Shown here: positions 1 to 64,000 of the stretch, piece by piece | Layout of the letters: every line of letters starts with the position of its first letter | Position numbering within the stretch: position 1 is the stretch's first letter | From: Natrinema salinisoli | Lineage (GTDB): Archaea > Halobacteriota > Halobacteria > Halobacteriales > Natrialbaceae | Direction: 5' to 3' | Assembly: GCF_020405205.1 (NCBI RefSeq) | Contig: NZ_CP084469.1 | Span: 3,844,001-3,908,000, forward strand | Length of the DNA: 64,000 nucleotides | Notes under the pieces: model-generated | What the model was told of the DNA's origin: nothing | Database searches by the model: none | Seen by the model: only the letters and a program-made list of their open reading frames with translations | Made by a program: the position numbers and the translations under genes

Positions 1-1149
1 GTGGATGATCAGCGTCTTCGCGTCGCCGACGTTCGCGAGCAGACTCGAGAGCTCGACCTCGTTACAGACCGTTTCCGCGGCCTCGTACCCGCCCTCGAGT
101 CCGAAGGTGATCATGCCGCCGTAGCCGCCCTCGAGGTACTCCTGAGCGTTGTCGTGGGTCTCGTGGCTCTCGAGGCCGGGGTAGTTGACCCACTCGACGG
201 CCTGGTGGTCGTCGAGGTACTCCGCGACGGCCATCGCGTTGTCGCAGTGTTTCTCCATGCGCAGGGGCAGGGACTCGAGTTTCTGCAGGGTGACCCAGGC
301 GTCGAAGGGGGCCTGCTGGTTGCCCAGATCTCGCAGGCCGCGGGTGCGGGCGACGACGGAGAACGCCGCGTCGCCGAAGGTCTCGCGGAAGTTCACGCCG
401 TGGTAGGCCGGATTCGGCTCGGTGATCTCGGGGTAGTCGCCGTCCTCCCAGGGGAAGGACCCGCCGTCGACGAGGATGCCGCCGACCGTCGAGCCCGCGC
501 CGTGGATCCACTTGGTCGTCGAGTTCCAGACGAGGTCCGCGCCGTGCTCGAGCGGCCGGCAGAGGTACGGCGTCGCGAAGGTGTTATCGACGAACAGCGG
601 CACGTCGTGGTCGTGGGCGATGTCGGCTATCCGCTCGATGTCCGGCGTCACGAGCGCGGGATTGCCGATCGTCTCGAGGTGGACGAAGGCGGTGTCCTCG
701 TCGATCGCCTCCGCGTAGGCCTCGTAGTCCAGCGTGTCGACGAATTTCGTCTCGATACCGCGCTTCGCGACGGTGTGTGTGAGGTAGGTGTAGGTCCCGC
801 CGTACAGCGACGACGAGGAGACGATGTTGTCGCCTACCTCCGCGAGGATGAAGGTAGCGAGGTCGAACGCGGCCATTCCCGAGGAGGTAGCCAGCGCGCC
901 GACGCCGCCCTCGAGGGTCGCGATGCGTTCCTCGAGCATCGCGTTCGTCGGGTTCATGATCCGCGAATAGATGTTGCCCGTCTCCTCGAGGCCGAACAGT
1001 GCGGCGGCGTGGTCGGTGTCCTCGAACTCGTAGGACGTGGTTTGATACAGGGGCGGCGCGCGAGCTCCCGTCGCGGAATCGGGTTCCTGTCCGGCGTGGA
1101 TGCTGTTCGTGGCAAAACGGTGCCCTTCTGAGTCGGGATCGTCGCTCAT
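1..1149 (-). CDS. metY: O-acetylhomoserine sulfhydrylase, C-terminus cut by window edge
   Basis: PLP-dependent Cys/Met-metabolism enzyme that makes homocysteine from O-acetylhomoserine and sulfide. The visible 383 codons start [20 protein letters not shown] and contain the family signatures [30 protein letters not shown] and the PLP-lysine motif [15 protein letters not shown]. The family is usually about 430 residues, so roughly 45 C-terminal residues lie left of base 1. The start is supported by an AGGAG motif (minus strand, 1156-1160) six to seven bases upstream. In many haloarchaea metX (homoserine acetyltransferase) is the next gene; that cannot be seen here. The long open frame on the opposite strand is a shadow. 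Confidence 0.93.
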
Positions 1150-1257
1150 ACCCGTCTCCTTACAGGCAGCCTAAGTAAAACCACTAGACGAATCCCTTCG
1201 AACAGGAAGTCCGTCGATCGTCGTCGGACGTCGGCCGAGGCCAGATCGTATCGGTTC

Positions 1258-2271
1258 TCAGAACTCGAGCACGCTGACGATGCGCAGACTCTCCAGCAGG
1301 AGCCAACAGACGAACGCCGCGTAGAGCACCAGCAGCGACCACGCTTCCCGTCGAGAGAGCTGCATTCCGGTCCGCGAAATTGCGAAGAACACGATGGTCG
1401 CCAGTACCAGAAACCCCATCATCGGGACGATGTGGGCGAAGTTCACCGGCAGGGACCCCGCCACGAGGACGCCGACCGGCACGGCGACGAGCAGGTCGAA
1501 CGTGTTGCTCCCGAGGACGTTCGCCAGCGTGACCGTCGGTCGATCGGCCTTCGCAGCCGTGAGGCTGACGAACGTATCCGGCAGGCTCGAGCCGGCAGCC
1601 ACGACGGTCATCCCCCACAGGAACGAGGGGGTTCCGAAGGCGTCGCCGAGCCCGATCGCTGCGCGGACGAGCGCCTCGACGCCGACGACGATGAACACCA
1701 GCCCGACGACGAACCAGAACCACGTCCGAGCGAGTGCGATCGACGCGTCGGCCGCCTCGTCGGACTCCGCGGCGTCGAGGTACTGCGTGAACAGGTAGAG
1801 CCCGTAGAGCGCGACCGGGAACAGGGCGAGCGGTCTCGAGACGTCTCCTCGTATGGGTCCGCCGACGGTCTCGACGGGGTTGTAGATGACCGCGAGCGAG
1901 AACGTCAACAGCAACGACGCGACCGCGAGCATGTAAAACAGCGACTCCTTGTAGACCAGTTCGCGCGTCGTGTCGATCCCGCCGCCGACGAGCACGGCGA
2001 GTCCCGGAATCACGAGGAGGTTGAACACCGCCGAGCCGACGATCGAACCCACGCCGAGTTCGAACTCCCCGTGTAACAGCGTCGCGAGCAAGACGCTCGC
2101 GAGTTCCGGCGTGCTCGATCCGACGGCGGCGATCACGGCCCCCTGGACGACCGCCGGCAGTCCGTACGCGACCGCGAGTTTGTTCGCCGCGTCCTCGAGC
2201 CAGGCGCTCCCTTTCCAGACGACCGCGGTCCCGGCGGTTGCCATGAGGAGCAGCGTGACGACCTCGAACAC
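1258..2271 (-). CDS. Na+/Ca2+ exchanger family antiporter
   Basis: Ten-to-eleven-TM cation antiporter of the CaCA superfamily (YrbG/NCX_Mj-like) that would exchange Na+ for Ca2+ at the cell membrane. The two inverted alpha repeats are plain: GSSTPELASVLLATLLHGEF with GSIVGSAVFNLLVIPG (about residues 52-92), and AAGSSLPDTFVSLTAAK with ANVLGSNTFDLLVAVP (about residues 225-265). The acidic residues in G-S-S-x-P-E/D that bind the ion are present in both halves. Length (337 residues) is normal for the family. It stands alone, with over 200 bases of upstream intergenic DNA. Confidence 0.93.
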   Translation of the reverse strand: MFEVVTLLLMATAGTAVVWKGSAWLEDAANKLAVAYGLPAVVQGAVIAAVGSSTPELASVLLATLLHGEFELGVGSIVGSAVFNLLVIPGLAVLVGGGIDTTRELVYKESLFYMLAVASLLLTFSLAVIYNPVETVGGPIRGDVSRPLALFPVALYGLYLFTQYLDAAESDEAADASIALARTWFWFVVGLVFIVVGVEALVRAAIGLGDAFGTPSFLWGMTVVAAGSSLPDTFVSLTAAKADRPTVTLANVLGSNTFDLLVAVPVGVLVAGSLPVNFAHIVPMMGFLVLATIVFFAISRTGMQLSRREAWSLLVLYAAFVCWLLLESLRIVSVLEF

Positions 2272-2492
2272 GACCGATGGTTCTCACAGCGATCGAATAA
2301 AACGCTCGACACGACGATCGAATCGGGTCTTCGGCGCTGGGTCCCGTTCGGTGGTAGGTGAAATCGCATAGTAATAGTCGTTCTCCGGCCCGATGCTCGA
2401 GGTACGAACCGAGCCCGCATTCTCCGTTTGATCTGTCTCTCGTGAGCCGACCGTTCCGATATCGGGGTAGGGGCCGAAACTCGTCGATCGGG

Positions 2493-4226
2493 CTATGGTT
2501 GTTGCTCCGGTGACTCGACCCCCGTCGTGCCATCAGGGTCCGCCGGCTCCGACTCCACTACGCCGGGAAGGCGAACCGTGACGGTCGTCCCGTCTTCGCC
2601 GGTCTCGAAGTCGAGATCGCCGCCGAGCGCCGTTACGGACCACGAGACGATCCACAGGCCGAGCCCGCTCCCGTGTTCCAGCGGGGTTTCCTCGCCGCGC
2701 TCGAGCACGGCGAGCTCGTGATCCGGAATCCCCGGCCCGTCGTCGCGGACGGTGAAGACGCCGGTTCGGTCGGCGGCGACGCCGTCGAACTCGACCGCGA
2801 CGTGCGGTTCCTCGGCGTCGGTGTGGCGAACCCCGTTCTCGAGGAGGTTCGCGAAGACGAGTTCGAACAGCTCCCCGTTGGTCCGCATGGCGAGATCCTC
2901 GGGGACGACTACCTCGACGTGTCCCTCCGTTTCCGCCTCGAGATCGGCCGCGACCGACGTGAGCGCGTCGCGGGCGAAGACCGTCGACGGGCGGTTCATC
3001 GACCCGATCGCACGTTCGAAGGTTCGGGCTTTCTCGCCCATCTGCAACACGCCGTCGATATCGTCGTGAACGTCATCGAGCAGTTCCGTGAGTTCGTCGT
3101 CGTCGGTTCGGTCCGCGGCGATACCGACGTACCCGCGAGCGACGGTCAGATCGTTCCGCAGGTTGTGGCGCAACACCCGGTTGAGGATCTCGAGGCGCTG
3201 CTCGCGTCGCTGCTGGTCGGTAACGTCCTGCAGGAGGAGGGTGTGTCCGACGACCCGGTCCGATTCGTTTCGAAGCCGCGACGTCGACACTGCGAGCGTG
3301 CGGCGCTCCCCCCGGACGGTGTGCGTGAGGACCTGGTCGTCGGTCTCGTCGATCCGCAACTCGGTCGCGCGCTCGAGTGGCTCCCCGAGGACGGCCGGTT
3401 TCGTGACGTCGAATACCGTCTCCGCCGCCGGATTGCAGTCGACGATCCGCTCGTCCGTGTCGACGACGAGGAACGGGTTCTCGAGCTCCTCGATCGCGGA
3501 CCGGTCGGCCGTTCGCCGGACTGACGGGCTGTACGCGAACATGCTGCCCCCGACGAACGCGTAGGCGTCGAGCACGACGTGGGGGAGAAACATGACCGCG
3601 GAGAGGTTGAGCTGGGGAACGGGGCCGAGTCCGAAGAGCCAGACGAGCAGGGCGACCCCCGGCGGGAGCGTACTGAGGCCGACTGCGAGCGCCTCTCTCC
3701 GATAGAGGGGGCCGTAGCTGACGACCGTATCGAACAGGAGCAGGGTCCCGGACGCCGCAAAGACCGTGCCGATCATGATCGCGAAGAAGGCCCACGCGTT
3801 GAGATCGTAGGAGACCGTGGCCGCACCGAAGACCGAATCGATTCGGAAGTTCGTCCAGACGATCCCGTGAAGCGGGTTCGTCACGACCAGTACCGTCGTG
3901 AACAGCGGGACGAGTACCAGCAGCCCGAACCACGGGGTTCTGACGAGATTCCCGCGGCCGGTGTACTCGAGGCCGAAGGCCAGAAAGGGCACGCCGGTCC
4001 AGACGATGCCGGTCCAGGTCAGCGCTTCGAACGCCCATCGCAGCGTCGGATCGAAGACCAACAGCCCGATCCCGTAGGAAAAGCACCACAGCGCCTGCGC
4101 GACGAGCGCCAGCAGCAACCAGTTCGCGCCCGGTTTCCCGCGGTGGTGGCGGAGATACCAGAGCAACACCACGGTTCCGAGGCCGGACAGAATCGACCCG
4201 GCCGCCGGCCACGGAATCGAACTCAT
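2493..4226 (-). CDS. 7TM-PAS sensor histidine kinase
   Basis: Membrane sensor kinase of 577 residues. Residues 1-230 form about seven hydrophobic segments like the His_kinase-N 7TM module common in haloarchaea. Residues about 243-340 are a PAS domain (ENPFLVVDTDERIVDCNPAAE). The dimerisation box has the haloarchaeal form VLRHNLRNDL with phospho-accepting His354. The ATPase domain has an N box (NLLENGVRHTD) and G boxes (DDGPGIPDHE, HGSGLGLWIV). No response regulator gene is adjacent, so the partner is unknown. The ligand cannot be read from the sequence. Confidence 0.92.
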   Translation of the reverse strand: MSSIPWPAAGSILSGLGTVVLLWYLRHHRGKPGANWLLLALVAQALWCFSYGIGLLVFDPTLRWAFEALTWTGIVWTGVPFLAFGLEYTGRGNLVRTPWFGLLVLVPLFTTVLVVTNPLHGIVWTNFRIDSVFGAATVSYDLNAWAFFAIMIGTVFAASGTLLLFDTVVSYGPLYRREALAVGLSTLPPGVALLVWLFGLGPVPQLNLSAVMFLPHVVLDAYAFVGGSMFAYSPSVRRTADRSAIEELENPFLVVDTDERIVDCNPAAETVFDVTKPAVLGEPLERATELRIDETDDQVLTHTVRGERRTLAVSTSRLRNESDRVVGHTLLLQDVTDQQRREQRLEILNRVLRHNLRNDLTVARGYVGIAADRTDDDELTELLDDVHDDIDGVLQMGEKARTFERAIGSMNRPSTVFARDALTSVAADLEAETEGHVEVVVPEDLAMRTNGELFELVFANLLENGVRHTDAEEPHVAVEFDGVAADRTGVFTVRDDGPGIPDHELAVLERGEETPLEHGSGLGLWIVSWSVTALGGDLDFETGEDGTTVTVRLPGVVESEPADPDGTTGVESPEQQP

Positions 4227-4389
4227 CGACTCGAGGGTGTAAGTAGATCACCTTCGGTGTTGTGGCCGGACTCTCGCCGCGATCGATCGGCCGTCATCGA
4301 TATCGATCGGCTCTTCAGTAGCATGTCTCGGTCGATTCCGTTCTCGAGTCGCCGCTCACTCCGCGTCGTCGCTGTCAGTTGCGAGGACG

Positions 4390-4755
4390 CTACCGATAGT
4401 ACTCTTCCTTCGAGACGAGATACCCGAGAATCACGAACGAAAACGCCGCGCCGAACAGGTCGCCTTGAACGAATCGAAGCAGAGCGCTCAGTCCGTAGAG
4501 AACGAGCGCCCAAGCCCACGCCCACGACTGGAGGGTCCAGAGCCCGATCGAGACGACTACTTGTGCGACCGAAAGGACGAGAACCAGTAGGCCGAGGAGA
4601 ACGAACGCACCGCCTCGGCCGGCGATAGCGAAACTGAGGGCTGCTACGATAACCGACGCCACGCCGCTGAGTATACAGAAAACCGTGATACCGAGCGGTG
4701 CCGTTTGGCTCCGCGACGGCGTCGGTGTCTCGGGCGGTGTGGAGTTTACCGTCAC
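4390..4755 (-). CDS. small four-TM membrane protein
   Basis: About 121 residues if read from GTG at 4755. The frame is open further, to an ATG at 4860, but a TATA-like TTATTATC on the minus strand lies about 28 bases before the 4755 GTG, as expected for a leaderless haloarchaeal mRNA, and the extra N-terminus is atypical in composition. After a short Pro/Thr/Ser-rich start there are hydrophobic stretches PLGITVFCILSGVASVIVAA, GGAFVLLGLLVLVLSVAQVV, a Trp-rich segment LWTLQSWAWAWALVLYGLSA and FGAAFSFVILGYLVS. I do not recognise the family firmly; it resembles short DUF2127-like or archaeal membrane proteins of unknown role. Confidence 0.65.
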   Translation of the reverse strand: MTVNSTPPETPTPSRSQTAPLGITVFCILSGVASVIVAALSFAIAGRGGAFVLLGLLVLVLSVAQVVVSIGLWTLQSWAWAWALVLYGLSALLRFVQGDLFGAAFSFVILGYLVSKEEYYR

Positions 4756-4884
4756 GAACGGCCATTCGTACGCACCCACGGTTGATAATAATTCTGAAAA
4801 AGATGAGAAATTATGTCTGAATGAGTCGGTCTGGAACGATTTTCTGAACACTGCTCGCACTCAGATGTGATCGAACGGGCGCCT

Positions 4885-6405
4885 CTATTCGAGCAGCGAC
4901 TCGCCCGTCATTTCGGGCGGCTGATCGAGATCGATCAGCTCGAGGATCGTCGGCGCGATGTCCGCGAGCGTCCCGCCCGCTCGAACCGTCCGTCCTCCGG
5001 CGGTTCCGTCGGGCGAGAGGTAGACCAGCGGCACTTCGTTGTACGTGTGCGCGGTGTGTGGGTCCTCCTCGGTTCCCATGTCGTCGGCGTTGCCGTGATC
5101 CGCGGTGATGAGGACGTGTGCGCCGGCGTCCTCGAGCGCCGTCACGAGTCGACCCAACTGCGCGTCGACGGCTTCGACGGCCTCGATCGCGGCCTCGTAA
5201 TCGCCCGTGTGGCCGACCATATCCGGATTTGCGTAGTTGAGGACGAGGACGTCCGGATCGTCCGACCCGATCGTGTCGATCGCAGTATCCGTCACCGCGG
5301 GCGCGCTCATCTCCGGTTGCAGGTCGTAGGTCGGCACGTCTGGGCTCTCGACGATCTTCCGGATCTCGCCGTCGAATTCCACTTCGCGGCCGCCGTTGAG
5401 GAAGTAGGTGACGTGGGCGTACTTCTCGGATTCGGCGATCCGGAGCTGGGTTCGGCCCGCGTCGGCCAGCACCTCGCCCAGCACCTGGTCGGGCTGGTTC
5501 GGCGGGTAGGCTACGGGGAGGTCGAACGTCTCGTCGTACTGGGTCATCATCACGACCTCGGCGTCCGGCGGACTGGTCTCGACGGTGGCCGCCCAGTCCT
5601 CGGGCCGAATATCGGCCAGCATCCGGGTCAGCTGGCGGGCTCGGTCGGAGCGGAAGTTGAACCAGACGACCGAGTCGCCGTCCTCGAGCGCGGGCTGACC
5701 GTCGACCGCCGTCGGCTCGACGAACTCGTCGGTCACGCCCCGATCGTAGGACTCTTTGACGGCGTCGACGGCCGAGTCGGCGGTCCACTCGGCCTCGCGG
5801 TTCACGATGGCGTCGTAAGCGCGGTTCGTCCGGTCCCAGTTCTGGTCGCGGTCCATCGCGTAGTACCGGCCGGAGACCGTCGCCACGTCGCCGGTGCCGT
5901 GCTCGGCGATGACGTCCTCGAGCGTCTCGAGGTACTCTCGCCCACCGGTCGGTGAGGTGTCTCGCCCGTCGGTGATCGCGTGGGTGACGGCCTCGACGTC
6001 GCGGTCGCCGGCCAGTTCGATCAGCGCGTGCAGGTGTTCCTGATCCGAGTGGACTCCGCCGTCGCTGACGAGTCCGAGGAAGTGGATGCGGCCGTCATTC
6101 GCGCTCGCCCGGTCGAACGCCGCGTTGATCGCGTCGTTCTCCCGGAAGGAACCGTCCGCGATCGAGTCCGAAATCCGCGTGTACTCCTGGTAGACGACTC
6201 GCCCGGCCCCGATGTTGAGGTGGCCGACCTCGCTGTTTCCCATCTGACCGACCGGGAGGCCGACGCGCCGGCCCGCGACCTCGAGCCGGCCGTCCGATCC
6301 GGAATCCGAAAGTCGATCGAACACCGGCGTCTCGGCCGCCTGAACCGCGTCTCTGCCGCCGTTACCGAGTCCCCACCCGTCGAGGACGATCAGCGCAGCT
6401 TCCAT
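4885..6405 (-). CDS. gpmI: 2,3-bisphosphoglycerate-independent phosphoglycerate mutase
   Basis: Glycolytic/gluconeogenic enzyme that interconverts 3- and 2-phosphoglycerate using two metal ions. Of 506 residues, the N-terminus MEAALIVLDGWGLG carries the first metal-binding Asp (D9), and MGNSEVGHLNIGAGRVVYQ holds the phosphorylated Ser58. Other family motifs are HFLGLVSDGGVHSDQEHL, DGRDTSP, SGRYYAMDRDQNWDR, NFRSDRARQLTR, SEKYAHVTYFLNGG, NYANPDMVGHTGD and ITADHGNAD, which supply the remaining metal and substrate ligands. Length is normal for this bacterial-type iPGM. Monocistronic by spacing. Confidence 0.97.
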   Translation of the reverse strand: MEAALIVLDGWGLGNGGRDAVQAAETPVFDRLSDSGSDGRLEVAGRRVGLPVGQMGNSEVGHLNIGAGRVVYQEYTRISDSIADGSFRENDAINAAFDRASANDGRIHFLGLVSDGGVHSDQEHLHALIELAGDRDVEAVTHAITDGRDTSPTGGREYLETLEDVIAEHGTGDVATVSGRYYAMDRDQNWDRTNRAYDAIVNREAEWTADSAVDAVKESYDRGVTDEFVEPTAVDGQPALEDGDSVVWFNFRSDRARQLTRMLADIRPEDWAATVETSPPDAEVVMMTQYDETFDLPVAYPPNQPDQVLGEVLADAGRTQLRIAESEKYAHVTYFLNGGREVEFDGEIRKIVESPDVPTYDLQPEMSAPAVTDTAIDTIGSDDPDVLVLNYANPDMVGHTGDYEAAIEAVEAVDAQLGRLVTALEDAGAHVLITADHGNADDMGTEEDPHTAHTYNEVPLVYLSPDGTAGGRTVRAGGTLADIAPTILELIDLDQPPEMTGESLLE

Positions 6406-6522
6406 ACCTACCCGGTTTCCAGCGGCGCCTAATTAGCTGTCGTTGTCGCCGGCACGCGGGAGATTTAACTGCGCTTCCGTGTCGGTCCACGCGAATTCGC
6501 CTCGAAGTCGCGTCGCGTTCCG

Positions 6523-8076
6523 TCAGTCGTTCTGGACGAACTCGCCCGAGCAGTCGTACTCGAGCAGTTCGTACTCCTCGATATCCGGGTCCTCGTAGGG
6601 AGCGGCGCGATCGGTCATGCCGTAGACGGTAACCTTCTCGACGCCGGTTTCGTGAGTCGCGTTCCAGCGCCCGCACAGGTAGTTGGCGAAGTACGAGCGG
6701 TGGTTCTCGTTGTCGGCGTATCGCATGTTGTTGATGTACTTTCGCCACCGGGCGTTCTCGTAGGTTCCATCGACGGACGGCGGTCTGTCCCAGTTGACTG
6801 CCGAATGGTGGTAGACGTCGGTTTCCGTTCCGTTCTCGAGTTGACTGGGGACGACGAGCCACTTGGCCGTGGAGACCGGGGTGGGGGCGAACATCTGCCA
6901 ACTCTGATCGATCTGTGTGGTATCGATGACGTCCTCGGCAGGGTCGGGAATCTCGGTGTAATCGACCGCTGCGGCGTTCGAAAGGACGACGAGGGAGAGG
7001 AAGAGCCACGGGACGATCGTCGAGAACAGGACGTGGCCGCGGATCCTAACAGCAGTAAGGGCGGGGAGTGCCTCTCGGTCCGCCGGAAGCAAGGGGACGG
7101 AGAGTCGCGGCGCAGTTCCTCGGACCCGTTCCATACCGCGACGGAGTTCGGATGCGATCCCGACTCGAGTCGCCAGCGCAGTGAGCAGGTCCCAGACGAC
7201 CGGTGGATAGAACACGAGCAGTCCGGCGACGGAGATGAGCGGGAAGAGACCGATTTGGAGCATGACGATCATACCGAGATGCATACCGACGAAACACGAC
7301 GTGAACAGTGCCCGTCGATAGCCGGTCAGCACGAGCAACAGCGGTGACAGCAAGAGAAGCGTCATCCAGACGTACGAGAAGACGCGCAGGAGGAGGAACT
7401 GTTCCGCGATGACGTTCCCGAGCAGGATCGTGAGGTGATCGGCCTGGAACACCTCGACGAGCGCGTCACCGCTCATCCAGACGTCGCCTCTGGTCTTGTG
7501 GATGGCATTGATCACGTACACGAGCAACACCTGCAACAGCACTGCCATAGTCGCGATGGAGGTCACCGTCGTCCGATCCTGCTCGTGCCGGCGGGCATCG
7601 ATCGACCAGCACTCGCCGAGGGGAAGAAAGATCCCCCAGAAGAGGAGCATTCGCAACATGATGTCGCCACTGTTGAGAATCATCGGGTTACGGACGTGTA
7701 GCGAGGCCAACAGCAGCCACGAGACGATCGTCGCGACCCTCGTCCGGTAGCCGACGACCATCGCGAGAGCGAAGAGGCCGGCGATGCAAAACAGGAGTCC
7801 CTGTGCCCACGCTTCACCAGAAACGGCGTGGATGGAGTAAACCGACGAGTAATCCGAGAACAGCGCCTCGAGCGGGAGCACACCTGCGTCCGTGTAGAAC
7901 GCCGTCAGGTTCCGCGATCGGAGTATCAGGTCGACGATCACCAGCGTGCCGACCGCGATACGGAACGCGGCGAGCGCCCGCAGGTCGATGGCGAACCGGC
8001 GAGCAATCGACTGCGAGGCGCGATCCACTGCGTTCGTCAGCCGATGCCGTGCGTTGAAGGGGAGGGCCTGAGCCAT
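6523..8076 (-). CDS. HTTM-domain membrane protein
   Basis: 517-residue polytopic protein. Residues about 20-310 match the HTTM (horizontally transferred transmembrane) domain related to vitamin K-dependent gamma-carboxylase: RSRNLTAFYTDAGVLP, SLHVRNPMILNSGDIMLRML, PLGECWSID and VYVINAIHKTRGDVWMSGDA. After the last hydrophobic stretches a soluble tail (about 385-517) has DQSWQMFAPTPVSTAKWLVV and RWRKYINNMRYADNENHR. Carboxylase activity has not been shown for archaeal HTTM proteins, so no reaction is assigned. Its upstream neighbour is a zinc-ribbon gene 139 bases away. Confidence 0.88.
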   Translation of the reverse strand: MAQALPFNARHRLTNAVDRASQSIARRFAIDLRALAAFRIAVGTLVIVDLILRSRNLTAFYTDAGVLPLEALFSDYSSVYSIHAVSGEAWAQGLLFCIAGLFALAMVVGYRTRVATIVSWLLLASLHVRNPMILNSGDIMLRMLLFWGIFLPLGECWSIDARRHEQDRTTVTSIATMAVLLQVLLVYVINAIHKTRGDVWMSGDALVEVFQADHLTILLGNVIAEQFLLLRVFSYVWMTLLLLSPLLLVLTGYRRALFTSCFVGMHLGMIVMLQIGLFPLISVAGLLVFYPPVVWDLLTALATRVGIASELRRGMERVRGTAPRLSVPLLPADREALPALTAVRIRGHVLFSTIVPWLFLSLVVLSNAAAVDYTEIPDPAEDVIDTTQIDQSWQMFAPTPVSTAKWLVVPSQLENGTETDVYHHSAVNWDRPPSVDGTYENARWRKYINNMRYADNENHRSYFANYLCGRWNATHETGVEKVTVYGMTDRAAPYEDPDIEEYELLEYDCSGEFVQND

Positions 8077-8215
8077 GGTCTGATCTGCTCGTCCGCTCTT
8101 CCCCGATCACGCATCGACTGTCATAAGTTTGTTGTTTACTGAAACGTCTCCTATCGCGGTCGGTACACGTTCGGTCACGAGGTGGGATCGAAAAGACGAC
8201 GACCGTCCGCTCCGG

Positions 8216-8491
8216 TCAGTGTGACGAACGGGTCGCATCGTCGTGTTCGAACATCGCGCCGCAGTCGCCGCACGTCGTCCCCTTTCCGGGTTTTACTCGT
8301 TGTGCAAAAACGGCACCACACTCGTCACAGATCATGAACAGTCGGTCTTCGGGTGAGACGCCGGCCTCGAACCGGGCGTGGATCCAGGCGTCGGGGTTTC
8401 CCTCCTCGTAGAGGGTGACCCCGCAACTGTTCTGTCGCCAGTTGATCGCACGGTCCTCGCGGGTAGTCGCTGCCGGTTCTCGCTCGGACAT
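8216..8491 (-). CDS. small zinc-ribbon protein
   Basis: 91-residue acidic protein conserved in appearance with halobacterial small zinc proteins. Two CxxC knuckles, CDECGAVFAQ (about residues 55-64) and CGDCGAMFEH (about 74-83), suggest a single structural zinc site. The N-terminal half (INWRQNSCGVTLYEEGNPDAWIHARF) holds an extra Cys and may be a second fold. It is divergent from nurA, with starts about 125 bases apart and an AT-rich stretch near 8512-8545 between them. A nucleic-acid or protein-binding adaptor role is only an inference from the fold. Confidence 0.78.
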   Translation of the reverse strand: MSEREPAATTREDRAINWRQNSCGVTLYEEGNPDAWIHARFEAGVSPEDRLFMICDECGAVFAQRVKPGKGTTCGDCGAMFEHDDATRSSH

Positions 8492-8616
8492 CGAGATATC
8501 TACACGCTCGTTCCATCCATATATACGTTTTCTGATAATTCTTTACCCGGGCTCGAGTTAACTGTCCTCGATCGGCGACCACTGGGTTTTTGCGGGTCGG
8601 GTGGGAGCCACCTGTC

Positions 8617-9894
8617 ATGACGCTCGATCCGGTCCACTTCGACGGTATCGCGCGGCTCGCGAGGCGGATCGACCACGGGACCGACGAGCGGGACCGTCGC
8701 GCCTTCGCCGAGACCGTCTGGGAGGAGTTCCTCGACCCGCTGGTGTTCGACGGGCGGACGGTCCTCGAGCCGGTCGACGAGCGGGCGCGACGCGTCGTCG
8801 ACTGCGAGGCGGTGGCGCTTCGCGACAGCGAGTTTCCGACCGAACACGGCCTCGACGCGGGGACGATCAATCCGACGACGTTCAAGAACGGCCTGGTCGT
8901 CGATATCGCGCAGGCCGCGATGAGCGCGACCCCGAGCGATCTCGACCTCCATCGCTCTCGAACGACCGTGATGACGGTCCACTCGAACGACGAGACCATG
9001 ATGGTCGACGAGACCTGGGGCAAGTTCGACGAGGGATACAGTCAGAGTCGTGCGGTCAAGATTCCCCCGCTGCCGCGCTTCGCCGAGGGCGTCGTCCACG
9101 CGCTCGCACTCTACCTCGCCGAGAGCAAGCACGCCCGCGACCACGCCGAAACGGTCGCGGACCTGCTCGTGCTCGACGGCCCGCTGTACCCCCGGGGCCT
9201 GCTGCGCTGGGCCGACCAGCACCCCGACCTCGCCGACTTCCTGCTCGAGGACCCCCGTCCGACGACGGTCCTCGAAAACTACGTCCGACTGGTCGAGAAC
9301 TTCGTCGACCGGGACGTCCCGCTCGTCGGCTTCGTCAAAAACCCGGCGACGCGAGTGCTCACGCGGACGCTCAAGTCGAAACGCAACGTCGATATCAGCG
9401 TGCCCTGGAGCGACGACTCGGCGCTGTTCACCCGCCTCCTCGAGCGCGGCGAGTACGTCGACGATATCGACGGCGACCGCTGGGAGCGAGACACGTCGGC
9501 GCTGACCTACACGAACTGGTTCCGGTCGCGCGGCGGCGTCGACCAGCCGCTGTCGACCGAGGGCGACGCGCTCGGAGTCGAGCGTCGCCTCGAGCGCGAG
9601 GCCTACGAGGTTACCTTCTTCGTGATCTACGACCCGCGGGACGACCTCCTGTACCGGATCGAGGCCCCCTACGCGTTCACGAAGGATCCGGAAACCCGAG
9701 AGCGGCTCACGATGCAGCTGTTACAGGACGTCGCCGTCGCCCACGGCCCGCCGACGATCGTCGACAAGGCCGACGAACTCGCCCGGATCAGCAACTCGGA
9801 GAAAGCGTCGCTCCGCGAGACGCTCGAGGAGCGCTTCGACGCGGCCCAGGATCGGACGTACGACGACCACCGGTGGGACGAACAGCCGTATTGA
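8617..9894 (+). CDS. nurA: NurA-family DNA end-processing nuclease
   Basis: 425-residue protein of the archaeal NurA family, the 5'-to-3' nuclease that works with the HerA translocase and Mre11-Rad50 at DNA double-strand breaks. The start chosen is ATG 8617 (MTLDPVHFDG); the frame runs nine codons further upstream without a better start. Family-like segments are VVDCEAVALRDSEF near residue 60, LVVDIAQAAMSATPSD, LLVLDGPLYPRGLL (about 175-190), PLVGFVKNPATRVLTR and IYDPRDDLLYRIEAPYA near the C-terminus. The exact metal ligands cannot be fixed without alignment. herA lies on the same strand 2.7 kb downstream. Confidence 0.85.
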   Translation: MTLDPVHFDGIARLARRIDHGTDERDRRAFAETVWEEFLDPLVFDGRTVLEPVDERARRVVDCEAVALRDSEFPTEHGLDAGTINPTTFKNGLVVDIAQAAMSATPSDLDLHRSRTTVMTVHSNDETMMVDETWGKFDEGYSQSRAVKIPPLPRFAEGVVHALALYLAESKHARDHAETVADLLVLDGPLYPRGLLRWADQHPDLADFLLEDPRPTTVLENYVRLVENFVDRDVPLVGFVKNPATRVLTRTLKSKRNVDISVPWSDDSALFTRLLERGEYVDDIDGDRWERDTSALTYTNWFRSRGGVDQPLSTEGDALGVERRLEREAYEVTFFVIYDPRDDLLYRIEAPYAFTKDPETRERLTMQLLQDVAVAHGPPTIVDKADELARISNSEKASLRETLEERFDAAQDRTYDDHRWDEQPY

Positions 9895-10190
9895 CCTTCG
9901 CTGTGTGGACGGTTCTCGCCGCCGACTCGAGAGACGCAGGAAAACCTGCGGCCAGCCGCGAGCTCGGTTCGGAGCCGCCGATTCTCGGCGTACTCCGACT
10001 CCGTCGACGGCTTCGAGACCGGCGCGCGTATGGATGGCGATTGGCATCGTTCGGCGGTCGTCGGTGACCGAGCCGTCCTGTCTGAAGACGCGATCGAGCG
10101 AGACGAGGGGGTCGTCGTTCTGACGGTGGGACTGGATCGGCAGCGGTCGGTACGAAAAATTGAACCCGAGAGCACTGTTCGCGGCTCCCG
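9895..10190. other. 296-base spacer without a convincing gene
   Basis: Lies between the 3' ends of nurA (plus) and the small minus-strand gene that ends at 10191. Open frames here on both strands have Ser/Arg-rich shadow composition and no start signal. No hairpin of note was seen. Confidence 0.5.
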
Positions 10191-10535
10191 TTACTCAGTA
10201 TCGGACTCGTCGTTCTTTTCGACCTCGAGGACGACGTCGGCGGGATCGACGCCGATTCGTGCGAACTGCGTTCGCACGTGTTCTTTGGCTCCCTCGAGGG
10301 CCTGTTCCCGGGTGTCAAAGCCGCGAGGCATGGGCGACTCGAAGGCGAGGTTGACTTCCCGGCCGTCGACGAGCTGCGTCGTGCCGCCGCTGTCGACCTC
10401 GTAGAACTCGTCGCAGACCCAGACGTACGCGGCGTCTTCGTCGGGTGCACCGCGGAACGTCGGGGCCCGTTCACCCCGTTCGTACAGCGTTCCGGTGAGT
10501 TCCGTCCCGCCCGCCCGACCGCGTACCAGCAACAT
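10191..10535 (-). CDS. small conserved halobacterial protein (DUF7113-like)
   Basis: 114 residues from ATG 10535 (MLLVRGRAGGTELTGTLYER). The frame continues upstream to 10691, but that extension has shadow-like composition. The sequence mixes beta-rich segments (TLYERGERAPTFRG, AAYVWVCDEFYEVDSG, VNLAFESPMPRGFDT) with one amphipathic helix (REQALEGAKEHVRTQFARIG) and an acidic tail. It looks like a small alpha/beta domain conserved in haloarchaea. The DUF7113 label is from memory and not certain. No catalytic motif is visible, and function is unknown. Confidence 0.72.
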   Translation of the reverse strand: MLLVRGRAGGTELTGTLYERGERAPTFRGAPDEDAAYVWVCDEFYEVDSGGTTQLVDGREVNLAFESPMPRGFDTREQALEGAKEHVRTQFARIGVDPADVVLEVEKNDESDTE

Positions 10536-10865
10536 ACGTCGTTGTACGCTTCCCGGACGCAAAAATGACGTGGCATCGGTCGGGAGAGACGCTACACCGA
10601 ACGGGTTCGGTCTGGATGAGTGATACGCTTGTCCGCCCATCCGAACGGCGACCGATTCCGGTCGTCCGATGACTACGATCGCCTCGTTCACCCCCGTGGA
10701 AGTACCGGTAACTGGCCTATTCGGCGATCATAATCGATCACTCTGATCCGATTTTCAAAATTAATGCCTGGATGATCCTCCCCACACATCCGCCTCTGGC
10801 CCACCCGATGAAGATAGCCAAAAGAAATAACCGTTATGTGCCGTTGCCGACGGTGTCAGCGTGGT

Positions 10866-10895
10866 ATTCAGTGGTTACACGGGTAACCGCTGAAT
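10866..10895. promoter_or_regulatory. 30-base imperfect palindrome, candidate operator
   Basis: Arms ATTCAGTGGTTAC and GTAACCGCTGAAT match as an inverted repeat with one mismatched pair per arm. It sits about 60-90 bases before the start of the DUF7344-like regulator at 10955, upstream of its likely TATA box, so it is placed like an activator or autoregulatory binding site. Confidence 0.6.
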
Positions 10896-10918
10896 TCCCG
10901 AACCAAATCGTTTTGGAA

Positions 10919-10934
10919 ATGGGCTTATGCCCAT
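10919..10934. promoter_or_regulatory. 16-base dyad overlapping the TATA box
   Basis: ATGGGC and GCCCAT flank TTAT. The central TTAT lies about 27 bases before ATG 10955, the usual TATA position for a leaderless haloarchaeal mRNA. A protein bound here would block TBP/TFB, so this is a candidate repressor site. Confidence 0.55.
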
Positions 10935-10954
10935 TGCAGCGGTTGGTGTGTGTA

Positions 10955-11581
10955 ATGAGTTCGGACGCTCACCTCGGCGGCAACACGTCTGACCCACTCC
11001 CCCAAATTCCGACAGAGTGTTACGAGATCCTTCGCCATCCTCGCCGACTTCGCGTTCTCGAGGTTCTCGGACGTCGGCAGGCGCGACTCTCGCTGTCGGA
11101 ACTGACGGCGGAACTGATCGAGGAACCGGCGACGGACGGTTCGAACGGTCGAGCGCGACACGAGGTTCGAATCAGTCTCGTTCACAATCACCTGCCGCGA
11201 CTCGAGGACTACGACATCGTCGACTGGAACGACGACGGGATCGCGCTCCTCGACGGATCGCCGGTTCATCCCGGCGACCTCTCCGTCCTGCTCGACCGCT
11301 GTGACGACGAGAACGCGGAGACCCTCCTCGAGACGCTCGTCGACCCCGTCAGGATGCGACTCCTCTCCATCCTCGAGACGGCCGACGGTCCCGTCTCGCT
11401 CGAATATCTCGCATCCGAACTCGGTTCCTGCACCGGTGGCCAGTTTGCCGACGCCGAGCGCGCGAAGATCGCGCTCCATCACACCCACCTGCCGGCGATG
11501 GCTGACGTCGGCGTCATCGGCTACGATTCCAGGTCCAAGCGAGTCACGCGATTCGACCGAGCCGTCTCGATCGTCCGATAG
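10955..11581 (+). CDS. two-domain winged-helix regulator (DUF7344-like repeats)
   Basis: 208 residues from ATG 10955 (MSSDAHLGGNTSD). Two related winged-helix halves are visible: ECYEILRHPRRLRVLEVLGRR ... LVHNHLPRLEDYDIVDW (about 20-95) and ETLVDPVRMRLLSILETADG ... LHHTHLPAMADVGVIGYD (about 120-195). The repeated H-x-H-L-P segment is characteristic of the DUF7344 halobacterial family. It is probably a DNA-binding transcription factor, perhaps controlling its own palindrome-rich promoter. It is transcribed toward the cohesin-like gene; co-transcription is unlikely given 125 bases between them. Confidence 0.8.
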   Translation: MSSDAHLGGNTSDPLPQIPTECYEILRHPRRLRVLEVLGRRQARLSLSELTAELIEEPATDGSNGRARHEVRISLVHNHLPRLEDYDIVDWNDDGIALLDGSPVHPGDLSVLLDRCDDENAETLLETLVDPVRMRLLSILETADGPVSLEYLASELGSCTGGQFADAERAKIALHHTHLPAMADVGVIGYDSRSKRVTRFDRAVSIVR

Positions 11582-11706
11582 TCGTCGATCGTCCGTTCGA
11601 CGTTCACAGTCGTTTTCTCGAACCGCCGGTCCGCGTCCGCTCGCTCGTTTTTCCGATGGTTCCGTTCGATCGAGAACCGGTAAAGGGATCGCTATCGAGG
11701 GGCTAG

Positions 11707-12516
11707 ATGAATCACGAAATGGACGCCGCGGACGAGCACTGGGTCGACAGTTCGACGATCGACAGGCGCGACCTCGTCGGTATCGCCATCGCTGTCGTAC
11801 TCGCCTGCTTCCTCTCGGTCGTGAGCATCGCAGGGACGGCCGCTGCGATCGATCAGGTAGCGATCGTCTCGCCCGATCAGTCGACGGTCGAGGCCGCGCC
11901 GGGCGAAACGATCGAGATCGACGTCGCCCTCCGGAGTCAGGGGGGACACGGCGGCGAGGGCGTCGAAGCGGTTACGCTCGTCGCACAGTATCACCCCGAC
12001 TATCTCGAGCGTATCAGCGTCGACCAGGGCTCCTGGCTCGAGGGGAACGGGACCGAGATCGGCACGACGGAAACGATCGCCCACGAACGGGGGACGGCGA
12101 TCCTCGAGCAGCGCCGCGAACCGGCTGCCGGCGGGACGACCGGAACCGGAACGATCGCGACCGTGACCGTCCGGATCGCCGAGGACGCACCGGCCGGGAC
12201 GACGACGATCTCGTTCGGGGAGAGCGAGGTCGATCTCACCGGCGACTGGCCCGTCGCCGTCGTCGACGAGTCCGCGACGGTCGCGATCGACGGCGGTAAC
12301 GAATCGCTCGGCTCGTTCGACCACCCTTCCCCCGACGAGACCGACCGGAAGTCCGCCGGCTCGAGTCCCGGGGACGACTCGGCTGGGTCGGAGAACGAAA
12401 CGGCAGACGCAGACGGTTCGGAGCCGGTTCCGGGCTTCACCGGCGGAGTCGCGATCCTGGCCGTGCTACTTATGGCGCTTTATTTGGCAACCGTTCGCGA
12501 CGGTCGTCACGATTAA
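11707..12516 (+). CDS. cohesin-like surface protein with PGF-type C-terminal anchor
   Basis: 269 residues. An N-terminal hydrophobic signal (about 22-45) is followed by a cohesin-like beta-sandwich (about 48-195) with VEAAPGETIEIDVALRS, TLVAQYHPDYLERISVDQGSWL and GTGTIATVTVRIAEDAPAG. A low-complexity acidic Ser/Glu/Asp linker (about 200-240) leads to PVPGFTGGVAILAVLLMALYL plus a short basic tail. That tail has the layout of a PGF-CTERM signal, the substrate of archaeosortase A, whose gene lies at 51673 in this window. Likely exported and lipid-anchored; its binding partner is unknown. Confidence 0.8.
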   Translation: MNHEMDAADEHWVDSSTIDRRDLVGIAIAVVLACFLSVVSIAGTAAAIDQVAIVSPDQSTVEAAPGETIEIDVALRSQGGHGGEGVEAVTLVAQYHPDYLERISVDQGSWLEGNGTEIGTTETIAHERGTAILEQRREPAAGGTTGTGTIATVTVRIAEDAPAGTTTISFGESEVDLTGDWPVAVVDESATVAIDGGNESLGSFDHPSPDETDRKSAGSSPGDDSAGSENETADADGSEPVPGFTGGVAILAVLLMALYLATVRDGRHD

Positions 12517-12572
12517 ACAATCCGTCCGACTGGAGGGAAACGCGTTTGAGGGTCGGGCCGGATGAGGTTCGT

Positions 12573-14426
12573 ATGAGCGATCTGGGAGATTTTGGCGATT
12601 TCGACGGCGACGCCGGGTCCGAAGACGGCGCGTCGACCGACGCGGGCGACTCTTCGCCGTCGTCCTCGGGGACCACTGAACCGGCGAGTACGGGTCCGAC
12701 GAGCGGAGAGTCCGCGGACGAGTTCGAACCGACGCCGGTCGAACCCAGTGGCGAGGACGTCGGTATCGGAACGATCTGCGTCTCCCAGGGCCTGCGCATC
12801 GCCGAGGACGGAGACGAGACGACCCTCCGGGCGTACGTCACCCGCGGCAACCGATCGTCGGTCCGCATCGGGAGCTACCTGCTCGCTCCCTATCCCGACG
12901 GCGAGACGCTCTTTTGCCGGATCGTCGGCCTCGAGTACGCCCAGCAGTACCACGCCGACGACGCGACGGAGATCCACGCGCGGCGGGCGATGCGTAGCGA
13001 CGAGATCGACGAGGCCGATTACAAGTTCGTCGCGAATCTCGAGCCCGTTGCGGTGCTGTACGAGGATGACGGCGAACTCAAACGGCGGATGACGGACCGC
13101 GTGCCGAAACCCCAGACGGTGATCCGGCAGGCCGACGACACCGAGGAGATCAAGACCGGGCTGAAGATGCCCGACGACGGGGTCTTCCTCGGTCATCTCT
13201 CGGTCGGCGGTGAGAAGGTACGGACGGCGGCCACCCCGCCGACGATCGATTACCGGTTGAAAGACGACTACGACGCGGGCGATCCGCTCGTCTTCCGCCA
13301 CTCGCTGATCGCCGGGGGCACGGGCTCGGGGAAGACCCACGGCGCGAAGAACATCCTGCGGCAGTATCTCGCGGACGACCGGACCTACCCGATGGATGAC
13401 GGTCGCGAGGTCAGCCCCGCGGTCGTCCAGTTCGATCCGCAGGACGAGTACGCCCAGATGCACGACGACAACCCCGACCTCGATAGCGACTTCGCGCGAC
13501 GCCTCGAGCGCGAGGGCATCGCCTACGGCGGCCACGACGACACGACCGCGTTTATCCCGAAGGTCGGGTCGGCGTCGTACGCCGCGGGGCACCACCGCGC
13601 GGAGCAAGTCGAGTTCACGATCCCGTTCTCGATGGTTCACGACAACCCGTGGCTGGTCGCCGGCAGCGGGTTGAACGACAACCAGTACGGCGCGCTCACC
13701 AGCGTCCTCCTGCCGCGATTCCGGAAGCAGTACGGCTCGAGCGGCACCTACGAGGAGTTCACGACGTTCCTCGATGACCCCGCGTTGCGCGAGGAACTCG
13801 ACGAGTCCGGTCGAGTCCACGAGGCGACCTTCGACGCCGTTCGCCGGCGCGTGCTCGGGTTCGGTCACGTCTTCGATCAGGACGCGCGCCCGATCACCGA
13901 CCTCGTTCACGACTTCGTCCGTCCCGGCGGGCTCACCGTGGTGCCGACCTACCACATCAACGACAGCCGGGCGACTGAGACCATCGTGCTCGCGGTCTCC
14001 TCGCTGATCATCGACCAGAAGCTCTCGAACGATCCTGATTACGACCGAGTCAAGGAGACGCCGCTCGTGCTCGGGATGGACGAGGCCCACAACTTCCTGA
14101 CCGACGCCGACTCGGTCCAGGCCGGGAAGGTCATCAGCAAGTTCACCGAGGCCGCCAAACAGGGCCGGAAAGAGCGGCTCGGCCTGTTCCTCATCACGCA
14201 GGACCCGCAGGACATCCACGACGCCGTGTTCAAGCAGATCAACACCACGGTCGTCCTGAATCTCGGCGACGAGGACGCCATCAAGAGCGTGAACATTCCG
14301 AGTAATCTCGAGTCGAAAGTCCCCTACATGGAGAAGGGGCAGATGGTCGTTTACTCGCCGGACAACTCCGAGCCCGTCGAGCTGATCGGCCTCCCGAAGT
14401 GTCTGACACGGCACGGCCGGGACTGA
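12573..14426 (+). CDS. herA: HerA-like DNA translocase/helicase
   Basis: 617 residues from ATG 12573 (MSDLGDFGDF). A long acidic low-complexity N-terminus (1-62) precedes the HAS-barrel-like beta region (about 64-165) and a RecA/FtsK-like ATPase. Walker A is AGGTGSGKTHGAKN (about 247-260), Walker B is PLVLGMDEAHNFL (about 500), and the sensor region is LFLITQDPQDIHDAVFKQIN. HerA forms a hexameric DNA pump that loads on NurA nuclease during break resection. nurA is on the same strand 2.7 kb upstream with three genes between them, one of them on the opposite strand. The 3' end converges with the YihY-type gene, 17 bases away. Confidence 0.88.
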   Translation: MSDLGDFGDFDGDAGSEDGASTDAGDSSPSSSGTTEPASTGPTSGESADEFEPTPVEPSGEDVGIGTICVSQGLRIAEDGDETTLRAYVTRGNRSSVRIGSYLLAPYPDGETLFCRIVGLEYAQQYHADDATEIHARRAMRSDEIDEADYKFVANLEPVAVLYEDDGELKRRMTDRVPKPQTVIRQADDTEEIKTGLKMPDDGVFLGHLSVGGEKVRTAATPPTIDYRLKDDYDAGDPLVFRHSLIAGGTGSGKTHGAKNILRQYLADDRTYPMDDGREVSPAVVQFDPQDEYAQMHDDNPDLDSDFARRLEREGIAYGGHDDTTAFIPKVGSASYAAGHHRAEQVEFTIPFSMVHDNPWLVAGSGLNDNQYGALTSVLLPRFRKQYGSSGTYEEFTTFLDDPALREELDESGRVHEATFDAVRRRVLGFGHVFDQDARPITDLVHDFVRPGGLTVVPTYHINDSRATETIVLAVSSLIIDQKLSNDPDYDRVKETPLVLGMDEAHNFLTDADSVQAGKVISKFTEAAKQGRKERLGLFLITQDPQDIHDAVFKQINTTVVLNLGDEDAIKSVNIPSNLESKVPYMEKGQMVVYSPDNSEPVELIGLPKCLTRHGRD

Positions 14427-14443
14427 ACCGACGGAGACGGACC

Positions 14444-15220
14444 CTACACCGTTTCCGTGCGAACCCCCTGTCGGACGGCGTTTACCGCCGCGCCGAGCAG
14501 CAACACGATGCTGGCGAAGTAGAGCCACGTGACGAACAACAGGACTGCACCGATCACGCCGTAGGCCGCGTAGCGACTGGCGTTGGACGTGTAGATCCGA
14601 AAGCCGATCTGCAACACCACCCAGCCGACCGCGGCGACGATCGTTCCCGGCAGTACCCCCGTCACCGACGTCTCGATCGGCGGGAGCACGTAGTAGATCG
14701 GCAGGAACGCGATCACCAGGACGGCGATCAGGACGAGCGTCCCGAGCAGGTTGACGAACGGGATCTGCAACGACAGTACCGAGAGCGCGATGCCGACGGC
14801 GACGACGAGCCCGACGGCGAGGGCGATGGCGACGATGGCGACGATGGCGTCCCGGACCTGTTCGAGCAGCGACGCGTCGATCTCGCCGGCGTACACCTCG
14901 TCGAACGCCTGGTCGAGGCCGCGGAAGAGCTTCAGGGCGCTCCACGTCAGCGCGAGGAATCCGACCACGGACGCGGCCGCCCGCCCGGTCGTGTTGGTGA
15001 GTGCCTCCGTCACGAGCTGCTGTCCCGACGACGAGAGCTGCTGACTGAGCATACTTGTGATGCGATTGGCGAGGTCCTGTCCGCCGACGAACGACGCGAC
15101 TGCCACGGCGAGCAACGCGATCGGGATTATCGACACGAACGCGTAGTAGGCGATACCCGCCGCCAAGAACGTGAGATTTCGATCCCTCGCGAGCGCCACG
15201 ACGGACCCGAGAGTCGACAT
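14444..15220 (-). CDS. YihY/virulence factor BrkB family membrane protein
   Basis: 258-residue protein with six hydrophobic segments in the YihY/UPF0761 pattern: RDRNLTFLAAGIAYYAFVSI at the N-terminus, LALTWSALKLFRGLDQAFDEVY in the middle, VTGVLPGTIVAAVGWVVLQ and the closing YAAYGVIGAVLLFVTWLYFAS. An amphipathic loop (about 45-75) lies outside the membrane. Bacterial relatives were once called ribonuclease BN in error; the true function is unsettled, possibly envelope or transport related. It converges with herA. Confidence 0.9.
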   Translation of the reverse strand: MSTLGSVVALARDRNLTFLAAGIAYYAFVSIIPIALLAVAVASFVGGQDLANRITSMLSQQLSSSGQQLVTEALTNTTGRAAASVVGFLALTWSALKLFRGLDQAFDEVYAGEIDASLLEQVRDAIVAIVAIALAVGLVVAVGIALSVLSLQIPFVNLLGTLVLIAVLVIAFLPIYYVLPPIETSVTGVLPGTIVAAVGWVVLQIGFRIYTSNASRYAAYGVIGAVLLFVTWLYFASIVLLLGAAVNAVRQGVRTETV

Positions 15221-15293
15221 ACGGCCCGTACGACGGTCGCGGTGTTGAAGCCGCTGCCGGCAGATGAATAACGCACCCGTTCGGTCGCTCGAG

Positions 15294-16196
15294 TCACTCC
15301 GTCGACTGCGGCTGATAGTACTGCTTGAGCCAGGTCGCCAGCCCCTCGAGCCCGGGAAACAGCGTTCGATGGTTGACGTTCAGCTGGTCGAGTTTGTCGC
15401 GGAACTCGAGCTTGCGCTCGCCCGGAATCACGATCTTCCGGTAGCAGTCGGGTCGGTCCGCCAGCCACCGATCGAGGACGATTCGCGGATCGGACTGGAA
15501 CGAGAAGACGGCCGACTGGTTAACGATACGGTCGTCGATCGCGGGCGGTCGGAAGAACATCACGTACTGCGCTTCGGGATCGTCCTCGGGCGCCCACCGC
15601 TCTTGCCAGAGTTCGGTCACGCGAGACACCTCGTTGAGGTCGCGGGCCGGTGACAGTTCGTCGCCGTCCGCGTCTTCGCCCAGTCCGTACTCGAGGGTGG
15701 CGTTCGAGAGCAGGTGCGTGTCGAGCATGTACGTCTCCGTCCCCTCGAGGACGTCCCGATAGGGGTCGGGTAGGTCGGCGTGGAGTTTCCGGTAGTCGAC
15801 GGCCCAGATCGCGCCGTCGTGGTCCGTGTCACCGCTCCGGGTCGCGAAGTACGCGGCGACGAGCGGCGAGAACGACCAGTCGAGGAGGCGCGTCGGGAGC
15901 CCGTAGTGCTGGGCGATCGCGAGCAGGTGCCAGACCGACCGCGGTTCGTCGATCTCGCTTCTGGCGTACTGAGCGAAGTTCCGGAGCAGCAGCGGCTCGA
16001 GGTGCCACTCCCCCGAGTCGCCGACGAAGCGATCGATCGACGTTTCGAGGCTGAAGGCCTCGTCTTCGACGCCGCGGAACACGGAGGGCGAGCGGTGGCG
16101 ACCGATGTCGGCCATCCACATGTCCCGGGTGACCAGTTCGTGAAGTTCGGTCCACGTTTCGGCCCGCTGGACCGAGCCGGAATCGGCACCGGTCAT
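15294..16196 (-). CDS. FRG-domain protein
   Basis: 300 residues. The FRG domain is plain in the N-terminal half: SVFRGVEDEAFSLETSIDRF with F40-R41-G42, followed by HYGLPTRLLDWSFSPLVAAYFA (about 92-113), the second hallmark. The C-terminal half includes MFFRPPAIDDRIVNQSAVFSFQ and closes with GLEGLATWLKQYYQPQ. FRG proteins are widespread but uncharacterised; some occur in phage-defence and toxin-like contexts, but the neighbours here give no such support. It stands alone, divergent from nothing obvious. Function not assigned. Confidence 0.88.
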   Translation of the reverse strand: MTGADSGSVQRAETWTELHELVTRDMWMADIGRHRSPSVFRGVEDEAFSLETSIDRFVGDSGEWHLEPLLLRNFAQYARSEIDEPRSVWHLLAIAQHYGLPTRLLDWSFSPLVAAYFATRSGDTDHDGAIWAVDYRKLHADLPDPYRDVLEGTETYMLDTHLLSNATLEYGLGEDADGDELSPARDLNEVSRVTELWQERWAPEDDPEAQYVMFFRPPAIDDRIVNQSAVFSFQSDPRIVLDRWLADRPDCYRKIVIPGERKLEFRDKLDQLNVNHRTLFPGLEGLATWLKQYYQPQSTE

Positions 16197-16337
16197 CGGT
16201 GCGCACGGCCGATTCGGGAGCTGTCGTGTGTCGGTTCCACATCGGCGGGTTTCCGCTCCCGGAATTAAAACGATTCTCGCGCCTGCGGGTGACTTACCGG
16301 CTCTGCAGAGTGTGTTCGATGTCGACTGGTAGCCGGC

Positions 16338-16961
16338 TCAGACGGACTCGAGCAGCGTTCGCTCGAAGAACGCCCCGACGACCCTCGCGATCTGGTCGCG
16401 GTTGCCGAGGAAGAAATGGTCGCCCGCCAGTGCGGTGGTCTCGTCGCCGCGCTCCCGCGCGCGCTCGACGATCGGCTCCCAGTCGACGGTCGTGTCGCGC
16501 TCGCCGTAGAGGACGTGGAGCGGGGCGTCGATCGAATCCAGCGCCGCCAGCGCGTCGAGGTCGTCGGCGAGCCGTGCAGTGGGCGCGAGCACGGCGACGG
16601 CGTCGGGATGGGTATCCGCCGACGCGAGCAGGGCCAGCGACGCGCCGAAACTATACCCGAAGACGCCGACGGGGAGGTCCTCGGCGGCCCCCCCGTCGTA
16701 TCCGTCGCGAGCCCATCGGATGGCGTTTCGGACGTCCTCCCGCTCGCCGGTGCCCTCGTCCCACGGCCCGTAGTCGAATCGCAGGCAGGCGATCTCCGAT
16801 TCGCGAAGCGCCTCCGACACTGCGACGAGGCGCTGGTCGCTTCGCGAGCCGCCGTGTTGCGGGTGGGGCGGACAGGCAACGACGATGGCCCTCGGTTCGT
16901 CGGTCGGTTCCTCGAGCGTCCCCCGAACGTCGCGAGCGCCGGGAATGAGGACGTCGCTCAT
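16338..16961 (-). CDS. alpha/beta hydrolase (dienelactone hydrolase-like)
   Basis: 207 residues from ATG 16961 (MSDVLIPGARDVRG); the frame stays open to 16991 but starts better here. Signs of the alpha/beta fold are IVVACPPHPQHGGS (oxyanion region), CLRFDYGPWDEGTGE, nucleophile elbow GVFGYSFGASLAL (Ser about 107), LHVLYGERDTTVDW with the acid, and GDHFFLGNRDQIARV with the catalytic His. This is the short COG2945-like subgroup, with substrate unknown. Its start is about 250 bases from the divergent pspA gene. Confidence 0.88.
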   Translation of the reverse strand: MSDVLIPGARDVRGTLEEPTDEPRAIVVACPPHPQHGGSRSDQRLVAVSEALRESEIACLRFDYGPWDEGTGEREDVRNAIRWARDGYDGGAAEDLPVGVFGYSFGASLALLASADTHPDAVAVLAPTARLADDLDALAALDSIDAPLHVLYGERDTTVDWEPIVERARERGDETTALAGDHFFLGNRDQIARVVGAFFERTLLESV

Positions 16962-17182
16962 GGCCCGTCGTTGTGGACGCCCGCTAATCAAGCCTCGTTA
17001 CCGCGACTCTCGGGGCGTCGAATCGGCACTCGAGTCAGTCGGACCGGAAGCCGATCAGAGCGGGCGGACACCGGCCCGGGCCGGGATCGATCGACGTCGT
17101 CCTCGGTGTTCGTGTCACTTCGTCCCCGATCACTATCCACCACGGCGAGTTTCGTTCGCTGCCGGACATCTCTGAAGTGACA

Positions 17183-17190
17183 TTTTTAAG
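17183..17190 (+). promoter_or_regulatory. TATA box of pspA
   Basis: TTTTTAAG centred about 28 bases before ATG 17215, with GTGACA just upstream in the BRE position. The spacing implies a leaderless transcript. Confidence 0.65.
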
Positions 17191-17214
17191 GCCGGCGACC
17201 AATACGTAGCAAGT

Positions 17215-18054
17215 ATGGGCATCCTCTCTCGGGCTTCCTACGTCATCCGGTCGAAACTCAACTCGGTGCTCAACCGGGCCGAGGACCCGACCGAAACGCT
17301 GGACTACTCCTACGAACAGATGCGCGACCAGCTCCAGCAAGTTAAACGCGGCATCGCCGACCTCACCACGCAGAAGAAGCGCCTCGAGATGCAGAAACGC
17401 CGCCTCGAGGAGAACGTCGAGAAACACAACGATCAGGCCCGGACCGCCGTCCAGCAGGACCGGGAGGATCTGGCGCGACGCGCCCTCGAGAAGAAGAAGA
17501 CGAAGATGAACCAGATCGAGGACCTCGAGCGCCAGATCTCGGACTTGCAGGGCCAGCAGGACAAACTGATCGAACAGAAGAACGAACTCCAGACGCGGAT
17601 CGAGGAGTTCCGGACCAAGAAGGAGACGATGAAGGCCCGCCACGAGGCCGCGAAGGCGAGCTCGACCGTTTCGGAGGCGATGACGGCCACCGGCGACGAG
17701 TTCGAGGACGTCGGCCGCGCCATCGAGCGGGCGGAAGAGCAGACAGAGGACATGGAGGCTCGCGCGGCCGCGATGGACGAGCTCCACGAATCCGGTGCGT
17801 TCGAGGACGTCATGTCCGACAAGGACGACATCGATCGCGAACTCGAGGAGATCTCGACCGACAGCGGCGTCGAGGCCGAACTCGAGACCCTCAAGTCCGA
17901 TGTCGGCGGCGATGTGGACGAGGCGACCGACGACGAACCCGCGGCCGATGCGGCGGCCGAGGTCGACGAGGACGAGCTGACGGAGCTCGAGGGCGAGGAT
18001 CAGGAAGACGTCGAGGCCGAACTGGCGGAGCTCCAGGACGAAGAGAACGCCTAG
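17215..18054 (+). CDS. pspA: PspA/IM30 family membrane-stress protein
   Basis: 279 residues. The start MGILSRASYVIRSKLNSVLN is the membrane-binding amphipathic helix of the family, followed by EDPTETLDYSYEQMRDQLQQVK and a continuous coiled coil rich in Lys/Gln/Glu to about residue 180 (KKRLEMQKRRLEENVEKHND). The last 70 residues are an acidic low-complexity tail typical of haloarchaeal versions. ESCRT-III-like PspA proteins coat and stabilise stressed membranes. A winged-helix gene follows 159 bases downstream on the same strand and may be its regulator. Confidence 0.95.
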   Translation: MGILSRASYVIRSKLNSVLNRAEDPTETLDYSYEQMRDQLQQVKRGIADLTTQKKRLEMQKRRLEENVEKHNDQARTAVQQDREDLARRALEKKKTKMNQIEDLERQISDLQGQQDKLIEQKNELQTRIEEFRTKKETMKARHEAAKASSTVSEAMTATGDEFEDVGRAIERAEEQTEDMEARAAAMDELHESGAFEDVMSDKDDIDRELEEISTDSGVEAELETLKSDVGGDVDEATDDEPAADAAAEVDEDELTELEGEDQEDVEAELAELQDEENA

Positions 18055-18213
18055 GTACCAGCTACCGATCGACGACCCGTCTTATTCTCTCGATGTCTTG
18101 TGTTTGATATAGCCCATTCGATGCGGTCCCGTGACACTATTCGGTCTCGATTTCCGGTTCTCGTTGCGCAAGAAGGAGAAACGGTTACCATCGTTCACGA
18201 TCAAGTGTCCGGT

Positions 18214-18573
18214 ATGAGTGACGAGTCACCGTTCCGGTCTGTCTCGATGACAAATCAGTTCGTCCTGCTGGGCGTCGCCGAGCTCGATCGGAAGGGCGAG
18301 ACGCCGGTCCAGACGCACGAACTCCGCCAGTACTGCAAGCAGCAACTCTCCGACGTCGATACGGAGGTCGTCGGAACGCTCACCGAGGCCGACGTGATCC
18401 GCTCGCTGTACCGACTCGAGGACGAGGGCCTCGTCGACGAGGCGCAGTCGGTGGCGACGTCGCCGACGGGGAAGGGGCGGCAGTCGTATACGCTCGCCGT
18501 GACCGTCGAGGACGTGTACGAGGGCGTCGCCGACGAACTGGCCGACGAACTGGTCGACGAACCCGACGACTGA
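18214..18573 (+). CDS. probable winged-helix protein downstream of pspA
   Basis: 119 residues from ATG 18214 (MSDESPFRSVSMTNQFVLLG); an internal ATG at 18247 is possible. The order of predicted elements fits a PadR/MarR-like winged helix: QFVLLGVAELDRKG, VQTHELRQYCKQQL, GTLTEADVIRSLYRLEDEGLVDE, then a beta wing GKGRQSYTLAVTVEDVYEG. Tail acidic. No effector domain. Being just after pspA on the same strand suggests a link to membrane-stress control, but this is inference only. Confidence 0.75.
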   Translation: MSDESPFRSVSMTNQFVLLGVAELDRKGETPVQTHELRQYCKQQLSDVDTEVVGTLTEADVIRSLYRLEDEGLVDEAQSVATSPTGKGRQSYTLAVTVEDVYEGVADELADELVDEPDD

Positions 18574-18618
18574 CTTCGGTACGGTCGACCCGCTCGTGAC
18601 GACCTGTTGACCCAGCGG

Positions 18619-19128
18619 TCACGAGGGGGTTCCGAGAACGGTGATATCGTAACTGGCGACGTCCGAGGGTGCCTCGAGGACGATGACCTGGAACGCCCAC
18701 GACGAGCCCCCGTTGAGATCGCCGGTGCTGGCGAGATACCGACCGAGCAGGTCGCCCGCGTCGTCGTAGACGCGCGTTCGTACTTCCACAGTCTGGATCC
18801 TGTCGGTCCCCGTATTCGCGACGGTTCCCTGAATCGTCGAGCCGAGATAGCCGTCTTCGACGACGAACTCGTGGTCGACCAGCTCGAGCGGCTCGAGCGG
18901 CGTCACGGCGCTGGAGGGTTGCTGCTGGGCGAGTGCCGCCGCCGTGGACATCTGCGCTGCCGATCGGTTGGAGACGTTGCTGGCGTTGATGCCGCTGACG
19001 GTCCCCTCCTCGTAGGTCGGCTGTCCGCCGAGACTGTTGCTGCCGAGACAGCCGGCGGCCGCGATCGCGATCCCGGTTCCGAGCGATGCGAGCACTCGCC
19101 GTCGGCTCGTCGGTTCCGATCGGGTCAT
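18619..19128 (-). CDS. Tat-exported lipoprotein with FxLYD-like domain
   Basis: 169 residues. N-terminus TSRRRVLASLGTGIAIAAAGCLG is a twin-arginine signal with a lipobox whose Cys becomes the lipidated first residue. The C-terminal half (VEDGYLGSTIQGTVANTGTD, VRTRVYDDAGDLLGRYL, LNGGSSWAFQVIVL) has the alternating pattern of the FxLYD immunoglobulin-like domain found in many haloarchaeal lipoproteins. It would be anchored on the outer face of the membrane. No partner gene is adjacent. Confidence 0.85.
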   Translation of the reverse strand: MTRSEPTSRRRVLASLGTGIAIAAAGCLGSNSLGGQPTYEEGTVSGINASNVSNRSAAQMSTAAALAQQQPSSAVTPLEPLELVDHEFVVEDGYLGSTIQGTVANTGTDRIQTVEVRTRVYDDAGDLLGRYLASTGDLNGGSSWAFQVIVLEAPSDVASYDITVLGTPS

Positions 19129-19363
19129 CGCCGTCGTCCGTCCGTCCGCGAGTTGATTCCCTCACCGTGCATGCATCGGTTCCACACCGTCGACGCATTT
19201 CAGTGTAGGCCTTGAAGGGTCCGTTCTCGGTATCCTGATCGTCCCGTCGGCGTCACTCGATCGGCACACCCGCTCGAGGATCGCGTCGATCACCGACCGA
19301 GACCGGTGCGTGACGGTATGTGCAACGCAGTCCCTTATTGTCGGGTCGGTGGAACGTATCGCT

Positions 19364-20413
19364 ATGGGATCCGCCGAGACCGACGAGACGCTCGAGTCCT
19401 ACGGGGCCGACGTCGGGACTCGTGAGGGCGTGGCGACACGATTCCGTGAGTGGTTCCTGATCAGAGGCAACCGGTTGGGTGTCGCGGCGATCGTTTCGGT
19501 CGCCGTCTTCGTGATCGTGGTCGGGCTCTACGAACTCGGTGTCGTCTCGTTTACGAACCCGAACTCCGTGACGCGCGTGGCCAGCGGCATGATTGCAGGC
19601 ACGTTCTCCCTCGTGACGCTGGTCGTCTCGGTCAACCAGTTGATCCTCTCTCAGGAGTTCACCACGGCGAACAAAGCGCGCGATCGGTTCGATGGTGTCG
19701 TCGAGTTCCGACGAAACGTGGCGACCGAGGCCGGCATTCCCACGGCTCCGGCTGCGCCGACGAGAGTGCTCGAGCTCATAATCGAAACGATCCGACACGA
19801 CGCGGTCACGCTCGCCGATATCGTCTCCGATCACGACGAGGAAGTTCGCCACAGAGTCCTCCAGTACACGAACAGCGTCGAGGAACGAGCCGAAGAAGTC
19901 AGTGAAACGCTCGATAAAGCCGGAATAAGCACGTTTTCGGCCGTTTCGGCGGCGATACACTACGACGAGGCCTGGCAACTGTACGTCGCGACCCATCTGC
20001 GAAACGACTACGCCGACTCGTTGTCGCCGGCTGCGACGGACCAACTCGAGGAGTTGATCGGCTCCCTGAAGCTGTTCAATGTCGCCCGGGAGCAGTTCAA
20101 GACGACCTACTTGCAGCGAGAACTCACCCGGTTCTCGCAGTTGACGATCTACTGTGGGGTCCCGTCGATCCTGTCGGCGATCCTCATCGGGCTCCTCTAC
20201 GCCAACGTTACGGGCCCGAGTATCAACGTCGCAGTGCTTCCGTACGTCGTGAGCGTGCTGATCGTCGTCGTCCTCTCGCCGCTCGCGCTGCTCGTCTCCT
20301 ACATCCTCCGGACCGCGACGGTCACGCACCGAACCGCGTCGGTCGGTCCGATGATCCCCCAGAAGGATCCCGACGAAGGACCGTTCGACGTGACCTACGG
20401 CGAAGAACGGTAA
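19364..20413 (+). CDS. membrane protein, first of a tandem paralogous pair
   Basis: 349 residues from ATG 19364 (MGSAETDETLESYG). Two hydrophobic segments near the N-terminus (LGVAAIVSVAVFVIVVGLYE and GMIAGTFSLVTLVVSVNQLI), a long soluble middle (about 105-255), then two more (CGVPSILSAILIGLLYANV and LPYVVSVLIVVVLSPLALLV). Shared blocks with the next gene are VNQLILSQEF, REQFKTTYLQREL and SYILRTATVTHRT. The layout (2 TM, soluble region, 2 TM) resembles bestrophin-like proteins, but I cannot assign it. Function unknown. Confidence 0.82.
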   Translation: MGSAETDETLESYGADVGTREGVATRFREWFLIRGNRLGVAAIVSVAVFVIVVGLYELGVVSFTNPNSVTRVASGMIAGTFSLVTLVVSVNQLILSQEFTTANKARDRFDGVVEFRRNVATEAGIPTAPAAPTRVLELIIETIRHDAVTLADIVSDHDEEVRHRVLQYTNSVEERAEEVSETLDKAGISTFSAVSAAIHYDEAWQLYVATHLRNDYADSLSPAATDQLEELIGSLKLFNVAREQFKTTYLQRELTRFSQLTIYCGVPSILSAILIGLLYANVTGPSINVAVLPYVVSVLIVVVLSPLALLVSYILRTATVTHRTASVGPMIPQKDPDEGPFDVTYGEER

Positions 20414-20616
20414 CGACCGAACTCAGCGTCGACCCGTTCGAGCAGCCGTCGGACGGTCTGGCGTCTCTCGACGGTCATTATCGGGTCAATCGAGTCGACC
20501 GACTGGGGGATATTCTTCGGGTCGATCGACGGGGTTCCAGTACGGGTCGTCTCATTGACCCGTCGCCTTCCGGGCCGACGCTTTTGTTCGCGGTCCTCGT
20601 CGGTTCGAATCGCTGA

Positions 20617-21648
20617 ATGGACAGCTCGGACTCGGAAGCTGACGAGAACGGCGGCGGCCGACTCACCGGACCGCGGCTGTATCTCCTGCTTCGGATGGAT
20701 CGTCGGCTGCTCACGGCGGTCGTGCTCGGGATCGTGTTCGTCGTCCTCGTCGGGCTCAGTCAGGTCGGCCTCCCGGCGCTGCGGACGATCGTCGCGACCA
20801 ACAACGGCACCTTCTGGATCTTCTCGGCGTTCATCGGGTCGATCATCACGGGGACCTCGATCGTCGTCACGATCAATCAGCTGGTGCTCTCCCAGGAGCT
20901 CGGCGCGGTCGGCGACCAGCGCGAACGGATGCAGGAGGCGATGGGCTTCCGTCAGGATCTGGAAGAGAGACTCGAGGAGGACGTAACGCCGCCCGAGCCA
21001 GCCGGTTTCCTCTACGAGCTCGTCGATGGAATTCAGGAGGAAGCGAACGATTTCGAGTCGACGATGACGGACAACCCCGATCACAGCGACGAGCTCAAGG
21101 AGAAGGTCCGCAACTACGTCGACGATCTCTCCGAGAACGCCGAAACCGTCAAGGGGAACCTCGAGGACGCCCAGTTCGGGACGTTCGAGGTGATCTGGAA
21201 CGCGCTCAATTTCAACTATTCGCGGAAGATCTACGACGCCCGCAAGCTCCGCGCGGACCACCAGGAGGAACTGTCCGACGATGCCAACGATGAGATCGAC
21301 GACATGGTAACGCTCCTGAAGTTCTTCGGCCCCGCTCGAGAGCACTTCAAGACGCTGTATTTCCAGTGGGAACTGATCAATCTCTCCCGGGCGCTGCTGT
21401 ACGCGGCGATCCCCGCGCTCACGGTGACGGGGATCATGCTGATGTACGTCGATGCGACCGTCTTGCCCGGGCAGACGCTTGGCGTCGACAATCTCGTCTG
21501 GCTGACCAGCGCGGGGTTCGTCATCGGGATCACGCCGTTCGTGATCTTCATCGTCTACATTCTCCGGATCGCGACGGTCGCCAAGCGAACGCTCGCGATG
21601 GGCCCCTTCATTCTCCGGCAGTCCGAGCGCGACGAGGATCTGGGGTGA
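20617..21648 (+). CDS. membrane protein, second of a tandem paralogous pair
   Basis: 343 residues starting MDSSDSEADENGG. Same plan as its upstream neighbour: two N-terminal hydrophobic segments (LLTAVVLGIVFVVLVGLSQV, FWIFSAFIGSIITGTSIVVT), the shared block INQLVLSQELGAVGDQRERM, a charged middle with a helix-forming Glu/Lys-rich stretch (LKEKVRNYVDDLSENAETVK), AREHFKTLYFQWELINLSR, and two C-terminal hydrophobic segments ending VYILRIATVAKRTLAMGPF. It probably arose by tandem duplication and diverged strongly. Function unknown. Confidence 0.83.
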   Translation: MDSSDSEADENGGGRLTGPRLYLLLRMDRRLLTAVVLGIVFVVLVGLSQVGLPALRTIVATNNGTFWIFSAFIGSIITGTSIVVTINQLVLSQELGAVGDQRERMQEAMGFRQDLEERLEEDVTPPEPAGFLYELVDGIQEEANDFESTMTDNPDHSDELKEKVRNYVDDLSENAETVKGNLEDAQFGTFEVIWNALNFNYSRKIYDARKLRADHQEELSDDANDEIDDMVTLLKFFGPAREHFKTLYFQWELINLSRALLYAAIPALTVTGIMLMYVDATVLPGQTLGVDNLVWLTSAGFVIGITPFVIFIVYILRIATVAKRTLAMGPFILRQSERDEDLG

Positions 21649-21725
21649 CGACGCGCTTGATCCGTCCCCGGATCGAGGAGTGCCGATCCGCGCCATTGGT
21701 ATGGCTCCGGTGGATACCGTCGGCC

Positions 21726-22172
21726 GTGATCGTCGCCATCTGCGGGCCGCCGGGTGCGGGAAAGACCACCGTGGCGACCCGCGTTCGCGCGCGGCTCGAG
21801 GAGGACGGAATCCTCGTTCGAGTGATCCACTCCGACGACTTCTCGAGTCGCACCTACGAGCAACTCGCCGAGCGGGTCGCCGCGGCACCCGACCCTGGAG
21901 TCACGCTGGTCGACGGCACCTTCTATCGCCGGGCGTGGCAAACGCGGTTTCGGACCCTCGGTGACGTGCAGTTCGTCCTCGTCACCGCGAGCCTCGAGAG
22001 CTGTCTCGAGCGAAATCGACGCCGTGCGGATTCGATCGATGAGCAGGGCGTCCACGTGGTCTACCGGGAGTTCGACGAGCCCGAGGCCGACCTCGAGATC
22101 GACACGGATCGGTGTGGGCCCGACGATGCGGCCGACCGGATCGCGGCCGCGATCGAGGGCTGGCTCGAGTGA
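21726..22172 (+). CDS. small P-loop kinase (AAA_33-like)
   Basis: 148 residues from GTG 21726, which places the Walker A motif GPPGAGKTTVATRVRARL at the extreme N-terminus as usual for this family. Downstream are VRVIHSDDFSS, the Walker B-like strand GVTLVDGTFYRRAW, VLVTASLESCLERNRRR (lid-like) and the C-terminal helix RIAAAIEGWLE. It is similar in outline to adenylyl-sulfate kinase, PSTK or zeta-type kinases that phosphorylate a small molecule or tRNA. The substrate cannot be told. The frame is open further upstream, so the start is uncertain. Confidence 0.72.
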   Translation: MIVAICGPPGAGKTTVATRVRARLEEDGILVRVIHSDDFSSRTYEQLAERVAAAPDPGVTLVDGTFYRRAWQTRFRTLGDVQFVLVTASLESCLERNRRRADSIDEQGVHVVYREFDEPEADLEIDTDRCGPDDAADRIAAAIEGWLE

Positions 22173-22302
22173 GTGTCTGGTTCCGACCGGCCGTGATACA
22201 GCGGTCCGGTCGGTGTGCGTACCGCGACCGTCTGCCCGGAGGGTTTCTTCTGTCTTCGTTTCGAACTGTCACTGTCACGACCACAATATCTATATTAGTG
22301 GG

Positions 22303-22324
22303 TGCTAATATTAGCAATTGCTAA
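22303..22324. promoter_or_regulatory. overlapping perfect palindromes, ArsR operator
   Basis: Two perfect 14-base palindromes overlap: TGCTAATATTAGCA (22303-22316) and TTAGCAATTGCTAA (22311-22324). They end one base before the G of AG-ATG at 22326, covering the transcription start and TATA region of arsR. The site fits an autorepressing ArsR/SmtB dimer, possibly two dimers. Confidence 0.78.
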
Positions 22325-22325
22325 G

Positions 22326-22697
22326 ATGAGCGAACGACAAATCGACGGGCCGGCTCCACCGGACGACTCGCAGACGGTCGACTGTTGCTCGACCGGCCAC
22401 TCCCTGCCGGAAGATGCGGTCGCCGCCGACGTGCAAACGCTTGCGACCCTCGGGAACGATACCCGCTACGAAGCGCTTCGGCTCATCGCCGCGGCCGACG
22501 ACGGTATCTGCGTCTGTGAACTCGAGCCGTCCCTCGGCGTGAGTCAGGGTGCGGTCAGTCAGGCCCTCTCCCGGCTTTTCAGCGCCGGGCTGGTCGACCG
22601 GCGAAAAGAGGGTCGATGGCGGTACTACACCGCGACGCCGCGCGCCGAGCGGCTGCTCCGCGTCCTCGACGAAACGAGGTCGGTCGACGATGACTGA
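22326..22697 (+). CDS. arsR: ArsR-family metalloregulatory repressor
   Basis: 123 residues from ATG 22326. The winged helix has LGNDTRYEALRLIAAADDGICVCELEPSLGVSQGAVSQALSRLF. The ICVCEL segment (Cys62, Cys64) is the classic alpha-3 arsenite site ELCVCDL, and an N-terminal Cys20-Cys21 pair (TVDCCSTGH) can provide further thiols, as in several arsenite or organoarsenical repressors. Placed on a self-overlapping palindromic operator. The downstream genes are a small membrane protein and arsN2, so the inducer is probably an arsenical. Confidence 0.9.
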   Translation: MSERQIDGPAPPDDSQTVDCCSTGHSLPEDAVAADVQTLATLGNDTRYEALRLIAAADDGICVCELEPSLGVSQGAVSQALSRLFSAGLVDRRKEGRWRYYTATPRAERLLRVLDETRSVDDD

Positions 22698-22849
22698 CGA
22701 CGCCGCTACCGATCGACGGCAAAAAACTAACACCGTCGCCACACTCCCATGTCGACTCTGACGACCGCTGTCGTCGAAACCGAGAGGCCGTTGCGAAACG
22801 TATCGCTGGCTCCGCCACGACCGTCACCGCTGCCCTACACAACTGCACC

Positions 22850-23140
22850 ATGTCACGTCCACCGTTCGATCCACGATATCGTCCAGCCGTCGAGCAACCC
22901 AGCTGGGAACGCGTACTCGCGAGCTACGCCCTCGTGCCCGCGTTGCTCTTCCTGCTCTGGGCCATCAGCCAGCCGCACGCCGCTATCGTTGTCCTCACGG
23001 CGACCGTCGCCCTCTTCCTCGTCGCGCGACGCAGCCTCGGTCTGGCCCGCTGCCTCTCCGATTGTGGGGGGTTCTCGGTCGATTTGGGCGGGAAGCTCCG
23101 GATTACGATCGCTCGGCCGCAGGTCGATGACTCGCGGTAG
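22850..23140 (+). CDS. small two-TM protein of the ars locus
   Basis: 96 residues. Two hydrophobic helices (VLASYALVPALLFLLWAISQ and AAIVVLTATVALFLVARRSL) are followed by a soluble tail with a Cys pair (ARCLSDCGGF). The start ATG 22850 (MSRPPFDPRY) is not preceded by a clear SD. It sits between arsR and arsN2 on the same strand. It is far too short to be ArsB or Acr3. Its role in arsenic resistance is only guessed from position; thiolate binding by the CLSDC pair is possible. Confidence 0.65.
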   Translation: MSRPPFDPRYRPAVEQPSWERVLASYALVPALLFLLWAISQPHAAIVVLTATVALFLVARRSLGLARCLSDCGGFSVDLGGKLRITIARPQVDDSR

Positions 23141-23224
23141 CCTTCAGTTCGCGCCGCAGAAGCGACGCCGGCAGCGGGACGACCGGCCGACCCAGTCACC
23201 GCCAACGGAGGGCGATGGAAGCGT

Positions 23225-23671
23225 ATGACCGACGTTTCGATAACGCTCCGACCGGTGGACGCTGAGACCGTCGAACGCGTCGAAGCGCTGTTGAAAGCCA
23301 ACGACCTCCCGTATCGGGACGTCCGAACGAAGCCAGAGTGTTTCGTCACCGCGTTCTCCGAGACGACGTTCGTCGGCGTCGGCGGCGTCGAACGATACGG
23401 GTCGAACGGGCTCTTGCGGTCGGTCGTCGTGACGGAATCGAATCGCGGTCAGGGGTACGGCACTGCCCTGGTCGGCGCGCTCGAGGACCGCGCACGATCC
23501 AACGGGGTGGAGACGCTGTACCTCTTGACCACGACCGCGTCGGCGTTCTTTCAACGAGAGGGGTACGACGCAGTCGATCGAGAGGCCGTTCCGGAGTCCA
23601 TTCAGCAAACGACCGAGTTCGCGGATCTCTGTCCGAACTCGGCGATCTGCCTGAAAAAGAACCTCGAGTGA
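23225..23671 (+). CDS. arsN2: GNAT N-acetyltransferase, ArsN2 type
   Basis: 148 residues with a full GNAT core: GVGGVERYGSNGLLRSVVVTESNRGQGYGTALVGAL (motif A, acetyl-CoA pyrophosphate loop RGQGYG) and ETLYLLTTTASAFFQREGYDAV (motif B). The wording YLLTTTASAFFQREGY and the closing CPNSAICLKKNL match the ArsN2 subfamily, found in arsenic-resistance operons. The related ArsN1 acetylates arsinothricin or similar trivalent compounds; the substrate of ArsN2 is less settled. The clustering with arsR supports the assignment. Confidence 0.86.
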   Translation: MTDVSITLRPVDAETVERVEALLKANDLPYRDVRTKPECFVTAFSETTFVGVGGVERYGSNGLLRSVVVTESNRGQGYGTALVGALEDRARSNGVETLYLLTTTASAFFQREGYDAVDREAVPESIQQTTEFADLCPNSAICLKKNLE

Positions 23672-23808
23672 TAACCCGCCGAAATCGGCCGGAACTCGGG
23701 GAGGCTCGAATCGGACGCTCGAGTCACGACGGAGAGCCGGCCACTCGACTGACGGCGTACTTCCGCTTGCGGAGCGGTCGCACCGCATTGTGCTCCGGGA
23801 AAGAACCG

Positions 23809-24687
23809 CTACAGCCCCAGATCGATACCGAACCGGTCGGCCGGAGCGAAGTCCCCCGGCAGTTCCTCGGGGACGACCTCGTCCGGCAGGGCATCCCAGT
23901 TGAGCTCGTCCTCCCCGGGGACCGCGTCGGTGTCGAACTCGGGTTCGTCGGCGGGGGGCACGTCGCGATACTCCCGTGGCGGCGCGTCGTGTGCGTAGAC
24001 GCTCTCGGGATGGTCGACGGTCCAGACGTGGAGCATACACGGGGTTCGACAGGGGAACTCTCGATCACCGTCCTGGAAATCCCCTTCGTACGCCCGGCGG
24101 TAGTACCACCACGCGAATCGTCCTGGGAGTCCGGTGTGGGCGTGCCACGGCGAACACCGCTCTTCGGACGTCTCCTCGCCGTACACCGCCGGTGGCTCGA
24201 CCGAGTCTCCGTCAAGCGTCGCGATGAACATGACGCCGATCGGTTGCCAGGACCGGTTGTCGACGAGCACCGATTCCGGCCGTTCGGGATCCAGGAGCTC
24301 GCCGTCGCCGATGAATTCCGGACTGAGCCAGTGCGACCAGCTATCGTCGCCGGTCTCGAGCGTATCGAAGTACGGCTTGTATCCCACCTCGAGCAGCGTC
24401 TCCACGTTGGAATACCTGGTCTCGAGGGTATCCCGAACGGCCGACCGGAGCTCGGTCGTCGCCGGATGGTCGTCCGCACAGCCCTCGGTGCTCGCCCCCT
24501 CGCAGTGGGTCATTCCCGTCTCGAGGGTCGCTTCCGGGCAGTTCTCGTCGAACCAGTGGGTCGTCCGGGGCGCACTGTCGTCCCCATCGGCTCGCACGCT
24601 CCCGACCGCCGAAAGCGTCGCAGTTCCGGCTGACGCCCGCAACAGCGTCCGTCGCGACACGTGCAATTTGTCGTCACTGTCGTGCAT
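23809..24687 (-). CDS. Tat-secreted protein of unknown function with PWHxH and MLHVW motifs
   Basis: 292 residues from ATG 24687. The N-terminus VSRRTLLRASAGTATLSAVGS is a twin-arginine signal; there is no lipobox Cys, so the protein is probably released. The mature part has six Cys, among them ENCPE, THCEG, EGCAD and CRTPC, plus the notable blocks SWSHWLSPEFIGDG, CSPWHAHTGLPGRFAWWYY and CMLHVWTVDHPES. The His clusters suggest a metal site. The end is acidic and repeat-free. I do not recognise the family. It converges with arsN2. Confidence 0.78.
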   Translation of the reverse strand: MHDSDDKLHVSRRTLLRASAGTATLSAVGSVRADGDDSAPRTTHWFDENCPEATLETGMTHCEGASTEGCADDHPATTELRSAVRDTLETRYSNVETLLEVGYKPYFDTLETGDDSWSHWLSPEFIGDGELLDPERPESVLVDNRSWQPIGVMFIATLDGDSVEPPAVYGEETSEERCSPWHAHTGLPGRFAWWYYRRAYEGDFQDGDREFPCRTPCMLHVWTVDHPESVYAHDAPPREYRDVPPADEPEFDTDAVPGEDELNWDALPDEVVPEELPGDFAPADRFGIDLGL

Positions 24688-24809
24688 CCCAGCACGTTCC
24701 ACACCGACCGTCGGTATGAAACCCGGTTGCCGGTCGAACTGATAGTCACCCGGGGAAACCGCTTGGCGGACGTGGCGTCGAAACCCTGATGGAACGGGCG
24801 GAGCCGTCC

Positions 24810-25718
24810 TCAGTGAAAGGCCGACTCGAGGACGGCAGCCAGTTCGATATCGGTCGGTTCGTCTTCCCACCCGCCGTCGTCGTCGACGTAGCGTTCGGGG
24901 GTTTCGCAGCTGAAGCCGTAGATTCCGATGATCCCGTCGGCCGGCTCGATCGGCTCGGAACTGTCGGCCGCTACCCAGGCGTAATCCTCACCCGACGGGA
25001 TGAGCTCGCCGATCGCTTCGATCTCCCCGGCCTCGAACAGCGGTTCGATCGCCGGTGCGAGCGTACCGGTCACCGAGACGTGGATGTCGCTCTCCCCGGC
25101 CGGGCTCGCCTCGCCGGTGTACAGTTCGTAGACGACCGCGTGCTCCTCGACGACCGCGATTTCGAGCCGGTCGTAGGACCATCTGGCCGCAAAGCGTCTG
25201 AACAGGGGGTCCTCTTCAGGCCTGTCGAGGTGATACTCGAGCAGGCTCGCCTTGCGTGATGCCGTATACGGCTCGAGGGCATCGGCCGTATCGAGTTTCT
25301 CAACGAGGGAGAGTTTCTTGACCAGCGTTTCCTCGTCGATGGGTTTGACGAGGTAGTCGGTGATCGGGAGCTCGATAATGTCGGTTCCGGGGGCAACTGC
25401 GGTGATCATCAGAGTGATCACGTCGGATCCTTTCGGGACCGTCTCGAGGACCTCTCGCCCCGAACCGTCCGGGAGTCGCCGATCGAGAAGGACGATGTCG
25501 ACTGCCGGCTGCGATTCCAGTTTCGCCTGGCCGTCGGCGACCGAACCCGCGGTGTGGATCCGCGTGTTGTGCCCGCAGAAAGCTCGCGTCCAGACCGTCA
25601 GAAGTTCCGCGAGTTCTTCGTCGTCTTCGACGATCAATACGGACCGGGTGGTCGTATCGGTCGTTTTCGGCCCTGCCGAACCCGTTTGGGCACCACTTCG
25701 AGATAGGTTAAAAGTCAT
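24810..25718 (-). CDS. REC-HalX response regulator with extra C-terminal domain
   Basis: 302 residues. The receiver domain (about 26-145) has VLIVEDDEELAELL (acidic pair), phospho-acceptor Asp79 in DIVLLDRRLPDGSG, LMITAV (Thr) and YLVKPIDEE (Lys). A HalX-like helical region follows (about 146-190, LEPYTASRKASLLEYHLDRP). The remaining 110 residues (YDRLEIAVVEEHAVVYELY ... EDEPTDIELAAVLESAF) form an alpha/beta region I cannot name. Most HalX regulators end soon after HalX, so this is an extended form. No kinase is adjacent. Confidence 0.85.
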   Translation of the reverse strand: MTFNLSRSGAQTGSAGPKTTDTTTRSVLIVEDDEELAELLTVWTRAFCGHNTRIHTAGSVADGQAKLESQPAVDIVLLDRRLPDGSGREVLETVPKGSDVITLMITAVAPGTDIIELPITDYLVKPIDEETLVKKLSLVEKLDTADALEPYTASRKASLLEYHLDRPEEDPLFRRFAARWSYDRLEIAVVEEHAVVYELYTGEASPAGESDIHVSVTGTLAPAIEPLFEAGEIEAIGELIPSGEDYAWVAADSSEPIEPADGIIGIYGFSCETPERYVDDDGGWEDEPTDIELAAVLESAFH

Positions 25719-25945
25719 ATCAGTTGATAATTTTTGTTGGATCTCTGTAACTCATCGCTTTCGATATTCGCCACAAATAGTTCTCTGTGCTCTCATATAC
25801 GATTTATTAGCTTAATATACATTTTAATATATAAATGTTATTCATTCAACAGAACTGTGGTTCCGTTCGAGACGATTCGAGGGGACTCTCCACTCCCAGC
25901 GTTCGAGGAACGGGACGGTTCGGTCTCGTGACCGTGGCTCTCGAG

Positions 25946-26107
25946 TCACGACTCGAGCGCGACCGGGATCGGGCGGACGCGGACGGCACTCGACGAATCG
26001 GTCGTCACTATCGCCTCTCGTGAATTCGAATCGATCGACGCTGACGCGGTCCCGGCCACCGAGGCGACGCTGAGAGCGCCGATGGTCAAGTACTGCCGCT
26101 GGTGACG
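25946..26107 (-). pseudogene. possible remnant of a secreted-protein gene
   Basis: A minus-strand frame reads RHQRQYLTIGALSVASVAGT then ASASIDSNSREAIVTTDSSS and stops at 25946. It looks like a haloarchaeal signal peptide with the start of a mature domain, with normal GC3 bias, but it has no ATG in a good position (a TTG at 26089 is the nearest start) and no body. It may be a decayed N-terminal fragment or chance. Confidence 0.3.
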
Positions 26108-26192
26108 GAGTGTTCGGGGAAGTCCACCCGAGTATATCGCCGATCCGGTTTTGAAAAGCGACGGGACGAGCCGTGTACCAATAACGATCAAG

Positions 26193-26200
26193 TTTAAATA
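26193..26200 (+). promoter_or_regulatory. TATA box of the beta-propeller gene
   Basis: TTTAAATA centred about 27 bases before ATG 26223 in an otherwise GC-rich stretch, giving a leaderless mRNA. Confidence 0.65.
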
Positions 26201-26222
26201 TTTGTTTCCGAAACGAGGAACG

Positions 26223-27392
26223 ATGGCGTGGAAGGGTGGCCGGCGGTCGGTGGTGAAAATCGGCGGGGTAGCATGTGCGTTCGGGCTGGCAGGATGTCTC
26301 GGCGACAGCAACGAGTCGGAGACCGGATCGACCGCTGGGAGTGACGCGTCCTGGCCGACATACGGTGCGACGGCTGCGAACGTCGGTTACGCGTCTCTCG
26401 AAGGGCCGCTCGAGAGTGTCGCCGAACGGTGGCGGCTCGAGACGGACGCGACGGTTCGCGGCAGTCCAGTAGTGGCCGACGGGACGGTCTACGTCGGGAA
26501 CGACGCAGGTAGTCTGTACGCGCTGGACGCCGGCACTGGCGAGACGACCTGGCAGTTCGAGACGGGTGAAGAGTTCCGCCACAGTCCGTCGGTGACCGAG
26601 GGGACGGTCTACGTCGGTAGCGAGGACGGGTTCGTGTACGCTATCGACGCGGCCACAGGGGCGGAACGCTGGCGAAACGAAGTGGCCCCCGATTCGAGTC
26701 CGACGGTCGTCGAGGGCACCGTCTACGTCGGGGGTAACTGGGGCACGGTCCACGCCCTCGAGGCGGAAACCGGCGAGGAACGCTGGCGGTTCGAGACGGA
26801 CGGAGAGTACGTACACACGACCCCGGCAGTGGTCGACGGCACCGTCTACGTCGGTAGCGAGGACGGGTCGGTCCACGCGATCGATGCGCGAGGTGGAGAG
26901 GCCGACTGGCAGTTCGGGACGGACGAAGCGGTTCGCGGCAGTCCAGCGGTGGCCGACGGGACGGTCTACCTCGGGAGCGGCGACGGTTTCGTGTACGCCC
27001 TCGACGCGATCACCGGCGAGGAACGCTGGCGGTTCGAGACGGACGGGTTCCCGAATACCAGTCCCGCGGTTCACGATGACACCGTCTTCGTCGGCTGTGG
27101 CACCGAGTCCGCCGACCGCAGGGGCGACGTGATCGCACTCGACGCCGCGATGGGCGATGTCCGGTGGAGGTTCCGGGTCGAAGAACCAGTTCGGACCGGT
27201 CCGGCGGTGACCGACGACGCGGTCTACGTGGGGAGCGACGACGGGGCAGTCCACGCGGTCGACGTCGAGAGCGGCGAGCACCGCTGGCGGTTTCCGACGA
27301 ACGACGCGATCGTCTCGAGCCCCGCCGTGGCCGGCGGTGCCGTCTTCGTCGGAAGCGACGACCGCAGGGTGTACGCGGTCGAAGAACGGTAG
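26223..27392 (+). CDS. PQQ-like beta-propeller lipoprotein
   Basis: 389 residues from ATG 26223. N-terminal signal with lipobox FGLAGCLG (Cys25). The rest is about eight near-identical blades of 36-40 residues, each with VADGTVYVGNDAGSLYALDA then TGETTWQFETG: the GTVYVG-x-D-G-x-VYALDA pattern of PQQ/WD-like (BamB-type) propellers. It would sit outside the cell on a lipid anchor. Free PQQ binding is not implied; most such proteins act as scaffolds. Internal repeats make the gene prone to slippage, but the frame is intact. Confidence 0.92.
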   Translation: MAWKGGRRSVVKIGGVACAFGLAGCLGDSNESETGSTAGSDASWPTYGATAANVGYASLEGPLESVAERWRLETDATVRGSPVVADGTVYVGNDAGSLYALDAGTGETTWQFETGEEFRHSPSVTEGTVYVGSEDGFVYAIDAATGAERWRNEVAPDSSPTVVEGTVYVGGNWGTVHALEAETGEERWRFETDGEYVHTTPAVVDGTVYVGSEDGSVHAIDARGGEADWQFGTDEAVRGSPAVADGTVYLGSGDGFVYALDAITGEERWRFETDGFPNTSPAVHDDTVFVGCGTESADRRGDVIALDAAMGDVRWRFRVEEPVRTGPAVTDDAVYVGSDDGAVHAVDVESGEHRWRFPTNDAIVSSPAVAGGAVFVGSDDRRVYAVEER

Positions 27393-27435
27393 CGCGACGG
27401 CTCGACTCGTAGTCGCCGCCCACAGACGACGGCTA

Positions 27436-28476
27436 TCAGCGCCGCTCCGCGCCGGTTCCCGGCCGATTCGGATCGTCGATCGCGATCTCGCCGTTCTTTT
27501 CGATCGGCCCCGCATACGGATCGTCCGCGAGCAGCAGGGAGCCGTCCAGATCGGCGTAGTCCAGCAGGGGCGCGAGGTGACACGCCGCTGCGATGGAGGC
27601 GTTCGATTCAGTCATACAGCCGAGCATGACCTCGAGACCGTGGGCCCGGGCCGCGTGGATCATCCGTTTCGCCTCCCGGAGGCCGCCGCATTTCATCAGT
27701 TTCAGGTTCGCGATGTCACACCGGTCCGCGATTCTGGGAATATCCGCGAGCGTCACGCATGATTCGTCGGCGGCGATCGGCAGTGCCGACCGCTCGTACA
27801 CGAACCGCAGCCCCTCGGGATCGTCGGCGGAAACCGGCTGTTCGACGAACGCGAGGTCGAACTCAGCGAGGCGATCGATTTTTGCGACCGCTTCCCGTGG
27901 GGTCCAGGCCTCGTTCGCGTCGACGAACAGCCTGACGTCCGGTGCGACGGATCGAATCGTCCGGACGATCTCGGCGTCGCAGTCGGTCCCGAGTTTGATT
28001 TTCAGGGTCCCGTGCCCTCGGTCCAGGGCCGATTCCGTCTTCTCGCGCATCGTCTCGAGATCGTCGAGCCCGATGGTATAGGAACTTTCGAGGGGATCAG
28101 CGGGATCGAGCCCCCAGTAGCGATAGAGGGGTATCTCGAGTCGTTTGCCGACGAGATCGTGCAGCGCGATGCTCACTGCGGCCCGGGCAGCCGGATTTCG
28201 TCGAACAGTCTCGCGCATGCGGCGTTCGATCCGCTCGAGGCGGTGGGGATCGTCGACGGCTTCTACCACCGCGAGCAGGTCGGGGAGAACGGCCTCGACC
28301 GTGGCGGCGGTCTCCCCGTAATGGGACGACGGTGCGGCAGCGCCGATGCCGGTCGTCCCGTCGTCGTCTTCGATCCGGATGAACGCGACCTCGGTTTCGG
28401 TCGTCCTCCCGCGAGCGATCTCGAAGGGGTGCTCGAGGGGCAGCGTACGCCGTTCGAACGACGTCTCGAGCCCCAT
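27436..28476 (-). CDS. dgcA: enolase-superfamily racemase (dipeptide epimerase / N-acyl-D-Glu racemase-like)
   Basis: 346 residues of the mandelate racemase/muconate-lactonizing group. The two-base pair is visible: KIKLG (KxK, about residue 160) and the second Lys in NLKLMKCGG (about 262). Metal ligands are in LFVDANEAW, AFVEQPV and IAADESC. Substrate-specificity motifs resemble L-Ala-D/L-Glu epimerases. Archaea lack murein, and the gene follows a DUF1611 (DgcN-like) gene on the same strand with only one base between, the arrangement of the D-glutamate catabolic pair dgcN-dgcA. N-acetyl-D-glutamate racemisation is therefore the better guess. Confidence 0.88.
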   Translation of the reverse strand: MGLETSFERRTLPLEHPFEIARGRTTETEVAFIRIEDDDGTTGIGAAAPSSHYGETAATVEAVLPDLLAVVEAVDDPHRLERIERRMRETVRRNPAARAAVSIALHDLVGKRLEIPLYRYWGLDPADPLESSYTIGLDDLETMREKTESALDRGHGTLKIKLGTDCDAEIVRTIRSVAPDVRLFVDANEAWTPREAVAKIDRLAEFDLAFVEQPVSADDPEGLRFVYERSALPIAADESCVTLADIPRIADRCDIANLKLMKCGGLREAKRMIHAARAHGLEVMLGCMTESNASIAAACHLAPLLDYADLDGSLLLADDPYAGPIEKNGEIAIDDPNRPGTGAERR

Positions 28477-28477
28477 C

Positions 28478-29497
28478 TCAGCACAGCACCTCGAGGAGGT
28501 CGTCGGTTCCGAACCGGAGCACGTCGGTGGCGGGTGCGCCGATTTCGCTGGCGTAGTCGTCGACCGCCTCCCGGGCGGCCTCGTCGTCCTCGAGGCCGGC
28601 GGTGTTGAGTGCGCCGGCGACGACCTCGCTCTCCGCGACCGGTGCGGCGACGCTCTCGTAGAGATCGACGCAGGTCCGGACCGACGGCAGCGAGAACGAC
28701 TCGTAGCCGTGGATCTCTTCTCGGCCGGCCTCGTGGCAGAGTACGAGTTCGTCCGCCATCGATCCGTGGAGGATGCCGAGAGTGACCGGCGAGTACGCCG
28801 GATGGACGATGCTCCCTTGCCCCTCGACGAACAGGTAGTCGTGGTCGTCGCCTTTTTCGAGAATCATTTCCTCGACCGCGCCCGCGGTGAAGTCGCTGAC
28901 GACGCGATCGATCGGGTTCCCCCAGCCCTCGATCATGATCCCCGTCTGGCCGGTCGGGATGACGGCGGCGTCGTGGCCGGCCGCACGGGCGTCGCGGGCG
29001 AGCTCCATCGTCGTCGTCATCTTGCCGACCGAGCAGTCGGTGCCGACGGTGAGGATCACGTCGGCGTCGACTTCCCCGGCGACGCCCTCGCTGACCGAGA
29101 GATCGTCCGGCGGGTTCCGAACGTCGCGAATCTCGCAGTCGTTCTCCGCCGCCAATCTGGAGAATTCCTCGTCCTCGGCGAGGAAGTAGTGGAGTCCCGA
29201 TACCACGTCGCAGCCGTACTCGAGTGCCGTTCGAACGTCCTCGCGCCAGCTCTCGTCGAAGCCGCCCCCGATCGGTGCGATCCCGATCAGCAGAGTGTCG
29301 ACCGCGTCCGGCTCGAGATCACTCATTCCGGCGACGATCGGCGCGTCCTGTACGTCCGGGACGGAATCCGAGACGCGGCGTCCGGCGGTCTCTCGATCGA
29401 GGACGGCGACGGCGTCGTGGTCGGCGTACCGGAGAACGCCGAGGGCGGTTTTGGCCTGGCTGGGAAACTTCTCGTGGGCGAGAATGGCGACACGCAT
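28478..29497 (-). CDS. dgcN: DUF1611 protein, DgcN-like D-glutamate N-acetyltransferase
   Basis: 339 residues. An N-terminal Rossmann-like domain (MRVAILAHEKFPSQAKTALG) is followed by a P-loop domain with TVGTDCSVGKMTTTMELARDA (about 150-170), VIPTGQTGIMIEGWG and DYLFVEGQGSIVHPAYSP. This is the DUF1611 family; a bacterial member, DgcN, was reported to N-acetylate D-glutamate before racemisation by DgcA. The adjacent downstream racemase supports that pairing. A TATA-like TTAAGTAA about 24 bases before the ATG suggests a leaderless transcript for both genes. Confidence 0.86.
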   Translation of the reverse strand: MRVAILAHEKFPSQAKTALGVLRYADHDAVAVLDRETAGRRVSDSVPDVQDAPIVAGMSDLEPDAVDTLLIGIAPIGGGFDESWREDVRTALEYGCDVVSGLHYFLAEDEEFSRLAAENDCEIRDVRNPPDDLSVSEGVAGEVDADVILTVGTDCSVGKMTTTMELARDARAAGHDAAVIPTGQTGIMIEGWGNPIDRVVSDFTAGAVEEMILEKGDDHDYLFVEGQGSIVHPAYSPVTLGILHGSMADELVLCHEAGREEIHGYESFSLPSVRTCVDLYESVAAPVAESEVVAGALNTAGLEDDEAAREAVDDYASEIGAPATDVLRFGTDDLLEVLC

Positions 29498-29815
29498 ACC
29501 GGGACATGGGCGAGGGGTTACTTAACCCTACAGTTGCGTGACGGAGTCGTCGGCGGTGGACCGCAAGCAGGGCGGCCTTTATTACGTCGATCGATCGTAT
29601 GGTGCATTCGAGAATCAGTTCGTATCAGCCGAACTTCATCAGTTCAGGAATACCGAAACTCTCATTTCGGTAACCCACCGATTCCGTCCCAACGTTGTGT
29701 TTCACCAGACCGGACAGGTCGATGCGGGGCCGCTATCCGGTGCTCGTGTCGCCACCGGTCGGTGGAACCGAATCGTGATCTCGAGCCGACAGTAAACAGC
29801 GAGGGAATCAAAAGC
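29498..29815. other. 318-base divergent intergenic region
   Basis: Holds the promoter of the dgcN-dgcA pair (TATA at 29518-29525, minus) and, to the right, AT-richer sequence before the sulfatase-fold gene. An 85-codon plus-strand frame from GTG 29538 has no start signal and unbiased codons, so it is not called. Confidence 0.55.
29518..29525 (-). promoter_or_regulatory. TATA box of dgcN
   Basis: Reads TTAAGTAA on the minus strand, centred about 24 bases before the ATG at 29497. Confidence 0.55.
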
Positions 29816-31246
29816 ATGGTATCTGATACGTCTGTTTCGAACGTTGTACTCGTCACGGTCGATTCGCTGCGTGCGGACGCGATCGGCCCGTACGATAGCG
29901 ATCGGCACACACCGGTGATGGATTCCCTCGCCGACAGCGGCACCGTTTTCGAGCGGGCCTTCGCGACCGGGAACTGGACGCCGTTTTCGTTCCCGTCGAT
30001 GCTCGCTTCCCGGCCCGTGTTTGCCGACAACGGCCGAATCGGCGTCGAAGATTCGCCGACGCTCGCGGAAACGGTCTCCGACGCGGGCGTTTCGACCGGC
30101 GGATTCAACGCCGCCAACGGCTTTCTCACGACGCACTGGGGGTACGACGACGGGTTCGACGAGTTCGATCCCTTCGTCGCGAACGTGGGCTCGAGCGTGT
30201 ACAGCCGGTATCTCGCGACGCACCCGACGGTCGAAGCGTGGCTCCAGTTGGCGGCCTCGCCGATCCGTCGCGCCGGCTCCTGGCTCCGCGGAAACACGGA
30301 CGATCGGCCGTTTCTGGACACGTCGCGGATGTTCGACGTCGAACACGCCGCGGGCGAGTTCGTCGAGGAGACGGATTCGCCGTTCTTCCTCTGGATCCAC
30401 TACATGGACACGCACACGCCGTACGTTCCCGCACCACGCTACATCCGCGAGGTCTCCGACGACCGGCTCGGGACCCACAAGATGTTGCTCGCCCACACGC
30501 GAACCGGACTCGGATGGGACGTCAGCGACCGAACGCTCGCGGACCTTCGAACGCTCTATCAGGCGACGGCCCGGCAGGTCGACGCGAGCATCGGCCGGCT
30601 CCTCGAGACCCTCTCGGACCACGATTACGACGACGATACGGCCGTCATCCTGGCGGGCGACCACGGCGAGGAGTTCCAGGAACACGGCCACCTCGCACAC
30701 TATCCCAAGCTGTACGACGAGCTGATTCACGTCCCGTTCATCGTGGACGTTCCCGGCTCCGAGGGAGGCCGAGTCGAGCAGCAGGTCGGACTCGATTCCA
30801 TCCCGCCGACGGTAACCGATCTGATGGACGTCGAGGCCCCGGACGAGTGGACCGGCGAGACGCTCGTTCCGAGCGTCGTCGGCGAGGAGTCCCCGGCCGA
30901 CGAGCCGGTCGTCTCGGTCACCGTCCGGGACGAGTCGGTGACGAAACAGCCGATCCCGCGGTCGCTCGAGGACGGCGAACTCCTCGTCAGCGCTCGGAAC
31001 CGTGACTGGACCTACATCGAAAACGTCGAAACCGAGGAGCCAGAACTGTACTATCGACCCGACGACCCGCTGCAACAGACGAACCTCGCGACCGATCCGA
31101 CTCCGGAGCAACGGGACGTGATCGAATCGCTCGCGCCGGTCGTTGCGGCCCACGCGAGTATGATCCGGGATGCGGAGCCGACGGAAGAGGACGGGGACGT
31201 CGACGAGGACCTCGAGGCGCGGTTGTCGGCCCTCGGCTACCGATAG
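29816..31246 (+). CDS. sulfatase-fold hydrolase/transferase
   Basis: 476 residues from ATG 29816. Alkaline-phosphatase/sulfatase fold: VVLVTVDSLRADAIGPYDSD (metal-binding Asp), NWTPFSFPSMLASRP at the nucleophile position, FFLWIHYMDTHTPYVP, and VILAGDHGEEFQEHGHLAHY (metal-binding Asp-His). The sulfatase signature C/S-x-P-S-R is not matched; the position reads Thr-Pro-Phe-Ser, so this may be a phosphoester or phosphoglycerol-transferase type enzyme. gtrA starts at the base after its stop, so they are co-transcribed. Context points to cell-surface glycan or lipid modification. Confidence 0.87.
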   Translation: MVSDTSVSNVVLVTVDSLRADAIGPYDSDRHTPVMDSLADSGTVFERAFATGNWTPFSFPSMLASRPVFADNGRIGVEDSPTLAETVSDAGVSTGGFNAANGFLTTHWGYDDGFDEFDPFVANVGSSVYSRYLATHPTVEAWLQLAASPIRRAGSWLRGNTDDRPFLDTSRMFDVEHAAGEFVEETDSPFFLWIHYMDTHTPYVPAPRYIREVSDDRLGTHKMLLAHTRTGLGWDVSDRTLADLRTLYQATARQVDASIGRLLETLSDHDYDDDTAVILAGDHGEEFQEHGHLAHYPKLYDELIHVPFIVDVPGSEGGRVEQQVGLDSIPPTVTDLMDVEAPDEWTGETLVPSVVGEESPADEPVVSVTVRDESVTKQPIPRSLEDGELLVSARNRDWTYIENVETEEPELYYRPDDPLQQTNLATDPTPEQRDVIESLAPVVAAHASMIRDAEPTEEDGDVDEDLEARLSALGYR

Positions 31247-31675
31247 ATGATCAGATCGTTCCTTCGCAGTCTCGTCGACGGGCCGCTTGCACGCCAGCTT
31301 CGACGGTTCGTCATCGTCGGGGTTATCGCTGCGACGGTACAGATGATACTGCTGTGGGCGTTCGTCGACAGCGCCGGGCTGCATTATCTGGTCGGTGCGA
31401 TGATCGCCATCGAGATCACGATTGTCCTCTCGTACGTTCTCAACAACGCGTGGACGTTCCAGACGATCCAGAACACCGGCACTATCGATTATCTCACGGG
31501 GCTGGTCAAGACGAACGTCGTCCGCGGAACGGCGATACCGATCCAGCTCGCCGTCCTCTTCAGTTTCGTCGAGTGGGTACACGCTCCGTATCTCATCGCC
31601 AACGGGATCGCGATCGCTCTCAGTGGGGTGTATCGATACGTACTCGACGCGCGATGGACATGGGGGTCAACGTGA
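31247..31675 (+). CDS. GtrA family membrane protein
   Basis: 142 residues, four TM helices: RFVIVGVIAATVQMILLWAFV, YLVGAMIAIEITIVLSYVLN, a central NNAWTFQTI motif (the N-x-x-W-T-F hallmark of GtrA), and a C-terminal pair ending ALSGVYRYVLDARWTWGS. GtrA-like proteins are thought to flip or help transfer polyprenyl-linked sugars. It follows the sulfatase-fold gene with no spacing, so both are likely used in surface glycoconjugate assembly. Confidence 0.9.
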   Translation: MIRSFLRSLVDGPLARQLRRFVIVGVIAATVQMILLWAFVDSAGLHYLVGAMIAIEITIVLSYVLNNAWTFQTIQNTGTIDYLTGLVKTNVVRGTAIPIQLAVLFSFVEWVHAPYLIANGIAIALSGVYRYVLDARWTWGST

Positions 31676-31769
31676 CGGCAACCCCCGGTAGCGACCGAGC
31701 ACGTCGTCAGACGTTTTTGCTCGTCGATCGATCGAAAAAAACACGGCCCACCCAACTACGTAGGTACCA

Positions 31770-32336
31770 ATGATGGCTATTCCGCTCCCGACGATTCTCG
31801 TGGTAGAGGCACTGAACGGTCTGCTCGCTGCTCCCGGTGAAGCACTCGTCGAGTCCGCCACCGGCTGGGGCGGGATGGGGATCGTCTTCGTCTACTCGTT
31901 TCTGATCGCGTTCGCGCTGCCCGGTCCCAGCGAGGTCGTCCTGCTCGCGCCGCTCGATCTCGGCTTTCCGCAGTGGCTCCGCCTCACGATAATCATGCTC
32001 GTCAGCGCGACCGGCAAGGCGGCCGGCAGCGTGGTCGCGTTTCACCTCGGGCAGGAAGTCAAACAGTCCGGACCGATAACGCGGTGGTTGCGTCGGTCCA
32101 GATGGGACATCCTCGCCTGGTCGGAGAAGCGCTCGGTCCAGCTCGCGCGGCGGTACGGGTACGGCGGGCTCGCGATCGCCCTCTCCGTTCCGTTCTTCCC
32201 CGACACGATCTCGATATACGCCTTCGCCGTCCTCGAGGAAGATTACCCGCGATTCGCCCTGGCCACGTTCCTCGGGAGCCTCGGCCGGCTCGTCGTGACG
32301 GTGGGGTTCTTCGGTGGCCTCGCGACGGTATTTTGA
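31770..32336 (+). CDS. VTT/DedA-like membrane protein
   Basis: 188 residues with the VTT (SNARE-associated Golgi) pattern: FVYSFLIAFALPGPSEVVLLAPLDLG (re-entrant half-loop), SATGKAAGSVVAFHLGQEVK, RYGYGGLAIALSVPFFPDTI and FALATFLGSLGRLVVTVGFF. DedA-family proteins flip undecaprenyl phosphate or phospholipids. The closing RLVVT motif with its conserved Arg is present. It lies 95 bases after GtrA, same strand, and belongs to the same surface or lipid-carrier cluster by position. Confidence 0.85.
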   Translation: MMAIPLPTILVVEALNGLLAAPGEALVESATGWGGMGIVFVYSFLIAFALPGPSEVVLLAPLDLGFPQWLRLTIIMLVSATGKAAGSVVAFHLGQEVKQSGPITRWLRRSRWDILAWSEKRSVQLARRYGYGGLAIALSVPFFPDTISIYAFAVLEEDYPRFALATFLGSLGRLVVTVGFFGGLATVF

Positions 32337-32420
32337 TCGGATCGTTCGGTTCAATTACGACTGCTTTCGCGCGAATCGGACGATCACCACAGTTTACCCG
32401 TTCGCGACTGAGCAGATGGT

Positions 32421-33749
32421 ATGACGGATCGCTGGCTCGCTGCCTGGGGCCTCGGCTCGGTCGCGTTCGGCGGCGCATCGCTGTTGGTTCCACTCTACAT
32501 CGTTTTGCTCGGTGCGGCGCCGGTACAGCTCGGTATTCTGGCCGCAACGGCGGCCATCGTGGGCGCGCCCGGCGCGATCGCGTTCGGTCGCGTGGCGAAT
32601 CGGGTCGACAATCGCCGGCCGCTGGTCATCGCGACGCTACTCGGAGTCACGGGCTCGCTGGCCGTAATTCCGTTTCTGACGTCGATTAGGTCCGTTATCG
32701 TCGTGAACGCGGTCCTCTGGTTGTTCGTCGCGTCCGTCGGCCCCGTGTTGACCATGCTCGTCGTCGACGACGCACCGGAGTTCGCGTGGAGCGAACGGAT
32801 CGGTCTGGTGAACAAGTATCAGGGCTACGGCTGGGCCGGCGGGCTCGTCCTCGGAACCATCTGGCCGTTCGTCGGGAGCCGACTGCTCGCGGCCGACGCG
32901 GCGACGCTGACCCGGGCGCTGTTCTGGGTGCTCGCGGGCTGTGCCGGCGTCAGCGCTCTCCTGGCGATACGGACGCTCCCGCGTCCCGCGCCGTCGGCAC
33001 ACGTCACGGACGACCGCGCCGTTCGACGGATCGGCCGACTGCTGGCGGAGTCGGGTCGCGGCGTCAAAGGCGCGACGTTCGCCTTCTCACCCAACCGTCT
33101 CTACTGGACGACCCGCGGCATCGATCCGCGACGGCTCGCGACGCGACTCGACCCGACGCTGCGGACGTACTTCGTCGCCGGCCTCTTCTTCTTTACCGGC
33201 TCCGCCGCGTTCTGGGCACCGCTCCCGCTGTTCCTGACCGACGTCGGCTTCGATTCGGGCCAGATATTCGCGCTCTATCTCGTCTCGAGTCTCGGCTCCG
33301 CGGTCTGTTACGAAGCCGCCGGACGGCTCTCGGCGCGATACGACGTCCGCCGCCTGCAGTCGGGCACCCTCGCCGCGCGAGGAGTGTTATTTCCGTCGAC
33401 CATCGCGATCACGATGCTGGGCGGCGCCGCCGCGCTCGGTGGCGCCGCTCTCGTTCTGACGCTCGTGGGGATCACCTGGGCCGGCATCGCCGTCATCGGG
33501 ACGGCGATCGTCACCCGGCTCGCGCCCACCAGCGCTCGCGGCGAGATACTCGGGGCCTACGTCGCGCTGGGCGCGATCGGCGGCGGTCTCGGCGGCGTTC
33601 TGGGCGGCTGGGCCGCGACCGTCAACTACTTCACCGCGTTCGCCGTCGCTGGCGGGCTCGTGCTGGTCGGGGCAGGGCTCGTCGTCTCGCTCGAGGCATT
33701 CGGGAATCGAAGCGTGACCGCATCGGCAAGCGATTCGACTGCCCGGTAG
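32421..33749 (+). CDS. MFS transporter
   Basis: 442 residues with about twelve hydrophobic helices in two halves. The MFS loop 2-3 motif is recognisable as GRVANRVDNRRPLVIATLLG (about 57-76). The second half starts near FVAGLFFFTGSAAFWAPLPLF with ARYDVRRLQSGTLAARG as the matching loop. A central basic loop links the halves. The substrate cannot be inferred; it is probably an exporter-like member. It converges with the pilin-bactofilin gene (stop codons six bases apart). Confidence 0.88.
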   Translation: MTDRWLAAWGLGSVAFGGASLLVPLYIVLLGAAPVQLGILAATAAIVGAPGAIAFGRVANRVDNRRPLVIATLLGVTGSLAVIPFLTSIRSVIVVNAVLWLFVASVGPVLTMLVVDDAPEFAWSERIGLVNKYQGYGWAGGLVLGTIWPFVGSRLLAADAATLTRALFWVLAGCAGVSALLAIRTLPRPAPSAHVTDDRAVRRIGRLLAESGRGVKGATFAFSPNRLYWTTRGIDPRRLATRLDPTLRTYFVAGLFFFTGSAAFWAPLPLFLTDVGFDSGQIFALYLVSSLGSAVCYEAAGRLSARYDVRRLQSGTLAARGVLFPSTIAITMLGGAAALGGAALVLTLVGITWAGIAVIGTAIVTRLAPTSARGEILGAYVALGAIGGGLGGVLGGWAATVNYFTAFAVAGGLVLVGAGLVVSLEAFGNRSVTASASDSTAR

Positions 33750-33755
33750 CAGCCG

Positions 33756-34727
33756 TTAACACTCGCTGGAGCCGTCGCCAGTGATCTCGGAATCGTCCTT
33801 GCAATCGATCGTATCTGCAGTTACGTCGCCGTCGACGAGAGAGTCGCCTTTGAGAACTACCGTGTGTCCCTCCGCATCGATATCTCCGTTGACGGTTCCG
33901 TCTTCGAGTTCCACGGATCCGTCCGTTTCGATCGGTCCATTAACAACCGATCCGTCTCCGACGGCTACGTCTTCTTCGGCGGCTGTAATCGCGCCGTCCA
34001 TTTCGGTTCCCGATTTCAGATCGAGCGTATCTCCCGTTCCGTCGGACGGAACCGTGATATCTCCATCTATCTCCGGTCCATTATCCACGATTGGCACGTC
34101 TTCGGTCACGACATCACCAGTTATGCTGCCTCCTTTGAACGTCATTCCACCGTCTCCGTTCAATTTCACCTTCCCAATAAGCTCCCCACCGTCTTCGATC
34201 TCGACGTCGATATCGGTCCGCCCACCGTCGTCACCGACGACATCGAACTCGATCACTTCGCCGTCTTCGACCGTGAGATCTCCGCCCTCGAGTTCCGATT
34301 CACACTGGTCGAAACCGGTCGAGACACCCCGCAACTCGTACGTATCGAGCAGCGTGTCGGAGCCGATGACTTGCAATACGTCTCCCGGCTCGAGCGGATC
34401 GGGACAATCGCCCCCGTCGACGATCGTGATATCTCCCTTCTCGAGATCGCCGCTCCCGTCCCAGCTGCCACAGCTTCCTTCTCCCTGAAGTCGGATTTCG
34501 GTGTTGCCGGCTGACAGGCCCCGAATGTCGGTAAAGCCGATCGCCACGGTTCCGGTGTCGTCTTCCTGATACATAAGCTCCGCGTGGGGCGTCTGGTCGA
34601 AGACGCCGGCGCCGAGAATCCCCGCCGCGAGAACCGCCATCACTATCGACACCATTCCGACGAGCATCACCGTTCCCATCACTACCGATACCGCTCGCTC
34701 GTCCGATCGAAGCCGACGCGACTGCAT
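33756..34727 (-). CDS. archaeal pilin N-terminus fused to bactofilin-like repeats
   Basis: 323 residues. The first 45 are a type IV pilin-like (DUF1628) start: a basic leader with DERAVSVVMGTVMLVGMVSI and a long hydrophobic helix, usually cut by PibD. After a variable region with two Cys-containing loops (GSCGSWDGSG, GGDCPDPLEPGD) residues about 190-320 are short glycine-centred repeats such as GSVVNGPIETDGSVELEDGT and GTVNGDIDAEGHTVVLKGDS, the right-handed beta-helix pattern of bactofilin (polymer-forming) proteins. Very acidic and Lys-poor. It is probably extracellular and polymerising. Confidence 0.8.
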   Translation of the reverse strand: MQSRRLRSDERAVSVVMGTVMLVGMVSIVMAVLAAGILGAGVFDQTPHAELMYQEDDTGTVAIGFTDIRGLSAGNTEIRLQGEGSCGSWDGSGDLEKGDITIVDGGDCPDPLEPGDVLQVIGSDTLLDTYELRGVSTGFDQCESELEGGDLTVEDGEVIEFDVVGDDGGRTDIDVEIEDGGELIGKVKLNGDGGMTFKGGSITGDVVTEDVPIVDNGPEIDGDITVPSDGTGDTLDLKSGTEMDGAITAAEEDVAVGDGSVVNGPIETDGSVELEDGTVNGDIDAEGHTVVLKGDSLVDGDVTADTIDCKDDSEITGDGSSEC

Positions 34728-34888
34728 TGATTACCTGTTCGAATACGGGAACTAACAGTTTGGGGATGTTTCTGGCGAATAGATCGTAAATACAATAGAT
34801 AGCTGAAATAAGTTTGCCGCGTACGGGTACCACCGCTTGCCGCTCGTGCTGACTCGGTTTTCTAACGGGCATCCGACCGACAGTACTC

Positions 34889-34896
34889 CTAAAAGG
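34889..34896 (+). promoter_or_regulatory. TATA box of coaBC
   Basis: CTAAAAGG centred about 28 bases before ATG 34920, which favours that ATG over the GTG two codons earlier. Confidence 0.55.
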
Positions 34897-34919
34897 ACCC
34901 GTTCCGAAGTGGAGTGTAC

Positions 34920-36092
34920 ATGCTCGAGGGAGTCAACGTTGCGCTCGGGGTGACCGGATCGATCGCGGCCGTCAAGACGGTCGAACTGGCCCACGAGCTC
35001 CGACGACAGGGTGCGGCGGTTCGCGGGGTGATGACCGACAGCGCAGGGGGAATTATCCATCCCTGGGCAGTCGAGTTCGCGACGGAGAACGAGGTCGTCA
35101 CGGAGATCACGGGGAGCGTCGAGCACGTCGAGCTCTGCGGCTACGACGGCTGGGCAGACGTCCTCCTGATCGCTCCCGCGACCGCGAACACGGTGGGCAA
35201 GATCGCGGGCGCGGTCGACGACACGCCGGTGACCACGTGTGCGACGACCGCGCTCGGTGCCGACACGCCGATCGTGATCGCCCCCGCGATGCACGAACCG
35301 ATGTACGACCACCCCGGTGTGCTCGAGGCCATCGAGACCGTCGAGGAGTGGGGCGTCGAGTTCGTCGATCCGCGCATCGAGGAGGGGAAGGCCAAGATCG
35401 CCAGCGAGGACGCGATCGTCGCCGACGTGGCCCGCGCGGCCGGCGACCGACCGCTCGAGGGGGATCACGTCGTCGTCACGAGCGGTGCGACCAGCGAGTC
35501 GATCGACCCCGTCCGGGTGATTACGAACCGCTCGTCGGGCAAGATGGGGCGGGCCGTCGCGAACGCCTGCTACGTGCGCGGGGCGGACGTGACCCTCGTC
35601 CACGACGGCCCCGACGTGCCGTACGCCGACGTCCGCGAAGTCGAGAGCGCCGACGAGATGCTCGGGGCGACGAGAGCGGCCTGCGACGACACCGACGTGC
35701 TCGTCTCTGCGGCCGCGATCGGCGACTACACCGTCGAGACGAGCGACGAGAAGATCCGCTCGGGGCAGGAGCTCACCCTCGAGCTCGAACCGACGCCGAA
35801 GCTCATCGACGAGATTCGATCCGCCCATCCGGACCTTCCGATCGTCGGCTTCAAGACCGAAACGTCGAGCGACGAATCGGCGATGATCGAGCAGGCGAGG
35901 ACGACGCTCGAGCGAGCCGATCTCGCGTTCGTCGTCGCGAACGATGCCAGCGTGATGGGTGCGGACCGAACCAGCGCACTGCTGGTTCACGCCGGCGACG
36001 TCGCTCGCTACGAGGGGTCGAAGGCGGGACTGGGTAGCGAGATCGCCGCGTCGATCGCGGCGGTACTCGAATCCAGCACGCCGACGAACTAA
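34920..36092 (+). CDS. coaBC: phosphopantothenoylcysteine decarboxylase / phosphopantothenate-cysteine ligase
   Basis: 390 residues from ATG 34920 (MLEGVNVALGVTGSIAAVKT). The CoaC flavoprotein half (1-180) has the FMN site VTGSIAAVKTVEL, catalytic His in SVEHVELCGYDGWADVLLIAPATANT and PAMHEPMYDHPGV. The CoaB half (185-390) has VVVTSGATSESIDPVRVITNRSSGKMG, LVSAAAIGDYTVE and VGFKTE. It makes 4'-phosphopantetheine in CoA synthesis. Length and domain order are normal. The start matches a TATA box 28 bases upstream. Confidence 0.96.
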   Translation: MLEGVNVALGVTGSIAAVKTVELAHELRRQGAAVRGVMTDSAGGIIHPWAVEFATENEVVTEITGSVEHVELCGYDGWADVLLIAPATANTVGKIAGAVDDTPVTTCATTALGADTPIVIAPAMHEPMYDHPGVLEAIETVEEWGVEFVDPRIEEGKAKIASEDAIVADVARAAGDRPLEGDHVVVTSGATSESIDPVRVITNRSSGKMGRAVANACYVRGADVTLVHDGPDVPYADVREVESADEMLGATRAACDDTDVLVSAAAIGDYTVETSDEKIRSGQELTLELEPTPKLIDEIRSAHPDLPIVGFKTETSSDESAMIEQARTTLERADLAFVVANDASVMGADRTSALLVHAGDVARYEGSKAGLGSEIAASIAAVLESSTPTN

Positions 36093-36207
36093 TCCAGCTG
36101 CGAGTTCGTCAGGAGAGTTATATGGGTGGGGTTCATTCGACCGAAATAATGAGTTTCCGATCGAGTCTAGAAACTACCCTCTTATCGGAGCGATCCGGGA
36201 CCACGCG

Positions 36208-36852
36208 GTGATCTCCGTGGCGCAACAACAGCGCGCCGCCGACGACGGCACCGATCCCGACGGCGCCGACCCCGACCCCGAGGAGGACGTCGACGGCTCG
36301 GCCGAGTCGCTCCCCAAAGGCGAGATCTTCGAACTCCTCCGGAACCAGCGGCGCCGCTACGTCTTGCAGTTTCTCAAGCAGGACGATCGACCGGTCGAGC
36401 TCGGCGACCTGGCCCAACAGATCGCCGCCTGGGAGTACGACACGACGCTCGAGGGGGTCACCCCCGAACAGCGAAAACGGGTGTACACGACGCTCCAGCA
36501 GACGCACCTCCCGAAGATGGATACGGCCGGGATCCTCCGGTTCGACTCCGACCGGGGCGTCATCGAGGCGACCGACCGAACGCGGGACATCAGCGTCTAC
36601 CTCGAGATCGTTCCCGGCCGAGAGTTCGCGTGGCGGGAACTGTACCTCTCCCTCGGCGCGATCAGCTGTGCACTGGTCGCCGCCCTGTGGCTGGAAATTT
36701 ATCCGCTGGCGGTCGTTTCGAACCTGACCTGGATGGCCGTTATCGCGGCCACGTTCACGGTCACCGCAGCCGCCCACATTTATCACGAACGGAACATGCG
36801 CCTCGGCCACGGCGATCAGCCGCCCGAACTCAGTTACGGCACCGACAAGTAG
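36208..36852 (+). CDS. DUF7344-like winged-helix protein with two TM helices
   Basis: 214 residues from GTG 36208; GTG 36217 is also possible, and the frame is open further upstream. Residues about 10-35 are acidic and low in complexity. The winged helix is at about 38-115: GEIFELLRNQRRRYVLQFLKQDD, LGDLAQQIAAWEYDTTLEGVT, YTTLQQTHLPKMDTAGILRFD, with the Q-x-H-L-P segment of DUF7344 proteins. Two TM segments (LGAISCALVAALWLEIYPLA, LTWMAVIAATFTVTAAAHIY) follow. It is a membrane-tethered DNA-binding protein by layout; targets unknown. Confidence 0.84.
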   Translation: MISVAQQQRAADDGTDPDGADPDPEEDVDGSAESLPKGEIFELLRNQRRRYVLQFLKQDDRPVELGDLAQQIAAWEYDTTLEGVTPEQRKRVYTTLQQTHLPKMDTAGILRFDSDRGVIEATDRTRDISVYLEIVPGREFAWRELYLSLGAISCALVAALWLEIYPLAVVSNLTWMAVIAATFTVTAAAHIYHERNMRLGHGDQPPELSYGTDK

Positions 36853-36963
36853 CGCTACCGGCGGTCTGCCGCCGACCTGACGCGACGACTGCGACGCGGT
36901 GGCATTGCTCAGTCGACTCGATCGTATCGTCAACTTTTACTCCGCTACCGTCCCACCCACGAC

Positions 36964-37533
36964 ATGGATCAGCTAAAGCAGTCCCTCCTCGAGGCTCCGA
37001 TCATCGAGAAGAACGGCTATCACTACTTCGTACACCCGATCAGTGACGGCGTGCCGAAACTCGACCCCACCCTCTTGCGCGAGATCGTCATCCGAATCAT
37101 CCGGAAGGCGCAACTCGACGACGTCGATCGGATCGTTACCCCGGCGGCCATGGGCATTCACATCTCCACCGCCGTCTCGCTGATGACCGACATCCCGCTG
37201 ACGGTCATCCGAAAGCGCCAGTACGGCCTCGACGACGAGGTCGAGATCTCCCAGAAGACGGGCTACTCCGAGAACGAGATGTACATCAACGACGTGCGCG
37301 AGGGCGAGCGCGTGCTCGTGCTCGACGACGTTCTCTCGACCGGCGGGACGCTCGCCGCGGTGCTCGCAGCGCTCGACGAGATCGGCGCGGAAGTCATCGA
37401 CACGGTCGCGGTCATCAAGAAGGTGGGCGGCGAGAACAAGGTCGACGACGCGGGATACGACGTCAAGACGCTGATCAACGTCGACGTCGTCGACGGCGAG
37501 GTCGTCATCGTCGACGAGGAAGGCGATCAGTAA
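36964..37533 (+). CDS. hpt: hypoxanthine/guanine phosphoribosyltransferase
   Basis: 189 residues of the archaeal HGPRTase group, close to PyrE/Apt in fold. It transfers phosphoribose from PRPP to hypoxanthine or guanine in purine salvage. Motifs are [18 protein letters not shown] (base side), VIRKRQYGL and the PRPP loop [18 protein letters not shown] (about 115-132). The final [20 protein letters not shown] is typical. Length is normal. Promoter AT-run CAACTTTTACT lies about 30 bases upstream. Confidence 0.93.
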
Positions 37534-37639
37534 CCGGATCGACGACGGCTTCGCTGTCGGCTCGCGTTTTCGCCAACCGTCGGTTATTGCCGTTGGTGAA
37601 ACAGCTATACGCGTCGGGAGCCGAGAGCCGGATACGACG

Positions 37640-37690
37640 ATGGGTGGGGAGGAGACACCCATGCGGAAGGGCGGATCGGAGATACCCATC
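37640..37690. promoter_or_regulatory. three ATGGGTG-type half-sites upstream of dpp operon
   Basis: ATGGGTG at 37640-37646 pairs with CACCCAT at 37656-37662 as a perfect inverted repeat with a nine-base spacer. A third half-site ACCCATC lies at 37684-37690, just before a TATA-like ATGTTATT (37699-37706). Because the mRNA probably starts near ATG 37728, these are DNA-level sites and suit an operator. Confidence 0.5.
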
Positions 37691-37727
37691 ACAAGGAATA
37701 TGTTATTTCAATGTAAACTTTACCACG

Positions 37728-39368
37728 ATGGCGGGGAATAGCGGTGGCCGGGACGGGGGCCGCCTACGGCGGCGCTCGCTACTCGAGGGGGTAGGAGCGC
37801 TCGGAGTCACCGGGCTGGCTGGCTGTATCCGCAGCAACAGCATCGAAGCCGACGGTCCGGCCGAAGAGTTGATTCAGGAGGGGTTCGAGGCGACGGAAAT
37901 CGAACCGCCGTTCGAAACGACCATCGCGATCACCGAGGGCACCGAACGGAGCCGATTCGCGGAACTCCTCGAAGTCGCGCTCGAGGACACCGGCTTCTTC
38001 GACGTCTCGATTTCGGAATACAAGTGGACGACCTACCTCGAGCGCTTGACCACGGCGGCCGACGACGGTGAGAATGCCCTCTTTATCGTCAGCTGGACCG
38101 GTGGCTGGGATCCCGACGACTACGTTAACATGTTGTTTCACTCGGACAATCACACGCCCGACGGGCTCAACGTCAACCACTACGCCAGCGACACCGTCGA
38201 CGACTACATCGACGACGGGCTCGAGGAAACGGAGCTCGACGAGCGGGTCGATATCTACCGGCAGCTACAGGAACACCTGGTCGCCGATTCCCCAGTCTCG
38301 TTCGTCCGCGTGAGCGAAGCGTCGCACGTCTGGAACGCCGACGCGATTAGCGGCTGGCAGGCGTACCCGCTCGAGTCGGGAACGTACAACGCGGTATACG
38401 CTCCCTGGGCGGGCGTCTATACGGATCTCGACGGCGACGAGTTCGTCGGCGATCTCGGAAGCGATATCTCGACCACCGACCCGGTTTCGATGAACGATAC
38501 GGCCTCGAGTCAGGCGACCCAACTCGTCTACGAGGGCCTCACGGGGGTAGACTTCGACGGCGCGGTCCAGCCGGTCCTGGCCGACGAGTGGGAGCGGCTC
38601 GACCCGATGACCTACCGGTTTACCCTCAGAGACGGCGTGCAGTTCCACAACGGCGAGGAGCTGACCGCCGACCACGTCAAACGATCGTTCGAACGGTACG
38701 AGGGCACCCCTCGAGAGTCCGACGTCTACGACTGGTACGAGACCATCGATATCGTCGACGACCGTACGATCGACATTCACTGCTGGCGGGAGTACGGCCC
38801 CTTCGAAAAACGGTTGTTCGACCTTCCGATCGTCCCGATGGCGGCCATCGACGGCGACCGCGACCTCGAGTCGGAACCGATCGGAACCGGCCCCTACCGG
38901 TTCGCCGACTACCAATCCGGCAATCACTGGCGGCTCGAACGGTTCGACGACTACTGGTTCGGCGGCTCGGAGGCAGTCCCCGCGACGCCACCGGCCGAGA
39001 CGGTGCGGCTCGAGATCATCACCGAAGCTGCGTCCCGGCAGGGCGCACTCGACGTCGGCGATATCGACTTCAGTTCCGGCGTTCCGTCTGCGAGTCTGTC
39101 CGACCTGGCGGCCGACGACGCGTACGGCGTCGATCGCCGGATCGGCGGCGGATTCGATATGGTGATCTATCCGCTCTACCACGGCCCGTTTACCAACGAG
39201 CTTGTCCGCCGGGGGTGTAACATGCTGATTCCCCGTCAAACGATTCTCGAGGACGTGTATCACGGTCTCGGGCAACCGGCGTACGTCCCGATCTCGCCGC
39301 TCCTCGAGGACTACACGGACGAAGCGTTCGAAGAGCGAATCGCCGAAACGTACGTTCAGCCGACCTGA
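37728..39368 (+). CDS. dppA: peptide ABC substrate-binding lipoprotein, apparently circularly permuted
   Basis: 546 residues from ATG 37728. Tat-type signal with lipobox TGLAGCIR (Cys33). This is an extracytoplasmic binding protein of SBP family 5, but the usual order is reversed. Residues about 44-215 hold what is normally C-terminal: AEELIQEGFE, LFIVSWTGGWDPDDYVNMLF, ERVDIYRQLQEHLVADSPVS. Residues about 240-546 hold what is normally N-terminal and middle: TQLVYEGLTGVDFDGAVQPV, FTLRDGVQFHNGEELTADHV, IGTGPYRFADYQSGNHWRLE and, at the very end, RRGCNMLIPRQTILEDVYHG. Each part occurs once, and total length is normal. It is followed by permeases 13 bases later. Confidence 0.9.
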   Translation: MAGNSGGRDGGRLRRRSLLEGVGALGVTGLAGCIRSNSIEADGPAEELIQEGFEATEIEPPFETTIAITEGTERSRFAELLEVALEDTGFFDVSISEYKWTTYLERLTTAADDGENALFIVSWTGGWDPDDYVNMLFHSDNHTPDGLNVNHYASDTVDDYIDDGLEETELDERVDIYRQLQEHLVADSPVSFVRVSEASHVWNADAISGWQAYPLESGTYNAVYAPWAGVYTDLDGDEFVGDLGSDISTTDPVSMNDTASSQATQLVYEGLTGVDFDGAVQPVLADEWERLDPMTYRFTLRDGVQFHNGEELTADHVKRSFERYEGTPRESDVYDWYETIDIVDDRTIDIHCWREYGPFEKRLFDLPIVPMAAIDGDRDLESEPIGTGPYRFADYQSGNHWRLERFDDYWFGGSEAVPATPPAETVRLEIITEAASRQGALDVGDIDFSSGVPSASLSDLAADDAYGVDRRIGGGFDMVIYPLYHGPFTNELVRRGCNMLIPRQTILEDVYHGLGQPAYVPISPLLEDYTDEAFEERIAETYVQPT

Positions 39369-39380
39369 CCTGGATCACCA

Positions 39381-40328
39381 ATGTCGCTGGGTCGATACGT
39401 TCTCACGCGAGTGCTGGTCACGGTTCCAGTCCTGCTCGGCGTCACCGCGCTCACGTTCTCGTTTCTCCACGTGCTCCCGGGCGACCCGATCGACGTGATC
39501 GTCGGCTTTCGGACCGTCAGTCCCGCGACCGAGGCGTCGATCCGAGCCGAGTACCACCTCGACGAGCCGCTGTGGAAACAGTACCTGCTGTGGTTGCGGG
39601 ACGCGATCGCGCTCGAATTCGGGCGCTCGCCGATCTCCGGCCGGAGCGTCACGGCGACGATCGGTCGGCGACTTCCCGCGACGGTCGCACTCGGCGGGGC
39701 GGCGTGGCTCCTCGCGCTCGCGATCGGCGTGCCGGCCGGGATCGTCGCTGCGGTCAAGCGGGGCGAGCCGGCCGACGAACTCACTCGGCTCGGGGCACTC
39801 GCCGGGATCGCGACGCCGAACTTCTGGCTCGGCCTGATCCTGTTGTTGGTGTTCAGCGTCCGGCTGGGCTGGTTCCGCGTCATTCCGCCGGACGCACCGC
39901 TGGCGAGTCTCGCGATGGCGAAGTTCATGATCCTGCCGACGATCACGCTTGGGACGGCCTCGGCCGCACTCGTCACGCGACTGTTGCGATCCTCGATGCG
40001 GCAGGAACTCGACGCGCCCTACGTCAGGACGGCCCGCGCGAAGGGGCTCCGCGAGCGGACGGTGATCCTGAAACACGTCCTGCGGAACTCCCTGTTGCCG
40101 GTCGTGACCGTCGCCGGCCTCCAGCTGGCGTTTCTGGTCGACGGCGCCGTCGTCGTCGAACAGATCTTCTCGTGGCCGGGCATGGGGCGGCTGCTGGTTC
40201 GGTCCATCCTGCAGCGAGACTACCCCGTCATCCAGGCCGCCGTCCTGGTCATCGGCGTCTCGATCGTCCTCGCGAACCTGCTCGTCGACATCGTCTACGC
40301 GCTCCTCGACCCACGAATTCGATACTAA
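39381..40328 (+). CDS. dppB: peptide ABC transporter permease DppB-like
   Basis: 315 residues, six TM helices. N-terminus LGRYVLTRVLVTVPVLLGVT and HVLPGDPIDVI, then YHLDEPLWKQYLLWL are typical of DppB/OppB. The EAA cytoplasmic loop is VRTARAKGLRERTVILKHVLRNSLLP (about 213-238), which contacts the ATPases. Ends with LLVDIVYALLDPRIRY, the standard closing motif. Second gene of the five-gene operon, three bases before dppC. Confidence 0.95.
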   Translation: MSLGRYVLTRVLVTVPVLLGVTALTFSFLHVLPGDPIDVIVGFRTVSPATEASIRAEYHLDEPLWKQYLLWLRDAIALEFGRSPISGRSVTATIGRRLPATVALGGAAWLLALAIGVPAGIVAAVKRGEPADELTRLGALAGIATPNFWLGLILLLVFSVRLGWFRVIPPDAPLASLAMAKFMILPTITLGTASAALVTRLLRSSMRQELDAPYVRTARAKGLRERTVILKHVLRNSLLPVVTVAGLQLAFLVDGAVVVEQIFSWPGMGRLLVRSILQRDYPVIQAAVLVIGVSIVLANLLVDIVYALLDPRIRY

Positions 40329-40331
40329 CGA

Positions 40332-41453
40332 ATGAGCGACCGACATCCCACTACCGAACGCGGCCGGATTCGCATCGTCGGCTTCGACGAGCCGGAATCG
40401 GACGACCGCGACGGTGACTCGCAGGCCTCGAGTACTCCAACGGGGGAGGCGAGCACCGAGACCGAACCGCGTTCGCCGACGGCAGCGGCGGCGACGGAGA
40501 CGACGGCGGAGGGACCGGACAGACGGCGACTCGAGGACGCCGTCCGCCGGTTCCGTCGCAACCGAACGGCGATGCTGGGAGTGACAGTCATCGCCGTCAT
40601 GGCGGTGCTCGCGATCTTCGCACGACCGATCGAGGTTTCGACGGCTGAGTATACGATCACGCTCCAGCCGTTCGCGCTGGCTCCGCACGATCCCCACGAG
40701 CCGTTCGTCGGCGCGGCGAACGCCCCGCCCTCCTGGGACCACCCGTTCGGAACCGACTGGGCCGGGCGAGATCAGTTCGCCCGGGTGCTCGTCGGCGGCC
40801 GCTACACCCTGAGCATCGGCCTCGTCGCGGTCCTGCTCGCGCTGTGCGTCGGGGTTCCCCTCGGCGCAGTCGCGGGCTATTTCGGCGGCCGGATCGACGA
40901 ACTCGTCATGCGCATCGTCGACGTGCTGTACGCCTTTCCGTTCCTGGTCCTCGCGATCGCGATCGTCCCGATCCTCGATCCGATCCCGATCCCGGGGCGG
41001 GGGTTCTGGGAGGTGGTTCTCGCACTCACCGTTACCGGCTGGATCGGCTACGCGAGACTGTTACGCGGCGAGATCCTCTCGATTCGCGAGCGCGAATACG
41101 TGACGGCTGCGACCGCGCTCGGCGTCCCCGATCGGACGATCATCCGGCGACACGTCGTTCCGAACGCGATCGCACCCGTCGTCGTCCAAGCCACGCTCAA
41201 CGTCGGCACGGTCGTTCTCGCGGCGGCGGCGCTCGGCTTCCTCGGGCTCGGCCTCGAACCCGGCAGCGCGGAGTGGGGTGCGATGCTGTCGCGCGGTCGC
41301 GACTCGCTCCTGCAGGGCCACTGGCACGTCACCGTCTTCCCCGGGCTCGCGATCTTCCTGTTCGTGCTGGCGATCAACCTGGTCGGCGACGGGATCAACG
41401 ACGCGATCGATCCCCGCGAGGACGCGAGCGACGACCGGAGGCGGATGCGCTGA
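40332..41453 (+). CDS. dppC: peptide ABC transporter permease DppC-like
   Basis: 373 residues. A long polar N-terminal extension rich in Glu/Asp/Ser/Thr (about 1-70) precedes the family motif RRFRRNRTAMLGVTVIAVMAV. Then HPFGTDWAGRDQFARVLVGGRYTL, six TM segments in all and the EAA loop REYVTAATALGVPDRTIIRRHVVPNA. Ends with FLFVLAINLVGDGINDAIDPR. The last TGA overlaps the ATG of dppD by one base, which implies translational coupling. The extension is longer than in most bacterial DppC. Confidence 0.95.
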   Translation: MSDRHPTTERGRIRIVGFDEPESDDRDGDSQASSTPTGEASTETEPRSPTAAAATETTAEGPDRRRLEDAVRRFRRNRTAMLGVTVIAVMAVLAIFARPIEVSTAEYTITLQPFALAPHDPHEPFVGAANAPPSWDHPFGTDWAGRDQFARVLVGGRYTLSIGLVAVLLALCVGVPLGAVAGYFGGRIDELVMRIVDVLYAFPFLVLAIAIVPILDPIPIPGRGFWEVVLALTVTGWIGYARLLRGEILSIREREYVTAATALGVPDRTIIRRHVVPNAIAPVVVQATLNVGTVVLAAAALGFLGLGLEPGSAEWGAMLSRGRDSLLQGHWHVTVFPGLAIFLFVLAINLVGDGINDAIDPREDASDDRRRMR

Positions 41454-42547
41454 TGGCGCTGCTCGAGGTCGAGGATCTGGTCGTCCAGTTCTACACCGAC
41501 GACGGCGTCGTCCGGGCGGTCGACGGCATCAGCTACGAGATCCGCGCGGGCGAGACGGTCGGGCTGGTCGGCGAGAGCGGGGCGGGCAAGAGCGTCGCCA
41601 GCCTCGCGCTCCTCCGCCTGATCCGGTCACCCGGTGAGATCGTCAGCGGGGCGATCCGGTTCGACGGCCGGAACCTCCTCGAGTGCTCGGATCGCGAACT
41701 CAGGGAACTCCGGGGGAACGACATCGCGATGGTGTTTCAGGACGCCGACGCGGCGCTCAATCCCGTCTACTCCGTCGGCGAACAGATCGCCGAAGCAGTG
41801 CGCGCCCACGAAGACGTCACCGACGACGCCGCCCGCGACCGGGCGATCGCGCTCCTCGAGCGGGTCGGAATCCCGGAGCCGGCGACGCGCTACGCCGATT
41901 ACCCGCACGAGTTCTCCGGCGGGATGCAACAGCGGGTCGTGATCGCCATGGCGCTGGCCTGCGACCCAGCGCTGCTCGTCTGTGACGAGCCGACGACGGG
42001 GCTCGACGTCACCGTTCAGGCCGGCGTCCTCGAGTTGCTCGCGGACCTCGCTCGGGAGTCCGAGACGGCGATCCAGCTCGTCACCCACGACCTCGGGATC
42101 GTCGCGGAGCTGTGCGATCGGGTCCTGGTCCAGTACGCCGGCGAGATCGTCGAGCGCGCACCGGTCGAGGAGCTCTACTACGATCCCAAGCATCCCTACA
42201 CCGTCGGACTGCTTGCCTCGATCCCCCGGCTCGGTGCCGACAGCGATCGCCTCGCGACCGTTCCCGGAACGACGCCGAGCCTCGTCGACCCGCCGACCGG
42301 CTGTCGATTTCACCCCCGCTGTCCCTATGCCGAGCCGGCGTGTGCCAGACGTCACCCGCGGCTCGTCGAGACGGACTCGGAGACGCCGGCGGCCGACGCG
42401 GGTCCCGAGTCACACCTCGCGGCCTGCCTCGAGTACACCGGCGACCTCGAGGACGGTCTGGACTACGAGGTACAGGTACGGGACGAGACGGGCGGCGAGT
42501 ATCACGAACGGGAGCGGGAACGGACCGAGCGAGGTGAGCCGGAGTGA
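41453..42547 (+). CDS. dppD: peptide ABC transporter ATP-binding protein DppD-like
   Basis: 364 residues from ATG 41453. ABC ATPase with Walker A GESGAGKSVASLAL, Q-loop MVFQDADAALNPVYSV, signature FSGGMQQRVVIAMAL, Walker B LLVCDEPTTGLDVTVQ and switch His in LVTHDLG. The oligopeptide/dipeptide C-terminal extension has CRFHPRCPYAEPACARRHP, whose Cys cluster can bind an iron-sulfur centre in related proteins. The last codons overlap dppF by four bases. Confidence 0.95.
   Translation: MALLEVEDLVVQFYTDDGVVRAVDGISYEIRAGETVGLVGESGAGKSVASLALLRLIRSPGEIVSGAIRFDGRNLLECSDRELRELRGNDIAMVFQDADAALNPVYSVGEQIAEAVRAHEDVTDDAARDRAIALLERVGIPEPATRYADYPHEFSGGMQQRVVIAMALACDPALLVCDEPTTGLDVTVQAGVLELLADLARESETAIQLVTHDLGIVAELCDRVLVQYAGEIVERAPVEELYYDPKHPYTVGLLASIPRLGADSDRLATVPGTTPSLVDPPTGCRFHPRCPYAEPACARRHPRLVETDSETPAADAGPESHLAACLEYTGDLEDGLDYEVQVRDETGGEYHERERERTERGEPE
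42531..42537 (+). promoter_or_regulatory. Shine-Dalgarno site before dppF
   Basis: GAGGTGA, six bases before the GTG at 42544, within the end of dppD. It supports the GTG start and internal re-initiation. Confidence 0.6.
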
Positions 42548-43866
42548 CGACGGTCGACGACGAGCCCCTGATCCGGGCGGCGGGCCTCGAGAAGCACTAC
42601 ACCACCGCCGACGGCTTCCTCGATCGGCTCCTCGGGCGCGCGGAGACGGTTCGAGCGGTCGACGGCGTCGACCTCGAAATCCGCGCGGGCGAGACCCTCG
42701 GACTGGTCGGCGAGAGCGGCTGCGGCAAGACGACGCTCGGCCGAACGCTCGTCCGGTTGCTCGAGCCGACTGCCGGCACGATCACCTACCGGGGAACCGA
42801 GGTGACGGGCTGCTCCCGGTCGCGACTCCGGGAGCTTCGGACCGAGATCCAGTACGTCTTCCAGAACCCGATGGCCAGTCTCAACCCGCAGTTGACGGTC
42901 GCCGATATCGTCGGGGAAGCCCTCGAGGTTCACGATATCGTGCCCGCCGAGCGACGCGACGAGCGCGTTCGGGAACTGCTCGAAACGGTCGGACTGCAGG
43001 CCGGACACGCGAGCCGGTACCCCCGCGAGTTTTCGGGCGGCCAGCGCCAGCGAGTCGCCATCGCTCGCGCGCTCGCCGTCGAACCGAATTTTATCGTCTG
43101 TGACGAGCCCGTCTCCGCGCTCGACGTCTCGGTACAGGCGCGGATCCTCAACCTGCTGTCCGACCTGCAGGACGAGTTCGACCTCTCCTATCTGTTCATC
43201 GCCCACGATCTCTCGGTGGTCGAGCACGTCGCCGATCGGGTGGCGGTGATGTATCTCGGGGAGATCGTCGAAACCGGAACGACCGCCGAGGTCTTCGACG
43301 CCCCGTCACACCCCTACACTGAGGCGCTGCTGTCGGCCATCCCCGAACCCGACCCCTGCTGGGAGGGCGACCGGATCGTCCTCGAGGGAGACGTGCCCTC
43401 ACCGACCGATCCCCCCTCGGGCTGTCGGTTCCACACGCGCTGTCCGAAGGTCGTTCCGCCCGCGGAATACGACCTGACGGACGATTCGTTCCGTGCTATT
43501 ATGCGACTCCGAACCCGACTCGCGAAGGCGGACGCCGACGCGGAGCCCGAGACACTCCTCCCGCGATCCGACGACTCCGAACCCGTCGGTGACGGAATCC
43601 GGGAAGTCCACGGGATTCCCCACCACCTGCGCGATCCGGACGCGGACGCCGCTCTCTCGGACGCGCTCGAGGCCGCCGCTGCCGGCGATCTCGAGGCCGC
43701 ACGGGACCGGCTCGCGTCGGCGTTCGAGACGCCCTGCGAGACGGTCGAGCCGAAATTGACCGACGGAACGGCACAGCATCCGATCGCCTGCCACCGGTTC
43801 GACGAGCGGTTCGCGGGCGACGCCGAAGCAGCCGTCGACGACATCTCATCCAATAGAACCGACTGA
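42544..43866 (+). CDS. dppF: peptide ABC transporter ATP-binding protein DppF-like
   Basis: 440 residues from GTG 42544, supported by an SD. ABC ATPase with [18 protein letters not shown] (Walker A), [15 protein letters not shown] (Q-loop), [15 protein letters not shown] (signature), [16 protein letters not shown] (Walker B) and [10 protein letters not shown]. The conserved C-terminal Cys-type motif [13 protein letters not shown] is present. About 100 further acidic residues ([20 protein letters not shown] ... [20 protein letters not shown]) extend beyond the normal family end and are of unknown purpose. Last gene of the transporter operon. Confidence 0.95.
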
Positions 43867-43873
43867 ACACCCA

Positions 43874-44404
43874 ATGAAACGAATCTACGACTCCGCCGCG
43901 CTCGAGCGGACTGACGACGATCCGTTCGCGCCGGAGCGTTCGGGAGGAGACGACGGCGGTTCGCGAGCGATCGACTGGGCGGCGTTCAGCCACGCGTTCG
44001 CGCCGACGGTGGTGCGCCACCGCGCGATCGACGTCAGCATCTCGACCGACAAACGACGGTACGCGCCCGGCGAACCGGTCGAGATAACCGTCGAGTTTCG
44101 CAACCGGATCCCGTTCCCGGTCCGAATCCGAACGGACTCGCCGGAGCGCTGGCACTGGGCCGTCGACGGCCATCGCAACGCCTCGCAGGTTCCGCGAGCG
44201 GTTCCCGATCGGCCCGCCGCCTTCTCCTTCGCTCGAAACGAGTGCAAGCGCTTCCGTCGCCGGTGGCCACAGCGCGTGCAGGTCGCGGACGACGAGTGGG
44301 AACCCGTCGACCCGGGCAGCTACGCGATCGACGTGCGAGTCACTCGTGACGATGCGAGCGATCGAGGGCTCGCTGCTCGTACCGCGATCGAGATCGTGGA
44401 TTGA
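43874..44404 (+). CDS. small Ig-like (BsuPI-like) protein
   Basis: 176 residues, starting seven bases after dppF, so probably in the same operon. A charged N-terminus (1-50) leads to a beta-sandwich pattern with ISTDKRRYAPGEPVEITVEF, NRIPFPVRIRTDSPERWHWA and DPGSYAIDVRVTRDDAS, resembling BsuPI/Ig-like domains that bind peptides or proteinases. It has no signal peptide, so it is cytoplasmic. A link to peptide uptake is only by position. Confidence 0.75.
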   Translation: MKRIYDSAALERTDDDPFAPERSGGDDGGSRAIDWAAFSHAFAPTVVRHRAIDVSISTDKRRYAPGEPVEITVEFRNRIPFPVRIRTDSPERWHWAVDGHRNASQVPRAVPDRPAAFSFARNECKRFRRRWPQRVQVADDEWEPVDPGSYAIDVRVTRDDASDRGLAARTAIEIVD

Positions 44405-44593
44405 GAGTCCGTCGTCCCGGAGTCGTCCTCTTCTCGGGCACGGAACGGCTCCGAGTATCGTTTCGTTCGTCCGACGCTACTCGCTCCGTTGGGACCCGAT
44501 CCCCGTCCGTTTCGGCATCGTGTGCGCCGCTCGTTCAGATAACGATCATAGTTAGCATACCACACTAATAGGCTGGATGATGGAGTGCGACGT

Positions 44594-45961
44594 ATGGCAG
44601 ATCGAACGCTGGCCAGCGAGGCGTGGTGGAGCGAGTATCGAGACGTCGTGAACGCGGACCCGGAGATGACTCAGCACGGTCGCGACGCGTTCGACGAGGA
44701 CTTCCTCGTCGGGATCGGTGACGAGCACTTCCTGCTCGAGATGCACGATGGCGAGGTACAGGACGTCCGGACGCCGGGACTGGACGACGCGTGGTCGTTC
44801 GGCGTCGTCGGGCCGCGCGAGGCGTGGGAGGAGTTCGTCAGCGAGGTTCCGGCGGCCCACCACAACGAGGTGTTCGCCTCCTTCTACCGGACCGCGGTCA
44901 AGGGCGAGGAGGGCTACTTCGACCTGATCGGCAACCACAAGAAGATCTTCCAGAACTTTCGAGGATTCCAGCGCGCGCTCGACCTGATGCGGACGGCCCA
45001 CAACGGCGGCGAACCGCGCACTGAAGGCACCCATCGGCCGCGGGAAGCGACGGACGAGCCCATCACGGGCCAGTACGTCACGATCGATCTCGACGGGGTC
45101 GACCACCGCATCTACTACGAAGCGGCCGGCCCGGCGGACGGCATCCCGCTCCTCTGCCAGCACACGGCCGGGTGTAACAACCAGCAGTGGCGGCACGTGC
45201 TGAACGACCCCGAGATAACCGAGCACTTCCGGGTCGTCGCCTACGACCTGCCACGCCACGGGAAGTCAGTTCCACCGTCGAGCGAATCGTGGTGGGCCGA
45301 CCAGTACGACCTCACCGCCGAGCGGTTCACCGATACTATCGTCTCGATCGCCGACGCCCTCGAGCTCGAGGACCCCGTGTTCATCGGCTCGAGCATGGGC
45401 GGGACGATCACGCTCGAACTCGCGGATTGGCACGCCGACCGGTTCCGGGCGTTGATCGGCCTCGAGGCGGGCCTGTTCACGCCCGGATTCTACATCCAGT
45501 GGCTCGACCACCCGCACGTCAACGCGAACGACGTCAACTCCCACGCGACGTGGGGGCTGATGGCTCCCCACGGGCCGGAGTGGGCGCGCCGCGAAACGCT
45601 GTACCTGTACGAACAAGGAGCCAACGGCGTCCTCAAGGGCGATCTCCACTACTACTCGATGGACCACGATTACAGCGAGACCGCCGACCAGATCGACGCC
45701 ACACAGGTCCGGATGTACCTCATGAACGGCGAGTACGATTACCTGACTAACCCCGCCGCCGCCCGCGAGGCCGCCGCGGCGATCGGCGACGGCGCGACCG
45801 CCCACGAGATGAAGGCGACCGGCCACTTCCCGATGAGCGAGCGTCCGGAGCTGTTCCGGGCCTACCTCGAGCCGGTCCTCGACGATATCCGCGGCGTCCG
45901 AGACGAGCCGATCACCGAGGTCTTCGCGCCCGAAGATTTCGGCGTGGAAGCGAACAAGTAA
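44594..45961 (+). CDS. SCP2-like domain fused to alpha/beta hydrolase
   Basis: 455 residues from ATG 44594. Residues about 25-135 have the outline of an SCP2 sterol-carrier-like domain (FLLEMHDGEVQDVRTPGLDD, GPREAWEEFVSEVP, ending LIGNHKKIFQNFRG). Residues about 160-440 are an alpha/beta hydrolase: LLCQHTAGCNNQQWRHV, VVAYDLPRHGKS, nucleophile elbow FIGSSMGGT (Ser267), MYLMNGEYDYLT and TGHFPMSERPE (His). A TATA-like CACTAATAGG lies about 25 bases upstream. It probably forms an operon with the ADC-like gene 13 bases downstream. Substrate unknown; a lipid or acyl ester is plausible from the SCP2 part. Confidence 0.85.
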   Translation: MADRTLASEAWWSEYRDVVNADPEMTQHGRDAFDEDFLVGIGDEHFLLEMHDGEVQDVRTPGLDDAWSFGVVGPREAWEEFVSEVPAAHHNEVFASFYRTAVKGEEGYFDLIGNHKKIFQNFRGFQRALDLMRTAHNGGEPRTEGTHRPREATDEPITGQYVTIDLDGVDHRIYYEAAGPADGIPLLCQHTAGCNNQQWRHVLNDPEITEHFRVVAYDLPRHGKSVPPSSESWWADQYDLTAERFTDTIVSIADALELEDPVFIGSSMGGTITLELADWHADRFRALIGLEAGLFTPGFYIQWLDHPHVNANDVNSHATWGLMAPHGPEWARRETLYLYEQGANGVLKGDLHYYSMDHDYSETADQIDATQVRMYLMNGEYDYLTNPAAAREAAAAIGDGATAHEMKATGHFPMSERPELFRAYLEPVLDDIRGVRDEPITEVFAPEDFGVEANK

Positions 45962-45974
45962 CACTGCCACAGCC

Positions 45975-46763
45975 ATGAGCGATCACCAGTTCACCCCCGA
46001 GACGTACACCGGAATGCCCGAGGGAACGGCCGTCTCGCCGCCCCAGCTGATCAAGAACGCGCGCATGCTCATCGTCGGCTACGAGGCCGATCCCGACGTG
46101 CTCGCGGACGCACTGCCGCCCGGGCTCGAGCCCCACCCGAACACCCTCGTCCAGCTGAACACGTATCGGGTGCCGTCGGCCGAGCGAACGAGTCACCTCG
46201 AGCCGTACACGCTCACCTACCTGACAGTGGAAGTCGCGGACCACGACAGCCGCGCGATCAGCACTGCTCAAGGCGAGATGCCCGTTCCCGGCCGCTTCTG
46301 GGTCGGCTACTGGACCGATTCCCCGCAGATGCGAACGTTCACCCGCGAGGCCGGCGGGATCCCGAGTCTCGCCGGGTCGTGTGAGTGGGACGAAGCCGGC
46401 GGACAATTGATCTCGACGCTCTCGGTCGACGGTGACCCGGTTCTCGAGGCCGAAGCGACCGTCGGTGACCAGCAAATCGACACGCTCACCGGCCACCTCA
46501 ACTATTATGCGCACCGCCAGTTCCCGGATCCTGCGGGGGGCCGAGCGCAGGTCAGCGAACTCCTCGAGTTCCCGATCCCCTTCGTCAGCGAGCTGTACGA
46601 GGCCGAGGTCGATCGCATCGACTTCGAGTTCCCCGAGGAGTCGCCGTTCCAGCGCTTCGCCCCGGTCGAACCGCTTTCGACGCCGTCGGTTCTCCACGGG
46701 ACGGTCACGTTCACGTACCCGCAGGGGCGCCGGATCCGGGACTACCTCGCTGCGGACTCGTAA
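45975..46763 (+). CDS. acetoacetate-decarboxylase-family protein, catalytic Lys replaced
   Basis: 262 residues. ADC fold signs: PPQLIKNARMLIVGYEADPDVL, ALPPGLEPHPNTLVQL, YTLTYLTVEV and FYYAHRQF-like NYYAHRQFPDPAGG. In true ADC the Schiff-base lysine lies in G-R-E-x-G-x-P-K; the matching stretch here is REAGGIPSLAG with Ser131, so decarboxylation by imine is unlikely. Starts 13 bases after the SCP2-hydrolase gene and is probably co-expressed with it. Related ADC-like proteins act on other carbonyl compounds. Confidence 0.85.
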   Translation: MSDHQFTPETYTGMPEGTAVSPPQLIKNARMLIVGYEADPDVLADALPPGLEPHPNTLVQLNTYRVPSAERTSHLEPYTLTYLTVEVADHDSRAISTAQGEMPVPGRFWVGYWTDSPQMRTFTREAGGIPSLAGSCEWDEAGGQLISTLSVDGDPVLEAEATVGDQQIDTLTGHLNYYAHRQFPDPAGGRAQVSELLEFPIPFVSELYEAEVDRIDFEFPEESPFQRFAPVEPLSTPSVLHGTVTFTYPQGRRIRDYLAADS

Positions 46764-46896
46764 GACGCCTCTCTCACTCCTTTCGTGGCCTCATTGGACG
46801 GACAGGGCTGCAGCTGCTATCGAGACGTGCCTCGGAAGTGTCCGAGAAGGAGAGTTGCTATGGCCAGCGCTCTCGAGTTAGTTTACACCAGAACAA

Positions 46897-46916
46897 AGCG
46901 GGAGGTAGATTTGAAC
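46897..46916. repeat. direct copy of the 3' end of tRNA-iMet
   Basis: AGCGGGAGGTAGATTTGAAC, identical to 47038-47057 inside the tRNA gene; the match goes on for three more bases with one mismatch. The copies are 141 bases apart. Partial tRNA copies of this type are left by integrases that use tRNA 3' ends as attachment sites. Confidence 0.75.
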
Positions 46917-46964
46917 CACGCCGTCACCCTCACTACGTTCGGGTGCCGTCTGGTTCAAATCTAC
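46905..46964. repeat. 60-base hairpin with tRNA T-arm sequences as stem
   Basis: GTAGATTTGAACCA at 46905-46918 and TGGTTCAAATCTAC at 46951-46964 are a perfect 14-base inverted repeat; inside the loop CACCC/GGGTG pair again. Both arms carry the T-loop consensus GGTTCAAATC, one on each strand. Confidence 0.72.
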
Positions 46965-46973
46965 TCGACACTA

Positions 46974-47035
46974 TTTTCAGGGATTCAGCACTCACTCCTC
47001 GCCATGCCCGTCGTTCGTCGTTGAATCCCTGAAAA
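46974..47035. repeat. 62-base hairpin beside tRNA-iMet
   Basis: TTTTCAGGGATTCA at 46974-46987 pairs perfectly with TGAATCCCTGAAAA at 47022-47035; outer bases CTA/TAG extend the match. It lies at the immediate 3' side of the tRNA gene, so it may be a terminator or an end of a lost element. Confidence 0.72.
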
Positions 47036-47036
47036 G

Positions 47037-47111
47037 TAGCGGGAGGTAGATTTGAACTACCGATCTGCGGGTTATGAGCCCGCCGGAATCTCCTGGCTAT
47101 CCCATCCCGCT
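47037..47111 (-). tRNA. initiator tRNA-Met (CAU)
   Basis: Minus-strand cloverleaf. Acceptor AGCGGGA pairs with TCCCGCT, so the first pair is A1-U72, the archaeal/eukaryal initiator mark. Anticodon stem GCGGG / CCCGC around CTCATAA holds the three consecutive G:C pairs that define initiators; anticodon CAU. T arm is GGTAGTTCAAATCTACC. CCA is not encoded. 75 bases, no intron seen. Confidence 0.93.
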
Positions 47112-47171
47112 ATCACTTCATACCCGAGTGCCCTAGTTAAGGGTTGTGATTCGGTAGCCGTATGCGGGTTT

Positions 47172-47624
47172 CTACCGCTGGTCCTGATACACCTGCCAGG
47201 TGTAAAGGCACTCACAGATGTAGTTGACGAAGAACCCGGCTCCGATACCGATCACGTTCGCCAGCATGAGTCCGACGCCGAAGTGCCCGGTCAGCACCAT
47301 TAATACTACCAGCGTCACCAGCAACCCGCCGAAGCGGACCACGTTCGAGAGCATGAATCGGCGCCACAGCGCTCGCAGTCCGCCCTCGCCGTAGCTCGCG
47401 AACGTCCACTGTTCGTTGATCACGAAGATGACTGCAATACCGAGCTCCCAGGAGAGGAGCTTTGAGACGACCGTTCCGAGGGACATAGCCTCGACCAGGA
47501 ATACGAGCGCAGCAGTGTCGATGGCCGCACCGAAGGTCCCGACCCCGACGTACAGTCCGACCCGCGTCGTCGAGCACAGCGCACGAACCCGCGTTCGGAT
47601 CGTCTCTGGGAGGGAGTTACTCAT
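47172..47624 (-). CDS. GtrA family membrane protein
   Basis: 150 residues with four TM segments: RVGLYVGVGTFGAAIDTAAL, SWELGIAVIFVINEQWTF (N-E-Q-W-T-F motif), RFGGLLVTLVVLMVLTGHFG and LANVIGIGAGFFVNYICECL. A second GtrA, only distantly like the one at 31247. It stands alone beside tRNA-iMet and could be cargo of a past integration, or simply a neighbour. Its likely job is membrane transfer of lipid-linked sugars. Confidence 0.88.
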   Translation of the reverse strand: MSNSLPETIRTRVRALCSTTRVGLYVGVGTFGAAIDTAALVFLVEAMSLGTVVSKLLSWELGIAVIFVINEQWTFASYGEGGLRALWRRFMLSNVVRFGGLLVTLVVLMVLTGHFGVGLMLANVIGIGAGFFVNYICECLYTWQVYQDQR

Positions 47625-47903
47625 CGTCGTCTCCGTCCTCGAGCCTACCGGTCACTGCCGACGGCACCACTTTCGGTCTTACGATTACTGCATGGATAGT
47701 TGGAACGCGATCGTGGAATACGCTCCCCTCCAGTCCCCCTGTCCCGAGCATTCGTCAATATTCTTCCAGCAGAGAACCATAAAGATTCGGACAAGAGTTG
47801 GACGAGTGAAATGAAGCGACCGACGACCCACGTCAGTGGTCTCCGAAACTACCGCCCAGAACCGAGCGCGGCGTCCGGCCTCCGTTATCGACCGACGAGA
47901 ATA

Positions 47904-48182
47904 CTAGATCGCGAGATCGCTCTTCGGGCGGATGACCTCGACGTCCTCGGCGTCGACGCGATCGACGTCGAGGAAGTGTGGCGTGAAGTTTCGCTTCTCG
48001 TAGTCCTCGTACTCGTCCTCGGACCCGACGGTACACCAGAGCTGGACGCGATCGGGCCCGTGGTACTCGCCGTTTCTGTTGATCCCGAAGCAGACCACCT
48101 CCGATTCCGCCTCGTCTCCCTCGTATCGGATGATGGCCCCGTTCCGAATGCCGGGATCCCCGTGGATGATAAGCTGCTTCAT
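47904..48182 (-). CDS. HAH_0734-type small conserved protein
   Basis: 92 residues from ATG 48182 (MKQLIIHGDPGIRNGAIIRY). The frame stays open to 48290 but the extension is not credible. It contains VVCFGINRNGEYHGPDRVQLW, SEDEYEDYEKRNFTPHFLDVD, well conserved among haloarchaea as I recall under the name HAH_0734 family. It is divergent from the ribosomal operon, as expected if linked to translation. No known activity. Confidence 0.82.
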   Translation of the reverse strand: MKQLIIHGDPGIRNGAIIRYEGDEAESEVVCFGINRNGEYHGPDRVQLWCTVGSEDEYEDYEKRNFTPHFLDVDRVDAEDVEVIRPKSDLAI

Positions 48183-48378
48183 GGCCCTGACTTCACAGGA
48201 GAGCGGATTAAACGCTTCGGAGACCCGTCGCCTCGAGCATCCCGGCGACCGCCTGCGGACGCCAGTACGCGCACGAGCAGACGGCGTCACTGATCGCGGT
48301 CCGACGGTTTCGGACGTGAGCGACTCGAGCGAGCCGTCATTTTCCCGTACGGTGACCGGGACGGCCGGCTATCAAACG

Positions 48379-48388
48379 CTTTTTAAAC
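48379..48388 (+). promoter_or_regulatory. promoter of the rpl44e operon
   Basis: CTTTTTAAAC about 40 bases before ATG 48423; the mRNA would start near 48410 with a short leader holding GTGAG about ten bases before the start. Confidence 0.6.
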
Positions 48389-48422
48389 GGCGCTATCTTA
48401 GCCCACGGCAAGTGAGATAACC

Positions 48423-48704
48423 ATGCAGATGCCACGCCGATTCAATACGTACTGTCCGTTCTGTAACGAGCACCACGAACACGAAGTCGAGAAGTCCCGA
48501 ACGGGCCGTTCCTCCGGCATGAAATGGGACGCTCGCCGTACCCGACGCAACAGCTCGACCATCGGGAACTCCGGTCGCTTCTCGAAAGTGCCCGGCGGCG
48601 AAAAGCCGACCAAGAAGACCGACCTCAAGTACCGCTGCAGCGAATGCGGCAAGGCCCACCTCCGCGAGGGATGGCGCGCCGGCCGACTCGAGTTCCAGGA
48701 GTGA
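48423..48704 (+). CDS. rpl44e: ribosomal protein eL42 (L44e)
   Basis: 93 residues with two zinc knuckles [12 protein letters not shown] (about 11-22) and [12 protein letters not shown] (about 74-85), and the basic central part [20 protein letters not shown] that meets the ribosomal E site. First gene of the operon rpl44e-rps27e-eif2a-nop10-PAC2, a layout conserved in archaea. Length is normal. Confidence 0.96.
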
Positions 48705-48709
48705 TACCA

Positions 48710-48883
48710 ATGGCAGGAAATTTCTACAGCGTTCGATGCAGTGATTGCGAGAACGAACAGACCGTCTTCGGCAAGGCCTCCTCGGAGGTCGCCTGTGCCG
48801 TCTGCGGGACGACGCTCGTGCGACCGACCGGCGGCAAAGCCGAGATCGAACACGAGATCCTCGAAACAGTCGAGTCACGATGA
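48710..48883 (+). CDS. rps27e: ribosomal protein eS27 (S27e)
   Basis: 57 residues from ATG 48710 ([20 protein letters not shown]). A four-Cys zinc ribbon CSDC ... CAVCGTTL is complete. Starts five bases after the rpl44e stop, and its own TGA overlaps the ATG of the next gene. The frame is open upstream, overlapping rpl44e, but the ATG is clear from homology. Confidence 0.96.
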
Positions 48884-49680
48884 AGTACAGCGGCTGGCCC
48901 GATCCCGGCGAACTCGTCGTCGGCAAGATCGACGAAATCGAGGACTTCGGCGTCTTCGTCGATCTCGAGGAGTACGAGGACAAGCGCGGTCTGATCCACA
49001 TCTCCGAAGTCGCGAGCGGCTGGATCAAGAACGTCCGTGATCACGTCCGTGAGGGCCAGATCGCCGTCTGCAAGGTCCTCGACGTCGACGAGAGCTCGCA
49101 GCAGATCGATCTCTCGCTGAAGGACGTCAACGACCACCAGCGCTCCGACAAGATCCAGGACTGGAAAAACGAGCAGAAGGCCGACAACTGGATGGAGCTG
49201 GCCTTCGGCGAGGAGATGGAGGACGAGGTCTACACCGCCATCGCCAACGAACTGATCGCCATCCACGGCGGGCTCTACGAGGGCTTCAAGCAGGCCGCGA
49301 TCCACGGTGAGGAGGCACTCGAGGACACCGATCTCGACGACGACGAGATCGAAGCGATCGTCGACACGGCCCGCGAGAACGTCTCGGTGCCCTACGTCAA
49401 CGTCACCGGCTACGTCGACCTCGAGAACCCCACCGACAGCGGCGTCGACGGGATCCGCGAGGCACTCGAAGCGGCCGAAGGCAACGGCGAAGTCCCCGAG
49501 GAAGTCGATCTCGAGGTGAGCTACGTCGGCGCACCCGAGTATCGAATCAAAGTGCAGGCGCCCAACTACAAGACCGCCGAGTCCCAGCTCGAGGAGAGCG
49601 CACAGCGAGCGGTCGCCGCGATCGAAGGCCACGGTGGCTCCGGGCAGTACCACCGCGAGCGCCGCACCGACGACGAATAA
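48880..49680 (+). CDS. eif2a: translation initiation factor aIF2 alpha subunit
   Basis: 266 residues from ATG 48880 ([20 protein letters not shown]). The S1 RNA-binding domain is at 10-85 ([40 protein letters not shown]), then the helical middle ([20 protein letters not shown]) and the C-terminal alpha/beta domain that contacts gamma ([20 protein letters not shown]). Delivers initiator tRNA-Met with the beta and gamma subunits; its tRNA is also in this window. Overlaps rps27e by four bases and nop10 by one. Confidence 0.96.
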
Positions 49681-49859
49681 TGAAATCCGACATCCGGGTG
49701 TGTTCGGCGTGGCGCGAGGCCCACGACGGCCCGGTGTATACGCTTTCTGACACCTGTCCCGACTGCGGTGCCGAAACGGCGAACAGCGCCCCGGCACCGT
49801 TCGATCCGACCGATCCGCACGGCGAGTACCGACGCGCTCTTAAACGTCGCAACCGCTGA
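49680..49859 (+). CDS. nop10: H/ACA RNP component Nop10
   Basis: 59 residues: [20 protein letters not shown], then SDTCPDCGAETANSAPAPFD and PTDPHGEYRRALKRRN. A partial zinc ribbon (CxxC) and the P-x-P-F-x-P-x-D-P motif that grips the pseudouridine synthase Cbf5 are present. Nop10 serves rRNA pseudouridylation. Its ATG shares one base with the eif2a stop. It is followed by the PAC2 gene six bases later. Confidence 0.93.
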   Translation: MKSDIRVCSAWREAHDGPVYTLSDTCPDCGAETANSAPAPFDPTDPHGEYRRALKRRNR

Positions 49860-49865
49860 TACGGT

Positions 49866-50633
49866 ATGGACGAACTCGAGATCGACGCAGTCGCCGAGGT
49901 CGAACTGGACGACCCCGTCCTCGTCGAGGGGTTGCCAGGAGTCGGACACGTCGGCACCCTCGCCGTCGAGCACCTGCTTGAGGAACTCGAGGGCGAAAGC
50001 ACGCTCGTACGTCGGATTTACTCCCGTGAGTTCCCGCCGCAGGTAAGCGTCGAGGACGGCGTCTCGAAGCTGACCTGTGCGGAAATTCACGCCGTCGAGG
50101 GGTCCGACGGTCGCGATCTCCTCTTGTTGACAGGCGATCATCAGGCTCAGAGTAACGACGGGCACTACACGCTGACCGACGCCTTCCTCGACGTCGCCGA
50201 GGAGTTCGGCGCGAGCGAGGTGTACGCGCTCGGCGGCGTCCCGACCGGCGAGCTCATCGACGAGTACGCCGTCGTCGGGGCCGTCAGCGACGAGTCGCTG
50301 CTCGAGCGCCTCGAGGACGCGGGCGTCGAGTTCCGCGAGGACGAGCCCGCCGGCGGCATCGTCGGGGTCTCCGGCCTCCTGCTGGGACTGGGCGAGCGCC
50401 GCGGGTTCGAGGCCAGCTGTCTGATGGGCGAGACCAGCGGCTACCTCGTCGACCCGAAGAGCGCTCGGGCCGTCCTCGAGGTCCTCGAGGACGTGCTCGG
50501 ATTCGACCTCGAGTACGAGTCTCTGGACGAGCGAGCCGACGAGATGGAGGAGGTCATCGGCAAGATTCAGGAGATGGAGCAACAACAGCAGATGGACGTG
50601 CCGACCGACGACGACCTGCGCTACATCGGCTGA
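49866..50633 (+). CDS. PAC2-family proteasome assembly chaperone-like protein
   Basis: 255 residues. PAC2 signs are VLVEGLPGVGHVGTLAVEHL near residue 20, LLLLTGDHQAQSN (about 80), EVYALGGVPTGEL and GVSGLLLGLGERRGFEASCL. The C-terminus is an acidic helix ending EMEQQQQMDVPTDDDLRY. Archaeal relatives resemble proteasome assembly chaperones but not all have been tested. Last gene of the translation operon, a position conserved in archaea. Confidence 0.92.
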   Translation: MDELEIDAVAEVELDDPVLVEGLPGVGHVGTLAVEHLLEELEGESTLVRRIYSREFPPQVSVEDGVSKLTCAEIHAVEGSDGRDLLLLTGDHQAQSNDGHYTLTDAFLDVAEEFGASEVYALGGVPTGELIDEYAVVGAVSDESLLERLEDAGVEFREDEPAGGIVGVSGLLLGLGERRGFEASCLMGETSGYLVDPKSARAVLEVLEDVLGFDLEYESLDERADEMEEVIGKIQEMEQQQQMDVPTDDDLRYIG

Positions 50634-50762
50634 GGGAGGGACGGCGTCGCTGCCGTCGGCTCGATCGATGTGGGTTCTATCCGTTCTGACTCTTTCTGGG
50701 AAGCGGCCGCTATCGGTCGCAGAACGATGAACCGAGTAGCTGGTCGATCGCGGTCGGCTGAC

Positions 50763-51542
50763 TCACCCCTCGAGTACTTCGTAGGAAACGTCTGCGTCCC
50801 GGAGCGCGTCGGTCACTCGGCCGACGGCGTCGGTCGTGGCGACGGCGGTCACCTCGAGGCCGTGATTCGCGGCGTCCGCCGCGACGTCGCCGACGGCGAA
50901 GGTCACGTCGGGATCGGTGCCTGCTTGTCGACAGGCGACGACGGCCTCGACGCCGGCGGCGACGACGACGTCGGCGTCGTCGCAGGCATCGGTGACGGTC
51001 TCGTCGTCGATCCCGCGGCTCCCGCCGGTGCGGATCGACGGCACCTGCAAAACGGTGACGGAGCCGGGCTCGAGTTCCATGACGCCCTCGAAGCTGGTGA
51101 CGCCGACGTCGGTGCCGGCCTCGGCGTCGGTCGTCGCGATACCGGTCGCCGGCCCCTCGGTGTCCGGGGTGGCGTGGAGGAGGCCGTCTTTGACCGTCAG
51201 CGAGACGGTCTCGCCCTCTTCGATGTCGGCGGTCGCGATGTAGGCGTCCTCGCTCATCGCGCCCAGCACGTCGCCGGTGACGTGATCCGCGAACCGGCGG
51301 ACGTCGTCCGCGGCTCTGAAGAGCCAGTCGACGCCTTCGCGGGTGACGCGATACCGCGACCGGCCTTCCTTCTCGACGAGGCCGTCGTCGACGAGCTCGC
51401 GGATGTACTCGCTGACGGCCTGGCTCGTGACGCCGACTTCCCCGGCGATCTCCCCCTGGCTGACCGCGGGCTGGCGCTCCGCGATCTGGACGAGGATCCG
51501 AAATCGCGTCGCGGCCCGCTTGTTATCGAGGACGTCGACCAT
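50763..51542 (-). CDS. winged-helix regulator with C-terminal sensing domain
   Basis: 259 residues from ATG 51542 (MVDVLDNKRAATRFRILVQI). HTH region at about 8-75: AVSQGEIAGEVGVTSQAVSEYIRELVDDG and GRSRYRVTREGVDWLF. The remaining 180 residues form a beta-rich domain (DAYIATADIEEGETVSLTVK, VTVLQVPSIRTGGSRGIDDE) with an alternating Asp/Val/Ala pattern that may bind a ligand. This regulator type (COG4190/DUF7839-like) is common in haloarchaea. Divergent from archaeosortase A with about 130 bases between starts. Confidence 0.86.
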   Translation of the reverse strand: MVDVLDNKRAATRFRILVQIAERQPAVSQGEIAGEVGVTSQAVSEYIRELVDDGLVEKEGRSRYRVTREGVDWLFRAADDVRRFADHVTGDVLGAMSEDAYIATADIEEGETVSLTVKDGLLHATPDTEGPATGIATTDAEAGTDVGVTSFEGVMELEPGSVTVLQVPSIRTGGSRGIDDETVTDACDDADVVVAAGVEAVVACRQAGTDPDVTFAVGDVAADAANHGLEVTAVATTDAVGRVTDALRDADVSYEVLEG

Positions 51543-51672
51543 ATGGTAGCCTTTTCGCGAGCGATGCAAAAAGGTACGCGGTCGTCGGATCGTCGCTCGC
51601 GGGTCCTCGAGTCAGTCGCTCGGTCCGAGGCGTCAAGTTGATAGCGTGAGAGTCCTTCGGATTTACGTGAGT

Positions 51673-52719
51673 ATGCCGGCCCTACCAGCGACGACTGCGG
51701 TGAGCATTGGTTCGATCCCGCTCGGGGACGTGCTGGCCTGGACAGCGATCGCTGCGTTCGTCGTCGCGATGATCCTCGAGTGGCTCGACGCCGCCGACCC
51801 GGCACGGTATCTCGCCGCAGCGGCGTGGGTCGTCTTCGGCGTCTTCTGGCTGACGATGGTTCCCCACTACTACCTCGAGGTCAAGAGCCCGATTCAGACG
51901 CTCCTGACGCTGGCGGCGCTGCCGCTGTGTGTCTACGCCGGGTATCTGCTCGTGCAGGGCCGCGAGTCGCTACTGCTGCTTTCGAAGGCGATCGCGTTCA
52001 TGGGGTTGATCTACCTGCCCGCCGAGACGATTCCGTTCGTCAAAACCTGGCTGATCGAGACGACCGCCAGGCAGACCCATTTCGGGATGGAACTGATGGG
52101 GCACAGTCCGGGCATCGAGGAAGGGTCGAACGGGTACCAGAGCCGCTTCGCGTTCGATCCCGACGTCACGGTGACCGGGCGGACGACCTACATCATCATG
52201 TCCTGTACCGGTATCGGCAGTATGGCGATCTTCGGCGGGCTCATCTCCGCGGTCAAAGCCCCGCTCAAGCGGAAGGTGGCGGCCTTCGCGATCGCCGTCG
52301 GCGTTATCTGGTTCCTCAATCTCGTCCGGAACGTCTTCATCGGGATCGCCTCGCCGTGGGGCTGGTTCCAACAGGACATCCTCGTGCATATCGCCACTGA
52401 ATTCATGGGGGCACCCGCCGACCGGACGTCCTACATCGTCGCCCACAACTTCGTCGCCCAGTCGCTGTCGATCATCGCCCTGCTGGGAATCACCTATCTC
52501 GTCGTCCGCATCCTGCCCGAAGTCCTCGACCCCCTCGAGGAGGTGCTGTTCATCCTGACGGGCACGGAGTACGATCTGTCGGACGCGCTCGGTGAGGAGA
52601 TGCGGGCCGACGGCGGAACGTCGACGTCGGCTGCGTCGGCGTCGGAATCGACCGCGGAGTCGGGCACCAGCGGCGAGCCCGACGCGGTGCCGGCCTCCGA
52701 GACCGACTCCGAGCGATGA
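51673..52719 (+). CDS. artA: archaeosortase A
   Basis: 348 residues from ATG 51673 (MPALPATTAVSIGSIPLGDV). Eight or so TM helices with the exosortase/archaeosortase active site: catalytic Cys in IIMSCTGIGSMAIFGGL (about 185-200), Arg in WFLNLVRNVFIGIA and the third conserved position in SYIVAHNFVAQSL. ArtA cuts PGF-CTERM proteins such as the S-layer glycoprotein and attaches them to archaeal lipid. A candidate substrate (11707-12516) is in this window. The C-terminus is an acidic Ser/Thr-rich tail. Its TGA overlaps the next ATG. Confidence 0.95.
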   Translation: MPALPATTAVSIGSIPLGDVLAWTAIAAFVVAMILEWLDAADPARYLAAAAWVVFGVFWLTMVPHYYLEVKSPIQTLLTLAALPLCVYAGYLLVQGRESLLLLSKAIAFMGLIYLPAETIPFVKTWLIETTARQTHFGMELMGHSPGIEEGSNGYQSRFAFDPDVTVTGRTTYIIMSCTGIGSMAIFGGLISAVKAPLKRKVAAFAIAVGVIWFLNLVRNVFIGIASPWGWFQQDILVHIATEFMGAPADRTSYIVAHNFVAQSLSIIALLGITYLVVRILPEVLDPLEEVLFILTGTEYDLSDALGEEMRADGGTSTSAASASESTAESGTSGEPDAVPASETDSER

Positions 52720-53432
52720 CCGCCACCGACGTCGAGATCGACGTTCCGTTTTCACTCCACGACCGTGCCGTCTTCGTTCCCGCCGCCGAGACGCTCGTCC
52801 TCGCGGACGTCCACCTCGGCAAAGCGGCCGCCTCGCGCGTCGACGCGCCGATCGACGACGGGATCGACGTCGTCGACCGCCTCGATGGCCTCCTCGCCGA
52901 GCTCGAGCCGGCCACCGTCGTCGTCGCCGGGGATCTCTTGCACTCGTTTTCGCGGCTCCCGCGCGGGGTCGAGCGGGACGTGGCTCGACTCGTCGAGACC
53001 GTCGACGAGAGCGGTGCCGACCTGATCGTCACGCCCGGCAACCACGATACGATGCTCGAGGAGGTATTCGACGGCGACGCGAGCGACGAGTACGCGCTGG
53101 CCGACGGCTGGGTGGTCTGCCACGGGCACGAGCCCCCCGAGACGACGGCCGAGCGCTACATCGTGGGCCACGACCACCCCGCCCTGTCGATCGAGGGCCG
53201 CAAACTGCCGTGTTTCCTCTACGGACCGGACAGCTACGAGGGTGCGGACGTACTCGTGCTCCCGGCGTTTACGCGGCTCGCTGCCGGATCGACGGTCAAC
53301 GGGATGCACAGTCGCGACTTCCAGACGCCGCTCGTCCGGACCGCCGACGCGTTCCACCCCGCCGTCGTCGACGACTCGAGCGGCGAGACGCTGTGGTTCC
53401 CGCCGCTGGGCGAGTGTCGGCAGTTACTGTAA
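52716..53432 (+). CDS. COG1407-type metallophosphoesterase
   Basis: 238 residues, ATG overlapping the artA stop by four bases. Metallophosphatase motifs in order: VLADVHLGK (D-x-H), VVVAGDLLHSF (G-D), VTPGNHDTM (G-N-H-D/E), WVVCHGHEPP and IVGHDHPALS (G-H-x-H). The strand FLYGPDSYEGADVLVLPAFT is typical of the COG1407 group, whose genes often lie next to Lhr-type helicases. Here no helicase is near; coupling to artA is the visible context. Substrate is probably a nucleic acid or nucleotide. Confidence 0.9.
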   Translation: MTATDVEIDVPFSLHDRAVFVPAAETLVLADVHLGKAAASRVDAPIDDGIDVVDRLDGLLAELEPATVVVAGDLLHSFSRLPRGVERDVARLVETVDESGADLIVTPGNHDTMLEEVFDGDASDEYALADGWVVCHGHEPPETTAERYIVGHDHPALSIEGRKLPCFLYGPDSYEGADVLVLPAFTRLAAGSTVNGMHSRDFQTPLVRTADAFHPAVVDDSSGETLWFPPLGECRQLL

Positions 53433-53472
53433 TCACGGACCGCCCCCGCGGGCGCGAGCGCGGGACGGCCGA

Positions 53473-53661
53473 CTACGCGGGAAGTGGAGCGTGGTATTCG
53501 ATGCCGGCCGCCCGTGCGAAGACGAACAGATTTCTGAAGAAGTCACTGAACAGGATCAGCAAAACCGCAGCGATGATGATCAGAGAGAGGAAACTAAAGA
53601 AGATGATCGCCGCCTGTCGCCCGGTCAGCGACGTCCCCTCGAGGAGTTCGTCCATGGCCAT
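53473..53661 (-). CDS. single-pass membrane protein, 62 residues
   Basis: Starts MAMDELLEGTSLTGRQAAII, with one strong hydrophobic helix (IIFFSFLSLIIIAAVLLILF) and a short tail FFRNLFVFARAAGIEYHAPL. Codon bias is that of a real gene, and the frame is flanked by convergent and divergent partners. Conserved small haloarchaeal membrane proteins of this shape exist, but I cannot name it. Confidence 0.68.
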   Translation of the reverse strand: MAMDELLEGTSLTGRQAAIIFFSFLSLIIIAAVLLILFSDFFRNLFVFARAAGIEYHAPLPA

Positions 53662-53817
53662 AGCCGTTCTCTCTCCGTGGTCCGGCTAACGAGGCCCGCG
53701 GAATTAGTATTTGTCCGCTATTCGTCTCACTGTCATCGTATCGAGACAGTACTGCCGACTCCCCGCGACGGCACACGGAATCGCTCGACTCGAGGGATAT
53801 CGGCTAGCCGCGACGAC

Positions 53818-55128
53818 TCAGCGCGACAGATCGTCGATCACGGCTTTCGCCGCCACTTGACCGCTTTCCATCGCACCCTGAATCGACGACCACTGCGTGT
53901 AATCGCCCGCCAGATAGACGGGACCCGAGGGAGCGCGAGCGTCGGGGAGCCGGTCGTGGATCCCCGGCGGCTGTTCGAACTGTGCGAACGGCACCCGCTC
54001 GGTGTGGAGCGTCTCGAGTTCGTCGAACCGCCCGTCGGGATACCACGACTCGAGGGTCCGTCGCGTTCGGTCTGCCAGCGCCGCGTCGTCGTCTTCAGGG
54101 TTTCCGAGATAGGTCGCGCTGAGCAGGGTCGCGTCGTCGGGGGCGTACTCGGGCGCGACCGTGCTGTGCGGGACGACGTGGTTCGGCCCCTTCTCGCTCG
54201 CGTTCAACAGGAGACGACGGCCGGTCTCGAGGTCGAGGTCGGCAGGGCCGGCGTAGTACTGCGTGACGCAGCGCCGCGCGTCCGTGGGGACCGAGGACAC
54301 GTCGGTGAGTTCTCGTGCCGCCGGCGGATCGGTCGCGACGACGACCGCATCGGCCTCGACGGTCCCGTCGTCGGTCTCGACCGTGACGGGCGCGTCAGTA
54401 GCAGGGTCGGCCGCGCTCGAGTTACCGCCGGCCGTCGCGACCGACTCGACCGTAACGCCCGTCTCGATCGTTCCGCCGGTCTCGCGAACGCGGGCGGCCA
54501 GTTGGGACGGGATCGCTTCCATGCCGGCGGCGGGAACCGCTATTTCGCCCGCAGCGAGGGTTCGGAACGTGTACTCGAAAACGCGTCTGGAGGTTGCCAG
54601 CGATCGATCGAGCGTGATGCCGCCGTAGAACGGGGCGACGAACCCCTCGATGAAGGCCGTCGAAAAGCCGCGATCCCGGAAGAACTCGTCGATCCGCTCG
54701 TCGCTGCCCGTGAATATCTCGTCCGGATCGGTTCGCCGGATCCCCAGCCAGAGCCGGGCGACTCGGAGCGCGTCGCCGACGGACACGTACGAGCTGGTCA
54801 GCGTCGACGGAATCGTCCCCGGTTCCCGAAGCGGGTCCGCGAGCGTCGACCGGCCGTCTTCACCGGCGATCGTCGCGCCCGGCGCGAACCGGCGCAGGTC
54901 CAGCGCCTCGAGATCGAGTTCCCGTTTCACGGCCGGATAGGCGGTGAAGAGGACCTGAAAGCCGCGATCGAACCGAAACCCGTCTCGCTCGATGGTTCTG
55001 ACCCGACCGCCGACCGTCTCGTTGCGTTCTACCAGCGTCGCGTCCACGCCGCCGGCGGCGAGGTGGCGGGTGGCGACGAGTCCGGCTAACCCGCCGCCGG
55101 CGACGACGACCTGCGGAGTCGAGGACAT
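53818..55128 (-). CDS. FAD-dependent oxidoreductase (amine oxidase/phytoene-desaturase-like)
   Basis: 436 residues. FAD-binding N-terminus VVVAGGGLAGLVATRHLAAGG with the following VERNETVGGRVRTIERDGFRFDRGFQ, and the C-terminal FAD motif PVYLAGDYTQWSSIQGAMESG (about 400-420). The middle has RRVFEYTFRTLAAGEIAVPA and DAVVVATDPPAA. It belongs to the protoporphyrinogen/carotenoid desaturase superfamily; substrate cannot be told. No carotenoid genes are adjacent. Single gene by spacing. Confidence 0.9.
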   Translation of the reverse strand: MSSTPQVVVAGGGLAGLVATRHLAAGGVDATLVERNETVGGRVRTIERDGFRFDRGFQVLFTAYPAVKRELDLEALDLRRFAPGATIAGEDGRSTLADPLREPGTIPSTLTSSYVSVGDALRVARLWLGIRRTDPDEIFTGSDERIDEFFRDRGFSTAFIEGFVAPFYGGITLDRSLATSRRVFEYTFRTLAAGEIAVPAAGMEAIPSQLAARVRETGGTIETGVTVESVATAGGNSSAADPATDAPVTVETDDGTVEADAVVVATDPPAARELTDVSSVPTDARRCVTQYYAGPADLDLETGRRLLLNASEKGPNHVVPHSTVAPEYAPDDATLLSATYLGNPEDDDAALADRTRRTLESWYPDGRFDELETLHTERVPFAQFEQPPGIHDRLPDARAPSGPVYLAGDYTQWSSIQGAMESGQVAAKAVIDDLSR

Positions 55129-55287
55129 AGGCGAACGTCCGGGCGGCGGCGAATAAAATCGTCGACCAAACAGTGCAGGTGAAACACGGCGCTCGAGGAG
55201 GGCATGACTGAAATGGGCACCGAGGAACTGAGTCTCCGAGCGCGTTACTGCTCGGATTTTTGGTTGCCGGTACCCAGCGATACTCGG

Positions 55288-55425
55288 TCACTTATCGGTC
55301 AGGAGGCGGAGCAAAACCCCGACGACGATGACTGCGAAGCCGCCGACCGCGGTCGCGACGGGGGGAATCGGGAACACGAGCATCACCACGCCGGCGAGGA
55401 TGACGAGGGTCGAGAGTTTGACCAT
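55288..55425 (-). CDS. tiny two-TM membrane protein, 45 residues
   Basis: Reads MVKLSTLVILAGVVMLVFPI then PPVATAVGGFAVIVVGVLLR and ends LLTDK. Two hydrophobic helices split by a Pro-rich turn. Strong third-position GC bias and a start close to the divergent lactonase promoter support a real gene. Similar short proteins are found in haloarchaeal genomes. Function unknown. Confidence 0.7.
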   Translation of the reverse strand: MVKLSTLVILAGVVMLVFPIPPVATAVGGFAVIVVGVLLRLLTDK

Positions 55426-55564
55426 ACCGCCCAGTCGATGGGACGAAGGGTAGTGCTATGGCAAGCATTCACAGTACCGACCCCCCTCTCGATCCCACGG
55501 TCCGGATATTGAATACGTCACTATTTCCCACACGTATTAAGCGCTCGGCGGCCGTGTTCGGCCC

Positions 55565-56359
55565 ATGGTCGACGCGACGCTCACACCGATCGATCGCGGC
55601 ACGGTCACCAGCGACGTCAACAATATCATCGAGGGATACGTTCGCGGCACCGCCGACGATCCGAACCCCGAGACGATGATGGGCGACGGCCCCGTCTACA
55701 ACGTCGTCATCGATCACCCCGAGGCGACGATCCTCTGGGACACCGGCTCCCATCCCGATGCCGATTCGGGTCACTGGCCGGACGACCTCTACGCCACCTT
55801 CGAGCACACCGACCTCCGGCCGCTCGAGGACGACCTCGCCGACGCCGGCTACGAGCTCGGGGACATCGATGCCGTGATCCAAAGTCACCTCCACCTCGAC
55901 CACGCCGGCGGCCTCTACGCGTTCGAGGGGACCGAGACGCCGATTTTCGTCCACGAGGCGGAACTGAAACACGCCTACTATAGCGTCACGACCGACGAAG
56001 GCGACGACGCCTACGTCCGCGGCGACTTCGATCGCGACCTCGCGTGGGAAATCGTTCACCGCGACCGCCGGCAGCTCTTCGACGGCCTCGAGCTCGTCCA
56101 CTTCCCCGGTCACACGCCCGGCTTGCTGGGCGTAAAACTCGACCTCGACGACGTCGGCACGGTGATCCTCGCCGGCGATCAGGCCTACACGCGGGCGAAC
56201 TACGAACACGGACTCCCGATGGGCGGCACCCTCCTCTGGAGCAAGCGGGACTGGCTCGAGAGCCTGCGGACGCTCGAGGACCTCGAGCGCCGCCACGACG
56301 CCCGCGTGATCTGCGGTCACGCCGCGGAGGATCTCGAGGCGATGCGGGAGGGACTATAG
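55565..56359 (+). CDS. MBL-fold enzyme, N-acyl-homoserine-lactonase-like
   Basis: 264 residues starting MVDATLTPIDRGTVTSDVNN. Metallo-beta-lactamase fold with zinc motif SHLHLDHAGG (H-x-H-x-D-H, about 109-115), VHFPGHTPGLLGVKL (third His) and LAGDQAYTR (bridging Asp), and VICGHAAEDL (final His). The overall layout DTGSHPDADSGHWPDDLY, HEAELKHAYYSVT matches AttM/AiiA-type lactonases. True substrates in haloarchaea are not known; a lactone or lactone-like ester is likely. Confidence 0.88.
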   Translation: MVDATLTPIDRGTVTSDVNNIIEGYVRGTADDPNPETMMGDGPVYNVVIDHPEATILWDTGSHPDADSGHWPDDLYATFEHTDLRPLEDDLADAGYELGDIDAVIQSHLHLDHAGGLYAFEGTETPIFVHEAELKHAYYSVTTDEGDDAYVRGDFDRDLAWEIVHRDRRQLFDGLELVHFPGHTPGLLGVKLDLDDVGTVILAGDQAYTRANYEHGLPMGGTLLWSKRDWLESLRTLEDLERRHDARVICGHAAEDLEAMREGL

Positions 56360-56461
56360 CCCGGGCCCGGCGCTCCTACGCGCTTCGACTGGTTCGGTGC
56401 TTCGGGCCTGCCCGCTTGCCGTGGCCGGTACGGTTTTGAACGTTGCGACGGCGTAGCTGAT

Positions 56462-56938
56462 ATGGAAACTCACGAGACGAACGGGTCCGATCAAGACTCC
56501 GACGGGCCCGCATTCCAGCCCGTCTTCGAGAACCGCGTCCGGTTCGCCGAAACCGACCAGCAAGGCATCGTCTTCTACGGCGAGTACTTCACGTTTCAGG
56601 ACGAGGCCGTCTCGGCCTTCCTCCGGGCGGTCGACTACGGCTACGATCGAATGGTCGAGGACGGCTGGCAGATCCACGTCGTCAACACGGAACTGAACTA
56701 CCGCACCGGGGCCGAATTCGAGGACGTGGTCGTCAACGAGTTGCGAGTCAGCGATATCGGATCGGCCAGCCTCGAGTACGAGTACCGGGCGAAGCGAAAG
56801 CGCGACGACGAGATCCTGGCGGAGGGAACCGTCACGCAGGTCGCCGTCGACCTCGAGACCGAAGAGCCGACGCGAATCCCCGACGAGTTCCGGGACGCCG
56901 TCGCGTCGTTCCAGGGCGGGCTCGAGACGGCCGAATAG
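56462..56938 (+). CDS. hotdog-fold acyl-CoA thioesterase
   Basis: 158 residues. 4HBT signature VRFAETDQQGIVFYGEYFTFQDEAVSAFLR (about 22-52), with the catalytic Asp (D28) in E-T-D-x-x-G-x-x-x-Y. Strand pattern HVVNTELNYRTGAEFEDVVV, VSDIGSASLEYEYRAKRKRD and GTVTQVAVDLETEEPTRIPD is standard. Soluble enzyme that releases CoA from acyl-CoA thioesters. It lies after the lactonase-like gene on the same strand and converges with the liv operon. Confidence 0.92.
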   Translation: METHETNGSDQDSDGPAFQPVFENRVRFAETDQQGIVFYGEYFTFQDEAVSAFLRAVDYGYDRMVEDGWQIHVVNTELNYRTGAEFEDVVVNELRVSDIGSASLEYEYRAKRKRDDEILAEGTVTQVAVDLETEEPTRIPDEFRDAVASFQGGLETAE

Positions 56939-57031
56939 GGCACCGATGTCCGTCTCCGGCGACGAGCGCCGTCGCTATACGCCTCGAATCTCCGTTTTTC
57001 ACCGAAAAATTCGAATCCGAACGGCGGGTCC

Positions 57032-57748
57032 TCAGTGGACGCCGACGTAGGCTTCGCGGACGTACTCGTTGTCGTGGAACTCCTCGTACGTGCCCGCCAG
57101 TTCGATCTCGCCGGTTTCGATCAGCGAGAGCCGTTCGGCGTGGCGCAGCGCGAACGTCGAGTTCTGCTCGGCGAGCAGAATGGTCAGCCCCTGATCCGAG
57201 AGGCGCTCGAGCGCGTCGCTGATGTCCTGGATGATGACCGGCGCGAGCCCGAGGGTGGGCTCGTCGAGCATCAGCATGTCGGGATCGCTCATCAGCGCGC
57301 GGCCGACGGCGAGCATCTGCTGTTCGCCGCCGCTCATGGTCTCGGCTTCCTGCTCGCGGCGTTCGTCCAGCCGCGGGAACAGTTCGTAGACCATGTCGAG
57401 GTCGTCCTGCACTGCGTCGCGGTCCTCGCGGAACTGCGCGCCCATCAGCAGGTTCTCGTGGACCGAGAAGAACGGGAACAGGTCCCGATCCTCGGTACAG
57501 TAGATCAGGCCGTCCCTGACGATCTGCTGTGGGTTCACGGTCGCGAGGTCCGTTCCGCGGTACCGGATGGTCCCCTCGTAGTCGACGAAGCCGGCGATGG
57601 CGTTGAGCATGGTCGTCTTGCCGGCCCCGTTGGGCCCGATGACGCCGTAGATCTCGCCCTCGTCGATCGACAGCGAGACGCCTTTCAGTGCGTGCGACTT
57701 GCCGTAGTAGACGTTGAGGTCTTCGACCTCGAGTATCGGATCGGTCAT
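57032..57748 (-). CDS. livF: branched-chain amino-acid-type ABC ATPase LivF
   Basis: 238 residues. ABC ATPase of the HAAT (LivF) subgroup: VIGPNGAGKTTMLNAIAGF (Walker A), DGLIYCTEDRDLFPFFSVHE (Q-loop region), TMSGGEQQMLAVGRALMSDP (signature), LMLDEPTLGLAPVII (Walker B), LLAEQNSTFALRHAER (switch, typically E-Q-N in LivF). Last gene of the operon; its ATG shares a base with the livG stop. Confidence 0.95.
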   Translation of the reverse strand: MTDPILEVEDLNVYYGKSHALKGVSLSIDEGEIYGVIGPNGAGKTTMLNAIAGFVDYEGTIRYRGTDLATVNPQQIVRDGLIYCTEDRDLFPFFSVHENLLMGAQFREDRDAVQDDLDMVYELFPRLDERREQEAETMSGGEQQMLAVGRALMSDPDMLMLDEPTLGLAPVIIQDISDALERLSDQGLTILLAEQNSTFALRHAERLSLIETGEIELAGTYEEFHDNEYVREAYVGVH

Positions 57749-58476
57749 TACAGTCCCTCCCCAGCGAGGTATGCCTCCTGGACTCGTTCGTTCTCGGCGA
57801 TTTCCTCGGGCGTTCCCTCCGCGAGGAAGTCGCCGTTGTTGAGGACGACGATTCGATCGACGAGCTCCATCAGCCCGCCCATGTTGTGGTCGACGACGAT
57901 CATCGTCATCCCCTCCTCGCGGAATCCCTCGATCTGATCGGCCAGTTCCGCGATTTCGGCCTGGTTCATCCCCGCGAAGGGCTCGTCGAGCAGCATGAGC
58001 TCGGGCTCGGTCGCCAGCGATTTGGCGATCTCGAGCCGGCGAACGTCCGCGTGCGGGAGTTCGCTCGGCATCTCGTGGAGTTTGTCCTCGATGTCGATGC
58101 GGGCGGCGTACTCGTAGATCTCCTCCTCGCTCGCGCCGCCGTAGAACGAGCGGATGCTGTTCGGGAGCGTGAACAGCTTGATGTTGCCCGCCACCGGCAT
58201 CTCCTGGATCGGGTTCGACTCCTGCGAGACCCGCGAGAGGCCCTTGTTGACGACCTCGTGGGTCGCGTCGTCGGTGATGTCGTCACCGTTGAACTGGATC
58301 GAACCGTCGGTGACGTCGTAGCGGCCCATGATGCAGTTGAACACCGTGGACTTGCCCGATCCGTTCGGTCCGATCAGGCCGACGATTTCGCCTTCCTCGA
58401 CGTCGAACGAGAAGTCATCGACGGCGACCAGCCCACCGAACTTCTTGGTGAGGCCGTCGACCTCGAGCAGGCTCAT
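57748..58476 (-). CDS. livG: branched-chain amino-acid-type ABC ATPase LivG
   Basis: 242 residues: LTKKFGGLVAVDDFSFDVEE start, Walker A GLIGPNGSGKSTVFNCIMGR, RVSQESNPIQEMPVAGNIKL (Q-loop), Walker B LMLLDEPFAGMNQAEIAEL and VDHNMGGLMELVDRIVVLN. The signature segment reads LPHADVRRLEIAKSLATEP rather than LSGGQ, a form seen in some archaeal LivG proteins. It overlaps livM by four bases. Confidence 0.94.
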   Translation of the reverse strand: MSLLEVDGLTKKFGGLVAVDDFSFDVEEGEIVGLIGPNGSGKSTVFNCIMGRYDVTDGSIQFNGDDITDDATHEVVNKGLSRVSQESNPIQEMPVAGNIKLFTLPNSIRSFYGGASEEEIYEYAARIDIEDKLHEMPSELPHADVRRLEIAKSLATEPELMLLDEPFAGMNQAEIAELADQIEGFREEGMTMIVVDHNMGGLMELVDRIVVLNNGDFLAEGTPEEIAENERVQEAYLAGEGL

Positions 58477-59564
58477 CGGCGATCACCTCCGAGGCGATCG
58501 AGACCGTGCCAGAGTTTCCGGAACACGCCGTCGCGGGCGAACACTAACACGAGTAACACGAGCGCCCAGAAGACCGTCCAGCGGATGGACGATCCGAGGT
58601 TGGCGATATCGGTGAGGATGTAATCCCGGAGCACGATGAGGAAGAAGGCCCCACCGAGCGGGCCGAGGATCGAACTCATTCCGCCGAGGACGGCGATCGC
58701 GATCATTTCGATACTCCGGTCGACCACGATGAACGTCGTCGGATCGACGCCGCCGCTGAAGTGGACCAGCAACACGCCGCCGATCCCCATCGGGATCGAA
58801 CTCAGCGCGAACGAAAAGATCTTGAATTTCGTCGCGTTGATCCCGGCAGCGTTGACCGCGGCTTCGTTCTCGCGGATCGACATGAGGATCAGCCCGATGT
58901 TCGAGCGGGCGATCAGCGTCAGCACGACCGCGATCAGGAGCATCGGCACGACCATGTAGTAGTACCGAGCGACCGGGGCGTACGTGAAGACCTCCACCGA
59001 CTGGATTCCCGTTTCCCCGCCAGTGTATTGGCTGAAGGAAGGGATCAATCGGTAGAAGATCAACACGGCGACGAACGTGATCAACGAGAAGTACGGGCCG
59101 GTCAGCCGGAGCGACGGCAGGGCGACGAGTAGCCCGACCACGAGTGCGGCGAGGATCGACACCGGAATCGTGATCATCATCGACAGCTCCGGGTTCACGT
59201 TGTGAATGAGCATCGCGGTCGTGTATCCCGCGGCACCCGAGAGGACGGAGTGACCGAAACTGATGTAGCCGGTGTAGCCGCTCTGGATGTCCCAGCTCAT
59301 CGCGAAGATCGCCCAGATCGCTGCGACGGTCATCGCTCTGACGAGCCCGAAGTTCCCCCAGAACGGCGCCGTCAACAGCGCGGCGGCCGTTCCGAAGATC
59401 AACACGAACTGGAGCCCGTTCATCTCACCGAAGTAGTCACCGAACAGACGGTTGTAGACGTCCGCCAGCGGCTGGAGCAACTGATCGACGGGCCCAGTCA
59501 CGGTGCTCAACCGGTCCGTTGCGCGACTCGTCGCAGCGTTCAACCGATCCGTTGCGCTACTCAT
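58473..59564 (-). CDS. livM: branched-chain amino-acid-type ABC permease LivM
   Basis: 363 residues, about ten TM helices. An N-terminal leader of about 50 residues precedes the typical core. LivM motifs are MSWDIQSGYTGYISFGHSVLSGAAGYTTAM, LRLTGPYFSLITFVAVLIFY, SIRENEAAVNAAGINATKFK (EAA-like loop) and AVLGGMSSILGPLGGAFFLI. It overlaps livH by eight bases and livG by four, all in one transcript. Confidence 0.94.
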   Translation of the reverse strand: MSSATDRLNAATSRATDRLSTVTGPVDQLLQPLADVYNRLFGDYFGEMNGLQFVLIFGTAAALLTAPFWGNFGLVRAMTVAAIWAIFAMSWDIQSGYTGYISFGHSVLSGAAGYTTAMLIHNVNPELSMMITIPVSILAALVVGLLVALPSLRLTGPYFSLITFVAVLIFYRLIPSFSQYTGGETGIQSVEVFTYAPVARYYYMVVPMLLIAVVLTLIARSNIGLILMSIRENEAAVNAAGINATKFKIFSFALSSIPMGIGGVLLVHFSGGVDPTTFIVVDRSIEMIAIAVLGGMSSILGPLGGAFFLIVLRDYILTDIANLGSSIRWTVFWALVLLVLVFARDGVFRKLWHGLDRLGGDRR

Positions 59565-60429
59565 GGACGAGCTCCCTCCCGAAGAGACCGTTCGGTTTGA
59601 GCAGCAAGATCGCGACGAGGACGACCAAGGACAGGACCCCCTGGAAGCTCGGCCCGAGGAATTCGACCGACGCCGTCTCGAGGTAGCCGATGAGGTACGC
59701 CGCGATGACGGACCCCTTGATACTGCCGATGCCGCCGATCACGACGATGATAAAGGCGAGTGCGAGCGGGCTGAGCCACATATGCGGTGAGGTCGACTGC
59801 AGGGTCCCGATGAACACGCCGGCGATTCCGGCGAACGCGCCGGCGATCAGCCAGGTTCGAGATTTGACCTTCTGCAGGTCGACCCCGGTGAGTTCCGCAC
59901 CGCGCGTACTCATCGACGTCGCGAGGATCGATCGCCCCTCGTCGGTTTTCGTCACGTAGTACCAGAGGGAGCCGATCGCGATCCACGAGACGACGAACGC
60001 CAGCAGCTGGACGTACCGGATCCGGGTTCCCACTGCCTCGAGGTATATATTCCCCGAAATCACGGGAAGGAGCTGTGACGGCGCGCTGCCGAACTGGATG
60101 ATGACCAGTTCGGTCAACAGCAACGCGACGACGACCGTCGCGAGGAACGTGATCACGATGTTGTCTTCGATGTATTTGACGAGTCCCGCGTACAGCGCGT
60201 AGGATGCAGCGGCTGTGACGGCGACCGCGAGGAGGAATCCCACGAAGGGCGGGACGGCGGCCGACGTGGCTGCGAGGTACGTGAACGCGCCGATCATGAT
60301 CAACGCACCGTGTGCGAGGTTCAACACGCCGCCGACGCCGAAGATCATGGTGAATCCGATTGCAATCAGCGCATAGACCGCGCTGATCATCGCTCCCACC
60401 ACTAGTATCGAGAGTAATTGCTCTATCAT
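59557..60429 (-). CDS. livH: branched-chain amino-acid-type ABC permease LivH
   Basis: 290 residues with eight TM helices. LivH motifs: AVYALIAIGFTMIFGVGGVLNLAHGALIMI (about 18-47), STSMSTRGAELTGVDLQKVKSRTWLIAGAF (EAA-like loop) and FIIVVIGGIGSIKGSVIAAYLIG. A frame-shifted longer reading of the same strand is a shadow. Starts 15 bases after livJ. Together with livM forms the membrane channel. Confidence 0.94.
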   Translation of the reverse strand: MIEQLLSILVVGAMISAVYALIAIGFTMIFGVGGVLNLAHGALIMIGAFTYLAATSAAVPPFVGFLLAVAVTAAASYALYAGLVKYIEDNIVITFLATVVVALLLTELVIIQFGSAPSQLLPVISGNIYLEAVGTRIRYVQLLAFVVSWIAIGSLWYYVTKTDEGRSILATSMSTRGAELTGVDLQKVKSRTWLIAGAFAGIAGVFIGTLQSTSPHMWLSPLALAFIIVVIGGIGSIKGSVIAAYLIGYLETASVEFLGPSFQGVLSLVVLVAILLLKPNGLFGRELVHE

Positions 60430-60444
60430 TCCTTCGTGTTCGGC

Positions 60445-61806
60445 TTAGATCCACTCTGGGACGACGTGCTCTGCAGTTGCGTCCTGTTCGGGGTAGACGC
60501 ACTCGACGACACCGTCGTCCCCGTCTTCGTGCCACTGCGTGACCGGGAAGTTCGAAATGATGCCGTCCTCGTTCCTGGACTCCTTCAGGTCGTTCGGGTA
60601 GTCCGAATCCTCTCCGTAGAGAGAGATCTCGCCCGCAGCACCGGTGAACTCGGTGTTGAGCATGGCGTCGACGATGGCGTCGAGGTCGCTGTTGTAATCG
60701 GTGGTACCGGCCTCTTCGACCGCCTTCGCGTAGAAGAGAATTCCATCGTAGGAGTTGAATCCCATGTACATCGGCTTGCTCGGCGGGTCTTGACCGTCGC
60801 CAGTGAACTCCTCCTCGTAGGCCTCGACGAACGGCATCGTCTTGTCGGTCAGGGGTGAGACACCACCTGCGCCGGATTGAGACGTCGTTTCGTACAGACA
60901 GGTGCCGTTGGTCGCGCCCCAGAACTCGGGGGACATTCCGGGGACGCTGATCCCTTCGAGGGCGAACGGGTACTCGTTCTGGGCCCAGGTACTGGTGAAG
61001 GTCGCCGCACCGCCGTGTGCGATGAACCGCATGACGACGTCGGCGTCTGCGTCGGCAGCGTCGTCGAGGAACGGATTGAAATTGTCCGTATCGAGCGCCA
61101 TTCTGTCCTCGTGGACGACTGAGAGGTCGCTGTCCTCCTCGATCAGATCGGGGAGAATGTCGCGGAAAGAGCCGGTCCAGGCGGCGTCGTCGGCCAGAAT
61201 CGAGAAGTTCTCGAAGCCGTGGAGGTCGTTGAGGTGGCTCGCGTAGCCGGCCATCCCTTCCGCCTGCAGATCTGAATTGATCGGACCGGTCCGAACGATG
61301 TTCTTGTACTGTTCGTAATCCTGTCCGTGGTTTTCGGTAATCGTCGCCGGATCGGCGGAGCCCGTAATGATGAACGGCACGTCCCGCTCCGCGATGTAGT
61401 CGATGATTCCCTGGGTGACCTCGCTGACGAAGGTACCGACGAGCAGGTCGACGTTATCGGAACCGACCAGATTTTGCGTCACCCGTTCGGCCTCCGACGG
61501 GGAGCCGCCGGTGTCTTCCGACAGGAGTTCGACGTCTTGCCCCTGAACCCCACCGTTGTCGTTCAGTTCGGCGACCGCGAGCTCCGCACTTCGTTCTGCA
61601 CCGCGGCCCATCTGGAGTTCCGTCGGGCCGAGGTGGCCGATTTTGAACACGTCGTCGCCACCCCCGCCGCTGCCGACCCCACCCATACAACCGGCGAGCG
61701 TCGTCGTCAGCGCACCTGCACTCGCAGCACCGAGAAATGTCCGTCGTCCAACAGAATCGTTTCCAGTTCTATGCGATTCGAGATTATTGTTATCTTCGTT
61801 AGCCAT
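60445..61806 (-). CDS. livJ: ABC substrate-binding lipoprotein LivJ-like
   Basis: 453 residues. Twin-arginine signal GRRTFLGAASAGALTTTLAGCMGG with lipobox Cys near residue 40, then a Gly-rich linker. The type I periplasmic-binding fold is shown by FKIGHLGPTELQMGRGAERSAELAVAELND, GQDVELLSEDTGGSPSEAER, LVGTFVSEVTQGIIDYIAER and ILADDAAWTGSFRDILPDLI. First gene of the operon; its mRNA seems to begin about 20 bases upstream after TTTATTAAG near 61850. The substrate is likely a branched-chain amino acid, amide or small organic acid. Confidence 0.93.
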   Translation of the reverse strand: MANEDNNNLESHRTGNDSVGRRTFLGAASAGALTTTLAGCMGGVGSGGGGDDVFKIGHLGPTELQMGRGAERSAELAVAELNDNGGVQGQDVELLSEDTGGSPSEAERVTQNLVGSDNVDLLVGTFVSEVTQGIIDYIAERDVPFIITGSADPATITENHGQDYEQYKNIVRTGPINSDLQAEGMAGYASHLNDLHGFENFSILADDAAWTGSFRDILPDLIEEDSDLSVVHEDRMALDTDNFNPFLDDAADADADVVMRFIAHGGAATFTSTWAQNEYPFALEGISVPGMSPEFWGATNGTCLYETTSQSGAGGVSPLTDKTMPFVEAYEEEFTGDGQDPPSKPMYMGFNSYDGILFYAKAVEEAGTTDYNSDLDAIVDAMLNTEFTGAAGEISLYGEDSDYPNDLKESRNEDGIISNFPVTQWHEDGDDGVVECVYPEQDATAEHVVPEWI

Positions 61807-61963
61807 TGTGTGTCAGTGAGTTACCGATTCTCATCCACCTCTTTCGATTCCCACTTAATAAAGATGAGGGAAGTTAGCAAGCCCATTGACAACAACACAC
61901 AGTTGTAAAGTTTCAGCATGCTGTCGACCAGTTTGGGACCAATTTTGCCGTCAGAACGAAACG

Positions 61964-62929
61964 TCAAAAAACGTCTTCGAGTACAATCGTCTCCTTTTGA
62001 AGCCTATACGTTCCGTTTTCGTATTCTACGACACCTTCATGACGAAGGTGATCGAGGTGGGCGAACGCCTCGCCGGGCCCGTGAACGATGTGAATCCCCT
62101 CGAGGTCGCCGAACAGTTCCGCACTGACCGTCCAGGCGTCGGCCGGCCCGCGCTCGTTCAGGATCTCGAGGATCGTTTCCGTCCGCTCGCGGTGGTGTTC
62201 GAGGATCGTTTCGATCCGCTCGGTCGGCTCCTCGATGGGATCGCGGTGCCCGGGCCAGACGCGGTCGTAGTCGCGATCGACGAGCCGTTCCAACGTGGCG
62301 ACGTACTTCTCCAGGGGGTGCTCGACGCGGACGTCGGCACCGCCGACGTTCGGCGTGTACACCGGAAGGACGGCGTCACCGACGAACGCCTCGTCGCCCC
62401 GTTCGATTTCGAAACAGCACAGCCCCGCCGCGTGCCCCGGTGCGTGAACCGTCTCGAGGGTTCGACCCCCGACGTCGAGCCGGTCCCCGTCTTGGATCGG
62501 CGTCGGATCGGCCGGGCGCCCTTCGATATCCGCCGACTCGAGGAATTCGAGGAGTTCGGTTCGAGCCTCGTCGGGAACGCCCCACTGCTCGAGGAGTTCC
62601 CGGCGGCGGTCCTCGACGGTGGCGACGGCGTCGGGGTCTTGCGCGACCAGTGGCGCGTCGGCCTCGTGGACGTAGACCGTCGCGTCGCTTTCGGCCTGAA
62701 TCTCGCCGGCCAACCCGGCGTGATCGACGTGGAAATGCGTGAGGACGATGTCGTCGACGTCGGCGAACTCGTAGCCCCGTTCGGCGAGCCCGTCGCGGAG
62801 GTCCCGGCGAACGGACTCGAGCGCGATGCCGGTATCGACCAGCGCGAGTTCGTCTTCGGCGTCGTCGGCGAGGACGTAGGCGTTGTTCCGGCCCTCGAAT
62901 TCGTCGTTGCCGAGCGAAATGCGGTCCAT
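61964..62929 (-). CDS. MBL-fold metallo-hydrolase
   Basis: 321 residues from ATG 62929 (MDRISLGNDEFEGRNNAYVL). An ATG at 62944 is also in frame, but a TATA-like ATTATTAA lies 27 bases before 62929 and only 12 before 62944. MBL motifs: VLTHFHVDHAGLAG (H-x-H-x-D-H), VHAPGHAAGLCCFEIE, FVGDAVLPVY and VWPGHRDPIEEPTERIETIL. The C-terminus adds a small winged-helix-like part (LNERGPADAWTVSAELFGDL, HLDHLRHEGVVEYENGTYRL), as in LACTB2-like proteins. Substrate unknown. Confidence 0.9.
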   Translation of the reverse strand: MDRISLGNDEFEGRNNAYVLADDAEDELALVDTGIALESVRRDLRDGLAERGYEFADVDDIVLTHFHVDHAGLAGEIQAESDATVYVHEADAPLVAQDPDAVATVEDRRRELLEQWGVPDEARTELLEFLESADIEGRPADPTPIQDGDRLDVGGRTLETVHAPGHAAGLCCFEIERGDEAFVGDAVLPVYTPNVGGADVRVEHPLEKYVATLERLVDRDYDRVWPGHRDPIEEPTERIETILEHHRERTETILEILNERGPADAWTVSAELFGDLEGIHIVHGPGEAFAHLDHLRHEGVVEYENGTYRLQKETIVLEDVF

Positions 62930-62944
62930 GTCCGCTACCGACAT

Positions 62945-63219
62945 GTTTCGCGTTAATAATTCGCGCGGTATCGGAACGAGGGGCCGGATCGACGGGAGCG
63001 GGCGGTGGCCATTCGACGCAATCGAATAGCGATGGGGCTCACGACAGGCGGGAAAATACGGTTTCGAAACCGGGGACGATCCGTTCAGGTCTCGGACATC
63101 GGTGATACCCTTCGCTACGATTACGGATTCGGGTCGTAGATGTCGGTATTCTCCCCCTCACTCGACGTAATCAACGAGTTGCCAACCGTGATCAACGAGG
63201 AACTGCTGGAGAGTCCGAA
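62945..63219. other. 275-base spacer with a perfect 14-base palindrome
   Basis: Lies between the 3' end of gatB and the MBL gene. CGGTTTCGAAACCG (63059-63072) is a perfect palindrome. A 27-codon plus-strand reading from ATG 63139 ends at TAG before gatB; too short to support. Confidence 0.5.
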
Positions 63220-64000
63220 TTAGCCCTCGAGTTCGGCGCGCAGTAGCTGATTCACGTCGCCGGGGTCCGCACTGCCGTCGGTCTTTTGCATGACCTGGCC
63301 CACGAGGAAGTTGATCGCGCCGTCGTCGCCGGACTCGTAGTCGTCGACGGCGTCGGGGTTCTCGTCGATCGCTTCGACGACGGCCTGCTGGACTTCGTCC
63401 TCGCCGGTTTTGCCCAGTCCCTCCTCCGCGACGATCTCGTCGGGAGTCCGACCGTCGTCGAGCATCGAACGCAATACCGTCTCGCGGGCGTTTTTCGCCG
63501 TGATCTCGTCGTCGGCGACGAGTTCGACGAGCCGTTTGATCTCCTCGAGCCGTCCCTCGATCCCGGTGATTTCGATGTCGCGGTAGTTGAGTTCGCCCAG
63601 CAGGTTGTCCGCGACCCAGGTCGCCGCGAGGTCGGGGTCGTACTCGCCGGCGACGTCCTCGTAGAAGTCCGCGACCTGTTTCGTCGAGGTGAGTTTCGAG
63701 GCTGCCTCCTCGCTCAGTCCGTACTCCGCCTGGAACCGCTCGCGGCGGGCCGAGGGCAGTTCCGGAATCGCGATCTCGTCTTTCCAGTTCGAGACGCGCA
63801 GCGGCGGCAGGTCGGCCTCCTCGAAGTACCGGTAGTCCTTCTCCTCTTCCTTCGAGCGCATCGAGACCGTGATTCCCCGACTTTCGTCCCAGTGGCGGGT
63901 CTCCTGCTCGACCGCCCGCCCGCGCTGGATGGCGTTCTTCTGGCGAGTCTCCTCGTAGGCCAGGGCCTTCTCAGCCCCCTTGTGACTCGAGATGTTCTTG
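63220..64000 (-). CDS. gatB: Asp/Glu-tRNA amidotransferase subunit B, N-terminus beyond window
   Basis: The last 259 residues are visible. The catalytic-domain tail includes ALAYEETRQKNAIQRGRAV, the hallmark MRSKEEEKDYRYFEEADLPP and RVSNWKDEIAIPELPSARRE. The GatB/YqeY C-terminal helical domain follows, closing with INFLVGQVMQKTDGSADPGD and VNQLLRAELEG. With GatA and GatC it converts Glu-tRNA(Gln) or Asp-tRNA(Asn) to the amidated forms. The real start is past base 64000, so the internal Met at 63861 is not a start. Confidence 0.95.
   Translation of the reverse strand, partial: KNISSHKGAEKALAYEETRQKNAIQRGRAVEQETRHWDESRGITVSMRSKEEEKDYRYFEEADLPPLRVSNWKDEIAIPELPSARRERFQAEYGLSEEAASKLTSTKQVADFYEDVAGEYDPDLAATWVADNLLGELNYRDIEITGIEGRLEEIKRLVELVADDEITAKNARETVLRSMLDDGRTPDEIVAEEGLGKTGEDEVQQAVVEAIDENPDAVDDYESGDDGAINFLVGQVMQKTDGSADPGDVNQLLRAELEG

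Follow-up and report, generated by a model that had tools for sequence, protein, structure and literature searches.

The question raised by this locus was whether the product of the gene at 37728..39368 (plus strand; 546 aa and stop) is a family 5 binding protein (SBP) with the two parts of its chain in exchanged order, or a normal-order protein with something added in front. Proteins of this family are two-lobed (Venus) flytraps. The gene was analysed within a window, the whole stretch of 64,000 nucleotides of Natrinema salinisoli DNA to which all positions refer, by translation, Pfam and PDB matches, a profile of normal-order relatives and rotated alignment. The first-pass annotation had read the protein as truly circularly permuted and the dpp-type operon around it as otherwise normal, and both the swapped profile matches and the rotated alignment described below bore this out. 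All the segments it quoted were found in the translation at the residues given, two of them shifted by one residue (AEELIQ starts at residue 45, TQLVYEG at 264). The chain opens with a twin-arginine lipoprotein signal (RRRSLLEGVGALGVTGLAGC; 37728..37826, plus strand) that ends in the lipobox Cys33; R15, R16 and C33 are invariant in the orthologues. A new spacer (residues 34-44; 37827..37859, plus strand), delimited by orthologue alignment and rotated alignment, leads from the lipobox to the permuted chain.

SBP_bac_5 (PF00496) was the sole Pfam family detected (E=9e-59; 199.8 bits against a cut-off of 32.4). The match fell into two stretches, the better of which (residues 280-534) corresponded to profile positions 2-259 of 368, i.e. 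to its beginning. As the Pfam model is largely confined to the middle of the fold, a single Pfam match alone could not tell a permutation from an added domain. PDB chain 5u4o matched twice with the order swapped (query 245-532 to chain 52-339, query 61-190 to chain 362-486), 1xoc and 3m8u gave the same two-piece swapped match, and the pattern was reproduced when a profile of the orthologue group was searched against the PDB sequences; none of the family 5 chains among the PDB matches listed was permuted. The N-terminal part of full-length NCBIfam models matched the protein only from residue 235-280 onwards. With the profile of normal-order relatives, residues 11-36 were matched as signal, residues 45-235 as model 355-545 (202 bits) and residues 235-543 as model 41-348 (362 bits). 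Two swapped pieces were thus obtained in the profile search for which the first-pass annotation had named a single collinear family 5 match as the adverse outcome. Each part of the fold was present once and nothing followed residue 546. It is highly improbable that residues 45-235 form an additional or unrelated N-terminal domain beside a normal-order domain, with the C-terminal part of the SBP lost or encoded elsewhere: this stretch is itself the family's C-terminal part by the profile and is 41% identical to the C-terminal part of a normal orthologue, which refutes that reading.

The permuted chain can accordingly be laid out in three pieces. The C-terminal part of the normal chain is placed first (residues 45-235, assigned by PDB matches and profile; 37860..38432, plus strand) and the N-terminal part second (residues 236-543, equal to model 41-348 by Pfam and profile; 38433..39356, plus strand). 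Between them, at about residues 233-241 (38424..38450, plus strand), lies the new junction of the old C terminus with the old N terminus, defined by rotated alignment and purifying selection. For alignment to the normal-order orthologue L068 the protein was rotated at residue ~235, whereupon 232-233 of 505 positions were identical (46%) with 23 gap columns; other permuted/normal pairs reached 44-56% identity after rotation. The alignment score rose from 589 unrotated to 1215 rotated. Over all rotations of the mature protein the optimum lay at residues 234-238, which excludes chance as the source of the permuted match. The cut in the normal chain of L068 falls between GEEYMRYD and PEQARELLERGF, directly before the helix that opens the protein studied here (AEELIQEGF). 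At the join, the old end (..IYAPWANTYTSLGGG; YAPWAGVYTDL) meets the old start (..GDGSELVATLGADVS, after the old lipobox) to give ..VYAPWAGVYTDLDGDEFVGDLGSDIS, where the old N terminus begins DGDEFVGDLGSDIS. No segment was lost and none was doubled. Profile and rotated alignment thus agreed with the earlier placement of the break, which falls immediately ahead of the A-x-x-L-L/I-x-x-G-F helix, and with the view that the signal peptide was retained and no part is missing or repeated. As judged from these sequence comparisons, the protein is a genuine, intact circular permutation of a family 5 (SBP_bac_5, cluster C) lipoprotein.

Immediately downstream, all on the plus strand, lie a dppB-type permease (BPD_transp_1; 39381..40328), a dppC-type permease (BPD_transp_1, OppC_N; 40332..41453), a dppD-type ATPase (ABC_tran, oligo_HPY; 41453..42547), a dppF-type ATPase (ABC_tran, oligo_HPY; 42544..43866) and a small gene without Pfam family (43874..44404; 36-72% identity) that closes most of these operons. 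The gene for the permuted protein is therefore adjoined by the two BPD_transp_1 permeases and two oligo_HPY ATPases used as the operon test for SBP family 5. Within Natrialbaceae, 44 of 125 genomes and 9 of 29 genera gave a strong match to the permuted protein, nearly always as a single collinear piece across almost its whole length. Identity went down to 46% within this family and was 43-46% in two genomes of family f3 (G312, G223). All orthologues examined with the normal-order profile showed the signal, then model ~350-545, then model ~33-353. One orthologue (L041; G076:C5:154978-156589) was distributed over two frames and contains an unresolved base, probably through an assembly fault. Viral contigs contained no relative of the protein.

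Against six relatives of the Natrinema group, dN/dS ranged over 0.13-0.31 for the two parts and 0.07-0.37 for the short new junction, so that purifying selection acts on all three. Together with an order shared by dozens of genomes, these low values indicate that the rearranged protein is maintained. An artefact of assembly or local rearrangement, or a decaying pseudogene in one strain, has next to no probability. The split G076 gene would fit such an origin, though with the unresolved base in its frame, and the reading is refuted by independently assembled genomes of many genera that share the permuted order at 43-94% identity, in frames without stops and with dN/dS well below 1.

Outside these genomes, mainly in family f4, the best match was split: residues 235-543 came first and residues 45-237 followed a few residues later, which is the normal order. 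These normal-order f4 orthologues (L068-L075, L086, L087) have the same SBP-dppB-dppC-dppD-dppF operon as the permuted ones, in most cases followed by the small gene, and are 42-46% identical in the rotated pairs measured, but differ in chain order. In the closest set, dppB was 61-66% identical between permuted and normal-order operons. Having permuted and normal orthologues, 46% identical, in one and the same operon permits a direct comparison of cause and effect.

For the origin trees, all permuted sequences were first restored computationally to normal order and then aligned with normal-order proteins. Permuted rows of the group studied here did not form one clean clade, and two or three changes of order were found in the trees; a single origin within the group was not rejected (p-AU 0.11 for the SBP, 0.29 for dppBCDF). 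The trees do not resolve the branching among the oldest members of the group, and either a second event or a reversion may have occurred there. It is unlikely, all the same, that the permuted order is the older one in this operon group and that the normal order in f4 arose later, by reversion or because a normal gene replaced the permuted one. Normal rows do stand inside or beside permuted ones in both the SBP and the operon trees, but the outgroup operons (L076-L080) are in normal order and the same p-AU values leave a single permuted clade standing.

The first-pass annotation had also held that SBP family 5 is always found in the other order. This was wrong: permuted members are common in haloarchaea and also occur in Alphaproteobacteria. 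A sequence search of the Natrinema salinisoli genome gave seven SBP_bac_5 genes, three in the usual order and four permuted. A second permuted type (G000:C2:334164-336071; L005/L045/L050) encodes 636 aa with the break after the LL-x-x-AG helix and adjoins its own dppB, dppC and a fused double ATPase gene; its relatives extend across the class Halobacteria and into Alphaproteobacteria. Two further permuted lipoprotein genes (G000:C1:44739-46514 and 47554-49314; L049) flank a PAP2-superfamily gene, without a nearby permease, and paired copies of this type (G000:C1:44739-49314) recur in many Natrialbaceae genomes. Relatives of the other permuted genes of this genome are widespread in the class. 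Permuted proteins of Nitratireductor sp. OM-1 and Ketogulonicigenium vulgare (L197:4881-6479, L198:4854-6530) are annotated simply as substrate-binding proteins, and each gene is followed by two permeases and ATPase genes; their signals, inspected by eye, have no obvious lipobox. L177 and L180 (G128:C1:404000-413000, G154:C1:398500-407000) are likewise permuted, with normal-order relatives 45-49% identical over about 595 columns after rotation, and are cut just after the helix that is preceded by the cut in the present protein. An isolated permuted pair on a long branch (L188 and L189; G136:C3, G134:C1) possibly represents another origin. Bacterial tblastn matches spanning the junction in Rhizobium tumorigenes and Thermomicrobium were checked individually and proved to be in normal order. 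The second N. salinisoli type, the G000:C1:44739-46514 type, L177/L180 and L197/L198 are SBP_bac_5 proteins that also have the C-terminal part first; unlike the group studied here they are broken after the A-x-x-L-L-x-x-A-G helix, and they take separate positions in the trees.

The order label required five changes in a quick tree of 105 rows. A careful tree of 40 rows also had five in its best topology, at least three of which were forced by well-supported branches. L177/L180 were nested with full support among normal-order proteins, and one common origin of all permuted forms was rejected in the 40-row tree as a single clade (delta lnL 457). Breaks in the closely alignable groups flank one and the same lobe-2 helix, before it in some groups and after it in others; those of the distant groups are known only roughly. 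SBP family 5 has thus probably been permuted at least three times independently, in the closely alignable groups on one side or the other of this helix, with the anchor moved from lobe 1 to lobe 2 and the cognate permease operon unchanged. That several independent breaks recur within so short a segment points to a structural hot spot tolerant of new termini. The permutation in the present protein would have arisen by tandem duplication of the gene or by fusion, after which the outer parts were lost and the signal peptide was retained. The N-C-N-C fusion intermediate of the duplication route was not seen in the loci read; a 1244-residue frame in G331 was considered as such an intermediate and rejected, as this long open frame contains just one copy, in normal order (model 1-545).

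AlphaFold2, run on the protein with 5 near-identical sequences, gave pLDDT 30 and pTM 0.23. The structural reading is taken from normal-order relatives. In AliD, lobe 1 consists of Domain I (29-63, 191-296, 583-617) and Domain II and lobe 2 of Domain III (297-582), and both chain ends are in Domain I, lobe 1 (PMC11192437). With both ends of the normal family 5 chain in lobe 1, joining them should be tolerable, and the permuted chain would fold into the usual two-lobed flytrap. The cut, placed in lobe 2 by alignment, would mean that the lipid anchor is now attached to, and pulls on, lobe 2 instead of lobe 1. The DppB scoop of E. coli touches both lobes of DppA (PMC12136057). Solute would be bound in the cleft of the permuted protein, which would dock in the usual manner on the DppBC-like permease. 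The sequence gives no hint that docking is lost, so the function is likely the ordinary one of solute capture and delivery to the adjacent permease. Taken together, the gene very probably supplies a Dpp/Opp-type ABC importer with a working, membrane-tethered SBP, one in which the family 5 (cluster C) fold is built from a naturally circularly permuted chain.

The ligand may be something other than a peptide. The amine of the peptide is bound in AliD by an Asp three residues after a Trp (W498/D501; PMC11192437). At this motif the permuted protein has W123-T-G-G126, a correspondence made by motif and not by structure; Gly126 is invariant in an alignment of 15 sequences, and in the majority of normal-order orthologues the motif reads WSGG, WTGG or WSAG. 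With Gly in place of the OppA-like amine-holding Asp, the earlier label 'peptide-binding' is doubtful and 'dpp' is a name by operon type only. Going by these residues, the protein is unlikely to hold a free peptide N terminus in the usual way.

To our knowledge, there are few reports of large two-lobed binding proteins that are circularly permuted in nature. Such a permutation is already published for Tp0684/MglB-2 of T. pallidum, a cluster B protein for which 'Type Ic / cluster Bc' was proposed and for which the authors suggest an adaptation of tethering (PMC4990184). No description of a permutation in SBP5, DppA/OppA or haloarchaea was found in the open literature (the scope being articles outside subscription journals). 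That the family 5 permutation was selected for altered membrane tethering, as suggested for MglB-2, with the anchor on lobe 2, and was not a neutral accident, is a tentative and rather doubtful proposal. It gains from the MglB-2 precedent (PMC4990184), from the finding that the haloarchaeal permuted proteins inspected are lipoproteins and from the breaks near one lobe-2 helix in closely alignable groups; but the permuted relatives in Nitratireductor and Ketogulonicigenium are apparently not lipoproteins, which argues against tethering as the only driver. If multiple permutations with the same operon are confirmed, nature will have repeated one experiment on the topology, tethering and docking of ABC importers several times over, and the move of the anchor between lobes allows the role of tether position in delivery to the permease to be tested. 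The exchanged order goes unremarked when family profiles and annotation pipelines assign names to these proteins, so that domain-based annotation and structure templates will mislead for a considerable fraction of the binding proteins of haloarchaea and for some of those of bacteria.

MglB-2 resembles the present protein in being a naturally permuted, tethered binding protein of an ABC importer encoded in a transporter operon; it differs in its cluster B (Type I) fold with a permuted N lobe and in binding glucose (PMC4990184), whereas the present protein belongs by sequence to family 5 and cluster C. Its permuted portion has poor identity (13%) to its counterpart (PMC4990184), as against the 46% between the present protein and an orthologue of opposite order in the same operon. 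With the SBP_bac_5 / cluster C proteins (DppA, OppA, NikA, 5u4o) the present protein shares both parts of the fold, each once, the conserved motifs, the lipoprotein signal and the dppBCDF-type operon; they differ from it in having the N-terminal part first.

Follow-up and report, generated by a model that had tools for sequence, protein, structure and literature searches.

Several archaeal integrases are described in a review (PMC8371274) as using tRNA loops; the same review gives SNJ2 an attachment site of 13-14 bp and confines SNJ2-type integrases to Halobacteria. SNJ2 itself is described as integrating into tRNA-Met of Natrinema sp. J7-1 (PMC5867852). In the window analysed here, a 64,000-nucleotide stretch of the Natrinema salinisoli genome, the gene for initiator-type tRNA-Met(cat) is followed by a unit of about 141 bp that consists, in minus-strand order, of a left hairpin (L), an inverted T-arm copy (INV), a right hairpin (R) and a direct copy of the tRNA end (Table 1). 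Units of this kind were found behind many isoacceptors across Halobacteriales. We propose that they form a family of non-coding, non-autonomous tRNA-targeted cassettes (about 70-165 bp) that are added by T-arm recombination, a proposal to which we give an even chance of being correct.

The duplicated target of tRNA-Met(cat) extends from the T-loop, at its TTC, as far as the discriminator base. It lies within a direct repeat of 23 nt (46897-46919 and 47038-47060; 96% identity, spacing 141) with an exact core of 20 nt, which bears out an earlier note on this DNA that had described a 20-base exact copy of the tRNA 3' end 141 bases away. Both hairpins of that description were recovered as well: the one whose arms are T-arm sequences in opposite directions corresponds to inverted T-arm copies on both sides of a hairpin at about 46905-46964, and the one beside the tRNA, with its perfect 14-base stem, is formed by the pairing of 46974-46987 with 47022-47035. 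L opens with a T-rich tract immediately 3' of the tRNA, and the last base of the direct copy is degraded at this locus (T for A). Folded as a single strand, the 140 nt from 46897 to 47036 are far more stable than expected (z = -6.5 as RNA and -6.6 as DNA), with none of 200 shuffled sequences equally stable.

Table 1. Features of the initiator tRNA locus and its downstream units (window positions)
Feature	Positions	Strand	Remarks
tRNA-Met(cat), initiator type	47036..47111	-	tRNA; duplicated target is the last 20 nt, 47037-47056
Left hairpin L of proximal unit, type A	46965..47036	-	begins CTTTTCAGGGATTCA; 14-bp perfect stem
INV, inverted T-loop/T-stem copy (GTAGATTTGAA)	46954..46964	-	tRNA-specificity checked separately
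Right hairpin R	46916..46953	-	GTGG end immediately precedes direct copy
Direct copy of tRNA 3' end (TTCAAATCTACCTCCCGCT)	46896..46915	-	distal end of proximal unit
Decayed left hairpin of older distal unit	46857..46895	-	resembles TATGTTTTGGCGCGAAC type of relatives; assigned by comparison with L006 and L023

At other loci, too, the duplicated segment has these same limits, and the preceding GTGG is part of the unit, not of the tRNA. Among 232 distinct tRNA loci, a pooled and biased sample in which many loci were fetched with motif or unit-bearing queries, the tRNA's own tail recurs within 600 nt downstream in 104; in 887 trials the tails of other tRNAs never did so, and the reversed tail did so at 2 of the 232 loci. 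When R hairpins behind tRNAs were defined by motif alone (n = 56), the next sequence was the acceptor end of the same tRNA in 53 cases and a foreign one in none, with three unclear. In most cases INV follows the T-loop variant of its tRNA (58 matched cases for AAATC and 4 for GAATC, and 3 crossed ones; an exact INV core was lacking in 33, and a few had altered copies). INV agrees with the T-stem of the same tRNA at 2.39 of its 4 further bases, as compared with 1.67 after permutation (38 non-Met units; 0 of 5000 permutations), and this match declines with distance from the loop. If cassettes moved between tRNAs, foreign INV and acceptor sequences would be expected, yet both are specific to their own tRNA, which implies that INV is formed anew at the target or that cassette lineages are bound to particular tRNAs.

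The earlier note had suggested looking for the hairpin pair elsewhere in the genome, and the same architecture was indeed present behind 14 of the 46 tRNA genes, counted as a downstream copy of the gene's own last 20 nt with at most 4 mismatches within 1.45 kb and with one tandem whole-tRNA duplication excluded. Beyond the 46-gene list, a unit was seen at one tRNA-Pro, and tRNA-Leu(tag) also has units, displaced by 25.6 kb. ARAGORN additionally calls a tRNA-Arg at 32274-32370 of the window that is missing from the genome's Rfam tRNA list and is probably a false positive. In G258, a distant haloarchaeon from another family of the order, copies occur behind 13 of the 30 tRNAs examined (of 43), including one tRNA-Gly with up to five perfect copies. 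A loose hairpin motif was found in 320 of 392 genomes of the order, with the reversed control absent among the matches listed. The strict motif (NNAG plus GTGG) was found in 63 of 81 genomes of the order and in 0 of 311 other genomes of the phylum (63 of 392 in the phylum as a whole). A scan of named-species genomes yielded at least 80 loci; the matches listed comprise 78 haloarchaeal names, one 'Euryarchaeota archaeon' and one Campylobacterales MAG, the last a truncated and apparently unrelated match at bases 1-50 of a contig with 29% GC. Judged from these sequence searches, the motif family appears to be specific to Halobacteriales. When one locus was taken from each of 29 genomes, the hairpin followed a tRNA at a distance of 33-234 nt in 26 of them, and its orientation was fixed. 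Individual R families are shared by several isotypes (11 for R1, 6 for R3). A common loop motif in L across tRNAs was considered and dropped, as it occurs in 13 of 81 units and in 9 of 110 unit-less flanks. The 20-nt core itself is present in 121 of 125 genomes of the family; among the matches listed, its copies are often spaced by about 80-155 bp and in a few cases by 570-650 bp, and the longer islands bounded by the same 20-mer that the earlier note envisaged did not appear there as any kilobase-scale pair.

Units differ between close relatives. At the initiator locus, nearly every species of the genus has units, and their type, number and order vary. The window genome (G000) and its sister G019 share L and the downstream sequence and differ in R (L005 versus L006), and in a further relative (L013) R is inverted relative to that of the window, with 36 of 38 matches in the inverted orientation and 15 in the direct one. 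A second, separate initiator locus, on other contigs or in other regions, carries the same unit types. There is also a third class of initiator tRNA genes (T-stem CTACTTCCCGC; L044-L049, L051, L052, L054), located on other contigs or near contig ends, with no units in the loci read. Behind tRNA-Thr(cgt), G000 has a 102-bp unit that is absent from G019, where the following sequence abuts the tRNA; skipping this unit restores the alignment, and the distal unit is common to both. G019 could have lost the unit by deletion between 20-nt repeats instead of G000 having gained it. G023 possesses homologues of both G000 units at this tRNA and one extra proximal unit, and behind tRNA-Arg(tct) the order of units differs across species. 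A rarer 5' counterpart (L323, which is the tRNA-Thr(cgt) locus of G000, L280 and L113) lies directly upstream of the tRNA, where a hairpin of the GAGACGGAC..GTCCGTCGATG type comes after a copy of the tRNA 5' end; in G000 it amounts to an extra 58 bp that the sister G019 lacks.

Decay within arrays is polar. Among 32 loci with at least two copies, the first copy is better preserved in 17, worse in 5 and tied in 10, a modest difference (sign test, p = 0.017) at loci that are phylogenetically non-independent. Some arrays consist of identical units (L295, with four units of 111 bp, and L397), so that tandem amplification also operates, and plain tandem duplication explains these runs.

Under the proposed mechanism, a cassette would be added directly behind a tRNA gene through recombination within the T-arm, leaving the tRNA whole and placing a second copy of its end, from T-loop to discriminator, beyond the cassette. 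Successive additions would build arrays in which the newest unit adjoins the tRNA, unequal recombination between the 20-nt repeats would expand or delete units, and the inner hairpin R would be swapped or inverted between the inverted T-arm boxes. The enzyme would be a recombinase specific to the T-arm, for which a tyrosine recombinase acting in trans is the most likely candidate. The other possibility raised in the earlier note, that of a small non-autonomous element whose att sites form a folded structure, fitted best what was found, namely whole-unit presence and absence, tandem units and target-derived duplication. The sequences directly show the anatomy, the duplication of the own tRNA, the presence or absence of whole units, the exchange and inversion of R and the decay with distance from the tRNA; from these we infer that gain is an active insertion carried out by such a recombinase. 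A trans-acting site-specific recombinase is our preferred explanation, held with evenly balanced confidence, over template switching, a role at the RNA level and classical scars. More tentatively, the units might be an order-wide, gene-independent cassette system that uses tRNA ends as CRISPR arrays use their first repeat: a hairpin cassette would be inserted behind the tRNA, the tRNA's own end duplicated and the inverted T-arm copy formed anew on the target, with the result that many tRNA genes would bear arrays that are polar and exchangeable. We regard this wider picture as possible, although not probable.

That the units are scars of deleted ordinary integrase-borne proviruses or plasmids, the minimal scar of the earlier note, seems very improbable to us. 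It is true that, according to PMC3119063, elements of haloarchaea target the 3' ends of tRNAs and leave partial copies behind, and the units are flanked by a tRNA end and a partial tRNA copy, as in an attL/attR scar. The window genome moreover has, 3.2 kb behind tRNA-Thr(tgt), an R hairpin with a degraded end of that tRNA (G000:C1:346305-349506, L289), and acquired-looking genes lie in the interval; a full integrase element in this segment was considered and rejected, as no integrase was recognized by eye among its ORFs. Against this stands a 25.6-kb integrated element in tRNA-Leu(tag) (G000:C1 about 1605453-1631120; L303, L304), which carries two integrase genes, the first of them 47% identical to the integrase of halovirus HSTV-2. 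It repeats about 45 nt of the tRNA, its ends lack L, INV and R, and it stands between the tRNA and two older units. HSTV-2 likewise carries this long stretch of tRNA, close to its integrase gene and without INV or R, so that neither this one intact-looking element nor the viral tRNA piece shares its ends with the units. Since the ends are different, a classical scar is an unlikely source, and random deletions are unlikely to have produced one compact anatomy at scores of loci. Among 20 regions around integrase genes of the genus, two neighbouring ones having been merged, the tRNA-Leu element alone stood beside a tRNA that has a distant copy. One locus (L313) has a short unit at tRNA-His.

An enzyme-free origin, in which the units are made by template switching or gene conversion while DNA is replicated or repaired, is in our view unlikely, although the best of the rival explanations. 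The nascent strand would leave the tRNA end, copy L-INV-R of another array and re-enter at the universal TTCAAATC box of the recipient, whose own end would thereby be duplicated. Such a path accounts for the start of the copy at the universal T-loop box and the invariable use of the recipient's own end, for R modules being common to several isotypes, unlike the L motif tested, and for mosaicism together with runs of identical units; but the first switch would occur without obvious homology, the restriction to one order and the fixed orientation suggest a lineage-specific factor, and no direct trace of the process was seen. Less plausible still, and improbable overall, is a reading in which selection maintains the units as RNA structures that serve tRNA transcription units as terminator, trailer or processing signal, the duplications being by-products. 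Their strong folding, the T-rich tract directly behind the tRNA and the pairing of INV with the copy, which is maintained with T-loop variants in most cases, would all suit an RNA role. A terminator or processing element would, however, be generally present behind tRNA genes in stable number, whereas 32 of the 46 tRNAs in the same genome lack such a copy, the number, type and order of units shift between congeners, and distal units decay. Nor does any Rfam family except tRNA reach the gathering score over 46700-47300. The earlier note had named a conserved terminator at other tRNA genes as one finding that would undo its reading; hairpins do occur at other tRNAs, but their copy number and sequence vary strongly, which a plain conserved terminator would not explain.

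For the recombinase that we prefer, no autonomous partner and no recombinase gene linked to the units emerged in this analysis. Most of 13 genomes scanned (G012, G006, G025, G001, G002, G013, G014, G017, G008 and G023) encode a tyrosine recombinase whose open frame spans about 443-453 aa, with no convincing tRNA beside it in the five regions read (L310, L315, L319, L321, L322); this protein is a possible helper. SNJ2-type integrases are also candidate helpers because their range, as stated in the review cited above, is the same as that of the units. BLAST with the unit against phage records gave no haloviral match, and the strict motif had no occurrence in viral contigs; matches of the loose pattern in viral contigs were mostly AT-rich and due to chance. 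Among plasmid records, matches of a tRNA-containing query were tRNA copies, and R-hairpin queries mainly matched the palindromic centre, which was set aside as a generic haloarchaeal palindrome. This 22-nt palindrome, identical to the central part of certain R hairpins, is located immediately downstream of a gene that encodes an RPA-like OB-fold domain (L300-L302, about 2500-2600) in three haloarchaeal plasmids read closely, and the same 22 nt match many other plasmids.

No published description of the cassettes was found in open-licence full texts, which is weak evidence of absence given that subscription journals lay mostly outside this scope; within that literature, the addition process appears to be one that has not been described. 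If our reading is correct, a widespread protein-free mobile or recombining family is tied to essential tRNA genes across an archaeal order, and it would explain many 'partial tRNA' copies without proviruses, so that a short tRNA-end duplicate in haloarchaea would not by itself be evidence of a provirus. It would also imply an unrecognized T-arm-specific recombination activity and offer a readable polar record of insertion in a genetically tractable group.

Compared with known systems, the units resemble tRNA-targeted tyrosine-recombinase elements of the HSTV-2, SNJ2 and pT26-2 types in that the 3' part of a tRNA is targeted, the tRNA is restored and a direct repeat is left. They differ in being gene-free and 70-165 bp long, in a duplication that starts from the T-loop, and in their paired hairpins, inverted T-arm, many isoacceptors and tandem arrays. 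With the MITE, SMR and PATE elements of Haloquadratum, as portrayed in PMC3119063, they share small size, lack of proteins and richness in hairpins in haloarchaeal genomes; those elements, unlike the units, have terminal inverted repeats or near-terminal palindromes, and SMR-A, by the same account, makes no target duplication and takes PATEs and IS605-type elements, rather than tRNA ends, as insertion sites. The units appear to have neither transposon-shared terminal inverted repeats nor insertion sites in mobile elements: L and INV-R-copy form two separate hairpins, which at 26 of 29 loci lie behind a tRNA. Integron attC cassettes have a folded recombination site with mismatched stems and are arranged in tandem. 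The units are alike in these respects, with no attC core motif recognized in them. In casposons and in the growth of CRISPR arrays, the target next to the leader is duplicated and growth is polar. The units likewise duplicate their own target, and their polarity (17 against 5, with 10 ties, at non-independent loci) may be of the same kind, but what would be inserted is a recurring hairpin family instead of new spacers.
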